Shown here: piece by piece, positions 1 through 64,000 of the stretch | Position numbering within the stretch: the stretch's first letter is position 1 | Layout of the letters: every line of letters begins with the position of its first letter | Origin: an uncultured Chloroflexota bacterium | GTDB taxonomy: Bacteria > Chloroflexota > Dehalococcoidia > Lucifugimonadales > UBA826 | Direction of reading: 5' to 3' | NCBI GenBank assembly: GCA_913045625.1 | Contig: CAJWPE010000001.1 | Location: 1 to 64,000 of the forward strand | DNA: 64,000 bases | The notes under the pieces: generated by a model | Databases searched by the model: none | Told to the model about the DNA's origin: nothing | What the model saw: the letters and a program-made list of their open reading frames with translations, nothing else | Translations under genes and position numbers: made by a program

Positions 1-3265
<3,265 letters not shown>

Positions 3266-3275
<10 letters not shown>

Positions 3276-4195
3276 AAATTCAATAAAAATTTTGCTAAAT
3301 TAGTTTTTTCGACTAACGAGTTCATGATTATATTTGTTTGAAAGGTTTTCATTCCTAAGCTATTTATATTCGGTATCAAATGAGAATCTATATCATCTAA
3401 AACAAAATAATCGCAAATTTCTTCAAAATGTTTTGCAATCCCAAATGCAGAAATCTCTTGATTTAATTCATCAAGCAATTTAGCAGTTGGGCCTTTGATG
3501 GCATCTCCATTCACAATAGAACTAACTGCTATTCTTTTTCCTTCAAAAGATTTCAACAAATCCAATACCCCTGGTAAAAAAATAATCGGATGTAAACTCA
3601 AAAAAGGATTTGAAGGACAATACAACAAATAATCAGCCTCTTCCAAAGCATTTAAGAAATTGGGTGAAGGCTTTGCATTCTGAATCCCATCAAATCTGAT
3701 AGAAGTAACCTTTGGTTCACAAAAATATTTTACAAAATATTCTTGAAAATTTAAGTCTCCTCTGTCAGTAGTTAAAATAGTTCTAACCCTATCATCTGTC
3801 ATTGGAATAATAGGAAATTCTAACCCATGTGCCTTACATAATTTGTCAGAAATTTCTGACAAACTCATATTTTGTTTAATTAAATTTGTTCGATAAATAT
3901 GGGTAGCGAAATCTAAATCTCCTAGCTGGAACCATGAATCTAATCCTAGTTTTTGTAATTCATTTAAAGTTCGGAAGGATTCATCTTTAATTCCCCACCC
4001 CAATTTTTCATTAGACTTACCAGAAAGTGTATACATCATAGTATCTAAGTCCGGAGATACATGAAGTCCATAAAATTCCTGATCATCTGCAGTATTAACC
4101 ACAATAGATAATTGATCTGGAGACAAAATTTCCGTAAGACCCAAAGCTAATTTTGCTCCCCCCACACCTCCAGCAAGAGCAACAAATTTACTCAA
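3266..4195 (-). CDS. cofD: 2-phospho-L-lactate transferase (coenzyme F420 biosynthesis)
   Basis: ALAGGVGGAKLALGL N-terminus, VVNTADDQEFYGLHVSPDLDTMMYTL, overlaps cofC. Confidence 0.93.
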
Positions 4196-4290
4196 AAAAT
4201 CCTCCTATATTTAATGGACCAGTTTATATGAATCTTGATTGTATCTCATGCTAAAATCCAAATACCGAGTAATAAATAAGGATTCTCATC

Positions 4291-5448
4291 ATTCATATTT
4301 CAAATCTCTCGCTCAGAAATTTCAGGAACTATCAGAACCTTGATATCAGTTTACCCGCTAAAGTCACACTTTTAATAGGAAATAATGGTCAGGGAAAAAG
4401 TAATTTTCTTGAAGCTATTTATATGCTTTCTGTAGCAAAATCATACAGAGGAAATACTGAAAGAGACCTCATTACAGAAGGATCTGTAAATGGCTTGTCA
4501 TATTCTAAAATTGCTTGTGATATTCAACTCGAGGAAAAAAGTACAAAACTAGAAATACACTATCAATGTGAGCCTTTTGATAACAAAGATGGTTTTATAG
4601 CACAAAAATTTATAAAAATTAATGGAATTCCTAAACGAGCTAGTGATTTTGTAGGTAATTTAAATTCTGTTTTATTTTCAGTTGCTGAATTAGATTTAGT
4701 GTTCGGCACACCTAGCTCTCGAAGAAGATATTTAAATATTTTAATTTCTCAAATTGATAAAACTTATTTAAAAAATCTATTAGATTTTCAAAAGATCAAC
4801 TCTCAACGAAATAGTCTTCTAAAATTAATTAGAGAAGGAAACTCTCAAGATAATGAACTCTCATATTGGGACTCACAATCTGCTAAATTAGCAACTGATC
4901 TAATAATCAAAAGAGTTGAGATATTAGAAAATTTATCCAATTTATCTAATCCTATACATAAAGAAATGAGCAATTTAAAAGAAAATATGTTTTGTTCATA
5001 TCTACCGAGTACTAGTGAAATGTATCCGACGAATCCTGAACAATGTTTCGATTTCATATGTTCAAAATTGATTTCAAATAGATCAAGAGATATATCATCT
5101 GGGACAACTTCAATTGGTCCACATAGAGATGACTTTCAAATTTTCATTAATAATTTAGATTCACATAGATTTTCTTCTAGAGGACAAGCTAGAACTGCAG
5201 TGTTAGCATTAAAATTTGCAGAAGCAGAAATACTAAAGCAATCAAGAAACACTACACCTATCTTATTACTAGACGATTTACTTTCCGAACTTGATTTAGA
5301 AAGAAGGGAACAAATTTTAGATATGACAAAAAAGTTTGATCAGTCAATAATTACTACTGCAGAACCTGAAATTATTGGTGCAGAATTTAAAAATCAATCA
5401 AACCTTTTAGAAATTAAAAATGGTGAAATTACAGAGAAAAACAAATGA
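4291..5448 (+). CDS. recF: DNA replication/repair protein RecF with probable ATT start codon
   Basis: The listed ORF (4423) omits the Walker A. The same frame upstream reads (M)HISNLSLRNFRNYQNLDISLPAKVTLLIGNNGQGKSNFLEAIYMLS. No ATG/GTG/TTG lies between the in-frame TAA at 4273 and the conserved N-terminus; AAGGA SD at 4278-4282. Confidence 0.9.
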   Translation: MHISNLSLRNFRNYQNLDISLPAKVTLLIGNNGQGKSNFLEAIYMLSVAKSYRGNTERDLITEGSVNGLSYSKIACDIQLEEKSTKLEIHYQCEPFDNKDGFIAQKFIKINGIPKRASDFVGNLNSVLFSVAELDLVFGTPSSRRRYLNILISQIDKTYLKNLLDFQKINSQRNSLLKLIREGNSQDNELSYWDSQSAKLATDLIIKRVEILENLSNLSNPIHKEMSNLKENMFCSYLPSTSEMYPTNPEQCFDFICSKLISNRSRDISSGTTSIGPHRDDFQIFINNLDSHRFSSRGQARTAVLALKFAEAEILKQSRNTTPILLLDDLLSELDLERREQILDMTKKFDQSIITTAEPEIIGAEFKNQSNLLEIKNGEITEKNK

Positions 5449-5849
5449 AAAGCTTTTCTATTTCAACAATTGTTGCAGGAGCAGCTCACTTAATTAGTAT
5501 TCCAACAGGACTAATGTTATTAATTTTCCCAATCATATCAAACACTGAAATTATTAGTGACGACAAAGGGTTTACTCAGTCAATTCAATCATATCAAACA
5601 CTTCTAGAATCTAATTTATCACTATCATTACCAATAATTGTGTTTCCTTGGATCATTTCAGGAGTTTGCCTCATTTCAAATTTAATGGCCACACAAAACT
5701 CATCTAGTAATTCAATTAGATTTCGATGGAAAACATATACATGGGGATCTGTAATTTTAATGATGATATATATAATTTTAAGTCCAACAGGACTGTATTA
5801 TGTTCCTGTTGGACTTTTATTACTTTTATCAACAATTATCAAAAGATAA
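5445..5849 (+). CDS. Hypothetical integral membrane protein, about 4 TM segments
   Basis: Hydrophobic 134-aa ORF overlapping the recF stop by 4 nt (ATGA). Confidence 0.7.
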   Translation: MKSFSISTIVAGAAHLISIPTGLMLLIFPIISNTEIISDDKGFTQSIQSYQTLLESNLSLSLPIIVFPWIISGVCLISNLMATQNSSSNSIRFRWKTYTWGSVILMMIYIILSPTGLYYVPVGLLLLLSTIIKR

Positions 5850-5850
5850 A

Positions 5851-6264
5851 TTAAGCAGGCTCAAACATAGGGAGTGAAATTTCACCTTCGCCTTGATCTA
5901 ACCAAGAAAGCTTAACTTTCATGCCTATTTTAATATCTTCAATTGGGTTTTTGACATTAACAACATTGGTCATAATCCTAAAACCTTCATCTAAGTCTAC
6001 ATATGCCACAGCATAAGGCCCAATATCTTTAAATGCAGGATGCCTACTTTGCATCACTACACTAAAAGTGTACACAGTGCCCAATCCTTTTGATTGATTC
6101 CATGTGTTATTCAAACTACCACATTGAGTACAGTGTGCCCTTGGATAAAAAATCACTTCAGGACAATCATCACATGTTTGATACATTAATTTCTTTTCCT
6201 TTGTGGCATCCCAAAAAGGTTGTGTATCTGGCTCAGGAAATCTTGGTTGAGGTCTCATAGTCAT
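5851..6264 (-). CDS. DUF35/OB-fold acyl-CoA-associated Zn-ribbon protein
   Basis: Zn ribbon CDDCPEVIFYPRAHCTQCG followed by an OB-fold; adjacent to a thiolase-fold gene. Confidence 0.88.
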   Translation of the reverse strand: MTMRPQPRFPEPDTQPFWDATKEKKLMYQTCDDCPEVIFYPRAHCTQCGSLNNTWNQSKGLGTVYTFSVVMQSRHPAFKDIGPYAVAYVDLDEGFRIMTNVVNVKNPIEDIKIGMKVKLSWLDQGEGEISLPMFEPA

Positions 6265-6278
6265 ATTATTTCTCCTTA

Positions 6279-7469
6279 TTAATCTGCAGCTAGAATAATT
6301 GGTGAAGTCGCATGACGAGCTCCAAGTTGTCCACCATTTCCTACAGCTACTGCTAATTTTGCATTGTCTACTTGTGAAGTTGATTCACCTCTCATCTGTC
6401 TAGTAGCTTCTAAAATACAAAATATTCCTCTTTCTCCCGGATGATTTGATGAAAGGCCGCCACCATCTGTATTCAATGCAGGACCGCCTTTTTGATCAAA
6501 TTTTAAAATTCCACTACTCACATAATCTCCGCCCTCACCTTTTTTACAAAAGCCCAAATCTTCAATCATTAACATAACTGTGATCGAAAACGAATCATAT
6601 GCCATCAAAGCATCTATTTCACTTGGAGTTACACCAGCATCTTGAAATGCAACAGGCCCAGATTGAGCGCCAGCACTCACAGTAATATCTCCACCATTTT
6701 CACGGTATTTAGTGGCTTCGCCACCACCTATAATCCATACTGGCTTTTTCTTACAATTCTTTGCAACTTCTTTTGAGGCAATAACTACGGCACCCCCACC
6801 ATCTGAAACCATGCAACATTCTAGTAAATGAAGTGGCCAGGCGATCATTCTTGATTCAACAACATCTTGAACGGAAATCTCATTTACTCCCACAAATTCT
6901 AAATCTGTCATAGCTTTGACAGCATCTGGGTTTCTCATGGCATGATACCTAGTAGCTACAGAAATTTCTGCAAACTGTTCATTTGTGGTGCCATATTGGT
7001 GCATATGCCTTGCTTTTACCATTCCATAACCCGCAATTCCTGTCATACCCCAAGAATCTTCCATATTATTGAATGGAGTAGGAGCACCTTGCCCTGTAGC
7101 TCCGGCTGTACCAATAGCGACTCTGCCCGAATGGGCTGTAGATCCATAAGTCAAAATCGCAACATTTGCTTTTCCAGCTGCAATCATAGTTGCAGCATGG
7201 TGTGCTTGGAATTCGTATGATGTACCACCTACACTAGTTACATCTATTAACCTAGGCTTGAAACCAAAATATTCCGAAATACTCAATCCACCAATATTTT
7301 GATTTTGACCATTGTCATATACAGCATCAACATCTTTCCAACTCAATCCTGCATCAGCTAAAGCCTTGGATGCAGATTCAGCTTTTATCTGTAGAGCGCT
7401 AACTCCTGGTGCAACCCTAAGTGGATATTCATGAATACCAACTACTGCCACTTCTCTCGTTTGGGACAT
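6279..7469 (-). CDS. Thiolase-fold protein (SCP-x/lipid-transfer/acetyl-CoA acetyltransferase family)
   Basis: Thiolase-like MSQTREVAVVGIHEYP...; C-terminal GNGGQLGARH. ATG at 7469 is preceded by GAGGAG, so the listed TTG start at 7484 overlaps the SD. Confidence 0.88.
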   Translation of the reverse strand: MSQTREVAVVGIHEYPLRVAPGVSALQIKAESASKALADAGLSWKDVDAVYDNGQNQNIGGLSISEYFGFKPRLIDVTSVGGTSYEFQAHHAATMIAAGKANVAILTYGSTAHSGRVAIGTAGATGQGAPTPFNNMEDSWGMTGIAGYGMVKARHMHQYGTTNEQFAEISVATRYHAMRNPDAVKAMTDLEFVGVNEISVQDVVESRMIAWPLHLLECCMVSDGGGAVVIASKEVAKNCKKKPVWIIGGGEATKYRENGGDITVSAGAQSGPVAFQDAGVTPSEIDALMAYDSFSITVMLMIEDLGFCKKGEGGDYVSSGILKFDQKGGPALNTDGGGLSSNHPGERGIFCILEATRQMRGESTSQVDNAKLAVAVGNGGQLGARHATSPIILAAD

Positions 7470-7588
7470 AATTTTGCTCCTCAATGGATTTTTTCTTTGC
7501 TTTCTTCCGTGAAAATAGCATACAGGTGACTTAGCGTCAATTCCAAACCGATATAGTAGCTGAGTTTAAATTCTAGTAAAATATCATA

Positions 7589-8659
7589 ATGACCTCTAAG
7601 GCTTATTCTCAAGAAAGATTTTGTGCAAAATGTAATGGGAAATTAATTCCTCTGAACCCTTTAATGTGTCCTTTTTGTGATGAACGAGTGCCGTACTCAA
7701 TGAAGTTTCTTAATAACGCTAGAATTGGCAAAAACAGCCTGTTCAGATGGACTGTAACTGCAATTTTAATATTATTTATGTGGAGTTTTGTAGGCGGAAT
7801 ACCATTTATGTCAGTATGCAGCATGTTAGACAATAATCCATTTTGGGGATATTCATGCGATATAGATTCATACGCACCTTCAATTAAAGGACCCTCTTCA
7901 GCTCCAAACTTTTTATTTCTTCATTTAGTTTTTGTTATTGGACTATTTGGTTTCTGGTTTTTAACAAATTCTATTCAAAAAAAACCAGTTTCAAAAATGA
8001 TTACAGGCAGAAAACAAATTGACAAAGAAAGAATTATTTTTGCCATGTTTGTATCATTTCTTTTTTATTCAATCGCACTATCAGGAGAATTATTTATATC
8101 AAATGCAAATAATGTTCCTCTAGCAATTAAATATGATGGAATTAGCCCAGATTGGATATTAATACTTATCCTAGCTATATTTTTTGTTCCTATACAAGCT
8201 GGATTAGAGGAAATTATATTCAGGGGATATATTCTTCACGGGCTTTCTCTAATTCTGAATAATAGAATATTTCTCGCACTTTCTACTGCATCAATATTTG
8301 CTTTTGTACACTTATCAAATCCAGAACCATGGACTTACGGAATTGGGCCCTATCTTATGGCAATTTTCACAATGGGATTTTTCATGTCTGCCATTACTTT
8401 AATAGATGGAGGAATGGAATTAGCTATTGGACTTCATATTGCAAATAATCTTTGGGTACACCTAATAGTCGGATTGGAAAATAGTGTGATAAACACACCA
8501 TCTCTTTTTGTGATTACTAGTTCAAATATTCAATATGAAGCAATTATTTTGCCTACAATTATTCAATTTTCAGTCACTTTTATTGCTTTTGGACTTAAAT
8601 ATAAATGGTTTAAATTTAATGACAGAAAAAAACATATATCCTCATCGAGTCTGATATAG
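7589..8659 (+). CDS. CPBP (CAAX/Abi) family intramembrane protease with N-terminal Zn ribbon
   Basis: EEIIFRGYIL and FAFVHLSN motifs; N-terminal CAKC...CPFC. Confidence 0.85.
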   Translation: MTSKAYSQERFCAKCNGKLIPLNPLMCPFCDERVPYSMKFLNNARIGKNSLFRWTVTAILILFMWSFVGGIPFMSVCSMLDNNPFWGYSCDIDSYAPSIKGPSSAPNFLFLHLVFVIGLFGFWFLTNSIQKKPVSKMITGRKQIDKERIIFAMFVSFLFYSIALSGELFISNANNVPLAIKYDGISPDWILILILAIFFVPIQAGLEEIIFRGYILHGLSLILNNRIFLALSTASIFAFVHLSNPEPWTYGIGPYLMAIFTMGFFMSAITLIDGGMELAIGLHIANNLWVHLIVGLENSVINTPSLFVITSSNIQYEAIILPTIIQFSVTFIAFGLKYKWFKFNDRKKHISSSSLI

Positions 8660-8666
8660 TTTTCAA

Positions 8667-9257
8667 ATGCGTTTTGGACTAATTACAGATACACACTTAC
8701 CCGGAAAAATTATTACTTTGGATGAATTAGGTGAATTACCTAGAAAATTCCTTTCCTCCGTAGACTATATTCTTCATGCAGGTGATTTAACATCTCCTAA
8801 AGTCCTAGACTGGTGTGAACAAATTGCTCCAGTTTTTTGCTCAACTGGCAATAATGATCCAATCCCAGACCCTCGAATGAAAGAAGTCCAGATTTTAAAT
8901 TTTGAAGGATGGAAAATAGGTATGATTCACAGCCTAGAAGGTCAATTTAAACCCTCTGAAGAATTACAAAATCTTTTTCCGGAACCTGTAGAAATCATGA
9001 TATCGGGACATACGCATCAAGAAAGACTTGAATTCAGGGATGGAATAGTAATGATTAATACTGGTAGCATCACTTTCCCACAACATAAAGAGGTACGATT
9101 AGGTACTGTAGGATTATTGGAATTATTCCCCAACCATTTAAAAATAGATATTTTCCCGTTAGGAGAAACACCGGGATCGCCAAATCCGGGAGTACGTTTA
9201 TTGTTAGAAATAAAAGATGGGAAAATTATCAACCAAGACGGTCCTGTTCTTACTTAG
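8667..9257 (+). CDS. YfcE-like metallophosphoesterase
   Basis: LITDTHLPGK, LHAGDLTSP, TGNNDP, ISGHTHQ motifs. Confidence 0.9.
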   Translation: MRFGLITDTHLPGKIITLDELGELPRKFLSSVDYILHAGDLTSPKVLDWCEQIAPVFCSTGNNDPIPDPRMKEVQILNFEGWKIGMIHSLEGQFKPSEELQNLFPEPVEIMISGHTHQERLEFRDGIVMINTGSITFPQHKEVRLGTVGLLELFPNHLKIDIFPLGETPGSPNPGVRLLLEIKDGKIINQDGPVLT

Positions 9258-9294
9258 TAAAATTCTAAGTGTATTGTTAAAAACAGCCAGAAAT

Positions 9295-9705
9295 CTAAAC
9301 GATTTGATATTCCACTTGAGAAACATTCGCGTCAAAATCCACCCAAAAAAAGTTTACGACTGGATTTTCATCATTCTCTAAAGACACCAAGACATAATAA
9401 AAATCTAGCCACCCAGATTCTTGAGCCATTCTCACATCAGTGTCAGAAGGGTAAGCAGGAGTGTGTGTATGGGAATGATAAAAGGCTATAAAAGACAAAC
9501 CTAAACTATCAGAATCTCTTTCAGCTACCATTTGCTCTTTTGGATCCATAACATACCTGTATGGAGAAGGTGTTAGATTTTTAATTCTATAAATTTTTGA
9601 GACTTGTTCATCTAAACCAGATAATATTCCACAACACTCATTTGGATTCTCTTCTCTTGAATGAGAAATCATGTCATCAACTAGTTTTTGAGTAATCGTA
9701 ATCAT
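9295..9705 (-). CDS. JAMM/MPN (Mov34) family metalloprotease
   Basis: NECCGILSG and YHSHTHTPAYPSDTDVRMA (HxHx7Sx2D JAMM signature). Confidence 0.9.
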   Translation of the reverse strand: MITITQKLVDDMISHSREENPNECCGILSGLDEQVSKIYRIKNLTPSPYRYVMDPKEQMVAERDSDSLGLSFIAFYHSHTHTPAYPSDTDVRMAQESGWLDFYYVLVSLENDENPVVNFFWVDFDANVSQVEYQIV

Positions 9706-9718
9706 TAATCAATACCAA

Positions 9719-9853
9719 CTAAAACTTAAATAATTGCTTGAATATAGCAATTATTCTATTAAAAAACCCATCTTTTTTATTTAGACGGTTCTCATTACAC
9801 TCAACACACGTACAAGCAGGAGGATGATCATAGTGCCAATTTGATCTAGTCAT
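9719..9853 (-). CDS. 44-aa Cys-rich small protein MTRSNWHYDHPPACTCVECNENRLNKKDGFFNRIIAIFKQLFKF (not in the ORF track)
   Basis: ATG overlaps the trmL stop region by 8 nt (ATGACTAG), same strand, HPPxCTCxxC motif; stop lies 14 nt before the JAMM gene start. Confidence 0.6.
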   Translation of the reverse strand: MTRSNWHYDHPPACTCVECNENRLNKKDGFFNRIIAIFKQLFKF

Positions 9854-10343
9854 AATATTCTCCGTCATTTTTATCTCCGGAAACTATACTGCCTCCAAAA
9901 TCATTTTGACGCCAAGCCTCATACGCTATTATAGACACTGCGTTACCTAAATTCATACTTCTGTTTGCAGGAGTCATGGGAATATAAAGTTTAAATTCAT
10001 CTTCTACTAAACCTAAAATTTCCTGCGGCAACCCTACAGATTCAGGACCAAAAACAAAAGAATCTCCGGGCAAATATTTTATCTGATCATATTTAGTTCC
10101 TGCTTTAGAAGAAGTCATAAACATTCTCCCAGAAAATTTATTCCTATATTCTTCAAAGGAATCATACATAAAAACAGTCGCTAAATCTGAATAATCTAGT
10201 GCTGCTCTTCTAAGCTTCTTTGCGGTCATTTCAAAACCTGTAGGTTTAATGATGTGTAAATCCGAACCAGTATTAGCACAAAGCCTAATAATGTTTCCAG
10301 TATTATTGGGAATTTCAGGATGAAATAGAACTAAGTGAAAAAT
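9846..10343 (-). CDS. trmL: tRNA (cytidine(34)-2'-O)-methyltransferase (SPOUT) with probable ATT start codon
   Basis: Extending the listed ORF upstream in frame gives (M)FHLVLFHPEIPNNTGNIIRLCANTGSDLHIIKPTGFEMTAKKLRRAALDY. No ATG/GTG/TTG before the in-frame TAG; AGAGGTGATC SD just upstream of ATT. Confidence 0.9.
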   Translation of the reverse strand: MFHLVLFHPEIPNNTGNIIRLCANTGSDLHIIKPTGFEMTAKKLRRAALDYSDLATVFMYDSFEEYRNKFSGRMFMTSSKAGTKYDQIKYLPGDSFVFGPESVGLPQEILGLVEDEFKLYIPMTPANRSMNLGNAVSIIAYEAWRQNDFGGSIVSGDKNDGEYYD

Positions 10344-10463
10344 CTGATCACCTCTCTAAATTAATTTTATTAACCTATGACAAATCTACCTGTGTTGTGG
10401 CACAATAGCTACCTATGCAACTGTTCAACTGGAATAGTTGCAAGAATTCTAGGAGGAATAATA

Positions 10464-11390
10464 ATGGCTAATTACCTAAATGGAAAAGTGGCAATTGTCA
10501 CTGGTGCCGGCAGAGGAATTGGAGCAGGAGTTGCAAAGCAATTAGCTGCTGAAGGCGCTAAAGTAATAGTAAACGACATAGGGGCATCTCTAGATGGTGA
10601 GGGTTTATCTAACACTCCTGCCGAACAAGTAGTAGAAGAAATCAAATCTTTAGGTGGAGAAGCTTCAGCTAATTACAATGATATCTCAACTATGGAAGGC
10701 GGAGAAAGTCTTGTTCAATCAGCATTGGATACATATGGCCAATTAGACATTGTCGTAACTGTTGCTGGAATTTTAAGAGATCGAATGATTTTTAATATGA
10801 CTGAAGAAGAATGGGATGATGTGATTAGAGTTCATATGAAAGGAACATTTACTGTTTGTAAATACGCATCAATTCTATTTAGACAACAACGAAGCGGTAG
10901 GATTATTACTTTTGCTTCTGAGTCCGGTCTAATAGGAAATACTGGCCAAGGAAACTATGCTGCAGCAAAATCTGGAATAGCTGGATTTACAAAAGTAGCA
11001 GCGAAAGATCTTGGTAGATACGGAGTTACTGCAAATTCTATTTGTCCTCGTGCAAATACTAGAATGACACAATCAATTCCTGATTCCTCCAGACAGCTGA
11101 GAGCTGATAGGCCTTCCGATCGAGAAGAAGTCCCTGAAAGTGAAGTAATGAATCCTGAGGATGTAGCACCTATGGTCGCATATTTAGCTTCAGATCAAGC
11201 TGCAAACATTAATGGACAAACATTTTTAGTTTACGGTGGAACTATTACTAAATTAGCCTTACCTAGAAGAACACGAACTATATTCAAACAAGGAAGATGG
11301 GAAGTTGAAGAACTAAGAAAATTAGTTCCACAACACCTCACACAAGGTTTAGTCAATCCTTCACCTCCACAAGCACCAAAAACTGCATAG
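10464..11390 (+). CDS. SDR family oxidoreductase
   Basis: MANYLNGKVAIVTGAGRGIGAG (TGxxxGxG), YxxxK; ATG at 10464 preceded by AGGAGG. The listed start at 10377 is too far upstream. Confidence 0.92.
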   Translation: MANYLNGKVAIVTGAGRGIGAGVAKQLAAEGAKVIVNDIGASLDGEGLSNTPAEQVVEEIKSLGGEASANYNDISTMEGGESLVQSALDTYGQLDIVVTVAGILRDRMIFNMTEEEWDDVIRVHMKGTFTVCKYASILFRQQRSGRIITFASESGLIGNTGQGNYAAAKSGIAGFTKVAAKDLGRYGVTANSICPRANTRMTQSIPDSSRQLRADRPSDREEVPESEVMNPEDVAPMVAYLASDQAANINGQTFLVYGGTITKLALPRRTRTIFKQGRWEVEELRKLVPQHLTQGLVNPSPPQAPKTA

Positions 11391-11419
11391 TGGTGAATAA
11401 ATATAATTAGGAGAAAAAC

Positions 11420-12349
11420 ATGGGAGACCTACTTAAAGATAAAGTAGCAGTAGTTACAGGAGCTGGAAGAGGAATAGGTAGAGGAATTGCCTTATTGCTT
11501 GCCGAAGAAGGCGCCAAAGTAGTAGTAAACGACTTGGGCGGCTCAGTAGACGGAGAAGGAGCATCTACCACTCCTGCTGACGAAGTAGTTAATGAAATAA
11601 AAGCTAAAGGTGGAGATGCTGTTGCTAATGGTGATTCTGTAGCAACAATGGAAGGTGGAGAAAACATTATCAAAACTGCACTAGACAGTTTTGGAAAGCT
11701 AGATATTGTGGTAGCAGTTGCTGGTATTTTGAGAGACAGAATGCTTTTTAATATGACTGAAGAAGAATGGGATGCTGTTATTGCAGTTCACCTTAAAGGT
11801 ACATTTTCTGTACTCAAACCTGCCTCAATCCTGTTTAGACAACAAAGAAGTGGTAGATTTATTGCATTTTCATCTACATCAGGATTGTACGGCAACTCAG
11901 GTCAAGCAAACTATGGTGCTGCAAAAGATGGAATAGCAGGACTTATTCGAGGAATAGCCAGAGATCTAGGTCGGTATGGAGTTACAGCAAATGCTATCTC
12001 TCCAGGAGCAGATTCTAGAATGACTGAAAGTGTTCCTCAATCTGCCAGAGATATTAGGGCAGCTAGTGGAATTGAAGCGCAATCAGCTGTAACTCCTCTA
12101 GAGTTAAATAGAGACCCACAAGATGTTGCCCCAATGGTTGCATGGTTAGTTTCAGAAGAAGCAAAAGATGTGAATGGCCATGTCTTCCACTGTCAGGGTG
12201 GTCAAATTTCTTTAATGAGTAATCCTTATGAGGAACGTACACTACGAAAAGTAGGAAGATGGTCTCTAGAAGAAATTGATGCCATGTTTTCAGGAACATT
12301 AGGAATGGACATGGTAAATCCTGCTCCTATGCAGGCTCCAAAAGAATAA
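11420..12349 (+). CDS. SDR family oxidoreductase, paralog of the preceding gene
   Basis: TGAGRGIGRG, YGAAK; similar along its whole length to the upstream SDR. Confidence 0.93.
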   Translation: MGDLLKDKVAVVTGAGRGIGRGIALLLAEEGAKVVVNDLGGSVDGEGASTTPADEVVNEIKAKGGDAVANGDSVATMEGGENIIKTALDSFGKLDIVVAVAGILRDRMLFNMTEEEWDAVIAVHLKGTFSVLKPASILFRQQRSGRFIAFSSTSGLYGNSGQANYGAAKDGIAGLIRGIARDLGRYGVTANAISPGADSRMTESVPQSARDIRAASGIEAQSAVTPLELNRDPQDVAPMVAWLVSEEAKDVNGHVFHCQGGQISLMSNPYEERTLRKVGRWSLEEIDAMFSGTLGMDMVNPAPMQAPKE

Positions 12350-12367
12350 CATTCATTTAACAAGTAG

Positions 12368-12401
12368 CCTCAGATTCAGATTTTACTTATTTGATCTGAG
12401 G
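12368..12401. terminator. Probable intrinsic terminator between convergent genes
   Basis: CCTCAGAT...ATCTGAGG 8-bp stem followed by TTATTTT. Confidence 0.6.
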
Positions 12402-13712
12402 TTATTTTCTCACTATTGAAATAGTATCTATCGCATCTCCAGGGGGTCCATTTTGAGAAGGGTCAACAGGAGCAATTTTCCTCACAACATCCATGCCTTC
12501 TATCACTCTTCCAAAAACAGGATGACAAGATTGGCCCGGCTCTGCACAATCTTTTTCTAACCCATTTTCATCAAATCCATCTAATTGAGGAAGTGGTGCA
12601 TAAGTTATGAAAAATTGACTCCCATTACTGCCTTTACCATTTTGTATCCCAGCATTTGCCATTGAAATAATACCTTCAGTATCATGCCTAGCATTAATAT
12701 TGAGTTCATTATCAAATTTATAACCAGGGCCTGCCATTCCTGAACCAGTAGGATCACCACCTTGAGCAACAAACCCCGGAATCACTCTGTGAAAAGTAAC
12801 TCTGTCATAAAATCCACTCTCTGATAGAAAAACAAAATTATTAACAGTGGCAGGAGCTAACTTCTCAAACAAATCAACTAAAATCACTCCACCATCGAAC
12901 ATTTTGATTTCTGCAAAATAATCAACTGTGGAATCAAGGGTATTTTCTGGAGATGTATCCCAACGGAATGCATCATCCCATACATATTGCCCAATTTGTT
13001 TATCAAAAAAGTAAGCTTTAGGGTCACCAGGAATTGGTGGAATCAAAATTGATACATTTTTCCCAAATTCAGTCTGGGTCAATTCAATATCAATATCCAG
13101 TTCAACTTTCTCACCATTTGGACCTTTAGTTGTTGGAGCAGCTGGAATTTTTCCAGCGATTTTAAGATTTTGAATATTAGACTGATTCTTAGAATCAACA
13201 GTTAATTCTAAATTTAGTTTAGAAGAAGTGTCTCTCAAAATTGGAATTACTTCCGCTAAAACCTTTGAATCTAAATCACCTTTAATTACGTATTGTTCTG
13301 AATCTTTTATAAGTTCAAGTTTCTCTTCATTGAATAATTTATCAATTACTGTGGTAATAAAAAAAGTTGGCTCTAAAGCAGCTTCTCCTTCAGATAACTT
13401 GGCCCAATTATTTCTATCTGGATATTTAAAATAATATTTATTATCAACTACTGTCATTAACCTATCAGTCTCTAAATCCAAATCTTGGACGCGCATGTAT
13501 CCTGAAAAGTCTCCTGTTTCAGAAATATCACCTTCCATTAATAAAGGATATGATTGTTGGAATCCTTCATAAGAAAAGCCTATAGTCACATTGAAATTTG
13601 TATGCCTAGAATAATCTTGTTCTTGTAATGCCAAATTAACAGAAGATAATGTATCTTGATTGCAAGCAAACAAGAAAAAAACTGTAGAAACCAATAGAAT
13701 TATATTTTTCAT
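12402..13712 (-). CDS. Lipoprotein with N-terminal LppX/LprG-like region fused to a cyclophilin-type peptidyl-prolyl isomerase
   Basis: Lipobox FLFAC; C-terminus FHRVIPGFVAQGGDPTGSGMAGPGYKFDNE...GSNGSQFFITY. Confidence 0.88.
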   Translation of the reverse strand: MKNIILLVSTVFFLFACNQDTLSSVNLALQEQDYSRHTNFNVTIGFSYEGFQQSYPLLMEGDISETGDFSGYMRVQDLDLETDRLMTVVDNKYYFKYPDRNNWAKLSEGEAALEPTFFITTVIDKLFNEEKLELIKDSEQYVIKGDLDSKVLAEVIPILRDTSSKLNLELTVDSKNQSNIQNLKIAGKIPAAPTTKGPNGEKVELDIDIELTQTEFGKNVSILIPPIPGDPKAYFFDKQIGQYVWDDAFRWDTSPENTLDSTVDYFAEIKMFDGGVILVDLFEKLAPATVNNFVFLSESGFYDRVTFHRVIPGFVAQGGDPTGSGMAGPGYKFDNELNINARHDTEGIISMANAGIQNGKGSNGSQFFITYAPLPQLDGFDENGLEKDCAEPGQSCHPVFGRVIEGMDVVRKIAPVDPSQNGPPGDAIDTISIVRK

Positions 13713-13734
13713 TTAAACACCCAAAGGAAATTTT

Positions 13735-14757
13735 ATGAATAGAATAATATCAAGTATTGCAGGTAATGGCATACAAGGTGATAAGGGAAATGATGTCATT
13801 GGAACTAATTCAATGCTTGATAATCCGTTTCATGTCGAAATTGATTCTCTAAACAAATATTTATACATTGCAGATTGTTTCAATTTTAAAATCAAAAGAC
13901 TTGATCTAGAAACTAACATCATTTCTGATTTTGCAGGAACAGGCAAACAAGGTCATTCAGGTGACAATGGCCCAGCATTAGATGCAGATATAGATGAAAT
14001 TTATGCTTTACAAATTGACAAAAATGGTGATGTTTACATTTGCCAAAGATTTAACCCATCAATTAGAAAAATAGAAGCTTCATCAGGGAACATTTTCACA
14101 ATTGCAGGGACTGGAATTACAGGTTCTGGACAAGATGGCATTCCAGCTACAAAATCTGAATTCATAGAACCTAATGACTGTGTTTTAGACGGTAAGGGAA
14201 ATTTATTAGTTGCAGATGTTCAAGATCAAAAAATCAGATCCATAGATTTAAATAGTGGAATAATCTCTACTTTTGCAGGTACAGGTGTTAAAGAACATTC
14301 TGGTGATGGAAAATTAGCAATTAATGCTGGAATCTTTGGAGCTCGTGCAATCTGTGTAGACTTTTCAGGTAATACATATGTATGTGAAAGAGAAGGAAAC
14401 ACGATCAGAAAAATAGATAAAAACAATATTATCTCCACTGTAGCCGGAACAGGCGAAAAAGGTTATGAGGGTGATAATGAACTGGCAATTAACTGCACTT
14501 TTAATGGGCCAAAAGCAATCAGGTGTGACCAATCTGGAAATATATTAATTGTAGATACGGAAAATCACTGTATAAGAATTTTAGACATCAACACAAATTG
14601 CATTTACACAGTGGCGGGTGGAGCAAAAGGATCTCATGGTGACGGAAACAACCCTCTTGAAGCAGGGTTAGACAGACCTCATGGAGTGGTAACAAATAAA
14701 CTGAATCACATTTTTATTGCTGATAGTGAAAACCACAAAATCCGCATAGTTAAATGA
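13735..14757 (+). CDS. NHL-repeat beta-propeller protein
   Basis: Repeated AGTGxxGxxGD and IRKID blocks; SD AAAGGAA. Confidence 0.88.
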   Translation: MNRIISSIAGNGIQGDKGNDVIGTNSMLDNPFHVEIDSLNKYLYIADCFNFKIKRLDLETNIISDFAGTGKQGHSGDNGPALDADIDEIYALQIDKNGDVYICQRFNPSIRKIEASSGNIFTIAGTGITGSGQDGIPATKSEFIEPNDCVLDGKGNLLVADVQDQKIRSIDLNSGIISTFAGTGVKEHSGDGKLAINAGIFGARAICVDFSGNTYVCEREGNTIRKIDKNNIISTVAGTGEKGYEGDNELAINCTFNGPKAIRCDQSGNILIVDTENHCIRILDINTNCIYTVAGGAKGSHGDGNNPLEAGLDRPHGVVTNKLNHIFIADSENHKIRIVK

Positions 14758-15268
14758 TTTTAAAATAAAAAGCCATGTCATCTAAATCATTAGATGAATT
14801 GAGAGCATATCCAGGAACAATTCCAAATTTAATATAGTCTTTTTGTTCATATAAAGTTTCTGAAGGATCCCCCAATCTTGTATCTAAAATCAGTAACTTT
14901 TTTCCAAGTTTTTTAGCTTCCAATTCCAGTGTATCCATCAGAGCACTACCAATACCTTCACGTCTATGATTTGAAATCACCATTAACTTTTGAACCATAG
15001 CTCTATGTTTCGCATTTTGCATTTTAGCAGGAGCAAGTTGAACTGATCCTACTAAATTATCATCATCATCAAATGCAGCCCAAACTATAATTTGAGCAGA
15101 ATTTATTTCAGCAAAAACTTCTCTCCAATAAGATTCAGCAGCAGAATCAGACAAAGGATTTAAAAATGAAACAGACGCACCATTTTTGACTGAATCTTGC
15201 AAAAGTTTAACTAATGAATCAGAATTCTTTGCAGCAGAAATCATATCTAATTTAAGTATTTTTACCAT
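14750..15268 (-). CDS. GNAT family N-acetyltransferase
   Basis: HRREGIGSALMDTLELEAKKLG acetyl-CoA binding motif. Confidence 0.85.
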   Translation of the reverse strand: MVKILKLDMISAAKNSDSLVKLLQDSVKNGASVSFLNPLSDSAAESYWREVFAEINSAQIIVWAAFDDDDNLVGSVQLAPAKMQNAKHRAMVQKLMVISNHRREGIGSALMDTLELEAKKLGKKLLILDTRLGDPSETLYEQKDYIKFGIVPGYALNSSNDLDDMAFYFKII

Positions 15269-15321
15269 ATATCACCATTTCTAACATAACCCTCTACTCT
15301 ACCTACATTAAGATTTAATTA

Positions 15322-16053
15322 CTAGCTACGGTAATAAATTCTCCGGAAAGTCTCGGCAACAGGCATTCCTTTTCCTTTTCCTCTTTCACCTTTCATTTCT
15401 TTAACTCTATCCATAATCTCATCAAATGATCTTCCATCCATTTGAGATTCATGTGAAGCAAGAGCTTTTACAGACGTTTCAATATGATCACTAATATCAA
15501 TCCACAAATCTGGTTGAGGATGTCCCATTATCCAAGCTTCAGAGACTTTATGGGGTTCAAAACCTTCATCAATTAACTCTGGAAATGTCATATGATCTCT
15601 TGATGCAGGAAATATAGCGGACATTGTAGTCTCTCCTGCAGCTATATGATCGGGATGCCCAGAACCATATCCACCATCTAAAACTCGCATTGGATATTGG
15701 CAAATTACCACATCAGGTTTGTGACGGCGAATTTCTCTAGAAATATCTTTTCTTAATTCTAAAGTTGGTTGTAAATAACTATCAGGATGATCCAAAAATG
15801 AAACATGAGATAATCCCAAAACTTTACCTGCTGCTTCCTGTTCTTTTCTTCTAGTAGCAGATAATTCTTTTTCAGTAATATTTCTATCACTGCTACCTTT
15901 GCTTCCGTCAGTACATAAAACGTATGCGAAATCCCACCCTTCACTGATTAATCTTGCTACAGTTCCAGAGCAACCATATTCAGCATCATCTGCATGAGCA
16001 GTAACTACTAACCCTCTTTTAAAGTGTTCTGGCCAATCAAGTGAACTTGACAT
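15322..16053 (-). CDS. PIG-L/LmbE family deacetylase
   Basis: VVTAHADDAEYGCSGT and HPDHIAAG motifs. Confidence 0.9.
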   Translation of the reverse strand: MSSSLDWPEHFKRGLVVTAHADDAEYGCSGTVARLISEGWDFAYVLCTDGSKGSSDRNITEKELSATRRKEQEAAGKVLGLSHVSFLDHPDSYLQPTLELRKDISREIRRHKPDVVICQYPMRVLDGGYGSGHPDHIAAGETTMSAIFPASRDHMTFPELIDEGFEPHKVSEAWIMGHPQPDLWIDISDHIETSVKALASHESQMDGRSFDEIMDRVKEMKGERGKGKGMPVAETFRRIYYRS

Positions 16054-16065
16054 ATTTTCTCCTAA

Positions 16066-17535
16066 TTAACTAATTAATGCTTCAGATGCTAGCTGTATCA
16101 AATCCATCAGAGGTGAAGGAAACACACCACCAATTATCATTCCCACCAAAAGAATAACTAATATTATTTTAATAGATGGTGAAACCTTTATGGGAGAAGA
16201 ATCAATTCCTTTCTCAATATACATTTGCCTTGCAATCATCAAATAATAGTAAAGTGAAATCAAACTAGTCACAATACCTAAAGCTACAAGCCATAACAAA
16301 TCTTGAGCACCCACAGCATTAAACAAATAAAACTTACTGGTAAAACCTGCAAATACAGGTAACCCTGCCAAAGAAAACATTGAACAAACTAAGACTAGAG
16401 ACAAAAATGGTGATCTTTTTGATAATCCTGCAAAATCTGAAATTGAATCTTTACCAGAATGATTGAATACTGCAATCACAGAGGTAAAAGCTGCAAAATT
16501 AGTAATTGCATAAGCTATTACATAAAAAATTATCCCATTGATGACCAATACAGTCATTTCAGTTGATACAGAACCATCTTCATTGATCGAAATTAATGCA
16601 GAAATTCCCATTAATATATATCCCATATGTCCAATACTAGAAAAAGCAAGAAGTCTTTTTATATTTTTCTGAACTAATGCCCCTAAATTTCCTATCAACA
16701 TAGTGGCAACTGAAAGAACTATTAATATTAATTGCCACTCGTCACCAATTTGCAATAAGGATTCACAAAATAGCCTCAAAACTAATGAAATTGTTGCTAC
16801 TTTAGAACCAACTGACAGCCATGCAGTTATAGGTAACGGAGACCCTTCATAAACATCTGGAGCCCACATATGAAAAGGAACTGCAGACAACTTAAATCCA
16901 AGACCAGCAAATAAGAATATAAATCCTAATATTAAGAAAGGATTCAGGTCATCTATAGAAGTTAACATCAATGAAATTTCATCAAATCTTGTGGTCCCTA
17001 ATACTCCATAAATATTACTAATCCCATACAAAATTAATGCAGAAGAAAATGCTCCTAATAGAACGTATTTAACACCTGATTCATTGGATTTAATATTATA
17101 TCTATCAAAAGCTACCAAAACATATAAACCAAAACTTAGTAATTCTAGTGAAATATAAGCCGTCAAAAGCTCAGATGAGGATGAAAGTAACATCCCTGCA
17201 AGAATAGTAAAAATTAGAATTCCGTAAAATTCACCTTGATATTTAATTCTAGATTTAACAAATTCATTAGAAGAAATTAATACAATTATTCCTGCAATTA
17301 GAAAGAAAATCCTAAAAAGGTTTGCGTAGTCGTCAAATACTAATAAGCCCTGATACAAAATTCCATTAGTAAAAGTTAGTAAAGTAATCACTAAGATTAT
17401 TAATAAGCCAATGACTCCCACCCAGACTAAATAATCTTTCCTTTTTTCTGAAACAAATAAATCCAAAGATAATACCAAAAAGGCCAAGCCTGTCACTAAA
17501 AATTCAGGGATTAATAAAGAAAAATTATTGGTCAT
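16066..17535 (-). CDS. nuoN: NADH-quinone oxidoreductase subunit N
   Basis: Antiporter-like membrane subunit, position in nuo operon. Confidence 0.93.
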   Translation of the reverse strand: MTNNFSLLIPEFLVTGLAFLVLSLDLFVSEKRKDYLVWVGVIGLLIILVITLLTFTNGILYQGLLVFDDYANLFRIFFLIAGIIVLISSNEFVKSRIKYQGEFYGILIFTILAGMLLSSSSELLTAYISLELLSFGLYVLVAFDRYNIKSNESGVKYVLLGAFSSALILYGISNIYGVLGTTRFDEISLMLTSIDDLNPFLILGFIFLFAGLGFKLSAVPFHMWAPDVYEGSPLPITAWLSVGSKVATISLVLRLFCESLLQIGDEWQLILIVLSVATMLIGNLGALVQKNIKRLLAFSSIGHMGYILMGISALISINEDGSVSTEMTVLVINGIIFYVIAYAITNFAAFTSVIAVFNHSGKDSISDFAGLSKRSPFLSLVLVCSMFSLAGLPVFAGFTSKFYLFNAVGAQDLLWLVALGIVTSLISLYYYLMIARQMYIEKGIDSSPIKVSPSIKIILVILLVGMIIGGVFPSPLMDLIQLASEALIS

Positions 17536-19082
17536 ATAGCCCCCAAAATTCCAGACAAAATTGGACCCACACCATGTTTAATCACTTCCACAAACGGATA
17601 TGGCCACAACCCAATCAATAAAATCGTAAAAACCAAAATACTTGCAGCAAATCTCTCTCTCAAATTGGAATCGGTTAAATCTTCCCATTCGCTTGAAACA
17701 GGCCCAAAAAATGCTTTAGCTATTAATCTCAAGATGTATATAGCTGTAATTGCTGCTCCTACAACTGCAAAAGACCCAAGAATAATTCCTCCAAAACCAT
17801 AACTCTGGAATATACCCATAAAAATTAAGAGCTCGGCGACAAACCCGCTTAAACCTGGAAGACCCAATGAAGTAAGTCCAGCAATTCCAAATAATATTGT
17901 AGTCACGGTCATTTTTTTTGCTAAACCCTGTAAAACCAAAGAGTCTCGAGTATGAGTTCTTTCATAAATCATTCCTACAACTGCAAAAAATAAAGCAGTC
18001 ATCACTCCATGAGAAAACATTTGTAAAACTGCACCTGTTAATCCTAAATAATGCAATGTCGCTATTCCCATTAATACATATCCCATATGACTTACAGAAG
18101 AATAGCCAATTACATATTTAAAATCGGTTTGCCCCATAGCTGAAATGGCTCCATAAATGACATTTACAGCACCTAATACTATTAATAAAGGCATCCAAAA
18201 TTGAGCACCTTCGGGCAATAAAAACATTCCAATTCTTATAATCCCAAATGCACCTAACTTCATCAAAACACCAGCATGAACCATGCTCACAGCTGTGGGA
18301 GCAGAAACATGTCCATCAGGAGACCATGTATGAAAAGGCCATAAACCTGCCAATATACCAAAGCCTACCATCAACAAAGGAAAGGCAATTTTCTGAAAAT
18401 CTGTAGATAGATTTTCCGAAATTACCTTTTCAATTTCTAAAATGTTAAATGTACCTAAATTTGATTGAAGAAATATTGCTATGATAGCTACCCAAATCAA
18501 AACACTGCCTGCTACTAAAACCAAAGTTAATTTCATAGCGCTGTATTCTTTCGTTCTAGAAAATGTAGGAAATTTACTACTACTTCCCCATTTTCCAATT
18601 AATAAATACATTGGCAAAACAGATAATTCATAAAAGAAAAAGAAGAAAAACATATCTAAAGAAACAAAAACACCAAAAACACCCGACAATAACAAGAAAT
18701 ACAAAATAAAAAAGTCTTTTAAGTCCTCTTTAATGGCCCAAGAAACTATTGTTCCTGTAAACATAACTATGCCGGTTAAAAGAACCATTAAAGCTGCAAT
18801 TCCATCAATTCCAAGATCTAGAGAAATAGCACCAACCCCGTCGCCCCAAGTACCAGGAATATCTAACCAAGAATACGTATATAAAAATTGATACCCTTCA
18901 ATGGAGTGATCAAAGTTTAAATAAACCAATAAAGCAATCAACGAAACAATTGAAGAAATTGCTAGTGAGGAATATTTGATCACATATTGATATTGACTTG
19001 GAATTAACATTAATAAAACCACACCAATTAATGGGAAAATTATTAATGCTAATAGGCTAGTTTCATTAAATAATTCAATCAT
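17532..19082 (-). CDS. nuoM: NADH-quinone oxidoreductase subunit M
   Basis: GLWPFHTWSPDGHVSAPTAVSMVHAGVLMKLG. Confidence 0.95.
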   Translation of the reverse strand: MIELFNETSLLALIIFPLIGVVLLMLIPSQYQYVIKYSSLAISSIVSLIALLVYLNFDHSIEGYQFLYTYSWLDIPGTWGDGVGAISLDLGIDGIAALMVLLTGIVMFTGTIVSWAIKEDLKDFFILYFLLLSGVFGVFVSLDMFFFFFFYELSVLPMYLLIGKWGSSSKFPTFSRTKEYSAMKLTLVLVAGSVLIWVAIIAIFLQSNLGTFNILEIEKVISENLSTDFQKIAFPLLMVGFGILAGLWPFHTWSPDGHVSAPTAVSMVHAGVLMKLGAFGIIRIGMFLLPEGAQFWMPLLIVLGAVNVIYGAISAMGQTDFKYVIGYSSVSHMGYVLMGIATLHYLGLTGAVLQMFSHGVMTALFFAVVGMIYERTHTRDSLVLQGLAKKMTVTTILFGIAGLTSLGLPGLSGFVAELLIFMGIFQSYGFGGIILGSFAVVGAAITAIYILRLIAKAFFGPVSSEWEDLTDSNLRERFAASILVFTILLIGLWPYPFVEVIKHGVGPILSGILGAI

Positions 19083-20953
19083 TCAACCACCCACCATATG
19101 ATAGCCATTAAAAACAAGCCTACAACCATCACCAAAGAATAATTATATAAATACCCTGATTGAAAATATTTAAGCCTATCTGCAGATTTTTTCGTAGAAT
19201 TTCCTAAACCATCAATCCCAGTATCATTAACAATAACTCTATCGAATACGGTTAACCATCTAGCGAAAGTAAAGACAATTTTAGTGGCAATCCAAGAATA
19301 AGTTTCATCAAATAAAAATTTCCGGGAAACTACTTGGTATAAAAATTTAAAAGGTTTAGAAATAGCGTTAATTTCAATTGTTCTAGTGCCATAAATCATC
19401 CAACCCAAAAGAGCTCCAGAAAACGCAACCAGTATTGAAACTACAGTTAACCAAGGAATCATGTGAAATTTGTGATGATCATCAATAAATGCAGCAAACC
19501 CTTCCCATCCTGAGATTGGACTTGGAAATGCTAATAAACCAGAAAATAAAGCTAAAACACTCAAAATTATTAATGGATAAGTCATTATTCTAGGAGATTC
19601 ATGGGCTTTTTCAGCATAATCAGATCTAGCAGAAGATAAAAATATCAAACAATATAATCTAATCATATATAGAGAACTTAAAAACACACCAAACAACGTA
19701 ATTGGAAAAAACCAAGGATTATATTCCCAAATAGAAATCAGAATTTCATCTTTACTAAAAAACCCACTTAAAGGAACTATTCCTGCTAAAGAAAGACTAC
19801 CAATTAAAAATGTCATTGAAGTTATAGGCATTTTTTTACGAAGGCCACCCATCAATTCAACTTCAGTTTGATCATGCATTCCGTGCATTACACTTCCGGC
19901 ACCTAAAAAAAGTAGCGCCTTGGAAAAACCATGTAAAACTAAGTGGAAAAACGCTGCCGGAACTCCAAATGATCCCAAAGAAAGCATCATTAATCCCAAG
20001 TGACTAATAGTTGAATATGCCAAAACTCTTTTTATGTCTGTCATAACTAAAGCAATGGCTCCAGCTAGTATAAAAGTCACAATTCCTACAATAGAAATTA
20101 TCACCAAAATACCTGGACCCAATTCAAATAAAGGAAACATTCTTCCTACTAAATAAATCCCAGCTGCAACCATAGTAGCTGCATGGATCAATGCGGAAAC
20201 TGGAGTAGGACCTTCCATTGCATCAGGCAACCAAACATGTAAAGGAAATTGAGCAGATTTGCCCATAGCACCTAAGAAAATTAACAAAGAACTCCAAAAA
20301 ATCACTTCATTAGAAATTCCTCCTTCCTGAGCCACATGAATTATTGAAGATATATCAAAAGTGCCTGAAGCTTTAAATAAAATTATTATGCCAATTAATA
20401 ATCCTACATCTCCAATTCGAGTAGTAACGAAAGCTTTCTTAGCAGCTTCTGATGCAGATTTTTTTTCATACCAAAAACCGATTAATAAGTATGATCCCAA
20501 TCCCACCAATTCCCAAGCAAAATACAATAATAATAGATTATCTGACAAAACTAAGAGCAACATTGCTGCAGCGAATAAAGAATGAACAGCAAAATACCAG
20601 CCAAACCTCGAATCACCTTTCATATATCCTACAGAGTAAATTTGTACCAAAAAAGCAACAAAGGTGATTAAACCTATCATTACTATAGAAATCCTATCAA
20701 TTAACAATCCCCAGGAAATTTCCCATTCTCCTAAATCTATCCATGTAAAACTTGAATGAATAGAAAGTAATCCTCCATTAACAAAATCTATCAAAACAAA
20801 AATAAATATTAAAAATGCAATTCCTATTGACGCTATAGAAATAACAGCTCCTTGAGTAGGAATGTATTTACTAAAAAGAGCTATTATTAAAAATGCAAAA
20901 ACACATATGAGTGGAAGCATCCAAATTAAGTTATTTACTTGCAATAAATCCAA
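19079..20953 (-). CDS. nuoL: NADH-quinone oxidoreductase subunit L
   Basis: FPLHVWLPDAMEGPTPVSALIHAATMVAAGIYLVGR. Confidence 0.96.
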   Translation of the reverse strand: MDLLQVNNLIWMLPLICVFAFLIIALFSKYIPTQGAVISIASIGIAFLIFIFVLIDFVNGGLLSIHSSFTWIDLGEWEISWGLLIDRISIVMIGLITFVAFLVQIYSVGYMKGDSRFGWYFAVHSLFAAAMLLLVLSDNLLLLYFAWELVGLGSYLLIGFWYEKKSASEAAKKAFVTTRIGDVGLLIGIIILFKASGTFDISSIIHVAQEGGISNEVIFWSSLLIFLGAMGKSAQFPLHVWLPDAMEGPTPVSALIHAATMVAAGIYLVGRMFPLFELGPGILVIISIVGIVTFILAGAIALVMTDIKRVLAYSTISHLGLMMLSLGSFGVPAAFFHLVLHGFSKALLFLGAGSVMHGMHDQTEVELMGGLRKKMPITSMTFLIGSLSLAGIVPLSGFFSKDEILISIWEYNPWFFPITLFGVFLSSLYMIRLYCLIFLSSARSDYAEKAHESPRIMTYPLIILSVLALFSGLLAFPSPISGWEGFAAFIDDHHKFHMIPWLTVVSILVAFSGALLGWMIYGTRTIEINAISKPFKFLYQVVSRKFLFDETYSWIATKIVFTFARWLTVFDRVIVNDTGIDGLGNSTKKSADRLKYFQSGYLYNYSLVMVVGLFLMAIIWWVVE

Positions 20954-20957
20954 AACA

Positions 20958-21272
20958 CTACCCTTTCAAAATATTCATTTCATCAACGTTGACAGAATTT
21001 TTATTTCGATAAATTCTCAAAATTATTGCTATAGCTAAAGCTAATTCAGCTGCAGCAATTGTTATTACAAAAACAATTAATACTTGTCCAAAAGTTTGAA
21101 TTTCTTGTCCAAAACCTCTAAATGCTACAAAACCAATCAAGTTTATATTTACAGCATTTAACATGAGTTCAATTGACATCAATATTAAAACTGCACTTCT
21201 CCGAGCTAGCACGCCATAAAGTCCTAAAGAAAATAAAAGTGCTGATAGAAATTGGAAGTGAATTATTGTCAA
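20958..21272 (-). CDS. nuoK: NADH-quinone oxidoreductase subunit K
   Basis: LFSLGLYGVLARRSAVLILMSIELMLNAVNIN. Confidence 0.96.
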   Translation of the reverse strand: MTIIHFQFLSALLFSLGLYGVLARRSAVLILMSIELMLNAVNINLIGFVAFRGFGQEIQTFGQVLIVFVITIAAAELALAIAIILRIYRNKNSVNVDEMNILKG

Positions 21273-21770
21273 TTATCTACCCTCTTCGTCTTGCCTAACG
21301 AGTACCACAGCTCCAATCAATGCGACTAATAAAACCAAAGACGCTACCTCAAATGGAATTGCCCAATCCTGAAACAAACTTACTCCTAGATCAATCATGT
21401 TAATGGGATCTCCTTGAGAAGAGGGCATTGCAGTCGCAACAATTGCATACAACATAATAGCTAAAACAGTTAAAGAAACTAAAACAGCTAATGGTTTTTG
21501 AGAATTATCAGTCAATCCTTTGAAATCCTCTAATCTTGTAAGCATTAAAGCAAATAAAATTACAATGACGACAGCGCCACCATAAATTAAAATCTGAACT
21601 AAAGCCAAAAAGTCAGCAAACGCTAGTAAAAATATTCCCGCAGTCCCTAACATAGCAACTAATAATGCAAACGCTGCATAAACTATGTTTTTAACTGTCA
21701 CCACTAAAACTCCTCCACCTACAACTAGAGAACTAGCAATAAAAAAAAGAATCAGGTCAATAGAAATCAT
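21273..21770 (-). CDS. nuoJ: NADH-quinone oxidoreductase subunit J
   Basis: VQILIYGGAVVIVILFALML. Confidence 0.94.
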   Translation of the reverse strand: MISIDLILFFIASSLVVGGGVLVVTVKNIVYAAFALLVAMLGTAGIFLLAFADFLALVQILIYGGAVVIVILFALMLTRLEDFKGLTDNSQKPLAVLVSLTVLAIMLYAIVATAMPSSQGDPINMIDLGVSLFQDWAIPFEVASLVLLVALIGAVVLVRQDEEGR

Positions 21771-22381
21771 TATTCAGCAGAATCCTTTTCTGAAGATTCA
21801 GAATTTAAACTTTTATCTAAAGTTAAAGGAATAACTGAACCCTCAGCAGGTTTTGGCTTAGAGACTTTTTCTTTGGGTTTACCACTATTTTTTTCGGGCT
21901 GTTTAGGAGTCCAATTTACTTTATTTTGGTATTCCATCCCCATTCCCAAAAGAGTGTCTAAATTTGCTCGGTTCCCATTCCTCTGATACTTGCTCAATTC
22001 ATGTTCATGAGACATTTCTATAGCATCAAAATTACAAACATCTACACAAATGCCACAAAGAATACAACGTCCTAAATTAATTTCAAATTCATTAATTATT
22101 TTTCGTCTTCCACTAATTCCTTCTTCATACTTTGGATTATCTTTCATCTCTGCAGTCATACATTGAGTAGGACAATTCCTAACACAAACCATGCATCCAG
22201 TACAATACGGTTCCGCAATGTTTGAATCCCAAAGCAGAGAAGGAAATCCCATAAAACGTTCAGCTACCTGAATACGCTTGTCTACTTTAGGATACTCTGC
22301 AGTCACAGAAGGCCTAAATGTTGTCTTCAATGTAACAATTAATCCTCTCAAAAATCCTATATTTTTTAATTGTTGGATCAT
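21770..22381 (-). CDS. nuoI: NADH-quinone oxidoreductase subunit I with Lys/Pro-rich C-terminal extension
   Basis: Two 4Fe-4S motifs: CTGCMVCVRNCPTQC and CILCGICVDVCNFDAI. Confidence 0.95.
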   Translation of the reverse strand: MIQQLKNIGFLRGLIVTLKTTFRPSVTAEYPKVDKRIQVAERFMGFPSLLWDSNIAEPYCTGCMVCVRNCPTQCMTAEMKDNPKYEEGISGRRKIINEFEINLGRCILCGICVDVCNFDAIEMSHEHELSKYQRNGNRANLDTLLGMGMEYQNKVNWTPKQPEKNSGKPKEKVSKPKPAEGSVIPLTLDKSLNSESSEKDSAE

Positions 22382-22383
22382 AA

Positions 22384-23517
22384 TTATTCCTTGAAGTTTT
22401 GGCTGTCTCTTAATTGAGAAGAGGAAACAACACGAACAGTGTCGCCAGAATCATATTTTTTAGATCTATTTGAAATCATATAAAACAAAACCCCAGTCAA
22501 AAATATAGAAATCACGGACAAAACAAAATGTGAAAACCCATAAAAAAGTACTACTGAAGTGATCACTACATTTAAAAACGACAAAGGTACTAATAATTTC
22601 CAACCAAATGCCATCAATTGATCAATTCTTAATCGAGGATAAGTACCTCTAATCCAAAAAATTAAATAAATTACCGATACTGTTTTAAACATGAATAATA
22701 ATATTGACAGAAAGTCATGTAAGCTTCCTTCAAATGGCATTTGTGGCCAAACCCAGCCACCCAAAAACAAAATTGTAGTCAAAACTGCTACAGTAAAAGT
22801 ATTCATATATTCTGCTAAATAAAATACAGCCCAATGAGCTCCACTATATTCAACAAATGGTCCTCCCACAACTTCTGATTCAGCATGATGGATATCAAAT
22901 GGAATTCTTCCTAATTCAGCTAATCCAGCAATAAAAAATATTACGAAAGCCAATGGTTGTTTCAAAATAAATGCAAAAGTTTGTTGTTGATTAACTATCT
23001 CAGTTAAGTTAAGCGATTGTGCCAACATGGCAATTGTTAAAATCGACATAATAAATGGAATTTCATAACTCACAAGTTGACCTGCAGCTCTCAGTCCTCC
23101 CATCACAGCCCATTTATTTGCTGACCCCCATCCTGCCATTACCAATCCCATAACTGTTAATACCGAAATAGCTGTAATGTAAAACAAACCTAAATCTGAA
23201 TCATCAAGAACAATACCGTCAGTAATTGGAATGGCTACCCACATTAATAATGCAGGTACCAATACAGCTATAGGAGCAATCCAATACACAGCTCTGTCTG
23301 ACCAAGAAGGTAATAAATCTTCTTTGATAACTAATTTAATGCCATCAGCTAAGGGTTGTAATATGCCCCTAAAACCAACATATTTCGGACCCATTCTTTG
23401 TTGAATCCATGCTAAAACTTTTCTTTCCATCAAAGTCAGATAAGCAGCAATTCCGGCTAAAATTGTAAAAATCATTCCTGCATATACAAAATATTTTAAT
23501 ATTTCCTGAAAATTCAC
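22384..23517 (-). CDS. nuoH: NADH-quinone oxidoreductase subunit H
   Basis: ERKVLAWIQQRMGPKYVGFRGILQPLADGIKL. Confidence 0.97.
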   Translation of the reverse strand: MNFQEILKYFVYAGMIFTILAGIAAYLTLMERKVLAWIQQRMGPKYVGFRGILQPLADGIKLVIKEDLLPSWSDRAVYWIAPIAVLVPALLMWVAIPITDGIVLDDSDLGLFYITAISVLTVMGLVMAGWGSANKWAVMGGLRAAGQLVSYEIPFIMSILTIAMLAQSLNLTEIVNQQQTFAFILKQPLAFVIFFIAGLAELGRIPFDIHHAESEVVGGPFVEYSGAHWAVFYLAEYMNTFTVAVLTTILFLGGWVWPQMPFEGSLHDFLSILLFMFKTVSVIYLIFWIRGTYPRLRIDQLMAFGWKLLVPLSFLNVVITSVVLFYGFSHFVLSVISIFLTGVLFYMISNRSKKYDSGDTVRVVSSSQLRDSQNFKE

Positions 23518-24635
23518 CTATCCACCTCACCCATGATGATGTCTATAGATCCCAAAACTAATACAGCATCAGCTAAATAAGTATCACGAAGCATCAATTC
23601 CAAAGCTTGTAAATTAACAAAAGAAGGGGGACGAACTTTTACCCTATAAGGCTTATCTGATCCATCACTAACAACGAACACCCCTAAATCACCGCGGGGG
23701 GATTCTGTTCGAACAAAAACTTCCCCTTTGGGAGGCCTAACCATTCCTCTAATTGGAGTAATAATTTCACCGTCAGGAAGATCGGCTAAAGCCTGTTCTA
23801 TAATTTTAATAGACTCTCTCATTTCTTGAACCCTAACAAAATATCTATCCCAACAATCACCTTTGCTTCCAATAGGAATACCAAAATCAAACCGATCATA
23901 TATTGAATATGAATCTGTAACTCTAATATCTTCTAAAACGCCTGAAGCTCGAAGAGAAGGCCCTGAAAGCCCTAAATCAATAGCCTCATCCGCAGTAATT
24001 ATTCCAATATCTTTAGTTCGCACTAAAAACATTTCATTATTTGAAAGTAGCTCGTCACATTCATCTACGCTTTTTTTCAACTCGTCAATTAATTTATGAA
24101 CTTTATCTTTAAAATCTTTCTCAACATCTTCTTTAATTCCACCTATTCGAATATAGTTATGCATTAATCTAGCACCAGTAACGCTTTCAAACAGCTCTTG
24201 AATTCTTTCTCTTTCTCGGAATCCATAAAGCATTGGCGTAGTAGCACCGGCATCTAAACCATAAACGCCATAAAACAACATATGACTAGCAATTCGATTT
24301 AATTCACACAAAATCACTCTAATATACTGAGCTCTTTCAGGAATTTCTAAATCCATTAATTTTTCTACGGCTAAAGAAAAGGCAAGTTCATTATTCAAAT
24401 TTGCAACATAATCTAATCTATCAAAAAGAGTAATTATCTGGTTGTATGATTCACTCTCACAAATTTTTTCTGATCCTCTATGAAGATATCCTATGTGGGG
24501 TTCAACTTTCTGGATCTTTTCACCATCGACCCAAATGACTAACCTAAATACTCCATGAGTACTGGGGTGTTGAGGGCCCATATTAATCATTAAATCTATG
24601 GCATCTTCATTTATTTGTGATTGAGATACTTGCAT
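23514..24635 (-). CDS. nuoD: NADH-quinone oxidoreductase subunit D
   Basis: NMGPQHPSTHGVFRL, HIGYLHRGSEK. Confidence 0.97.
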   Translation of the reverse strand: MQVSQSQINEDAIDLMINMGPQHPSTHGVFRLVIWVDGEKIQKVEPHIGYLHRGSEKICESESYNQIITLFDRLDYVANLNNELAFSLAVEKLMDLEIPERAQYIRVILCELNRIASHMLFYGVYGLDAGATTPMLYGFRERERIQELFESVTGARLMHNYIRIGGIKEDVEKDFKDKVHKLIDELKKSVDECDELLSNNEMFLVRTKDIGIITADEAIDLGLSGPSLRASGVLEDIRVTDSYSIYDRFDFGIPIGSKGDCWDRYFVRVQEMRESIKIIEQALADLPDGEIITPIRGMVRPPKGEVFVRTESPRGDLGVFVVSDGSDKPYRVKVRPPSFVNLQALELMLRDTYLADAVLVLGSIDIIMGEVDR

Positions 24636-24638
24636 TGT

Positions 24639-25253
24639 TTACCACTCTTGATAATCATGAAACGGAAAACTTTTTCTTCCCGGAAACCCTTCAAATTCTT
24701 CAAATAAAAGTAATGGAGATAAATTTGGATGACCTTCAAAAATTACACCAAATAAATCATGACTTTCTCTTTCAAACCAATTTGCAGTAGTCCAAATTTC
24801 TGAAATTGTGGGAATAGATAAATCATTAATAGACAGGTTACATTTAACAGCAATTTTTTGTCTGAATTTCAATGAGACTAAATGATAGTTCAGTTCAAAA
24901 GTTTCAGAAATGGCTTCATAATCAACTACTGTTACCAATGATAAATAATTAAATTGAAGATTTTCATCATTTTTCAAATAATTACAAATCTCTATCAAAT
25001 TTTTTTTATCCACAGTTATCGTCACAATATCTGCTTCAGCACCTATAGATGGTGATATGTTCTCTGGACAATTCGTGTCAAGAAAAGAAGAAAGTTGTAA
25101 GCTTTTTTCATCTAAGTTAACAGGAACAGTTGGAACTTCTCTTTCTTTACGAACTGGTTTCTTGGGTTCGGGTTTTTTAGCCTCAGATGTTTCATCTGAT
25201 ACCTCTGCACCAGTAGATTCTACTAATTCTTCACTATCGGGGTTTTCTGGCAT
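24639..25253 (-). CDS. nuoC: NADH-quinone oxidoreductase subunit C with charged N-terminal extension
   Basis: ESHDLFGVIFEGHPNLSPLLLFEEFEGFPGRKSFP. Confidence 0.93.
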   Translation of the reverse strand: MPENPDSEELVESTGAEVSDETSEAKKPEPKKPVRKEREVPTVPVNLDEKSLQLSSFLDTNCPENISPSIGAEADIVTITVDKKNLIEICNYLKNDENLQFNYLSLVTVVDYEAISETFELNYHLVSLKFRQKIAVKCNLSINDLSIPTISEIWTTANWFERESHDLFGVIFEGHPNLSPLLLFEEFEGFPGRKSFPFHDYQEW

Positions 25254-25272
25254 CTAAATACACCTAATTTAA

Positions 25273-25839
25273 CTAAACATCTCTATTACGAGCATCTAAT
25301 TTAATTTTTTCTTGTAGTTGTAATATTCCGTACTGCAAAGCTTCTGGACGAGGTGGACATCCTGGCACATAAACATCTACAGGAATTAAATGATCTACTC
25401 CCATCACAACTGAGTATGACTTGTAATAGGGCCCACCATTAGTAGCACAACTGCCCATAGCTATTACCCATTTAGGATCAGGCATTTGTTCATATAAAAG
25501 TTTAATAGGGTCAGCCATCTTTTTAACAACAGTCCCCGCAACAATCATTACATCAGCCTGTCTTGGAGAAGGCCAAGTAACAATTCCAAATCTATCCAAA
25601 TCATGATGAGAAGCATGAGTGCTAATCATTTCTATAGCACAACAAGCTAAACCAAAAGAAAGTGTCCACAAGGAAGATTTTCTAGCTAAAGAAAATAATT
25701 CATCTGATTTTGCAGTCAACGCATTAGGTAAAACTTTATTAAAAACACTCTCTGCAGGATTGTTACCTTCACCATATTTATATCCCTGACCTAGAATTTT
25801 TTCTTGAGGAATAAATTGAGAATTTTCATTTATTTCCAT
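25273..25839 (-). CDS. nuoB: NADH-quinone oxidoreductase subunit B
   Basis: [29 protein letters not shown]; start at ATG 25839 preceded by AAGGTG rather than the listed 25860. Confidence 0.96.
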
Positions 25840-26210
25840 TGCAACACACCTTTTTTCCAACCATAGATAATTCCAAAAAATAATATAGCCATAAATATAA
25901 GCATTTCATAAAAAACTGCAGCACTCACATAATCTTGTAGAAATACCATTGCCCAAGGAAAAAGAAAAACAGCTTCTATATCAAAAATTATAAAAAGAAT
26001 TGCAAAAATATAATATCTAATCTGAATTTGAGACCAATTATAGGGAGATGCTGGAATACCACATTCATATGGGGTATCTTTGAGCTCAGATGGCCTTCTA
26101 GGTGAAATTATCCTCGATGCTAAAAACATTCCTAGCGCAGCCAATACACCTACTACAGCAACTACTATTACGGCTATCCAATTTACATCATACATTTCAG
26201 AGAAATACAC
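25830..26210 (-). CDS. nuoA: NADH-quinone oxidoreductase subunit A
   Basis: [20 protein letters not shown]. Confidence 0.96.
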
Positions 26211-26357
26211 CTCATATTAATATCTCAAAATCTAGGAATGAGTTTAACATATAAGAAGATTTCTAATAAGCAGATTTATGCATACAAATACTGCACAACA
26301 TTTTTCTTAAAAATTGTATAAACTAGTCAAAAATTCAAAGGTCAAAAAAGGTCAAAA

Positions 26358-28070
26358 ATGTCAAACGTTCAAACCAATCTAACATTTCAAAAATCTGAAC
26401 CTCAATCCACAAAAGGAATGGTTGCAACTAAGGACAGATTAGCCACTAAAGCAGGTATAGATATGTTAGAAGCAGGAGGTAACGCTATAGATGCTGCAGT
26501 TGCTGCATGTCTAGCAATAGGCGTTGTTGAACCAGAATCAAGCGGAATTGGTGGTGGTGGATATATGGTATTTCAAATGGGGAATGAAGGCGGTGTCATA
26601 GGATTTCCTATGAAGGGACCTTTGAAAGGAAATCCTAATTTTTATGAACTCACTGGAGAAGCATCTACCGAAGGATTTGGATGGGCAGGAGTTAAAAATG
26701 ATGAAAACATACATGGATTTAAATCTATTGCAGTTCCAGGTTGCTTAGCAGGTTTATACGAAGCACATAAAAGATTTGGAAAATTACCTTTTAAAGATAC
26801 TATTTCACCGGCAATTAACTTAGCAAAAAATGGATTTCAACCAGAATGGTTTTCTTTGTATAAATTTGCAGGAATGTTACCAATGTTAAATCGGTACTCA
26901 GAATTGGGAAAAACTTTTTTACCAAATGGCAATTTAAATTTCGCTCATATGACTAACGGTGAAAATAAGTTAATTCAGTCAGATTTAGCTCAAACTTTAT
27001 TAGCGATTCAAGAAGATGGAATTGATGCATTTTATCGAGGTGATATAACAAAAAAAATAGTTACGGACATTCAACAAAACGGCGGAATTATAGATTATAA
27101 CGACTTCGATCAATACAAACCTTTCAATTGGAAAGGATTAGAGTTTCAATATAGAAACAAAACGCTTCGCGTACCTCCATATGCTTCAGCAGGCATAACG
27201 AGTGCAATGACTTTAAAAATTTTAAATCAAATTAATTTAAGTTCTTTTGATCACAATTCTACTGAAATGCTTCATTACTATATCTCCGCCGCTAAAATGG
27301 CTTACTCAGATAGGTTTAAATACGTAGCAGATCCTGAATTTTCTGATGTCCCTTGGAATGGGCTTGTTTCAGATGAATATTCAAAAATTCGAGCTTCAGA
27401 AATTAAAGAAAATGCTCCTAAAAATTATGGATTTGGAAATCCTTGGATTCAGGAAGGAAGATCTCCCCAATCTCAACTAGACCCTAGTAATCCTAGACCA
27501 GACAACGGGACAACGCATTTAGCAGTAATCGACGGAGATGGTAACGCTGTTTCAATTACAAACACTATAATGTCAGGATTTGGTTCTGGAATAATTCCTA
27601 AAGGAACTGGCGTAGTAATGAATAATGGGATGATGTGGTACGACCCAGTACCTGGCAGAGTAAATTCTATCGCACCAGGAAAATATCCCTTAAACAATAT
27701 GACACCATGCTTAGTCTTGGGTGACAATGGAGTAGAAATTGCAGTAGGGGCTTCGGGGGGAAGAAGAATCACAAATTGTGTAACATCCTTGTTGGTCAAA
27801 ATGATTGATTACAAAATGAATCCTCAAGAGGCCATAGATGCTCCCCGTATAGACTGCAGCTCAGATTTCACAGATCTGACACCTGAAATTGCTGAAAATA
27901 CAATAAATGAACTGATTCAGAAAGGCCATAATATAAACGTACTTTCAAATGAATTGTTGAGATCAGGAATAAATATGTTTGCAAGCCCAGTAGCAATTAC
28001 CAGAAACAACAACCAACTACGGGCCGGTGTTGATTCTTTCCACACAGCAAACGCTCAGGGATTATCATAA
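26358..28070 (+). CDS. ggt: Gamma-glutamyltransferase family protein
   Basis: GNAIDAAVAACLAIGVVEPESSGIGGGGYMV; nucleophile region NGTTHLAVIDGDGNAVSITNTI. Confidence 0.93.
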   Translation: MSNVQTNLTFQKSEPQSTKGMVATKDRLATKAGIDMLEAGGNAIDAAVAACLAIGVVEPESSGIGGGGYMVFQMGNEGGVIGFPMKGPLKGNPNFYELTGEASTEGFGWAGVKNDENIHGFKSIAVPGCLAGLYEAHKRFGKLPFKDTISPAINLAKNGFQPEWFSLYKFAGMLPMLNRYSELGKTFLPNGNLNFAHMTNGENKLIQSDLAQTLLAIQEDGIDAFYRGDITKKIVTDIQQNGGIIDYNDFDQYKPFNWKGLEFQYRNKTLRVPPYASAGITSAMTLKILNQINLSSFDHNSTEMLHYYISAAKMAYSDRFKYVADPEFSDVPWNGLVSDEYSKIRASEIKENAPKNYGFGNPWIQEGRSPQSQLDPSNPRPDNGTTHLAVIDGDGNAVSITNTIMSGFGSGIIPKGTGVVMNNGMMWYDPVPGRVNSIAPGKYPLNNMTPCLVLGDNGVEIAVGASGGRRITNCVTSLLVKMIDYKMNPQEAIDAPRIDCSSDFTDLTPEIAENTINELIQKGHNINVLSNELLRSGINMFASPVAITRNNNQLRAGVDSFHTANAQGLS

Positions 28071-28991
28071 AACTTCAAAATTAAAATTATCTAAAATTAA
28101 ATCACAACCAACATTTAATTTAATTAGGTGATCAAACTTAGAAAAATTTTGTAATTCATTAATTCGTTCCATTGTGTCTAAAGTATTAGAATCTACAACT
28201 AAAATTGGAACCTCCTCTTCGGTTGATTCGTATTTTACATATTCTATTGGGTCTAATCCCCCAGTCATAATAAAACAAGACATATCTGTAGATAATGCAG
28301 ACATTTGAACATCAGGACGATCACCCCTAACAATCACTGCTTTTTTATCTAACGTATTAAAAATCATTTCACCTGGGTCCATTCCAAACCCACCCACCAT
28401 ATAATGTTCTACTAATCGATCAGCATATTCATTACCATTGAAAAACTTTGCTCCCAAAATATCTGCTACCTGTTGAACACTAAGAGACAACAAAGTCCTA
28501 TTTTCCGGTACAGATCCTAAAACCTGAATATTTGCTTTCAAAAAAGCAGGAATAATATGTTCAGATAATTTCGATTCGCCATATTTCGTAACAAAATTTA
28601 TTACTACTCCAGCCAATTCATCCCCAAATTCCTGCAAATGTGGAATGTGATTTAAACAATTAGAAAAATCCAAAATAGAAATGATTTTCCCTTGAGTATT
28701 TTGTGCAATATTTTTTAATTCATCATGTGGAATGTGGGGGGAAACTTTGACAATCAAATTGTTAGTTTGATCTATTTCTTTAATAAATGAATTAAATTCA
28801 TTTACAGACAAAACTTTTGAAGGTAATAAATCAGAAACATCATCTTGTTGAAACAAATCATTTTGTTGACTAGGAACTAAATGAATCAAATCTATTGTTT
28901 TATTTTGATTAATCAGAATTTGAGAAAGAGAATAACTAAAAAATGTCTTGCCTGATCCGTTATCAATAGATGTTACAAACAAAACACTCAT
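28065..28991 (-). CDS. P-loop (BioD-like) plus DRTGG domain protein
   Basis: FVTSIDNGSGKTFFS P-loop; AVIVRGDRPDVQMSALSTDMSCFIMTGG (DRTGG-like). Confidence 0.8.
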   Translation of the reverse strand: MSVLFVTSIDNGSGKTFFSYSLSQILINQNKTIDLIHLVPSQQNDLFQQDDVSDLLPSKVLSVNEFNSFIKEIDQTNNLIVKVSPHIPHDELKNIAQNTQGKIISILDFSNCLNHIPHLQEFGDELAGVVINFVTKYGESKLSEHIIPAFLKANIQVLGSVPENRTLLSLSVQQVADILGAKFFNGNEYADRLVEHYMVGGFGMDPGEMIFNTLDKKAVIVRGDRPDVQMSALSTDMSCFIMTGGLDPIEYVKYESTEEEVPILVVDSNTLDTMERINELQNFSKFDHLIKLNVGCDLILDNFNFEVL

Positions 28992-29027
28992 CGGAAAACC
29001 TTATATGATAGGAGTGAACTAGACAAA

Positions 29028-29219
29028 TTAGCTTCTAGTCCTTCTTCTCCTCAATCTTCGAATACCTCGTTGCCTATCGAGACGCTCTTGTTCGCCTTTG
29101 GATCTAAAAAATCTTCTATTTCGAAGTTCACGCAAAATACCAGACCTTTGCATTTGAGTCTGAAATCTTTTTAATAAAACTTCTGGTTCTTCTCCATCTC
29201 GGAGACTAACGTATGCCAA
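29028..29219 (-). CDS. rpsU: 30S ribosomal protein S21 (TTG start)
   Basis: (M)AYVSLRDGEEPEVLLKRFQTQMQRSGILRELRNRRFF...; GGAGG SD before TTG at 29219. The listed ORF start is upstream. Confidence 0.9.
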   Translation of the reverse strand: MAYVSLRDGEEPEVLLKRFQTQMQRSGILRELRNRRFFRSKGEQERLDRQRGIRRLRRRRTRS

Positions 29220-29353
29220 ATTTTTCCTCCAAAATAAACAATTAACATTAGGGAGGTTAGAGTATAGCATATAGGAATAATGAATCATATCGTTGAAATA
29301 TCAAATTAGGTTTGTATTAATATAGTACATATAAAATTTTACAAAGGATAAAT

Positions 29354-29866
29354 ATGCCTGAACCAGATTTTCAATTCACTGAAATTTCAAAGTTTTCTCC
29401 TGAAACATTTGGTGAACCCGGTATGAGAACTTTTAGAATCAATGCTGATAGCGCTAGCAGTAATGCCTTGATATGGGTCGAAAAAGAACAATTATCTGAA
29501 TTATGTGAAAGCATGAATCAGTTAATTAATGAAGTTAAACTCGATCAAAACTCAGATACTTTTCCTCCTATTGAAAAAGAAGCACCAGGATTATCAAAAC
29601 TTGAATTCAAAACAAATAGAATAGCTTTTGGGTATGATGAAAACTCAAAAATGTTTTTAATTGACGTATACGATCCTCAAAGTATTTCCGAAGAAACCAC
29701 TCTAAGAATTTGGATTAATTCTATTCAATTAGAAGCATTTATAAATAAAGGTCTAGAAATTGTTTCTGCAGGTAGACCAAAATGTGAATTGTGTAAAAAA
29801 CCTATTAATCCTGAAGGGCATTCATGTGAATATAAAAATGGTCATTCAAAAGATCCAATCATTTAG
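29354..29866 (+). CDS. DUF3090 family protein
   Basis: RTFRINADSASSNALIWVEKEQL; C-terminal CELCKKPINPEGHSC. Confidence 0.85.
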   Translation: MPEPDFQFTEISKFSPETFGEPGMRTFRINADSASSNALIWVEKEQLSELCESMNQLINEVKLDQNSDTFPPIEKEAPGLSKLEFKTNRIAFGYDENSKMFLIDVYDPQSISEETTLRIWINSIQLEAFINKGLEIVSAGRPKCELCKKPINPEGHSCEYKNGHSKDPII

Positions 29867-29877
29867 ATTTTCGTAAA

Positions 29878-30657
29878 ATGAATTCAAATCATATAAATGA
29901 ATATTCTGATCCTAAAAAATTATTTCCCACTCCTCCTAAAAAAATTATTGATTTAGAAGAAAGTGAATTAATCTCCCATATTATGAGTGGCAATTTTATC
30001 GGTGGACATACTATGCCATGGGGATCAAATTACACATTTATGATGTGGATAGATATTGATGAATCAGGGTGTATAGGCGTGATTTATAAACCTAGGGATG
30101 GAGAAAAACCTTTATATGATTTTGAACACAGGACTTTATATAAAAGAGAAAGAGCCTCATACATTTTGAGTAAAATATTGGGATGGCCAAATATACCATT
30201 AACTATAATCAGAAATGGACCATATGGATTAGGTTCTGTTCAAAGTTATATAGAATGTGACCCTAGAATTACTTTTTTTGAAATTAGAGAAGAACACTTA
30301 GACGATCTTTTTCCTATAGCAATTTTTGATTTAATTACAAATAATGCGGATAGAAAAGCAGGTCATTGTATTTTTGACAACCAAAATATCATTTGGTCTA
30401 TAGATCATGGCCTAACTTTTAATTCTGATTTTAAACTAAGAACTGTGATGTTTGAATTTTGTGGCAAAAAAATTCCTGACAAATTTATTGCTGATATATC
30501 AGACGCTTTGCCAAAATTAAAAAAAAACAAAGAAATGAAAAAACTCCTTTCTTCAGAAGAATTTGAATCGCTCGTAATAAGGATGGAGGATGCAATTGTT
30601 AATCCAATTATGCCTATTTTAAACCCCAATAGAGATATTCCTTGGCCTTTGGTTTAA
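29878..30657 (+). CDS. SCO1664 family protein (PI3/4-kinase-like fold)
   Basis: YKPRDGEKPLYDF, DLITNNADRKAGHCIF and IIWSIDHGLTFN kinase-like motifs; follows DUF3090. Confidence 0.87.
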   Translation: MNSNHINEYSDPKKLFPTPPKKIIDLEESELISHIMSGNFIGGHTMPWGSNYTFMMWIDIDESGCIGVIYKPRDGEKPLYDFEHRTLYKRERASYILSKILGWPNIPLTIIRNGPYGLGSVQSYIECDPRITFFEIREEHLDDLFPIAIFDLITNNADRKAGHCIFDNQNIIWSIDHGLTFNSDFKLRTVMFEFCGKKIPDKFIADISDALPKLKKNKEMKKLLSSEEFESLVIRMEDAIVNPIMPILNPNRDIPWPLV

Positions 30658-30674
30658 ATATTCGATTTTCCATG

Positions 30675-30704
30675 TTGCTGAGATCAAGAGATTGGCACTA
30701 GAAT
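30675..30704 (+). promoter_or_regulatory. Candidate sigma70-type promoter for tRNA-Ser
   Basis: TTGCTG - 18 nt - TAGAAT, ending 13 nt upstream of the tRNA 5' end. Confidence 0.5.
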
Positions 30705-30717
30705 ATACAACGATTAT

Positions 30718-30807
30718 GGAGGGTTGGCAGAGTGGACGAATGCACCAGTCTTGAAAACTGGCATACCCTCACGGGTATCGTGGGTTCGAATCCCACACCC
30801 TCCGCCA
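30718..30807 (+). tRNA. tRNA-Ser(TGA), encoded CCA
   Basis: Acceptor GGAGGGT/ACCCTCC, anticodon loop CTTGAAA, type II long variable arm (TACCCTCACGGGTA), T-loop GGGTTCGAATCCC, GCCA end. Confidence 0.95.
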
Positions 30808-30825
30808 AATGAATAAGGACAAGGT

Positions 30826-31983
30826 ATGAAACTTCACGAATATCAAGCGAAGAATATATTAAAAAAATTCAACATTCCTGTTCCAAATGGAGTTACTGCA
30901 GAAACTCCAGAAGAAGCTAAAATAGCTGCATCTGATTTGGGACAAACTGTGGTGGTGAAGGCACAAGTTCACGCCGGAGGTAGAGGAAAAGGAGGAGGCG
31001 TAAAAGTTGTACATAATCCTGAAGAAGCTCAAGAAGCTGCCAAAACTATTCTAGGATCCAATCTAGTTACATTTCAAACAGGTCCAGAAGGTGTTCCTGT
31101 CCAAAAAGTTTTAATTGAACAAGGAATCGACATTCAGAAAGAATTATATCTGGGTATGGTTATAGATGGAGCTACAAAAGGAATAGTGATAATTGCTAGT
31201 GAAGCTGGAGGCGTAAATATTGAGGAAATTGCAGAAAACTCTCCGGAAAAAATTCTTACCATTCCAATTGATCCTGTTTTAGGATTCCAACCATTTCAAG
31301 GAAGAGAAATTGCATACGGATTAGGAATGGAACAAAATCAAATTCGGCCTGCCACTAACCTAATTCAAAATTTATATAACGTATTTGTAAATACAGACGC
31401 CTCACTAATTGAAATTAATCCATTAGTAATTACTTCAAATGGAGAAATCATTGCGGCTGACGCCAAACTAAATATAGACGATGATGCTGTCTTTCGACAC
31501 AAAGATATTCAAGAAATGTCAGACCCATCTCAAGAAGACCCAGGAGAGGTTGAAGCTAGAGAAAATGATATCAATTATGTGAAATTGGATGGAAATATTG
31601 GATGTATAGTAAATGGTGCAGGATTAGCTATGGCAACTATGGACGTAGCTAGCGCATCTGGTGCTTCACCTGCAAATTTTCTAGATATTGGAGGAGGAGC
31701 TGACGAAGAAAAAGTTTCTAAAGCATTAAAGCTTGTCCTGTCAGACCAGAGCGTAGACCTAGTTCTAGTGAACTTATTCGGTGGAATTCTTCGATGTGAT
31801 ATAGCAGCTAGGGGATTCATTTTAGCTTCTCAAGAGGTTCCTGAAAAAATGAAACCTATGATTGTTCGAATGTTAGGAACTAATGCAGATGAAGGTAGAG
31901 AAATACTATCTAATTCAGATATTGATATAACTCTAGTAAATACTTTAGATGAAGCAGCTACAGCTATTAACAAAATAAAATAA
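30826..31983 (+). CDS. sucC: Succinyl-CoA synthetase (ADP-forming) beta subunit
   Basis: [30 protein letters not shown]. Confidence 0.97.
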
Positions 31984-31993
31984 TGGATGTGAA

Positions 31994-32869
31994 ATGAGCA
32001 TATTAGTAGATAAAAACACAAAATTATTAGTTCAAGGAATTACAGGTAAAGAAGGTAGCTATCACGCAGCCAGATCAGCTGAATACGGAGCAAACCTTGT
32101 TGCAGGAGTAACACCTGGAAAAGGCGGACAAAACTTTAACGATTCAGTTCCTATTTTTGACACTGTAAAACAAGCAGTTAAAAATACAAAAGCTGATGCT
32201 TCATTAATTTTTGTTCCACCTGCATTTGCTTCAGACGCAATTGTGGAATCAATAGATGCAGGCATAAAAGTCATAGCTTGCATCACAGAAGGAATACCTG
32301 TTCAAGACAGTATTCAAGTTGTCAGATATTTAAAAGATAAAGATGTTACGTTAATTGGACCAAATTGCCCTGGAATAATTTCGCCAGGGGAAAATTTTAA
32401 AATGGGAATTATGCCTGGTCACATTCACATGGCTGGAAAAACAGGAGTAGTTTCAAGAAGCGGGACACTAACTTATGAAGCAGTAGGTCAACTAACAGAA
32501 TTAGGAATAGGCCAATCTACTTGTGTAGGAATAGGAGGAGACCCAGTATCAGGAGTTACTTTCATAGATATTTTAGAAAAATTTGAAAAAGATCCTGATA
32601 CAGACAGTATCGTCATGATAGGAGAAATTGGAGGAAGCAAAGAGCAAGAAGCAGCAGAATTCATAAAAAATCACGTTAGTAAACCAGTTGCAGCATTAAT
32701 CGTAGGACAAAGTGCCCCACCGGGCAAAAGAATGGGGCACGCTGGTGCAATCATCACAGGATCAGCAGGAAAAGCAGAAGAAAAAATAAAGGCTTTATCT
32801 GCAGCAGGAGTGGCAATTATTCCAGGACCTGCATACATTGGAAAAACACTTCAGGAAGCCCTCGGATAA
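31994..32869 (+). CDS. sucD: Succinyl-CoA synthetase alpha subunit
   Basis: [29 protein letters not shown]. Confidence 0.97.
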
Positions 32870-32870
32870 T

Positions 32871-32910
32871 ACGTTTGTTCTAAACTCAAAAAAAACATTA
32901 GAACAAATGT
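32871..32910. terminator. 13-bp hairpin after sucD (candidate terminator or recA regulatory element)
   Basis: ACGTTTGTTCTAA / TTAGAACAAATGT with one G-U pair and a 14-nt loop. Confidence 0.5.
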
Positions 32911-32976
32911 GTTTACTTTTGATTTTTCATATGCTAGTGTGATTAGTAATGAAAATTAAAAAATTGGGAGGCACCA

Positions 32977-34023
32977 ATGAATCAAGATGAAAAAAAGAAA
33001 GCTCTAGACTTAGCAATAAGTCAAATTGATAAACATTTTGGTAAAGGCACTCTAATGAAGTTGGGGGACAGCCAAGATGCAACAGTAGAATCAATACAAA
33101 CAGGCTCACCATCATTAAATGCTGCATTGGGAGTAGGCGGAATACCAAAAGGAAGAGTTACAGAAATATACGGAGCAGAGTCATCAGGTAAGTCAACATT
33201 AACTTATCACATCATGGCATCAGCGCAAAGAGACAATGGAACGGCAGCGTATATAGATGCGGAACACGCTTTAGACCCAAGCTATGCAGGAAAATGTGGG
33301 GTAGACATAGAAAATTTACTCATCAGTCAACCGGACACAGCAGAACAAGCGTTAGAAATATGTGAATATTTAGTAAAAAGCAGTGCAGTAGACGTAGTGG
33401 TAATAGACAGTGTAGCCGCAATGGTTCCGAAAGCCGAATTGGAAGGCGATATGGGAGATTCACATGTGGGCCTACAGGCAAGATTAATGTCACAAGCTCT
33501 AAGAAAATTGACAGCATCAATAAGTAAATCTGGTACAGCAGTAATATTTATAAATCAAATTAGGGAAAAGGTAGGAGTATTTTGGGGAAGCCCAGAAGTA
33601 ACACCTGGAGGCAGAGCTTTAAAGTTTGCAAGTTCAGTAAGAATAGATTTAAGAAGAATAGAATCATTAAAACAGGGAACAGATATTATAGGGAATAGAG
33701 TGAGAGCAAGAGTAGTAAAAAACAAAGTTGCAGCACCATTTAAAACAGCTGAATTTGACATCATGTTTAATGAGGGGATAAGCAAAGAGGGAGATTTATT
33801 AGATTTGGCAGTAGAAAGTGACATAGTTAAGAAAAGTGGAGCATTTTATTCGTTTGGTGAAATACAAATAGGAAGAGGACGACAACAAGCAAAAGTATTT
33901 CTAAAAGAAAATCCAGTATTAACAGATGAAATTGAAGAACTAGTGGAAAGCGCCTTGAGCCCAAACGCATTAAATGATGTGGTCATTCCATCAACTGAAG
34001 AAGATGTAACAATAGATGAATAA
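32977..34023 (+). CDS. recA: Recombinase RecA
   Basis: [43 protein letters not shown]. Confidence 0.98.
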
Positions 34024-34495
34024 TGAAGTAGAAATTAAAAGCGATGAAACAAAATCAGCTTTTAAGAAAGCAAATATTTATATGAGTTATAGACCAAGAA
34101 GTGAATCGGAAGTAGAAAATAAACTTTCATTAATGTTCAATAAAAATGTAGTGAATAGTGTAGTGAATAGACTAAAAAAAGAAAAGTTGTTAGATGATTT
34201 GAGATTCGCAAAATTATGGGTAACATCTAGAAATATATCAAATCAAAAAAGTGAAAATTTCATAAGGTATGAGTTAGAACAAAAAGGAATTTCAAACGAA
34301 TATATTAATATTGCATTATCAGAAGTTGATAATAATGAAAACGCATATAAAGCTGGATTCAAAAAAATAAGGTCTTTATCAAATTTGCCTGAAAAAATGA
34401 TAGAGAAAAAATTGGAAGATTTTTTAAAAAGGAAAGGTTTTAACATTTCAACAACTAGAACAGCGATAAAAAAATTAATAGAAGAAAACGTATAA
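34016..34495 (+). CDS. recX: Regulatory protein RecX
   Basis: Overlaps the recA 3' end; [28 protein letters not shown]. Confidence 0.88.
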
Positions 34496-34551
34496 ATTTT
34501 TAAGTCATGGTATCTTATAAGACAAAATGCTTGTAGGAGAACCCCAAAAAA

Positions 34552-35850
34552 ATGGACGGAGACTTATTACGAATAATTCTCATTGGTATATTTTTGATTT
34601 TATCTGCTTTCTTTTCGAGCTCTGAAGCTGCATTTTTATCCTTGCAAAAAACTCGATTATCTTATCTGGTCAGTAATAATGTACCAGGGGCTAAAAGAAT
34701 TTCAGAAATGGTAAATAACACAGAAAGGCTTTTATCAACAATTTTGTTAGGTAACAATCTTGTAAATGTAGCATTGAGTGCATTGATTACAGCTTTATGT
34801 GTAGATTTAATGGAAGACAGTAGTGCATTAGCCATACCTGTTGCAATAGGAATTGGAACGGTACTACTTTTAATATTTGGTGAAATAATTCCAAAAAGTA
34901 TTGCAGTAAAAAATGCTGAAAAAACATCTTTTTTATTTGCAAAACCTCTTAAAATTTTTGAAACATCACTATATCCAATTACTATATTGCTTCAATGGTT
35001 ATCTAAAATTACGCAATATGTGTTTGGTCAAGATAAGGAAAACGAAGAAGGTGTCACAGAAGGAGAAATTTTATCATTAATTGATTTAGGTGAAGCAGAG
35101 GGTACTGTTGAAGCAACAGAGGCTGAAATGGTAGAAAATGTCTTTAAATTTAGTGATATTCAAGTCAAAGAAGTGATGACACCGAGAATAGAAATTATTT
35201 CAATAGAAAAAGGTGCTACCCTTTCGAATTTTTTAAAAATTTACCAATCAAATTCTCACACTAGATTTCCAGTACACAAAGAAAATAATGAAAACATAAT
35301 TGGCATAATATCAACAAAAGATGTTTTGAGAGTTTTATCATTAGAAGAAATCAATTTTGATGACTCAGTAACTGAAATTATTAGAGACGCATATTTCGTT
35401 CCGGAAACCAAGTTAGCATCAGACTTATTTGAAGAATTACGTTTAACAGGTAATCAAATGGCTATCTGTTTAGATGAATATGGAGGAATTGCAGGACTAG
35501 TAACATTAAAAAGATTGACTGAGGCCATCGTTGGAAAAGTTGCGGAAGAAGGTCAGTCATTAGAAGAAGAATATGAAAGTATTAGCCATAACAGCTTCCA
35601 AATTGAGGGAGGTATGGATATAAATGAAGTTAACTCACAATTAAATTTAAATCTACCAGATGGAGAATATGAAACTATTGCCGGTTTTGTATTGTCAACT
35701 CTTGGCGAAATACCTAGTACAGGAGATAAATTTATATTTGAGAATTTAACATTCGAAATTATAAGCATGGATCAACTAAGAATCGATTCAATATTGATTA
35801 CAAGATCCCCTATCACAAATTTTATATCTGAAAATCAATCAAATAATTAA
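34552..35850 (+). CDS. Hemolysin/CNNM family transporter (DUF21 + CBS pair + CorC domain)
   Basis: AFFSSSEAAFLSLQKTRL; VKEVMTPR; LDEYGGIAGLVT. Confidence 0.93.
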   Translation: MDGDLLRIILIGIFLILSAFFSSSEAAFLSLQKTRLSYLVSNNVPGAKRISEMVNNTERLLSTILLGNNLVNVALSALITALCVDLMEDSSALAIPVAIGIGTVLLLIFGEIIPKSIAVKNAEKTSFLFAKPLKIFETSLYPITILLQWLSKITQYVFGQDKENEEGVTEGEILSLIDLGEAEGTVEATEAEMVENVFKFSDIQVKEVMTPRIEIISIEKGATLSNFLKIYQSNSHTRFPVHKENNENIIGIISTKDVLRVLSLEEINFDDSVTEIIRDAYFVPETKLASDLFEELRLTGNQMAICLDEYGGIAGLVTLKRLTEAIVGKVAEEGQSLEEEYESISHNSFQIEGGMDINEVNSQLNLNLPDGEYETIAGFVLSTLGEIPSTGDKFIFENLTFEIISMDQLRIDSILITRSPITNFISENQSNN

Positions 35851-35855
35851 TTTAT

Positions 35856-37289
35856 ATGTCCACAATCAATTCAAAATTCGATTTAAATAAGACTATTTCT
35901 AAATCTATAGAATCAAACAATTTAAATAAATTCAGAATTCTTGTAGGAGTTTCAGGGGGACCAGATTCTATAGCGTTGCTATATTCATTAAACGATATTA
36001 AAAACAAATATGACCTTTCAATTTTTGGTGCTCATTTAAATCATGGAATCAGATCAACTGATTCTGACAATGATCAACAATTTGTTGAAAAAAAATTTCG
36101 AGAATTGAAAATTCCTTTCCTTACAAAAAAAGTAAATCTAAAAAACATTACCCCAAAAAAATCGTCTTCATTAGAAAATATTGCTAGAATTGAACGGCAC
36201 AAATTTCTCTTTGATGCATCGAATCATTTTAATACTGATTTGGTCGCATTGGGACATCATATAGATGATCAAGCAGAAACTATAATGCTACACATTATTA
36301 GAGGTTCAGGATTAGAGGGGATTAAGGGGATGACTGAAATCTCCACAAGAGAAATTTACAATCAAGGAATCAACATTTACAGACCTCTTTTGAGTACTTC
36401 TCGTCTAGATATTTTAAAATATCTTTCTGAAAAAAATATCGATTTTCATACAGATGTTTCGAATTATTCTACAAAATATACTAGAAATTCTATTAGACAT
36501 TCTTTAATGCCTGAACTGGAAGCTTACAATCCAGAAATTAAGAAAAGTTTATACAGATTAAGTGAATCAGTAAAATACGATTTAAATTTCTTAGAGGAAT
36601 TTTCAAAAAATCAATTTAATGAAATTTCAGAAATTTCCCCCAATCAAATCATCTTCAAAACAGAAAAGTTACTAGAACTTTCTCCCTCTATTTTATTTAG
36701 AGTAATTAAACATTCATTTACTCAACTAACTGAGAATCAACAAGATATAGAAATGATTCATTTCAAAATGGTTGTAAGTTTAATTAAAGGTGAAACAGGG
36801 AAAAAAATACAATTACCAAAAAACCTAACAGTAATGAAACATTACGATCAGTTAATAGTTACCACAAATAAAAATACTGATTGTATACTTCCTGAAATAG
36901 ATAAAATATTTAGCCTAAATATCCCTGGCACAACTTTTATAAATGATTGGGAAATCACTACAACTTCACAAACAAAACCTTTCAACTACGAAAATATAGA
37001 TACAAATATAGCCTGGATAAAATATAATTCTAATAACAATCGTCTATATGTAAGAAAGCGCAAAAAAGGTGATAAATTTTTACCTTCTGGCATGACTAAC
37101 AATAAAAAAATTCAAGATTACATGGTTGACCAAAAAATTCCTCAATATTTAAGAGATCGAATACCTTTATTAGTAAATGAAAAAGATGAAATTTTATGGA
37201 TTGTAGGGTGGCGTACCTCAGAATTAGCAAAAACACATTGTGAACAAAAAGCTTTGAAAATTAACTTTCAATTACATACAAACAACTAA
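35856..37289 (+). CDS. tilS: tRNA(Ile)-lysidine synthase
   Basis: VGVSGGPDSIALLYSL; ALGHHIDDQAETIMLHIIRGSGLEGIKGM. Confidence 0.95.
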   Translation: MSTINSKFDLNKTISKSIESNNLNKFRILVGVSGGPDSIALLYSLNDIKNKYDLSIFGAHLNHGIRSTDSDNDQQFVEKKFRELKIPFLTKKVNLKNITPKKSSSLENIARIERHKFLFDASNHFNTDLVALGHHIDDQAETIMLHIIRGSGLEGIKGMTEISTREIYNQGINIYRPLLSTSRLDILKYLSEKNIDFHTDVSNYSTKYTRNSIRHSLMPELEAYNPEIKKSLYRLSESVKYDLNFLEEFSKNQFNEISEISPNQIIFKTEKLLELSPSILFRVIKHSFTQLTENQQDIEMIHFKMVVSLIKGETGKKIQLPKNLTVMKHYDQLIVTTNKNTDCILPEIDKIFSLNIPGTTFINDWEITTTSQTKPFNYENIDTNIAWIKYNSNNNRLYVRKRKKGDKFLPSGMTNNKKIQDYMVDQKIPQYLRDRIPLLVNEKDEILWIVGWRTSELAKTHCEQKALKINFQLHTNN

Positions 37290-38194
37290 TGGAAATGATG
37301 GAATCAAATTTTAAACAAAAATTAACTAAAAAAGAATTTGTCATTACTATGGAAGTGAGCCCACCTGATGAATTTGATTTAAAATCATTTTTCCCAAAAT
37401 TTGACTTCATAAAAACAAAAAGAATTGACGCCTTAAATGTAACAGACACCGCTAGAGCGCAAGGAAGAATGAGTCCTTTAGCTATTTCATCATTAATTCA
37501 AAATGAATTTCATATCGAAACAATTATGCACATTGCAGTGAGGCATAGAAATTTACTATCTCTTCATTCAGATTTGATGGGAGCCCATGCTTTAGGAATT
37601 AAAAATATTTTCTCAGTGATGGGAGACAAACCCAAAAAAAATTCTCCATTTATTAATTCAACATTTTCAGATTTAACACCCAATACTAGTTTAAAATTGA
37701 TGAAAAATTTTAATAATGGACTATCAATTAATGGCACAAAATTAAAATCAGCATCTAATTTTTATAAAGGTGCTGCATTTAATCCATCCACAAAAAATCT
37801 AGAAAAAGAAATGCAAAACCTTAAGCTAAAAGTTGAATCAGGTGCAGATTTTCTGCTTACTCAGCCTTTTTATTCGGCAAAACCATTACTAGATATTTTG
37901 AACGAAATTGGAGAATTTCCAATACCTTTAATCATAGGAGTTTTACCTTTAAGAAGTATTAAAAATGCTGAATTTTTACAAAAAAATGTTCCGGGTATCA
38001 ATATAGATAATAAAACTATGAGTTTAATGGAATCGTCAAAATCTCCAATAAAAACGGGCATGGAAATCAGCTCTAGCCTAGTTAATCAACTCAAAGGAAA
38101 AATTTCTGGAATGTATTACATCCCCCCATTCAATAACTATAAATCAATTTTAGATTTAATAGAAAGATTAGAAATTCCCGTTTCTTTTCAATAA
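37289..38194 (+). CDS. Methylenetetrahydrofolate reductase family protein
   Basis: FVITMEVSPPDEFD; GADFLLTQPFY; GVLPLRS. Confidence 0.85.
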   Translation: MEMMESNFKQKLTKKEFVITMEVSPPDEFDLKSFFPKFDFIKTKRIDALNVTDTARAQGRMSPLAISSLIQNEFHIETIMHIAVRHRNLLSLHSDLMGAHALGIKNIFSVMGDKPKKNSPFINSTFSDLTPNTSLKLMKNFNNGLSINGTKLKSASNFYKGAAFNPSTKNLEKEMQNLKLKVESGADFLLTQPFYSAKPLLDILNEIGEFPIPLIIGVLPLRSIKNAEFLQKNVPGINIDNKTMSLMESSKSPIKTGMEISSSLVNQLKGKISGMYYIPPFNNYKSILDLIERLEIPVSFQ

Positions 38195-39742
38195 CCACCA
38201 TTCTAAACTATCCGATAAAGCTATCCAGCTAGCCTCAATAATATTTTCAGAAGAGCCAACTGTCGTCCAAGTTTGCTCTCCATCAGTTGATTCAATTAAC
38301 ACTCTTACAATGGAACCCGTACCAGATTGTTGATCTACTACACGAACTTTATAATCATTTAATCGAACATTACTAATTTCAGGATAAAATTCTAATAAAG
38401 CTTTTCGAAGAGCATTGTCTAAAGCATTAACTGGACCATCACCAGCAGAAGCAGTATGCATTTGTCTACCATCTACTTCAACTTTAACCATAACTTGAGA
38501 AGAAATATTCAATATAGCCTCATTTTTCTTTTCAATAATTGTCATAAAATCTACTAAATTAAAAGGTGACGAATATTTTGGTAATGTTCTCAATACCAAT
38601 AATTCAAATGATGCCTCAGCACCTTCATATTGATAACCCTGACTCTCTTTTTCTTTGATAATTGTCAATAATTCTGTAGCTTTTGACGGTTCGATATTAA
38701 TACCAAGGCTTTCTTCAGTTTTCCATAAAATATTGCTTTTACCAGACAATTCAGAAACTAAAACTCTTTTCTCATTACCAACAGTTTGAGGTGAAACATG
38801 CTGATAACTATCTTCAACTTTTTGTACAGCGGAAGCATGTAAGCCACCTTTGTGTGCAAAAGCAGTTGATCCAACAAAAGGTTGATTAGATATAGGTGGC
38901 ATATTAGCAATTTCAGCTACATAACGTGAAATTTCTGATAACTTTTGAAGCTGTTGATCAGAAATACAATTAATATTTTTTTTTAATTTCAAATTCGCAA
39001 TTAATGAAATTAAATTCGCATTTCCACATCTTTCTCCATAACCATTAATAGTTCCTTGAACTTGAATAGCTCCACAATCTAGAGCAACCAAAGACGATGC
39101 GACTGCCATATCAGTATCATTGTGAGTATGAATTCCCAAATGGACATCAAATTGATCAGAAATCAAAGAAATGATAGAAGCAATTTCACTGGGAATTGCA
39201 CCACCATTCGTATCACACAGAACTATACACTCTGCTCCAGCTTGAGCGGCTACTGAAATTACATCCATTGCGTATTCAGGATTTTTCTTATAGCCATCAA
39301 AAAAATGTTCGGCATCAAAAAAAACTCTTTTATTATTTTGGCGTAAAAATTCTATTGAATCTTTAATCATTGATAAATTTTCTTCTAAAGTTGTTTCCAA
39401 AATTTCAGTCACATGCAAATCCCAACTTTTACCAACTAACGTAATAACTGAAACTTGAGAATCTAATAAACTTTGAATCTGAGGATCGTCTTTGACATTA
39501 ATTCCTGCACGTCGAGTAGAACCAAAAGCAGTCAATGTTGAATTGTTCAAATTGACCTCTTGGGCTGCTTTAAAAAACTCAGCGTCTTTAGGATTTGAAC
39601 CAGGCCAACCTCCTTCAACAAAATGCACTCCTAACTCATCCAATTTTTTTAGAATATTAATTTTATCTTCTACAGAAAATGATATGCCCTCATATTGAGC
39701 GCCATCTCTTAAAGTAGTGTCATAAAGTTGAATTACAGACAT
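38168..39742 (-). CDS. cimA: (R)-citramalate synthase
   Basis: LYDTTLRDGAQYEGISFSVEDK; GIHTHNDTDMAVASSL; C-terminal regulatory domain. Confidence 0.94.
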   Translation of the reverse strand: MSVIQLYDTTLRDGAQYEGISFSVEDKINILKKLDELGVHFVEGGWPGSNPKDAEFFKAAQEVNLNNSTLTAFGSTRRAGINVKDDPQIQSLLDSQVSVITLVGKSWDLHVTEILETTLEENLSMIKDSIEFLRQNNKRVFFDAEHFFDGYKKNPEYAMDVISVAAQAGAECIVLCDTNGGAIPSEIASIISLISDQFDVHLGIHTHNDTDMAVASSLVALDCGAIQVQGTINGYGERCGNANLISLIANLKLKKNINCISDQQLQKLSEISRYVAEIANMPPISNQPFVGSTAFAHKGGLHASAVQKVEDSYQHVSPQTVGNEKRVLVSELSGKSNILWKTEESLGINIEPSKATELLTIIKEKESQGYQYEGAEASFELLVLRTLPKYSSPFNLVDFMTIIEKKNEAILNISSQVMVKVEVDGRQMHTASAGDGPVNALDNALRKALLEFYPEISNVRLNDYKVRVVDQQSGTGSIVRVLIESTDGEQTWTTVGSSENIIEASWIALSDSLEWWLLKRNGNF

Positions 39743-39754
39743 TAAAAATCCTTG

Positions 39755-40780
39755 TTAAATTAATCTTTCAAGTCTAGGACCATCTAATCTACCAGGTAAC
39801 CTACCTCTTTTAGAAACTACTTTATCTTCAATTTCTAATAAATCTGCACGAACATCGTTAGGAGCGGCACTTGAAATATAATTACCAACCAAATATCCCT
39901 GTACCGGTATATTTAAATCAGTAAAATTCTGGATTTTCTCAGGATTAAATCCTCCACTGACATAAATTTCTACGTGTTTGAAATTCATTTGGTCAAGCCT
40001 ATTTCTTACTTCTAGGACCATAGTGGGTGTAACCCCACCTCTTTCTAAAGGAGTATCTAAGCGAACACCACGTAATTTATCTCTTAATACTTCGGCTACA
40101 TTCAATGATTCTTCTGCTTCATCATGAAAAGTATCTACCACCACAATTCTTTGAACTTCAATTCCCAAATGTTTATCAAACGCAACTGCTGCATCAACTG
40201 TATTTCCAAAAATTAAAGGTAAACTATGAGGCATATTTCCCACTGGAGATCTGCCTGCGGTTTTTGAACCTAAATTAGTCGAAACGGAAGAACATCCCCC
40301 TATAACTGAAGCATAATCTAAAAGATGAGCTACATTGGGGTGTATGTGACGAGCACCATGCGAAATAACAGTCGAGTTATTACCTGCAGCATCAACGCAC
40401 TCTTTTGCTGCAGTAGCCCAACCTATACAGGACGATAAAATTCCACAAATACTGGTTTCATACAAAGCTACAGAAGCATAATTACAAATAATTCTCAAAA
40501 TTGGTTCGCCTGATTTAAATTCCTCACCTTCCTCTAATCCCCAAACCTCAACTTCAGAATCAGAATAATTTTCATTTTCAGAACTAGGCAAAACATTAGA
40601 CAGTAAAGATTTGACTTCCTCAATGCCACATAAAATCCCATCACGAGAAGCAGAAAAATCTAATAAAACTTTAGGATTTACTGATTCTAGGCGCATAATC
40701 TCCTTGGTCCAATGCAAATAAGTATCTGCAGGATCACCCTTGATGACAGAAGGCCGTATTTCAAAAGGAGGTGTAGTCAT
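39755..40780 (-). CDS. pncB: Nicotinate phosphoribosyltransferase
   Basis: VEVWGLEEGEEF, GARHIHPNVA, VDTFHDEAEE, VSGGFNPEKI. Confidence 0.87.
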   Translation of the reverse strand: MTTPPFEIRPSVIKGDPADTYLHWTKEIMRLESVNPKVLLDFSASRDGILCGIEEVKSLLSNVLPSSENENYSDSEVEVWGLEEGEEFKSGEPILRIICNYASVALYETSICGILSSCIGWATAAKECVDAAGNNSTVISHGARHIHPNVAHLLDYASVIGGCSSVSTNLGSKTAGRSPVGNMPHSLPLIFGNTVDAAVAFDKHLGIEVQRIVVVDTFHDEAEESLNVAEVLRDKLRGVRLDTPLERGGVTPTMVLEVRNRLDQMNFKHVEIYVSGGFNPEKIQNFTDLNIPVQGYLVGNYISSAAPNDVRADLLEIEDKVVSKRGRLPGRLDGPRLERLI

Positions 40781-40845
40781 AAATTTATAAAATCCTATAA
40801 AAATCCTAGATAGACATTTTACTCTCAGGATATATTAGGTGCAAT

Positions 40846-41601
40846 CTAATCAAATTTTCTTAATGCATTTTTAACAAAATTAAGTCCACCAAACCTCATT
40901 CTTATTAATCCCTTAATATCTTTCCATGCAGTCGAAATTATTTTTACACTAGTATTAGGGTCGTCTGTCCATAAAACAGGAAATTCTTTAACTTTGTAAT
41001 TTGTTTTTTCAGCCACAATTAATAACTCCGTATCAAAGAACCACCCAGTGTCGTGAATATAAGGTAAAAGTACATCAGCAGCTTCTCTTGAAATTACTTT
41101 AAATCCACATTGTGCATCTTTAAATGAAACAAAAAACATAGTACGAAACAAAAAACTATAACATCTAGAAATCAAACCTCTTTTAAAACTTCTTCCAATT
41201 ACTTGTGAAGATTTAATTAGCCTAGACCCTATAGCAATTGAACAACTTTGATTTTTAACACTGTCCAAAAGTAGTGGTAAAAAAGTTAAATCTGTAGACA
41301 AATCAATATCCATATATGACATTAAATCGCTATCACTAGAAAACCAAACAGTTTTTAATGCTCTGCCTCTACCTTTTTGATCTAATCTAAAATAATTAAC
41401 ATTTTTAAATTCAGAAGATAATTTTTGTACAATTTGAGGAGTGAAGTCTGTAGAACCATTATCAGCAACTATTATTTTCCATTGATAATTAATTAAAAAT
41501 TCTTCAGAAAAAGTCACCAATTTTCTTATAGAAGACTCTATAGTCTTTTCTTCATCTAAAACAGGAAGAACTATATCTAAAGAAGTGTAATTATTGTCCA
41601 T
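40846..41601 (-). CDS. Family 2 glycosyltransferase (dolichyl-phosphate hexosyltransferase-like)
   Basis: VLPVLDEEKTIESSI; VADNGSTDFTPQI; YMDIDLSTDL; DAQCGFKVISR. Confidence 0.9.
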   Translation of the reverse strand: MDNNYTSLDIVLPVLDEEKTIESSIRKLVTFSEEFLINYQWKIIVADNGSTDFTPQIVQKLSSEFKNVNYFRLDQKGRGRALKTVWFSSDSDLMSYMDIDLSTDLTFLPLLLDSVKNQSCSIAIGSRLIKSSQVIGRSFKRGLISRCYSFLFRTMFFVSFKDAQCGFKVISREAADVLLPYIHDTGWFFDTELLIVAEKTNYKVKEFPVLWTDDPNTSVKIISTAWKDIKGLIRMRFGGLNFVKNALRKFD

Positions 41602-41603
41602 AT

Positions 41604-43127
41604 TTAATGTGTAAAGTGTCTAGTACCAGTGAATAACATTGCCATGTCAAATTCATTGACTGAATTAATCACATCTTCATCTCTAATTGAGCCACCTGGT
41701 TGTATAATCGCCTTGACTCCACCTTCGTGTGCCATTTCTATATTATCGGCGAAAGGCATAAATGCATCAGATGCCAAACAAGAGCCCAAAGATTTTACTC
41801 CAGCTATTCGAAGAGCCAAGTGAATACTAACAACCCTATTTGGTTGACCTGCTCCCATACCTGTTAAACTATCATCTTTCGCCAAAACTATTGAATTCGA
41901 TTTAATATGTTTTAAACACTTCCAAGCAAAAGTTAAATCTTTAAATTCTTTTTCAGTAGGTTTTCGTTTAGACACAATAGTCCAGAGTGAAGGATCTTCA
42001 ATCAATTCATTGTTTGATTGAACTAAATAACCTCCAGAAACTGTTCTAACGTTGATTTCAGAGTTAATCCCTTGAGATTTCTCTGAAATTAAAATTCTAG
42101 TCCTTTTTCTTTTTTGTAAAACTTCCATAGCTTCATCAGAAAAAGATGGTGCAACTATTATGTCGAAAAGTATTCCTTTCATGGCATTTACAGTATCTAA
42201 TTCAACGATATTATTAAAACCAACAATTCCACCATAAGCAGATACTGAGTCTCCATCAAATGCTTTTTTAAATGCCTCAGATTGTTTCAAATCCAATGCA
42301 ATTCCACATGGATTTGTATGTTTAACTATTACGCATGCATTTTGGTCAAAAGAATTTACAGTAGTCCATGCAGCATCTGCATCCAAATAATTAGTGTAAG
42401 ACATAGGCATACCATGGACTTGGCGAGAATTAACTATTCCACCTGTTCCTAATAAATTAGAGTACACAGCTCCTGTTTGATGAGGGTTTTCTCCATACCT
42501 AAGATTCTCAATTTTATTCAATCCAATAGAAATTTCAGATGGTGACAAAATAGATTCATCATTCAGCCAATTTGATATAGCTGTGTCATATACAGCAACG
42601 TGCTGGAAAGCTTTTCTGGCCAATTTCTTCCTTTCCTCAATAGAAAAATTGCCCCCTGAATCAATTCGTTCTGATATCCAGTTATAATCACTCGGATCTA
42701 CAATTACTACTACATTGGGGAAATTTTTTGCTGCCGCTCTTAAAAGAGTAGGACCGCCAATATCAATATTCTCCAAAGCTGTTTCAAGAGTTACATCATC
42801 CTTTTTTACAGTTTCAATAAAAGGATATAGATTAACGATAACAAAATCGATTGTTTCTATATTAAGTTCTCTAATGGTATTCATCTGAGATTCATCTTCT
42901 CTTTTAGCAAGAATACCTGCGTGGATATTAGGATGGAGAGTTTTAACTCTACCTCCTAGAATTTCAGGAAATGCAGTGAAATCTGATACCTGAATCGGGT
43001 TGAATCCAAAATCTTTAAGGTTTTGATATGTACCACCCGTGCTAATAATGTTAGCTTGTTGATTTGATAAAGAATTTGCTAACAAATCTATTCGGGTTTT
43101 ATCACTTACACTTATTATTGCATTCAT
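41604..43127 (-). CDS. purH: Bifunctional AICAR formyltransferase/IMP cyclohydrolase
   Basis: ISTGGTYQNL; GGRVKTLHPNIHAGIL; VKHTNPCGIAL. Confidence 0.97.
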   Translation of the reverse strand: MNAIISVSDKTRIDLLANSLSNQQANIISTGGTYQNLKDFGFNPIQVSDFTAFPEILGGRVKTLHPNIHAGILAKREDESQMNTIRELNIETIDFVIVNLYPFIETVKKDDVTLETALENIDIGGPTLLRAAAKNFPNVVVIVDPSDYNWISERIDSGGNFSIEERKKLARKAFQHVAVYDTAISNWLNDESILSPSEISIGLNKIENLRYGENPHQTGAVYSNLLGTGGIVNSRQVHGMPMSYTNYLDADAAWTTVNSFDQNACVIVKHTNPCGIALDLKQSEAFKKAFDGDSVSAYGGIVGFNNIVELDTVNAMKGILFDIIVAPSFSDEAMEVLQKRKRTRILISEKSQGINSEINVRTVSGGYLVQSNNELIEDPSLWTIVSKRKPTEKEFKDLTFAWKCLKHIKSNSIVLAKDDSLTGMGAGQPNRVVSIHLALRIAGVKSLGSCLASDAFMPFADNIEMAHEGGVKAIIQPGGSIRDEDVINSVNEFDMAMLFTGTRHFTH

Positions 43128-43141
43128 TTTTCACTCTAATT

Positions 43142-44182
43142 CTATAAATTTTCTATAACTACTTGATCTACACTAGTTTTTTCAGCAACTTTACCAACAA
43201 CCATTGAACTTGGAATATATTTTAGAACAAGATCAGTATTTTCAGGATTGACAGATAAAACCATTCCCAAACCCATATTAAAAACATGGTACATTTCAAT
43301 AGATTCAACTTGACCTTGATTTTGAATCAAATTAAAAATTTGCTGCACGTTCCATGATTTCGAATCAAAAATTGCCATCATATTTTCTGGAAGAATTCTT
43401 GGAACATTTTCAAATAATCCTCCTCCTGTAATATGCGCTATCCCGTTTACTAATTCATAAACTGGCCTAAGTGTTTTGTAGTAAGAAATATGAGGTTTCA
43501 ATAACTCTTTCCCCAAAGAGTTTTCAATGCCATCAAATTGTTGAAAAAGTGGTGAGGTATCCTCTTCTAATTTAAATATGTGCCGTACCAAAGAATAACC
43601 ATTTGTATGCAAGCCATTAGAAGGAATTCCGATTAAATCATCATTTACTTGAATATTTTGATGGGGATTTAACATTTTGGATGCTTCTACAGCCCCTACA
43701 ACAAAACCTGAAATATCAAATTTTCCTGCTTGAAAAACTCCAGGCATTTCGGATGTTTCTCCACCTATCAAAGCACAATTAGAATCTTCACACATCTGAG
43801 AAATACCTTTCACAATCGTGACAACAATCTCTGGATCCATTACTGATGTTGCTATGTAATCCAAAAAAAATAACGGATCTGCTCCTACAACAATTAAATC
43901 ATTTATACATGCATTGACCAAATCAATACCTATGTTTGAATAATCATTAAACATCCCTGCTACACTTAATTTAGTCCCTACAGGATCCGTACTTGACACA
44001 AGAATTGGTTGATCATATCCAGAAATTTTATATAAAGCCCCAAAACCTCCAACACCTCCAATTACATTGCTGTCATATGTATTTTGAGCAATAGATTTAA
44101 TTTGGTCTTTAACTTTTTCAGAATTATCTAAATTAACTCCAGATGAAGTATAAATTTTTGAAATGTTTTTATGTGTAGGCAC
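43142..44182 (-). CDS. purM: Phosphoribosylformylglycinamidine cyclo-ligase
   Basis: STDPVGTKLSVAG; GETSEMPGVF; HITGGGLFENVPRI. Confidence 0.96.
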   Translation of the reverse strand: MPTHKNISKIYTSSGVNLDNSEKVKDQIKSIAQNTYDSNVIGGVGGFGALYKISGYDQPILVSSTDPVGTKLSVAGMFNDYSNIGIDLVNACINDLIVVGADPLFFLDYIATSVMDPEIVVTIVKGISQMCEDSNCALIGGETSEMPGVFQAGKFDISGFVVGAVEASKMLNPHQNIQVNDDLIGIPSNGLHTNGYSLVRHIFKLEEDTSPLFQQFDGIENSLGKELLKPHISYYKTLRPVYELVNGIAHITGGGLFENVPRILPENMMAIFDSKSWNVQQIFNLIQNQGQVESIEMYHVFNMGLGMVLSVNPENTDLVLKYIPSSMVVGKVAEKTSVDQVVIENL

Positions 44183-44184
44183 AA

Positions 44185-44832
44185 TTAAAAAACCCCATTT
44201 TGCTTTGACACTAAATCCAAATCAATTTCTTTTTTACAAATTTTTTTTAAAGTTTCGATCCAAAACTTACGCTCTGTAATCTGAATTCGATTCTTTAAAG
44301 AAGTAATATCATCAGTAGGATAAACCTCTACAGTTTTTTGAGCTATCTTAGGCCCATTATCATAAGATTCATCAACTAAATGAAGCGTAATTCCACTGAT
44401 CTTCTCATTATTGTCAAGAACAGCTTTATGAACTAAATCACCAAACATTCCTTTACCGCTATATAAAGGTAATAAAGAGGGATGGCTATTAATAATTCTG
44501 TTTTTATAGTGTCTCAAAAGTAGCGGACCGATCTTTTTCATATAACCTGCTAAAAGGATTAAATTAACTTGATTAGAAAGCATGGTTTCAGTGATCACAG
44601 AATCTAATTCATATTCATTAGAATGGGTAATAGCGCTCAAATGAACAGCTAAAACATTAGAATGCTGAGCTCTTTTCAATGCACCTGAATCAGAATTATT
44701 ACTAATCACAACATTAACTGACGCATCTATAAACTGTTGATCACAGGCGTCTAATATTACTTGCAAATTAGTTCCTTCATGGGAAGCTAGAACACCTAAA
44801 TTTAATGTGACGTTATTCATCAGAATCATCAA
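44185..44832 (-). CDS. purN: Phosphoribosylglycinamide formyltransferase (true start may be 44829 or 44820)
   Basis: LGVLASHEGTNLQ; ILLAGYMKKIGPLLL; NSHPSLLPLYSG. Confidence 0.94.
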   Translation of the reverse strand: MMILMNNVTLNLGVLASHEGTNLQVILDACDQQFIDASVNVVISNNSDSGALKRAQHSNVLAVHLSAITHSNEYELDSVITETMLSNQVNLILLAGYMKKIGPLLLRHYKNRIINSHPSLLPLYSGKGMFGDLVHKAVLDNNEKISGITLHLVDESYDNGPKIAQKTVEVYPTDDITSLKNRIQITERKFWIETLKKICKKEIDLDLVSKQNGVF

Positions 44833-44838
44833 TCTCCT

Positions 44839-46227
44839 TCATGATTCTAAAACTAATTTGTCCATTTCAAGTTGGATAGGAATAGGATAATTTCCAGTAA
44901 AACATCCCATACAATATTGGTTTCTTTCACCAGAAATAGATTTTAATAATCCATCATTACTCAAAAAACCTAATGAATCAACTTTCAAATGATCAGTAAT
45001 TTCATCTACTGTCATGTTGCTAGCTATTAATTCAGATTTTTTTGCCATATCAACCCCAAAATGACAAGGAGAAATAATAGGGGGGGCACAAATCCTCAAA
45101 TGTATTTCTTTAGCTCCACCTTTCCTTAACAAATCAACAATGTGAGGAGTTGTGGTTCCACGAACAATACTGTCATCAACTACTATTACTTTTTTGTCCT
45201 TTAAGATTTGGGGCAGTAAGTTAAACTTTCGTCTTACCCCTAATTCTCTCAATCTTTGATCTGGCAGAATGAAAGTTCTACCTACATATCTGTTTTTTAC
45301 TAAACCTTCAGTAAACGGAATACCAGATTGTTGAGAATATCCAACAGCTGCAGCAGTTGCTGAATCTGGAACTCCTATTACAACATCAGCATCTACCGGA
45401 AACTCTTTAGCTAGCTGAGCACCCATATTCATTCGAGATGTATAAACTAAATCCCCGTTTAAAAGAGAATCTGGTCTTGCAAAATAAATCTGCTCAAAAA
45501 TACAATTTCCTAAAACTTGAGTAGACTTAGGTTTTTGATAGATAGAACTTAAACCATCTTGATTAATGAGTACAGCCTCTCCGGGCAATACCTCACGATA
45601 AAATTCTGCACCTAAATGGTCTAGTGCACATGATTCTGAAGCAATTACCCACCCCTCATCTAAAATACCAATACATAGTGGCCGCACTCCTAACGGATCA
45701 CGTACTCCAATAATTTCGTCCTTAGTCAAAATCCCAAGAGAATATGCTCCATTCAATTTTCTCATTAAATATGCAATTCTTTCCGACCAGGAAGAAGCAG
45801 GGGCATTAGAAATCAAGTGAGCAATAATTTCAGAATCAGCAGACGATTGAAAATTTACACCTAGATCGACTAATTCATCGCGTAACTCGACAGAATTGAT
45901 GAGATTTCCATTGTGACCCAAGGCCAATTCAACTGAATCACTTTTCGAAATAAAAGGTTGAGCGTTTTTTATATTACTAGAACCAGTTGTAGAGTAACGA
46001 GTATGACCCAGAGCCATATGACCATTTAATTCAGAAAAGTCTTTTTCTTGAAAGGCTTGAGTGACTAATCCCATTTGAGTTTTTACTTGAATATTATATC
46101 CAGAACTTGTTGCAATACCTGCACTTTCTTGCCCTCTATGTTGAAGTGCATGAATTCCAAAAAAAGCAGCCCTAGAGGCTTGCTCACCTGGTGAGTAGAC
46201 AGCTACAACTCCACAAGCTTCTTTCAT
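44839..46227 (-). CDS. purF: Amidophosphoribosyltransferase
   Basis: ACGVVAVYSPGEQASRAAFFGIHALQHRGQESAGIAT; VVDDSIVRGTT; YCMGCFTG. Confidence 0.97.
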   Translation of the reverse strand: MKEACGVVAVYSPGEQASRAAFFGIHALQHRGQESAGIATSSGYNIQVKTQMGLVTQAFQEKDFSELNGHMALGHTRYSTTGSSNIKNAQPFISKSDSVELALGHNGNLINSVELRDELVDLGVNFQSSADSEIIAHLISNAPASSWSERIAYLMRKLNGAYSLGILTKDEIIGVRDPLGVRPLCIGILDEGWVIASESCALDHLGAEFYREVLPGEAVLINQDGLSSIYQKPKSTQVLGNCIFEQIYFARPDSLLNGDLVYTSRMNMGAQLAKEFPVDADVVIGVPDSATAAAVGYSQQSGIPFTEGLVKNRYVGRTFILPDQRLRELGVRRKFNLLPQILKDKKVIVVDDSIVRGTTTPHIVDLLRKGGAKEIHLRICAPPIISPCHFGVDMAKKSELIASNMTVDEITDHLKVDSLGFLSNDGLLKSISGERNQYCMGCFTGNYPIPIQLEMDKLVLES

Positions 46228-46256
46228 TTAATTTTCCAAAATATTACGTTTCAAAT

Positions 46257-46490
46257 TTATCCACCCATAAATAAATCTAAAATATTTCCAACTCCACTTG
46301 TCCGTCTTTTGAAAAATTCAGTGTATCCACAATTATCACATGTGATATGAGAAAATTTTTGATTTTGTATATCTAAAAACCGAGAAAGCCCAGAACCAGT
46401 TGTACGGATTTCACCAGTCTCATAGGACTTGTTTGTACATTTAGGACAGGAAAATTTAGTAATATTCTCGGGTTCATGATTAGAATTCAT
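46257..46490 (-). CDS. Zn-ribbon (nucleic-acid-binding type) small protein
   Basis: FSCPKCTNKSYETGEIRTTGSGLSRFLDIQNQKFSHITCDNCGYTEFFKR. Confidence 0.82.
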   Translation of the reverse strand: MNSNHEPENITKFSCPKCTNKSYETGEIRTTGSGLSRFLDIQNQKFSHITCDNCGYTEFFKRRTSGVGNILDLFMGG

Positions 46491-46598
46491 AATTTCCCAC
46501 CTATAAAATCAAATATTAAGTGTTTACTGCTCGAAGTAGATAGTATCAGACAAATCACGAAAAAAACGGCACAAATTATGAATTTTTTTTCAATCAAA

Positions 46599-48101
46599 CT
46601 ATTCCACTATTGGTTGAGCAATTATCCACAAGCTTATCGCAGTATAAAAAACCATAAGAAACAACATTGGGATTTGAGTTTTAATAACTAATTTATTAGA
46701 TGAAATATCTCTACTTGCTATTTTATGTGATACATAAACGGAAATAATGTGCCCAACCACTAACGAAACTACTGAAAGAATCCATACAAATCTAGCGTTA
46801 ATTATAGAAAAATTAGGCACGTAATTTTTTGTTCCAAATAAATTCCAGTCAAACCCAAATGGATCTGAAATTAACGGAATAATATTTTGACCAGTAATTA
46901 TTAAAAAGGAAAAATAGTGCGAAAGATTATATGCCAATGCTATGGGAACTAAAGAGAAAACAAAAGTTTTTGAAACCTGTTCAGTAGAAATTAAACCTTT
47001 TGAAATTTTGGATGTCCACGAACAAATTGATACATAAATGACTGAAAAAAATAATGGGAAAAAAACACTTCCCAATGAGGTTATAACAGATGAATTATTT
47101 AGATTTAATGGATTTACCAGTGGCCAAATTATATTTTGAATTTCTATCCAAACAGGAGTCTCAGCAAAACCATCAAAAGTTACTGTGGCAAGAGCGGTAA
47201 TATGAAAAAACATTACCGAAGTCTTTATTTTCTCTCCTGAAGTCAGGCCCACAAAGAAAAATCTAATATTCAGTTTTCTATATTTTGGTTCAGATTTTTC
47301 CCAACATTCTAAACATCCAATACATCTTGATTGTATTAAACAATCAGAAGAACATTTAGAACAATTTGAAATTTCAGATTCTATTTCAGTGGGTGAAAAT
47401 CTAGAAAAAAGCCCAAACAATATATGAAAAGGATCAGCATTATTTAACCAAACGTGTTTTCCAAATAAAAGCATTCCAGTAAAAGTGTAAAAAGTATAAA
47501 TTATGAGAAATATTGACAAGTGAAATGGCTGAGAAGCACCAGAATAAACATTTTCTATCCAGGCAAATATTAAAAACAAAATTAATGCCGGCCAAGATTC
47601 AATTTTTTGGTTCCATTTCAAGATAGGGTCTGATGATTTTCGTCGATCTAAAAGTGTGAATAATATCAACCAAGGATTTGTAAAAAGCCAAATATTTCCC
47701 AATAATGCTACTAAATAGCCAATACCTACCCACCAAATAATCCAAATAAAAGTTGGGGAGAAATTATCTAAAGGTTCTTGTGTACCTACAAATCCTGTGA
47801 ATATACATAAGATAAGAAGTGCAACAGAAATAACCCCGAATAAAAAACTGAAGAACTTTAAAACTATTTTCACATATCTGAATGAAAATAAATTTAATGT
47901 CCAATATTTTTGATCATTTAAAGATTGTGAAAAAAACCACCCAATAATTAAAAAAGATACGGCAACTGTCGCAGCTGCACCTATCATAAAATAAGATAGA
48001 GGAAGAGGAAGGTCATATCTTTCTCCAAATCCATGAGCACTAACTGGATATGAGGAAATAATTAAAATAAATATAACAAATAACGCTGAAATAAATTTCA
48101 A
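46599..48101 (-). CDS. Polytopic membrane protein with AHGFGERYDLPLPL N-terminus and a six-Cys cluster
   Basis: Signal peptide, many TM segments, CSKCSSDCLIQSRCIGCLEC. Confidence 0.8.
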   Translation of the reverse strand: MKFISALFVIFILIISSYPVSAHGFGERYDLPLPLSYFMIGAAATVAVSFLIIGWFFSQSLNDQKYWTLNLFSFRYVKIVLKFFSFLFGVISVALLILCIFTGFVGTQEPLDNFSPTFIWIIWWVGIGYLVALLGNIWLFTNPWLILFTLLDRRKSSDPILKWNQKIESWPALILFLIFAWIENVYSGASQPFHLSIFLIIYTFYTFTGMLLFGKHVWLNNADPFHILFGLFSRFSPTEIESEISNCSKCSSDCLIQSRCIGCLECWEKSEPKYRKLNIRFFFVGLTSGEKIKTSVMFFHITALATVTFDGFAETPVWIEIQNIIWPLVNPLNLNNSSVITSLGSVFFPLFFSVIYVSICSWTSKISKGLISTEQVSKTFVFSLVPIALAYNLSHYFSFLIITGQNIIPLISDPFGFDWNLFGTKNYVPNFSIINARFVWILSVVSLVVGHIISVYVSHKIASRDISSNKLVIKTQIPMLFLMVFYTAISLWIIAQPIVE

Positions 48102-48110
48102 ACTATTTTC

Positions 48111-48866
48111 CTAAGGATAAACCTCAATTCTAAACAATTTCGTCTCATCACTATGATTTTCAGAAGTTTTTGAATCATTAGGAGGAGATCCGCTAGTTAT
48201 TCTAGATTTCCTATTTAATTCATTCTGCCATGTGATTTCCATTCCTGGAGTAGCGTAAACAACGTTTGGATCAAAAACTAAAGTTTGAGTAGTTTCGTTT
48301 TCAGTAATTAAAATTGTAATTTCATCAATATATTGATTCTTATCAGAAACTTCTATCATAGCTACAGTCTGATGTTCCATATGATCATGATACATAATCG
48401 ACTTTTCTAAAAAATCATCAGGAATTTTATATGAATAAGAATCACCTGGTAATAGTGTATTTGATTCGAATAATTCCCCATGACCAGAGTGACCAGAGTG
48501 ACCAGAGTGACCAGAGTGACCAGAGTGGGCACTAGTATGAGCAGTCACGTTATATCGTCCAGTAGCAATTGCTTTAAATTCCATAATGGAAGCTTGATTA
48601 GGTTTTAGCAGTTTTTTAATGTCATAACCATGTAGGTGTATTTCAATTTCTTCATTAGAATTGAACAATAACTTTACCTGATCGTATTGTTTTAAAGTAA
48701 TCACGTTGATTCCGTTAGAAATTTTGCCATTTTCGATTTGTATAGTAGTTTCTTTTATGTTTGGAATTTCAGATTTACTTTGATTTGTATCAGTATCTGT
48801 ACCCGAACAAGCTGCTACAAAAATCAAAGTAAATATAGAAACAATATAATTTAACGGTTGATTCAT
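48111..48866 (-). CDS. His-rich lipoprotein, cupredoxin-like
   Basis: Lipobox FVAAC; (HSG)n tract; YHDHMEHQ; ITWQNE C-terminal region. Confidence 0.75.
   Translation of the reverse strand: MNQPLNYIVSIFTLIFVAACSGTDTDTNQSKSEIPNIKETTIQIENGKISNGINVITLKQYDQVKLLFNSNEEIEIHLHGYDIKKLLKPNQASIMEFKAIATGRYNVTAHTSAHSGHSGHSGHSGHSGHGELFESNTLLPGDSYSYKIPDDFLEKSIMYHDHMEHQTVAMIEVSDKNQYIDEITILITENETTQTLVFDPNVVYATPGMEITWQNELNRKSRITSGSPPNDSKTSENHSDETKLFRIEVYP
48481..48525. repeat. In-frame tandem repeat, 5 x TGACCAGAG (His-Ser-Gly on the minus strand)
   Basis: Five identical 9-bp units read directly. Confidence 0.97.
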
Positions 48867-49405
48867 TTATTCTTCCTAAAAATAATGTTAAAAATATATC
48901 TTAAAATTATAACTCCTAAAAATGCCAAAAGTCCCAATGTTAAAAAAGAATTCAATGGGTTAGGAGATACTACATCTATCTCAAATACAGTTGAAAAATT
49001 ATGTGAATCTAATTGATTTTCATTTACTTCTACATCAATTAATAAAAACCACTTTCCCTCCGAATCTAAAGAAATGTCTACCTCATAATATTCTGGATCA
49101 AACAAAGTATTATTCATTTCAGATTTGAAAATTTGAGCAGAGTCCATATTTTCGATTGAAGGTGATAAATAAACTTTCAAATTTTGGAATTTTTCTTGTG
49201 ATTCTTGTTTTCTTACATATAAAGCAAAATGATTTAAACCTTTAACAGGTTGATCAGGAATAGAACCAATGCCTATTACAAAATTACCAACTTGATTTTC
49301 TTGGTAATTTTTTACTGACCCATTTGCTTCTATAGTAGTGGATAAGGAAAACAATAAAAATCCACAAATGAAAATAAAAAAAATTATTGTTTTTGAAGTT
49401 ATCAA
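48863..49405 (-). CDS. Secreted/anchored protein, possibly YtkA/CopC-like beta-sandwich with C-terminal TM
   Basis: N-terminal signal, NFVIGIGSIPDQPVKGLNHFALYVRK, C-terminal TM plus basic tail; overlaps the next gene by 4 nt. Confidence 0.65.
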   Translation of the reverse strand: MITSKTIIFFIFICGFLLFSLSTTIEANGSVKNYQENQVGNFVIGIGSIPDQPVKGLNHFALYVRKQESQEKFQNLKVYLSPSIENMDSAQIFKSEMNNTLFDPEYYEVDISLDSEGKWFLLIDVEVNENQLDSHNFSTVFEIDVVSPNPLNSFLTLGLLAFLGVIILRYIFNIIFRKNK

Positions 49406-49408
49406 TTT

Positions 49409-50617
49409 TTAGATATTTAGTGCTTGTGCAACTGTTTCCATATCTTTATCACCCCTGCCAGACATTCCTAATAAAATGACATCATTTTGAGATAAAGTCG
49501 GAGCTAATTCAGACACATAATAAACTGCATGTGCAGGCTCCAAAGCAGGAATAATACCTTCTGTTTCACATATTAATTCAAACCCCTTTAGGGCTTCTGA
49601 ATCGCTTACACTAACATATTGGGCTCTTTCAATATCTTTTAACCAACTATGCTCAGGACCAACTCCTGGATAATCAAGACCTGCAGAAATACTATGTGTT
49701 TCGATAATCTGGCCGTCATCATTCTGTATTAAATATGACATACTTCCATGTAAAACACCTACTTTTCCAGCTGAAATAGTAGAAGAATGCTTTCCGGTTT
49801 TTATGCCTTCACCTCCAGCTTCAACACCAATCAATTGAACTTTTTCATCAGAAATAAAATCATAAAACAAACCAATAGCGTTACTTCCTCCACCAACACA
49901 GGCAATTACATATTGAGGTAGTTTCCCTACTGCTTGTAAAATTTGAGCCCTAGATTCTTTTCCTATAATTCTCTGGAAATCTCTAACGATCATGGGATAA
50001 GGATGAGGACCAACAGCACTGCCAATTAAATAATGTGTACTTTGAACATTAGTAACCCAATCTCGAATTGCTTCGTTAATAGCATCTTTTAATGTTTTAC
50101 TGCCAGAATTCACTGAAACTACTTCAGCACCCAATAATTTCATTCTAGATACATTTAGTGCTTGTCTTCGAATATCTTCTTCACCCATATAAACTACACA
50201 TTCGAGACCTAATTTTGCACAAACAGTAGCAGTTGCCACACCGTGCTGACCTGCACCTGTTTCGGCAATTATCCTGTTTTTACCCATTTTTTTAGCTAAT
50301 AAACCTTGTCCAAGAGCATTATTAATCTTATGGGCACCAGTGTGAGCCAAATCTTCACGTTTCAAGTAAATTTGAGCGCCTGAAAGTTTGTCAGTTAAAT
50401 TTTGAGCAAAATATAATTCTGTAGGTCTACCAACAAATGTTTTTAATATCTCAGAAAGATTTGCTTGAAAATCAGCATCATGTTTTATTTTTTCATATTC
50501 TAATTCCAACTCATTCAGCGCTGGAATTAAAGTCTCAGGAACATATTGACCACCAAAGATTCCATATCTACCCTGAGAATCCGGAATTTTTGCAGAACCT
50601 ATTGAAAACTCATTCAT
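49409..50617 (-). CDS. trpB: Tryptophan synthase beta chain
   Basis: [42 protein letters not shown]. Confidence 0.97.
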
Positions 50618-50625
50618 TTTGATAA

Positions 50626-51444
50626 TCAGATTTTTCTAGCTACAATGTCTAACCAATTTCTTGGTACATGAGTAACATTAAGTTCTTTGTAAGTTTGTCT
50701 AACACCCTCTTGTAATACCTCACTAGCAGTATCTAAAGGTATTCCAGGCATGGTTCCTTCAATAAAATCTGAAAAAGCACAAATATCTAACCATCCTTCC
50801 ATAGGAACTTGAACAGTATCTATTTTTTGAATTTCGATTTTTAATCCGTGACGTATTAACAAATCAGAATAATCTTGAGGAGTTAGTTGTTTTCTTGATT
50901 CAACTTTAAGAGATTTTTCAGGTTTCAAGCCATATTCTTTTCTCAAAATTCTAAATGCTTTAAACATCCATTTTGAATAAAAAGACAGTGAATCTTCATG
51001 CTGTCCTCCCTCATAAAATGAAGTATTAAAAGCAAATTTTCCATTCTTAGATAAAGATTTAGAAATTTCACTCAAAACAATATCTTTATCGGGCAAATAA
51101 TGTATAGCATTACAAAAAACTACAGTGTCTACAGAGTCTTTGATAGATTCAGAAATGTTTTCTACTCCACTTTGAACATATTTTACAGCCCCATTAGAAA
51201 TATCTTTTAGTTCATCCATCGCAGTTTTAAGTGCTATTTGGGAATGATCAAGAGCTATAACTACTGTATTGGTAGTTCGATTTATTCTCTCTAAAATTAA
51301 CCTTGTCACACCGCCTGCACCACAGGCTAAATCTACAATTCTCAGGTCAGAAGCCACATCTGCCATATCAATTAATCGAGAATTTAGTTCTGCATAAAAA
51401 CTATTTTTAGAAAATGTAGAGAAGTTATAATCACTTGTAGTCAT
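50626..51444 (-). CDS. Class I SAM-dependent methyltransferase
   Basis: [24 protein letters not shown]. Confidence 0.87.
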
Positions 51445-51509
51445 AAAATTGGATTTTCACTGTAAATTTTTAGTTGATTATACAGGGGTATGAATTATTT
51501 GTTAAATCA

Positions 51510-52976
51510 TCATTTCGACTTTGCAGAAACAAATTTAATGTTCGGCCCAAAAATGTTGAGACTAAAAGAAATTACTACAATTGCCGTAGCTAACATAAAA
51601 GCTCTAGAAATACCTTCAGTAAAAGCAAATCTAATTTCTGCGATTTTTTGAGGATCAGACACTGTTTCTAAAATTGATAAGTTTGGTTCAAGTCCCATGG
51701 AAGACATTGTTAACACAACGATTGAAGTTGCAACCGCTGTTCCAGTCAAATTGCCAGCTGTTCTCACCATACTAATTACAGAGGTCACGACTCCATATTT
51801 TTCTGAAGAAACAACACTAACTATAGAACTTTGATTTGGAGATTGAAAAATCCCATTCCCTGCTCCCGCTAAGAAATGAATTAATAAGACTGCAAATGGG
51901 GTTGAATCTACAGTCAAAGTTGTACTGATAAAAATGGCTAATCCCCAGCAAAACAAACCACAAAGCGTAGGCCATTTAGTACCATATTTATCTGATATTT
52001 TTCCGCTTAACGGACTAGTCAATGTCATCATTATAGGCATAGGGGAAGATAGCACTGCAGCTGTAAACGCAGATAAACCCATAACTTGAATTATATAAAA
52101 GGGCATCAAAAAGAATACAGAAGAACCAGCCATAAAAGTTAAAAAGCGACCTAGGGTTCCAACAAAAAAAACAGGGTTTCTAAATAATGAAAGATCAATC
52201 ATTGGAGAATCAAATACACGTTCTCTCCAAACAAACATAATTAAACAAAATACTGAAATCAAAAATCCCATTAAAACGGGAAAACTACCCCATCCAAGTG
52301 TATGAGAAAATGTCATAGAGAGTAAAAAAGATGCCAGGGTACCGGCAGAAAAAATAGCACCATACCAATCAAATTTTGAGTGAGACTTCAGTTTTACAGA
52401 AGAATTCTTTTTAAGTACAAATAAAGATAATAACAAGCCTCCACTCGATACAAAAACACTAGCCATATAGAGTGCACGCCAACCATACTCAGAAACCAAA
52501 TAACCACTTAATATTGTTCCCAACAAACCTCCCATACCGATGACAGAGAGATACAAACCCAAGGCAAGACCTCTTTCCGATTTTGGAAATGCTTCAACCA
52601 ATAAAGCCATTCCATTAGCCAAAATCATAGACACAGCAATTCCTTGAATTGCTCGGGCAATTAGTAGCATAGGAAAATTTGTAGAAATTGTAGCTACTAT
52701 CCCTCCAATTATAAAGACTACAAGACCTGAACAATAAACATATTTCCTACCAAAAATATCTGAAAATCTACCCATTGGTAAAAGTAAAGAACTAATACAC
52801 AATGTATATAGCAGGTACACCCATTGAACCGTAGGAATATCTGCATTAAATTCAGAAGACATGCTAGGCATAGCTATATTAGTACCTGTTTGATCTCCAA
52901 CTTGCACAAAAATCACTACAGCTATTGAAGAATATACCCACCATTTATATATATTTTGATTTTTAGAAAAATTCAA
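51510..52976 (-). CDS. MFS transporter, DHA2-like drug efflux family
   Basis: 14-TM-like profile; GRFSDIFGRKYVY; GNLTGTAVATSIVV. Confidence 0.9.
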   Translation of the reverse strand: MNFSKNQNIYKWWVYSSIAVVIFVQVGDQTGTNIAMPSMSSEFNADIPTVQWVYLLYTLCISSLLLPMGRFSDIFGRKYVYCSGLVVFIIGGIVATISTNFPMLLIARAIQGIAVSMILANGMALLVEAFPKSERGLALGLYLSVIGMGGLLGTILSGYLVSEYGWRALYMASVFVSSGGLLLSLFVLKKNSSVKLKSHSKFDWYGAIFSAGTLASFLLSMTFSHTLGWGSFPVLMGFLISVFCLIMFVWRERVFDSPMIDLSLFRNPVFFVGTLGRFLTFMAGSSVFFLMPFYIIQVMGLSAFTAAVLSSPMPIMMTLTSPLSGKISDKYGTKWPTLCGLFCWGLAIFISTTLTVDSTPFAVLLIHFLAGAGNGIFQSPNQSSIVSVVSSEKYGVVTSVISMVRTAGNLTGTAVATSIVVLTMSSMGLEPNLSILETVSDPQKIAEIRFAFTEGISRAFMLATAIVVISFSLNIFGPNIKFVSAKSK

Positions 52977-52984
52977 AATCAGAC

Positions 52985-53575
52985 CTAATTAAAATCAGAC
53001 ATAGCTTTAACAATGCCATGTTCAATAACAGTTTCAATAATTTGATTGCCACAGGAAATTGAAGAAATTATTTTTTCTTTTTCTTCTAAATTTGGTTCGC
53101 CCAAAACATAATTGATTTGATCTTCAGAATTATCTGGTGAACCAACGCCTATTCTAATTCTAGCAAAATCCTCAGATTGAATTGATGAAATTATTGATCT
53201 AATACCGTTATGACCACCTGCACTACCTGAGGCTCTCAGTCGAAGTTTACCTACTGGAAGATGAATATCATCATATACAACCAATAATTCAGAAAATTGA
53301 ATAGAAAATCTGTTCAAAAGATACTGTGCTGGAATCCCACTTTCATTAATAAAAGTTCTAGATTTAGCTAGAATAATTGGTTTTTCATTAATTTCCCCAA
53401 AAGCTATTTGTATTGATTTATTGGTTCGTTTAAAGGCAACAGAAAGCTTTTCAGACAATAAATCTAAAAACCAAAATCCTGCATTATGACGAGTGTGAGC
53501 ATATTTTTGACCAGGATTTCCAATACCTAAAACCACTAATGTAGGATTTTCAACAAATTTTTTTTTCGTGAACAT
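52985..53575 (-). CDS. pth: Peptidyl-tRNA hydrolase
   Basis: LGIGNPGQKYAHTRHNAGFWFLD; VVYDDIHLPVGKLRLR; GGHNGIRSI. Confidence 0.97.
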   Translation of the reverse strand: MFTKKKFVENPTLVVLGIGNPGQKYAHTRHNAGFWFLDLLSEKLSVAFKRTNKSIQIAFGEINEKPIILAKSRTFINESGIPAQYLLNRFSIQFSELLVVYDDIHLPVGKLRLRASGSAGGHNGIRSIISSIQSEDFARIRIGVGSPDNSEDQINYVLGEPNLEEKEKIISSISCGNQIIETVIEHGIVKAMSDFN

Positions 53576-53732
53576 TTTATGAAATTATAAAATGGACATA
53601 ATTAATTGCAACCTATAATTATTCACCAAATATTTGAAATAACTACTAATCCTGCAGATGGGTTGTAAATAGGATGTGGTTTGATTAAATAAAATCAGGT
53701 AAATATCAATAGTTGATTGACTAAAAATCTAC

Positions 53733-54281
53733 TTAAACATTAATTGAGCTGTCGAAAGCATCTGGATCAAATTTAGCGCCTTGTAAAGAAACTCTAGTAA
53801 GATTTGCTTCGACAAAATTCGAACCTCTTAAATCAGTATTATTCAAATTAACTCTTTCCATGATGGCTTTTTCAAAATTTGTACACCTGGCTATAGCGCC
53901 TTGCATATTAGCACCTATCACTCTTGCTGTACTTTGGCCAGAATTCGATGCAGCACCACTCAAATTAGCACCTTGTAAATTAGCTTGAGAAAGATTTACA
54001 TTTTTCATTTCTGTGACAGTTAAATTAGATCTAATCAAATTAGATTTTCTGAAATCACAATAATTTAATACTGCTCCTCTCATATAAGCTCTAGAAAGAT
54101 CAGATTCAACAAATATTGAATTTTGTAAATTCGAAAATGAAAAATTTACTGACCTAAGATCAATGCCAGAAAAATCAATATTAGATAAATCCAAATTGGA
54201 TAAATTAGTTCCAACAAGAGAAATATTTTGAGAAATATAATCTAAAACTAAATCTCTAGAAAATTCAACATGGTCAATCAA
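53733..54281 (-). CDS. Pentapeptide repeat protein
   Basis: Repeated A(N/D)LxxANL-type pentapeptides. Confidence 0.92.
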   Translation of the reverse strand: MIDHVEFSRDLVLDYISQNISLVGTNLSNLDLSNIDFSGIDLRSVNFSFSNLQNSIFVESDLSRAYMRGAVLNYCDFRKSNLIRSNLTVTEMKNVNLSQANLQGANLSGAASNSGQSTARVIGANMQGAIARCTNFEKAIMERVNLNNTDLRGSNFVEANLTRVSLQGAKFDPDAFDSSINV

Positions 54282-55302
54282 TCGTAATCTTCACAGGTTT
54301 TGAACCGTTAACTGCGTATCCGAGTTCGTTCCATACTGATTCCAATGGTTGATTGTTACCAAAAGAATCCTTTGCAATTGACATAATAGTGTATACACCA
54401 TTTGAAGGTGGATTCCATAAATATTGCCAATGCCTCCAAGAATATTTTTCAGAAGGCCCTGTTAGTTCAGTTTCATTCCAAGTTTGACCATTATCAGTAG
54501 AAATTTGAACGGAATCAATAGGATTTCTACCAGACCATGCGATCCCTTGAACAGAAATTTGTTTAACATTTAAATGAGAATTATCTTCTGGAAAAGTAAT
54601 TAAAGATTTTACTTGAATCTCTTCAAGTGGTTTTTGAGAGCCATCTGTATACTTCAAAACATACTTTTTGCCTTGAAAATATCCACTGAAAGGAGAATCA
54701 ATAGCTGAAATTTTAGTGAGCCATTTTACTGACGCCATTCCATACCAGCCAGGGACTATTAATCTCAACGGAAAACCATGCTCTACAGGTAAATCTTCGC
54801 CATTCATTTCATATGCTAGCAAAGTATCAGGATCAAAAGCCATTTCTTTAGAAAGGCTTCTTAAATAAGGTTCGTGGGGCTTATTAGATTCTGTTTCACC
54901 CTGATCCGCACCTTGAAATAAAATTTGTAATACAGAATCATTTAGATTCACTAAATTTAAAACATCTCTTAATGAAACGCCTGACCAAATTGCATTACTA
55001 ACAGCACCATTAGAAAATTGATTTCCTGGTACTGAAGGTGTTAAATCACCCCTATTATTTCCTGCACATTCTAATGTGGCAGATATAGTTTTTTTGGGTA
55101 ACTTTTTTAAATCATCCAATTTCAATGAAATTGGATGATCAACTAATCCATCAATAATCAACTCAAATTCATTTTTAGAAATTTGAGGAAAATCAAAATG
55201 GCTTCTGATATAAAAACCATCATTAGGAGTCAGCCATTTAGATAAACTCAGTTGGAGAGTTTCACCAACATATGGATCATCGCCAACTTTTTTTAAATTC
55301 AT
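54274..55302 (-). CDS. Sulfite-oxidase-family molybdopterin oxidoreductase
   Basis: ATLECAGNNRGDL (Moco Cys ligand), GFPLRLIVPGWYGMASVKWL, C-terminal dimerisation domain. Confidence 0.92.
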   Translation of the reverse strand: MNLKKVGDDPYVGETLQLSLSKWLTPNDGFYIRSHFDFPQISKNEFELIIDGLVDHPISLKLDDLKKLPKKTISATLECAGNNRGDLTPSVPGNQFSNGAVSNAIWSGVSLRDVLNLVNLNDSVLQILFQGADQGETESNKPHEPYLRSLSKEMAFDPDTLLAYEMNGEDLPVEHGFPLRLIVPGWYGMASVKWLTKISAIDSPFSGYFQGKKYVLKYTDGSQKPLEEIQVKSLITFPEDNSHLNVKQISVQGIAWSGRNPIDSVQISTDNGQTWNETELTGPSEKYSWRHWQYLWNPPSNGVYTIMSIAKDSFGNNQPLESVWNELGYAVNGSKPVKITID

Positions 55303-55321
55303 GAAACAAACTCAATAATTA

Positions 55322-55576
55322 TTATGATCTTGGTTCTCGAGGCCTAGCTTCATTAACTCTAATATCTCGACCCATAAAATCTTTGCTATCTAAAGCTTCA
55401 ATTGCTTCTTTTGCTTGGTCATCATCACTCATCTCAACAAAACCAAAGCCTTTTGATCGACCGCTATCACGATCAGTAATTATTCTTACATCTACAACCT
55501 CACCATATCGACCAAAATGTTCTTTCAAGTCATCTTCTGATGTGTTGTATGAAATGTTTCCTACGTATATATTCAA
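55322..55576 (-). CDS. RNA-binding protein, single RRM
   Basis: RNP2 IYVGNI and RNP1 KGFGFVEM. Confidence 0.94.
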   Translation of the reverse strand: MNIYVGNISYNTSEDDLKEHFGRYGEVVDVRIITDRDSGRSKGFGFVEMSDDDQAKEAIEALDSKDFMGRDIRVNEARPREPRS

Positions 55577-55669
55577 ATTCTCTTCCTAAATTAACCTAAT
55601 AAATCAAACCGATTCATTTATTGTTCGGGCATTTTACCACATACTTGAGAATGATAAGCAAGTTTATGC

Positions 55670-56161
55670 CTAATCTAGTTGATGATCTCCAGATTTTCCA
55701 CCAGATTTATATGATAACCAAGTTTCTATTTTTAATTTTTTATCTATTGCTTTACACATATCATAAACAGTTAAAGCACAAACAGAAGCCGCTGTTAATG
55801 CTTCCATTTCCACACCAGTTTGAGATGAAATTTTGGCAGTAGCAATAATCAATATTTGAGAATTTTCTTTGTCAATTTCAAAATCAATATCTAAATGTGT
55901 GAGCTGTAATGGGTGACATAATGGAATTAAGTCAGATGTTTGTTTTCCACCCATAATCCCAGCAATTTTAGCCACTGATAAAACATCCCCTTTTTCAAAC
56001 TCATTTTTGATGATTTTTTCTAAAGTATCAGGTTTCATTTTAACCAATGACTTAGCTATGGCTGTTCGAGTTGAAACAATTTTTTCAGATACATCAACCA
56101 TAGTTGCTTTTCCTTCATGGTCAATATGAGTTAAAGAATTAGAAGTTTCATGTGTTTTCAT
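55670..56161 (-). CDS. moaC: Cyclic pyranopterin monophosphate synthase
   Basis: GGKQTSDLIPLCHPLQLTHLDI; GVEMEALTAASVCALTVYDMCKAIDK. Confidence 0.96.
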   Translation of the reverse strand: MKTHETSNSLTHIDHEGKATMVDVSEKIVSTRTAIAKSLVKMKPDTLEKIIKNEFEKGDVLSVAKIAGIMGGKQTSDLIPLCHPLQLTHLDIDFEIDKENSQILIIATAKISSQTGVEMEALTAASVCALTVYDMCKAIDKKLKIETWLSYKSGGKSGDHQLD

Positions 56162-56541
56162 TGTTTTTTTGCTTCCCCATAAGCCAATTTATCAGCTTTT
56201 TCATTAAATTCATTTCCAGAATGACCTTTAACCCATTCCCATTTCACATTTTTTTCTGATACAAGTTTTTCTAAAATTTCCCAAAGGTCTTGGTTTTTAT
56301 TTTTCTTCCATCCTTTAGTAATGGTATTTATTACATAAGTTGAATCCGAATAAACTGTCAAATCTTTGGAATCAACATTTTTTAATCCTTCAATAACGGC
56401 AGTGATCTCCATTCTATTATTAGTAGTATTTTTTTCACCACCAGACAAAAAAATGTTGTCATTTTCTTGCAAAATTACGACTCCCCACCCTCCTGGACCG
56501 GGATTACCAATACATGCCCCATCGGTATAAATATCTATCAT
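56158..56541 (-). CDS. rnhA: Ribonuclease HI
   Basis: IYTDGACIGNPGPGGWG; NNRMEITAVIEGL; WVKGHSGNEFNEKAD. Confidence 0.96.
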   Translation of the reverse strand: MIDIYTDGACIGNPGPGGWGVVILQENDNIFLSGGEKNTTNNRMEITAVIEGLKNVDSKDLTVYSDSTYVINTITKGWKKNKNQDLWEILEKLVSEKNVKWEWVKGHSGNEFNEKADKLAYGEAKKQ

Positions 56542-56549
56542 TAACTAAT

Positions 56550-57572
56550 TTATCCCCCGATGTGATACATCTCTACTTTTTTCAAATTTTTATTACTCAA
56601 ACTGGATCTCTGTTCAGAATAATTATCATCTCTTGCCTTCCATGTATTTTGAATAATGTGTATCAAATCTTCATCTGATACACCCGACCTCAAAGAAGAT
56701 CGTAAATCTAATCCTTTTTGCCCAAATAGGCATGTGAAAATTTCTCCTTCAGGAGAAAGTCTTAATCTCGTACAATCGCCACAAAAGGGTTGAGATACGG
56801 AAGAAATTACACCAAATTGTCCTTTTCCATCAAGAAATCTATATTTTTTTGCAACTTCACCTCTATATGCAGATTCTATAGGTTCAGCTGGAAAAACATC
56901 ATTAATTTGATCAATTAATTGTTTTGAAAATATAACTTCACTTAAATCCCACTGATTTAAATTACCGACATCCATATATTCAATAAATCTAGGAATTAAG
57001 TTATTTTCACGGCACCATTCAATTAACTCTAAAATTGTGTGGTCGTTCACATTTTTTTGAACAACTACGTTGATTTTAATTGGAGATAATCCAACTTTTT
57101 TAGCTTCCAAAATGCCATTTTTCACTTTTGAAGTGTCAAAGCCCCTACCATTCATTTTTTGAAAAACATCATCGTCTAATGAATCCAAACTCACAGTAAT
57201 TCTATTTAATCCTGCATCTTTTAGATCTTGGGCAAATTTTTCTAACAAATATGCATTTGTAGTCATTGCTATATCATCAATTTCATCTATACCTGCAAGC
57301 ATTTCGATCAAATCTGGAATATCTTGTCTAACTAAAGGTTCTCCGCCAGTAATTCTTATTTTTTTTACACCAATCTGAACTGAAACTTTAGCAATTCTAT
57401 AAATTTCTTCAAAAGAAAGTAATTTTTCTTTGGGCAAAAACTCATATCTTTCTCCAAAAATTTCAGCAGGCATGCAATATGTACATCGAAAATTACATCT
57501 ATCAGTTACAGAAATCCTGAGATCCCTTAAGGGCCTATTAAATTGGTCTACTGGATTTATCTTTTTCATCAT
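56550..57572 (-). CDS. moaA: GTP 3',8-cyclase
   Basis: LRISVTDRCNFRCTYCMP; C-terminal CGDCTRLRLSPEG. Confidence 0.96.
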   Translation of the reverse strand: MMKKINPVDQFNRPLRDLRISVTDRCNFRCTYCMPAEIFGERYEFLPKEKLLSFEEIYRIAKVSVQIGVKKIRITGGEPLVRQDIPDLIEMLAGIDEIDDIAMTTNAYLLEKFAQDLKDAGLNRITVSLDSLDDDVFQKMNGRGFDTSKVKNGILEAKKVGLSPIKINVVVQKNVNDHTILELIEWCRENNLIPRFIEYMDVGNLNQWDLSEVIFSKQLIDQINDVFPAEPIESAYRGEVAKKYRFLDGKGQFGVISSVSQPFCGDCTRLRLSPEGEIFTCLFGQKGLDLRSSLRSGVSDEDLIHIIQNTWKARDDNYSEQRSSLSNKNLKKVEMYHIGG

Positions 57573-58176
57573 AATTACTTTTTGATAATTGGTAGAGGAA
57601 TTCTACAGCTTTTGTCATTGCTTGACCTCTATGACTAATTTTTTGTTTCTCTAATAAAGACATTTCGGAAAAAGTTTTATTTTTTGATGGCACATAAAAC
57701 AAAGAATCATACCCAAAACCATTTATTCCTTTTGATTTTAGATGAATTCTACCTTCAATCTCTCCCTTAAAAGTTGTTACCTCTAATAAATTCGGATCCC
57801 AAATTGCAACCACACATACAAATTTAGCAAAAATCTCTTGATCTTTAAAAGGCTGAAGGTTTTGTATCAAGAAATTATTTCGATCTTGATCTGTTTTTCC
57901 TTCACCTCCATACCGTGCAGAAAAAACACCCGGTTCTCCGTTTAGAAGAGTAACTTCTAATCCTGAATCATCCGCAATAGTAAGTACTGACGATTGTTCG
58001 CCATATTGTTTAGCTTTTAAAATAGCATTTTCTTCAAAGGTGTTTCCTGTTTCTTCAACAGTAAAATCAATATTCAATTCTTCTAAATTTAAAAGTGAAA
58101 AAATATTTTTATCTAAAAATTCATTTAACTCATTAATTTTTTTAAAATTTTTCGTAGCAACCAATATTTTTATCAT
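57538..58176 (-). CDS. rdgB: XTP/dITP diphosphatase
   Basis: VATKNFKKINEL; ADDSGLEVTLLNGEPGVFSARYGGEGKTDQ; SHRGQAM. Confidence 0.94.
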   Translation of the reverse strand: MIKILVATKNFKKINELNEFLDKNIFSLLNLEELNIDFTVEETGNTFEENAILKAKQYGEQSSVLTIADDSGLEVTLLNGEPGVFSARYGGEGKTDQDRNNFLIQNLQPFKDQEIFAKFVCVVAIWDPNLLEVTTFKGEIEGRIHLKSKGINGFGYDSLFYVPSKNKTFSEMSLLEKQKISHRGQAMTKAVEFLYQLSKSNYDEKDKSSRPI

Positions 58177-58197
58177 TTGTGAAGCTAAAACTAATAA

Positions 58198-59316
58198 TTA
58201 TTGAAACTTAAATGACGATAACAACCCTTCAACAGTATCTCTAAATCCTCCATATTCAAGTTCAGTATAAGGAAGCATGGCAGGACCTGACCAACCTTGG
58301 CTCCTCATCTCCAAGCCTTTAAGTTGAGCTAATTTTCTTACTTCATCCCAAACAGGATTATCAAAAAAATCAACAAATGAATGAGAAAAATATCCGTCCG
58401 CATTTAATGAAAAACCTACGGCAGATACTAGAGGCAAACAATACGGCCCAGTTACTGCTGTATTAAGAGGGACAGGCATTAAAGGCATTACATGAGAACC
58501 CCTTGAGTCTCCACCAACATAATGTGCCTTAGTAAATGCAGATAAAATTTCTTCTGGAGCAGGAAATATTCCTTGATTTCTTATTAGGGCAACAGGATCA
58601 TCTTTGCCTGTATAGGTACCCGCTATTGAATGTAGTCTCTGGGCAGAAATTGAAGCTGCTTTATTATTAAAAGTTCGCGAATAAATTGAATCAATTCCAA
58701 ATCTTTCGTTATCTCTAAGTAATGCAGTGATTCCGTAATAATCATCAGGGGCATCTAATTTAAGAACACTATCTCCGTCAGTATTGTCCATATCTATAAC
58801 ATCAAATGAAAACCCTTTAATCATCGGAGGAAGCATTAAGCCTCCACAATACATGGGATCTGCAAAAGCTAAAAATAAAGGTAAATTGTAAGCACCTGGA
58901 CCACATTTATCGGCAGCAAAAACCATAAAAGATTCTGCAGGTCGAGGTGATTCCAAAGAATGATCAAATTCAATTTCCGCTACTGCAGGGCCCGCACCTC
59001 TAACATTTCCTGATGGGGCATCAACTAATAAATCTTGGCCGGCACCATATAACCCCTGAGATTTTGCGACATTTGTACCTTCAATAAAGGCATCCCATGC
59101 AAATTGATGAACCTCAGAATTATTTTCTCCTTTAGTGTGAGACATTAAAATCGCAATATCATCACCTGTATAGGATACGAAAACATCAATTAACAACCCG
59201 TCTGTTACAGCTTTCTGTGCTAAGGTTTCAACAGTTTCTAGCATCAAATCTGATGGCCTAGTGTGTCCTCCTATAGATCCAATATCTGCCTTAATCAAAG
59301 ACAACGTGATTTTCAT
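58198..59316 (-). CDS. Archaeal-type fructose-1,6-bisphosphate aldolase/phosphatase
   Basis: MKITLSLIKADIGSIGGHTRPSD; DIAILMSHTKGENN; QDLLVDAPSGNVRGAGPAVAE. Confidence 0.92.
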   Translation of the reverse strand: MKITLSLIKADIGSIGGHTRPSDLMLETVETLAQKAVTDGLLIDVFVSYTGDDIAILMSHTKGENNSEVHQFAWDAFIEGTNVAKSQGLYGAGQDLLVDAPSGNVRGAGPAVAEIEFDHSLESPRPAESFMVFAADKCGPGAYNLPLFLAFADPMYCGGLMLPPMIKGFSFDVIDMDNTDGDSVLKLDAPDDYYGITALLRDNERFGIDSIYSRTFNNKAASISAQRLHSIAGTYTGKDDPVALIRNQGIFPAPEEILSAFTKAHYVGGDSRGSHVMPLMPVPLNTAVTGPYCLPLVSAVGFSLNADGYFSHSFVDFFDNPVWDEVRKLAQLKGLEMRSQGWSGPAMLPYTELEYGGFRDTVEGLLSSFKFQ

Positions 59317-59436
59317 ATAAATCTCCCAGTTATTTACTCATGAAATCATTTTATTACTTGAAGAGTGGAATATCTATAACAAGAATATTTTGATTTATAA
59401 TGTGTTTTTTAAAACCTACCTTAATATGGAAATTAA

Positions 59437-60579
59437 ATGCTATCTGAATTTCGAGTAATAGAATTAAGCGATTATCCTGCAGGATCAATATTGGGAATGC
59501 ATCTTGCTGATCAGGGTGCTGATGTGATCAAAGTAGAATCGAACCCCAACAACCGTGAAATAGTAAAACAAAATCTAGAAGCTTCTGTTTGGAATCGAGG
59601 GAAAAAATCATTTGCATTGCCCCATCCAGGAACTAGTTATGCTAATCAGGCAGATAACACTGAATTTAAATCTACCCTATTGAAATTGATTTCAATTTCA
59701 CAAATTTTTATAGAAAACATTGACACAAAATTTGGCGATGCAATTGAAATTTCATACGAAATGGCCAAAACAGTTAACCCTGAAATTATCTATATAAAAC
59801 TTACTTCATTTCCTGAAAACCATCCTTACAGGCATTTACCTAGCAAAGAAGAATTGATTTCTTCTGCTTCGGGAATCTATGCTATGAATGGATCAGGTCA
59901 AACACCAGTTAAAGGTGAAGGTCCTTCATTTCATGAAATTCCATATTCAAGTGGAATGGCTGGTATAACAGCAGCGCCAGCAGTAGCAGCAGCCATTTTT
60001 CAAAAATCTATTACTGGAAAAGGTCAATTGATTTCTATGTCAATTCACGATGCTATGTTCCAAGGAATGGGATCTCAGTTGGTCAGGCACCATCAAAGAC
60101 AAAATGGAAACCAAGAATCTCACCCAGTAATAAAAAGATTTTACCAATGCAAAGATTATAGGTGGATAAATATCAACATAGGTGGAATGAAACGATTTTT
60201 AGAACCATTCCTTCAATTAGTACATAAAATTGAATGGTTAGATCAATTAAGTAATTTACAATTTTTGAATGAAAATAAAGACGTTAAAATACACTTAGAA
60301 AAAGAATTTGAAAAATTATGGATTGAAAAAACTGCAGTTGAATGGGAAAACGCTCTTGATCAAATAGGTGTTCCGGGAACAATGTGCAGATCTGTAAATG
60401 AATGGATGGAATCTGACCAAGCAATTCAATCTGAAACAGTAATTCAAGTTAACGACCACTTTTTTGGAGAAATGAAACAGCCAGGAAGAATAATTAGAAC
60501 CAACCATCATTCCAAGATTAATCCAGCCCCCAAATTAGGTGAACATAATGAATTAATTGAGGGTTTGTTTAATGGATAA
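59437..60579 (+). CDS. CaiB/BaiF family CoA transferase
   Basis: GADVIKVESNP, GSGQTPVKGEGPS, GKGQLISMSIHDAM. Confidence 0.9.
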   Translation: MLSEFRVIELSDYPAGSILGMHLADQGADVIKVESNPNNREIVKQNLEASVWNRGKKSFALPHPGTSYANQADNTEFKSTLLKLISISQIFIENIDTKFGDAIEISYEMAKTVNPEIIYIKLTSFPENHPYRHLPSKEELISSASGIYAMNGSGQTPVKGEGPSFHEIPYSSGMAGITAAPAVAAAIFQKSITGKGQLISMSIHDAMFQGMGSQLVRHHQRQNGNQESHPVIKRFYQCKDYRWININIGGMKRFLEPFLQLVHKIEWLDQLSNLQFLNENKDVKIHLEKEFEKLWIEKTAVEWENALDQIGVPGTMCRSVNEWMESDQAIQSETVIQVNDHFFGEMKQPGRIIRTNHHSKINPAPKLGEHNELIEGLFNG

Positions 60580-61783
60580 TCTGCCACTAAAAGGAATCAG
60601 GGTTTTAGATCTCACTTTAGTTTTAGCTGGACCTACATGTGGAAGAACTCTAGCTCAATACGGGGCAGAAGTGATTAAAATCGACCCTGACCATAGAGTT
60701 CCTGGTTTAACTCCCTGGATTGATGTTGGTAGAGGTAAAAAAAGCATTTGTTTAAACATTACTAAAAATGGTGGCCTTGAAGCTTTTTTAAAATTAGCAG
60801 AAACAGCTGATGTAATAATTGAAGGATTTAGAAAAGGTGTAACTGACCGGCTTGGAATAGGTTACGAAGAATTAAAAAAGAAGCATCCTAAAATTATTTA
60901 CGCATCAATTAATTGTTTTGGCCAAACCGGACCATGGTCATTAAGGCCTGGATTTGAACAAAACGCACAAGCAGCTACAGGTATTCAAGTTAGAAACAGT
61001 GGAGACATCTCTAATCCACCTAGAACGGCTACATATACTTTAAATGATTATGGAACAGGCTTAGCTGCTGCATATGCTGTAATCCTAGCTTTAATTGAGA
61101 GACAAAAGACAGGCAAAGGACAACGCGTGGAAGCTGCTTTGACGTATACTTCAGCAAATCTATCTGGAACCTTTCACACTAAACAAAATACTAACAACTT
61201 CGCATCAAAAATTCACTCAACACGCGTGGGTTCACAACCAGGACTAAAAGGTACAAATATTTTCAACAGATTATATGAAACAAAAAATGGATGGGTGTTT
61301 TTATCTGCACCAATTAGAGACAAAAACTATCAAGTCCCTATGCTAGGCTATTTAAATGCAGTTCCTGAATTTTCACATATTGCTGATATAGCTCATAAAA
61401 ATTTTGAAGGTTATGACAATAATGATCCAGAAGAAGAGATGTTAAAAATATTTTTAACAGAAACTTCCGAGTATTGGATTAATTTGCTACAAAAACATGA
61501 AATTGAAGCTGTAAAAAACATTTCTAGTGAAGAAATATTTAATGATGAATATAATCACAAAAGAAAAATGATTATGCAGCAGACTTATGAAAATTGGGGG
61601 ACAGTTACGTGGAGCGGCAATCCTGTATCAATCAATTCTAATGAACCCTTTAATGTAAGTCCTCCTCAATTTGGTGAACACACTTTTGATGTTTTAAAAC
61701 ATGCAGGAATTTCAGAAAATGAAATAAAAAATTTAATTGAATCTGGAGCTATTCCTGAAACTGTTCCTATTAATTTAAAGTAA
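60572..61783 (+). CDS. CaiB/BaiF family CoA-transferase paralog lacking the canonical Asp
   Basis: GIRVLDLTLVLAGPTCGRTLAQYGAEVIKID; GKGQRVEAALTYTSANLSG; ATG at 60572 overlaps the upstream CDS. Confidence 0.9.
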   Translation: MDNLPLKGIRVLDLTLVLAGPTCGRTLAQYGAEVIKIDPDHRVPGLTPWIDVGRGKKSICLNITKNGGLEAFLKLAETADVIIEGFRKGVTDRLGIGYEELKKKHPKIIYASINCFGQTGPWSLRPGFEQNAQAATGIQVRNSGDISNPPRTATYTLNDYGTGLAAAYAVILALIERQKTGKGQRVEAALTYTSANLSGTFHTKQNTNNFASKIHSTRVGSQPGLKGTNIFNRLYETKNGWVFLSAPIRDKNYQVPMLGYLNAVPEFSHIADIAHKNFEGYDNNDPEEEMLKIFLTETSEYWINLLQKHEIEAVKNISSEEIFNDEYNHKRKMIMQQTYENWGTVTWSGNPVSINSNEPFNVSPPQFGEHTFDVLKHAGISENEIKNLIESGAIPETVPINLK

Positions 61784-63091
61784 TTTTTTTGCTTCTGCGG
61801 CAAAATGCTCAGCAAAATAAACACAAAGCCCCAAATATTGTTCAGGATCTAGCATTGAATTAATTTCTTCAGAATTAAAGTTTTGAGTAATTTCTTGTTG
61901 TTCATTCAATGCGGAAATAAAATCAACACCAGTTTTAGCAGAATGTTGAGCAGCGTCATAAACAACGTCGTGAGCTCTTTGTCGACCTAATTTCTTTCCA
62001 AGCTCTAGCATTATTTGCTCAGACATAATTAAACCACCACTTAAATCTAAATTTTTTCTCATTCGATCAGGAAATACCTTAAGATCAGAAAAAATATAAA
62101 TTGATGAATTTACAATTTTGTTAGTTAATTCACATGATCTGTCTATTGCAACATTAATCATCATAGAGGTAGTTTTATCTGCCTCATGCTCAGTTTGCAT
62201 AGCCTCCAATGACATAGGGACCAAAGACCGTAATTCAGCTGCCCAAGCAACAATATCCTGACAATTTCTAGGATTTCTTTTTTGGGGCATAGTTGAAGAT
62301 CCTACTGCTCCGTCTGGAACAGGTTCTTCAACTTCACCAAATTCCTGTTTCATTAGAGTATAAATCTCTCGGGCCATTTTACTAGAAGTAGCTGCAAACA
62401 TCGCCAAATTTAATATATATTCTGTAAGGTGATCTCCTATAGTACGTGCAGGCATAGACATAGAAGTAAAACCTAACTCTTCAGCCATCAATTTTTGTGT
62501 TTCTAAACCTTCCATTCCTACAGATGCCATAGTTCCTGCACCACCACCTAACATAGTCACAAAAACTCGTTCTTCACAATTTTTAAATCTATGAAAATGT
62601 CGAATAAGTTCATCAATCCACACAGCAATTTTATAGCCAAAAGTGGCAGGAACAGCATGTTGTCCATGTGTTCTTCCTGGTAAAGCATAATTTTTTGTTT
62701 CTAAAGCTAAATCTGATAAAACATCTAATAATTTCAAAATTTGCTCTAAAAATAATTGGTGAAATTGTTTAACTAATAACAGTTTACCTGTTTGAGTAAT
62801 ATTTTGAGTTGTAGCCCCCCAATGAATATAACCACCAGCTTCAGGACCACAAACTCTATCTAATTCCCAAATTAGAGGTACTAAAGGGTGACCTGTTTTA
62901 TCTAGAGATTGATTAATATTATCAATATTTAAATTAGCAATTAATGCCATTTCAGTAATTTTTTGAGCTGCACTTTCAGGAATAATTTTTTGTTTAGCTT
63001 GTGATCTTGCTAAAGCTGCTTCAACATCAAGATAGGCTTGAAATAACTGTTCTCTAGAAAAAAAGGTGGTGATTTTATCTATCTCATTCAT
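61775..63091 (-). CDS. Fumarase/aspartase-superfamily lyase (PurB/PcaB-like)
   Basis: GSSTMPQKRNPRNCQ signature; HWGATTQNITQTG. Confidence 0.87.
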   Translation of the reverse strand: MNEIDKITTFFSREQLFQAYLDVEAALARSQAKQKIIPESAAQKITEMALIANLNIDNINQSLDKTGHPLVPLIWELDRVCGPEAGGYIHWGATTQNITQTGKLLLVKQFHQLFLEQILKLLDVLSDLALETKNYALPGRTHGQHAVPATFGYKIAVWIDELIRHFHRFKNCEERVFVTMLGGGAGTMASVGMEGLETQKLMAEELGFTSMSMPARTIGDHLTEYILNLAMFAATSSKMAREIYTLMKQEFGEVEEPVPDGAVGSSTMPQKRNPRNCQDIVAWAAELRSLVPMSLEAMQTEHEADKTTSMMINVAIDRSCELTNKIVNSSIYIFSDLKVFPDRMRKNLDLSGGLIMSEQIMLELGKKLGRQRAHDVVYDAAQHSAKTGVDFISALNEQQEITQNFNSEEINSMLDPEQYLGLCVYFAEHFAAEAKKLL

Positions 63092-63107
63092 TTAAGCTCC
63101 TTAAGTT

Positions 63108-63193
63108 TGTGGATATCATGTGGATATCATTTAAAGAAAAAGTCAATATTTTTATTCCAAAAAAGTATCCACACTTATATTAGATTTTCCACT
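63108..63193. promoter_or_regulatory. Cluster of DnaA-box-like 9-mers
   Basis: TGTGGATAT at 63108 and 63119, GTATCCACA at 63165, weaker TTTTCCACT at 63185. Confidence 0.45.
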
Positions 63194-63306
63194 AATCTTC
63201 AACAATATCACGTGATAAAATTGAATTAATTCCCCTGACTGATATTACTAGTTTCACCAATTAACACAGCCTTATTATAAATATTATTTTAAACAGATAA
63301 ACTCTA

Positions 63307-64000
63307 ATGATTGATCAAGTATACATAAATATAAAAAGTGGAAACGGTGGAAACGGTGCCATAAGTGGTAGACATGAGAAGTTTATTCCTAGAGGAGGTC
63401 CAGATGGAGGAGATGGAGGAAATGGAGGAGATGTTATTTTTAGAGGAAATAGGAATATAAATACATTGATTGGTTTTAGATATAAAAAAATATTTAAAGC
63501 TGAAAACGGTGGAAACGGCGCTAGTGCTAAAAAACATGGTAAAAACGGAAAAAGTATTTATATTGATGTTCCTACTGGTACTCAAATAGTAGATTCAAAC
63601 GAAGAAATAATTTTTGATATTGTTGAACACGATCAAGAGGAAATAGTTATATTTGGAGGACAAGGTGGTTATGGTAATGTTAAATATACATCTTCTACCA
63701 ATCAGTATCCAGTAATAGCCCAAAATGGCGAAAACGGGGTAGAAATGGATGTGAAATTAGAATTAAAAGTTTTAGCAGACGTTGGTATTATTGGTGCACC
63801 AAATGCAGGTAAATCTAGTCTCATTACATTTCTCACGTCTGCTAAACCTAAAATTGCTAATTATCCATTTACTACTCTAGAGCCTGTATTAGGAATACTA
63901 GATTACCGTGATGTAGACATGGTTATAGTGGATATTCCTGGTTTGATTGAAGGTGCGCATAATGGTATAGGCTTAGGTCATGATTTTCTTCGTCATATCG
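63307..64000 (+). CDS. obg: Obg family GTPase, 3' truncated by the window edge (not in ORF track)
   Basis: MIDQVYINIKSGNGGNGAISGRHEKFIPRGGPDGGDGGNGGDVIF...; GAPNAGKSSL Walker A; DIPGLIEGAH. Confidence 0.95.
   Translation, partial: MIDQVYINIKSGNGGNGAISGRHEKFIPRGGPDGGDGGNGGDVIFRGNRNINTLIGFRYKKIFKAENGGNGASAKKHGKNGKSIYIDVPTGTQIVDSNEEIIFDIVEHDQEEIVIFGGQGGYGNVKYTSSTNQYPVIAQNGENGVEMDVKLELKVLADVGIIGAPNAGKSSLITFLTSAKPKIANYPFTTLEPVLGILDYRDVDMVIVDIPGLIEGAHNGIGLGHDFLRHI

Follow-up and report, generated by a model that had tools for sequence, protein, structure and literature searches.

Where does translation of a trmL-like gene begin when the conserved first part of its reading frame holds none of the usual start codons? 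The gene lies in the window, i.e., the whole 64,000-nt stretch of DNA analysed here (bases 1-64000 of the 148-kb contig C1), which comes from a genome (G000) of 1.42 Mb in 96 contigs with 33-36% GC in the sampled stretches. The ORF listed for this gene (9846-10229) opens at an internal methionine, which is codon 39 (Met39) if counted from an ATT triplet at position 10343. The preliminary description took this ATT for the actual start and pointed to a conserved N-terminus encoded upstream of the listed ORF, with no canonical start before an in-frame TAG. The minus-strand reading agrees on each of these points. After the TAG (10358-10356) come AGAGGTGATCAG and then the ATT (10343-10341), i.e., TAG AGA GGT GAT CAG ATT TTT CAC TTA GTT CTA TTT CAT CCT GAA, the frame continuing with ATT CCC AAT AAT ACT GGA AAC; no in-frame ATG, GTG or TTG is present between this TAG and Met39.

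The trmL-like gene and its ATT start

The encoded protein belongs to the SpoU/SPOUT methylases, passing the cut-off of PF00588 (29.7 bits) with 102.1 bits, residues 2-141 being aligned to positions 2-142 of the 142-position profile. Its best matches among solved structures are TrmL proteins, and like the TrmL/YibK tRNA (Nm34) methyltransferases it aligns over the whole length from residue 2. It differs from them in scoring below the curated NCBIfam TrmL equivalog cut-offs (TIGR00185, 158.4 vs 190.6 bits; NF007683, 164.2 vs 282 bits), so that its exact tRNA target is uncertified, and for this reason we designate it as TrmL-like. The TrmL profile aligns from residue 2 of the protein at profile position 2, and the same residue pairs with residue 2 of TrmL chain 4kdz. 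As both alignments begin at residue 2, the ATT occupies the position of Met1. A small gene on the same strand downstream of trmL (window 9295-9705) is weakly similar to desampylases (JAMM-type), below the curated cut-off.

The extended Shine-Dalgarno (SD) sequence GAGGTGATC precedes the ATT, with 7 nt between GAGG and the codon. The 16S tail of the genus is TGGATCACCTCCTTT (intact in both genus members where it was located), and GAGGTGATC therefore pairs with it over 9 nt. At -15.5 kcal/mol, this SD ranks second among 482 scored gene starts, only one of the 481 canonical genes being as strong, which supports the strong anti-SD complement at normal spacing noted in the preliminary description. 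A scan for long perfect SD words returned mostly intragenic positions; at gene starts, it returned trmL and gdpD (ATT) among several ATG genes. SD-anchored codon counts made without gene calls were discarded as too noisy, SD-like words being present inside genes.

Coordinates of the trmL-like start region and of further ATT starts (plain positions refer to the window; otherwise genome, contig and position are given)
Feature	Position	Strand	Basis or remark
trmL-like coding sequence (165 aa + stop), read from ATT	9846..10343	(-)	frame reading and family alignment
ATT start codon, trmL-like gene	10341..10343	(-)	aligns with TrmL Met1; kept in G002 and G001
Extended SD GAGGTGATC	10346..10354	(-)	pairs with the 16S 3' tail over 9 nt without mismatch
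In-frame stop TAG closing the frame upstream of ATT	10356..10358	(-)	sequence reading; in G002 and G001, a stop 4 codons upstream of ATT
Internal ATG (Met39), start according to the standard ORF finder	10227..10229	(-)	SD only -3.7 kcal/mol
recF ATT start	4291..4293	(+)	coding sequence 4291-5448; conserved in the family
gdpD ATT start	G000:C17:17244		TGGAGGTGAAGC ATT CAC GTA ATT GCA CAT AGA GGA
Phosphatidylinositol-phosphate-synthase-like (PIPS-like) gene, ATT start	G000:C17:5796		stop immediately before ATT in G000 and G002
Small membrane ORF (66 residues), ATT start	G000:C3:9690		ATT in 3/3 species

The start region is built alike in the three genomes compared within the genus, i.e., G000 and those of two other species (G001, G002). 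Each has the ATT, an SD containing GAGGTGAT and, four or five codons upstream, an in-frame stop (TAG, TGA and TGA), and the SD energies across the three species are -15.5, -14.7 and -13.2 kcal/mol. The DNA further upstream diverges. An ATG at this position in same-species homologues had been named as an observation that would speak against the ATT start; within the genus, both other species have ATT instead.

Translation could in principle begin at a canonical codon of another frame lying over the SD and enter the trmL frame through a shift or reinitiation. Out-of-frame canonical codons do overlap the SD in all three species (GTG in G000, ATG in G002, GTG in G001). However, these codons differ in place, their mini-ORFs close after 2-6 codons and they share no slippery site, and this variation between species together with the early closure is evidence against a common frameshift. 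Reinitiation finds no support in the gene order either: the next gene upstream, an SDR gene on the plus strand from ~10464, lies in divergent orientation, and no coding sequence upstream is therefore available to pass on ribosomes by coupling. We consider such a detour highly improbable.

A truncated protein starting at Met39 (window 10229) is scarcely credible. Met39 is the first ATG, GTG or TTG in the frame, and the ATG is kept at this position in 3/3 species, but the 38 residues that would be lost carry the conserved PEIPNNTGNIIRLCANTG block, which aligns with the solved TrmL structures. Furthermore, codons 2-39 change far less at nonsynonymous than at synonymous sites (dN 0.059, dS 1.17, dN/dS ~0.05 for G000 vs G001; dN 0.011, dS 0.294 for G000 vs G002), as is expected if they are translated and under strong purifying selection, and the SD energy before Met39 is -3.7 kcal/mol vs -15.5 kcal/mol before the ATT. 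An error of sequencing or assembly at the start codon, for which the 96 contigs of G000 and its estimated contamination of 7.5% might be invoked and which the preliminary description already doubted, is refuted by the agreement of three genomes of different species, in each of which trmL and recF are separated by 4.4 kb.

Outside the genus, the trmL-like gene has ATG at the same position (G015, another genus of the family; L015), and other relatives have GTG or ATG one codon later or, apparently, a start farther upstream. Because these relatives use canonical starts, the ATT arose within the genus and, judged from the three species compared, is an innovation at genus level.

Further AUH starts in the genome and in the order

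In the preliminary description, recF was put forward as a second independent AUU start, and it was proposed that AUU initiation recurs in this lineage. We searched for AUH (AUU, AUC or AUA) starts by scanning for coding signal in 568 kb, or 40% of the genome (~487 evaluable genes), in addition to a first scan of 288 kb. Close orthologues in G001 or G002 link contigs C1, C3, C14 and C17 to the genus, whereas C2, which carries infC, was assigned to it by a 68% match to G015, in a genome with 7.5% estimated contamination. Seven AUH starts were found in the scanned 568 kb (about 1.4% of the evaluable genes), which confirms the recurrence: trmL, recF, gdpD, the PIPS-like gene and the small membrane ORF start with ATT, infC and larB with ATA. 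For this sample, the number is a lower bound, since the scan misses AUH starts with a nearby canonical codon; extrapolated very roughly, the whole genome would contain ~17. Among 51 orthologue trios aligned over the block common to the three genomes, trmL and recF are the only genes whose conserved coding sequence extends upstream beyond the first canonical start common to the three; ligA, which was also flagged, proved to be a mismatched pairing. As AUH starts are rare and conserved, they do not point to a general relaxation of start choice. A peptidyl-prolyl isomerase frame of G002 (C52:46092-46475) contains an in-frame TGA in a conserved block (GFYD*VRFHRV) and is either a pseudogene or a sequence error.

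Four of the ATT starts (trmL, gdpD, the PIPS-like gene and the membrane ORF) are specific to the genus. In gdpD, the SD GGAGGTGA has -15.2 kcal/mol and its TGA doubles as the in-frame stop; the ATT is also present in G002, and the gene was not found in G001. The PIPS-like gene has ATT in 3/3 species of the genus and, in those other genera whose start was readable, ATG. The SDs of these four genes are stronger than those of canonical genes (p=0.002), and their likely functions have no obvious common theme. As a control, the same scan was applied to 394 kb of G015 (372 evaluable genes), the infC stretch being included on purpose. It flagged infC and a release factor 2-like gene but not larB, for which a separate reading gave the ATA start; no genus-specific ATT start was found among the 372 genes. 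The preliminary description had asked for an excess of ATT starts. Their recurrence within G000 is clear, but 4/487 vs 0/372 is not a statistically significant difference, and the excess over the related genus is suggestive only. Note that the coding signal upstream of the first ATG of the release factor 2-like gene (G015:C4:188394-189425) fits the known programmed frameshift.

The remaining three genes have a longer history. The start-aligned codon of recF is ATT or ATA in 16/16 genomes of the family and AUH in 33/56 genomes of the order outside it, the rest having, with one exception, ATG, GTG or TTG at this position (loci compared: window 4291-4293; L017-L034, L056-L071, L117-L156). The codon class has thus switched during evolution. 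recF is real and independent evidence of AUU use, as was claimed, but not of a second recent event, its ATT being old in the family and in much of the order. No relevant paper on an AUU/ATT start of recF turned up in a literature search. A second recF-like gene of G000 (C56:2472-3569, TTG start) was excluded from this analysis, as it most resembles family f33 of the order and its contig is a probable contaminant.

For infC, all 30 order genomes have AUH at the start-aligned codon (ATA in 25, ATC in four, ATT in one), mostly behind a purine-rich SD and with no conserved canonical start (G000:C2:10330 (L049), L087-L116). Similarly, larB, a gene of the nickel pincer cofactor, has AUA or AUC behind an SD in 29/30 order genomes (L267-L296, L199-L230), and in 14 of the 30 no canonical codon is present between the AUH codon and the upstream stop; ATA is found in 3/3 species of the genus. 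By these counts, all of which are alignment-based, the AUH starts of the three genes are ancient, those of infC and larB nearly order-wide and that of recF in part of the order.

Initiation at AUU and its possible control

On the sequence evidence, the trmL-like gene is very probably translated from the AUU at 10343 by ordinary initiator tRNA-fMet, with the extended SD compensating for the codon; it forms part of a small group of conserved genes with AUH starts. The initiator tRNA (anticodon CAU) would read AUU as a near-cognate codon, with two Watson-Crick pairs and a third-position mismatch. The long GAGGUGAUC:GAUCACCUC helix between SD and anti-SD, 7 nt from GAGG to the codon, would keep the mRNA on the 30S subunit and so make up for the weak AUU. 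The expected product is the full-length TrmL-like protein with a presumed N-terminal fMet. Initiator-type tRNA-Met genes with a CAU anticodon are complete in relatives of the family, and a partial match lies at a contig end in G000.

By analogy with cvfC1 of Staphylococcus aureus, AUU initiation at trmL is probably held low and sensitive to IF3; output of the TrmL-like protein would then be reduced and would rise under IF3 shortage. The IF3 of G000 has no unusual look and offers no direct hint of such sensitivity. This regulatory part has one serious competitor, according to which the AUU is real but originated through drift, the genome being small and AT-rich, and was rescued through a stronger SD, expression being normal and free of regulation by IF3. 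Starts weakening to GUG or UUG are known to tend toward SD compensation (PMC5622118), and the stronger SDs of the four genus-specific ATT genes, as well as the missing theme in their functions, fit such a course. Against it, wherever one of these genes was found within the genus its start is ATT, although a single mutation would restore ATG; the weight of this single-codon retention is weak, however, as 68% of the conserved internal Ile ATT codons are also ATT in the three species. We lean away from drift and rescue, but only somewhat.

Low, IF3-sensitive initiation at trmL, which we prefer, has precedents. In S. aureus, cvfC1 (AUU) and ccpN (AUA) have an extended SD and reach ~10% of the AUG output in poor medium, as established by ribosome profiling and reporters (PMC13009471). 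They resemble trmL in the near-cognate AUH start, the strong start-proximal SD pairing and the conservation across related species; they are other genes, and initiation was shown experimentally there, whereas the trmL-like case is known from sequence. The infC gene starts with AUU in E. coli, ATC in Streptomyces and AUA in S. aureus (PMC5472188, PMC13009471), and in the order studied here, too, its AUH start is conserved over a wide group (AUA in 25/30). However, infC encodes IF3 and regulates itself, a route of feedback on codon choice that is closed to a TrmL-like protein. A conserved non-canonical start outside infC is also known from Streptomyces sigR, which has GTC rather than the AUU of trmL. 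IF3 represses the starts of infC and sigR, repression of the latter having been shown via infC alleles (PMC5472188). In published reconstructions, 1/61,358 ancestral AUG starts turned into AUU (PMC5622118).

An AUU start with an extended SD is therefore of an already known kind; the sequence comparisons support trmL as a further case, in a lineage that has AUH starts in good number, some of them ancient. Such starts mostly escape notice, as gene finders are as a rule restricted to ATG, GTG and TTG; both trmL and recF are cut short in the standard ORF list. With seven AUH starts in 40% of one small genome, three of them ancient, one can predict which genes of this order are likely to carry misannotated starts. 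The same genes offer a natural test of the trade-off between SD strength and codon strength and of whether IF3 controls genes beyond infC. A speculative and rather unlikely extension is that the AUH-started genes form an IF3-tuned regulon, in which infC (AUA) acts as the sensor of free IF3 and this signal also determines how strongly the others are expressed. If so, IF3 would tune recF (DNA repair), larB, the TrmL-like tRNA methylase, gdpD and the PIPS-like phospholipid enzyme, and initiation stringency would serve as a means of control that a whole bacterial order has retained and this genus has expanded.
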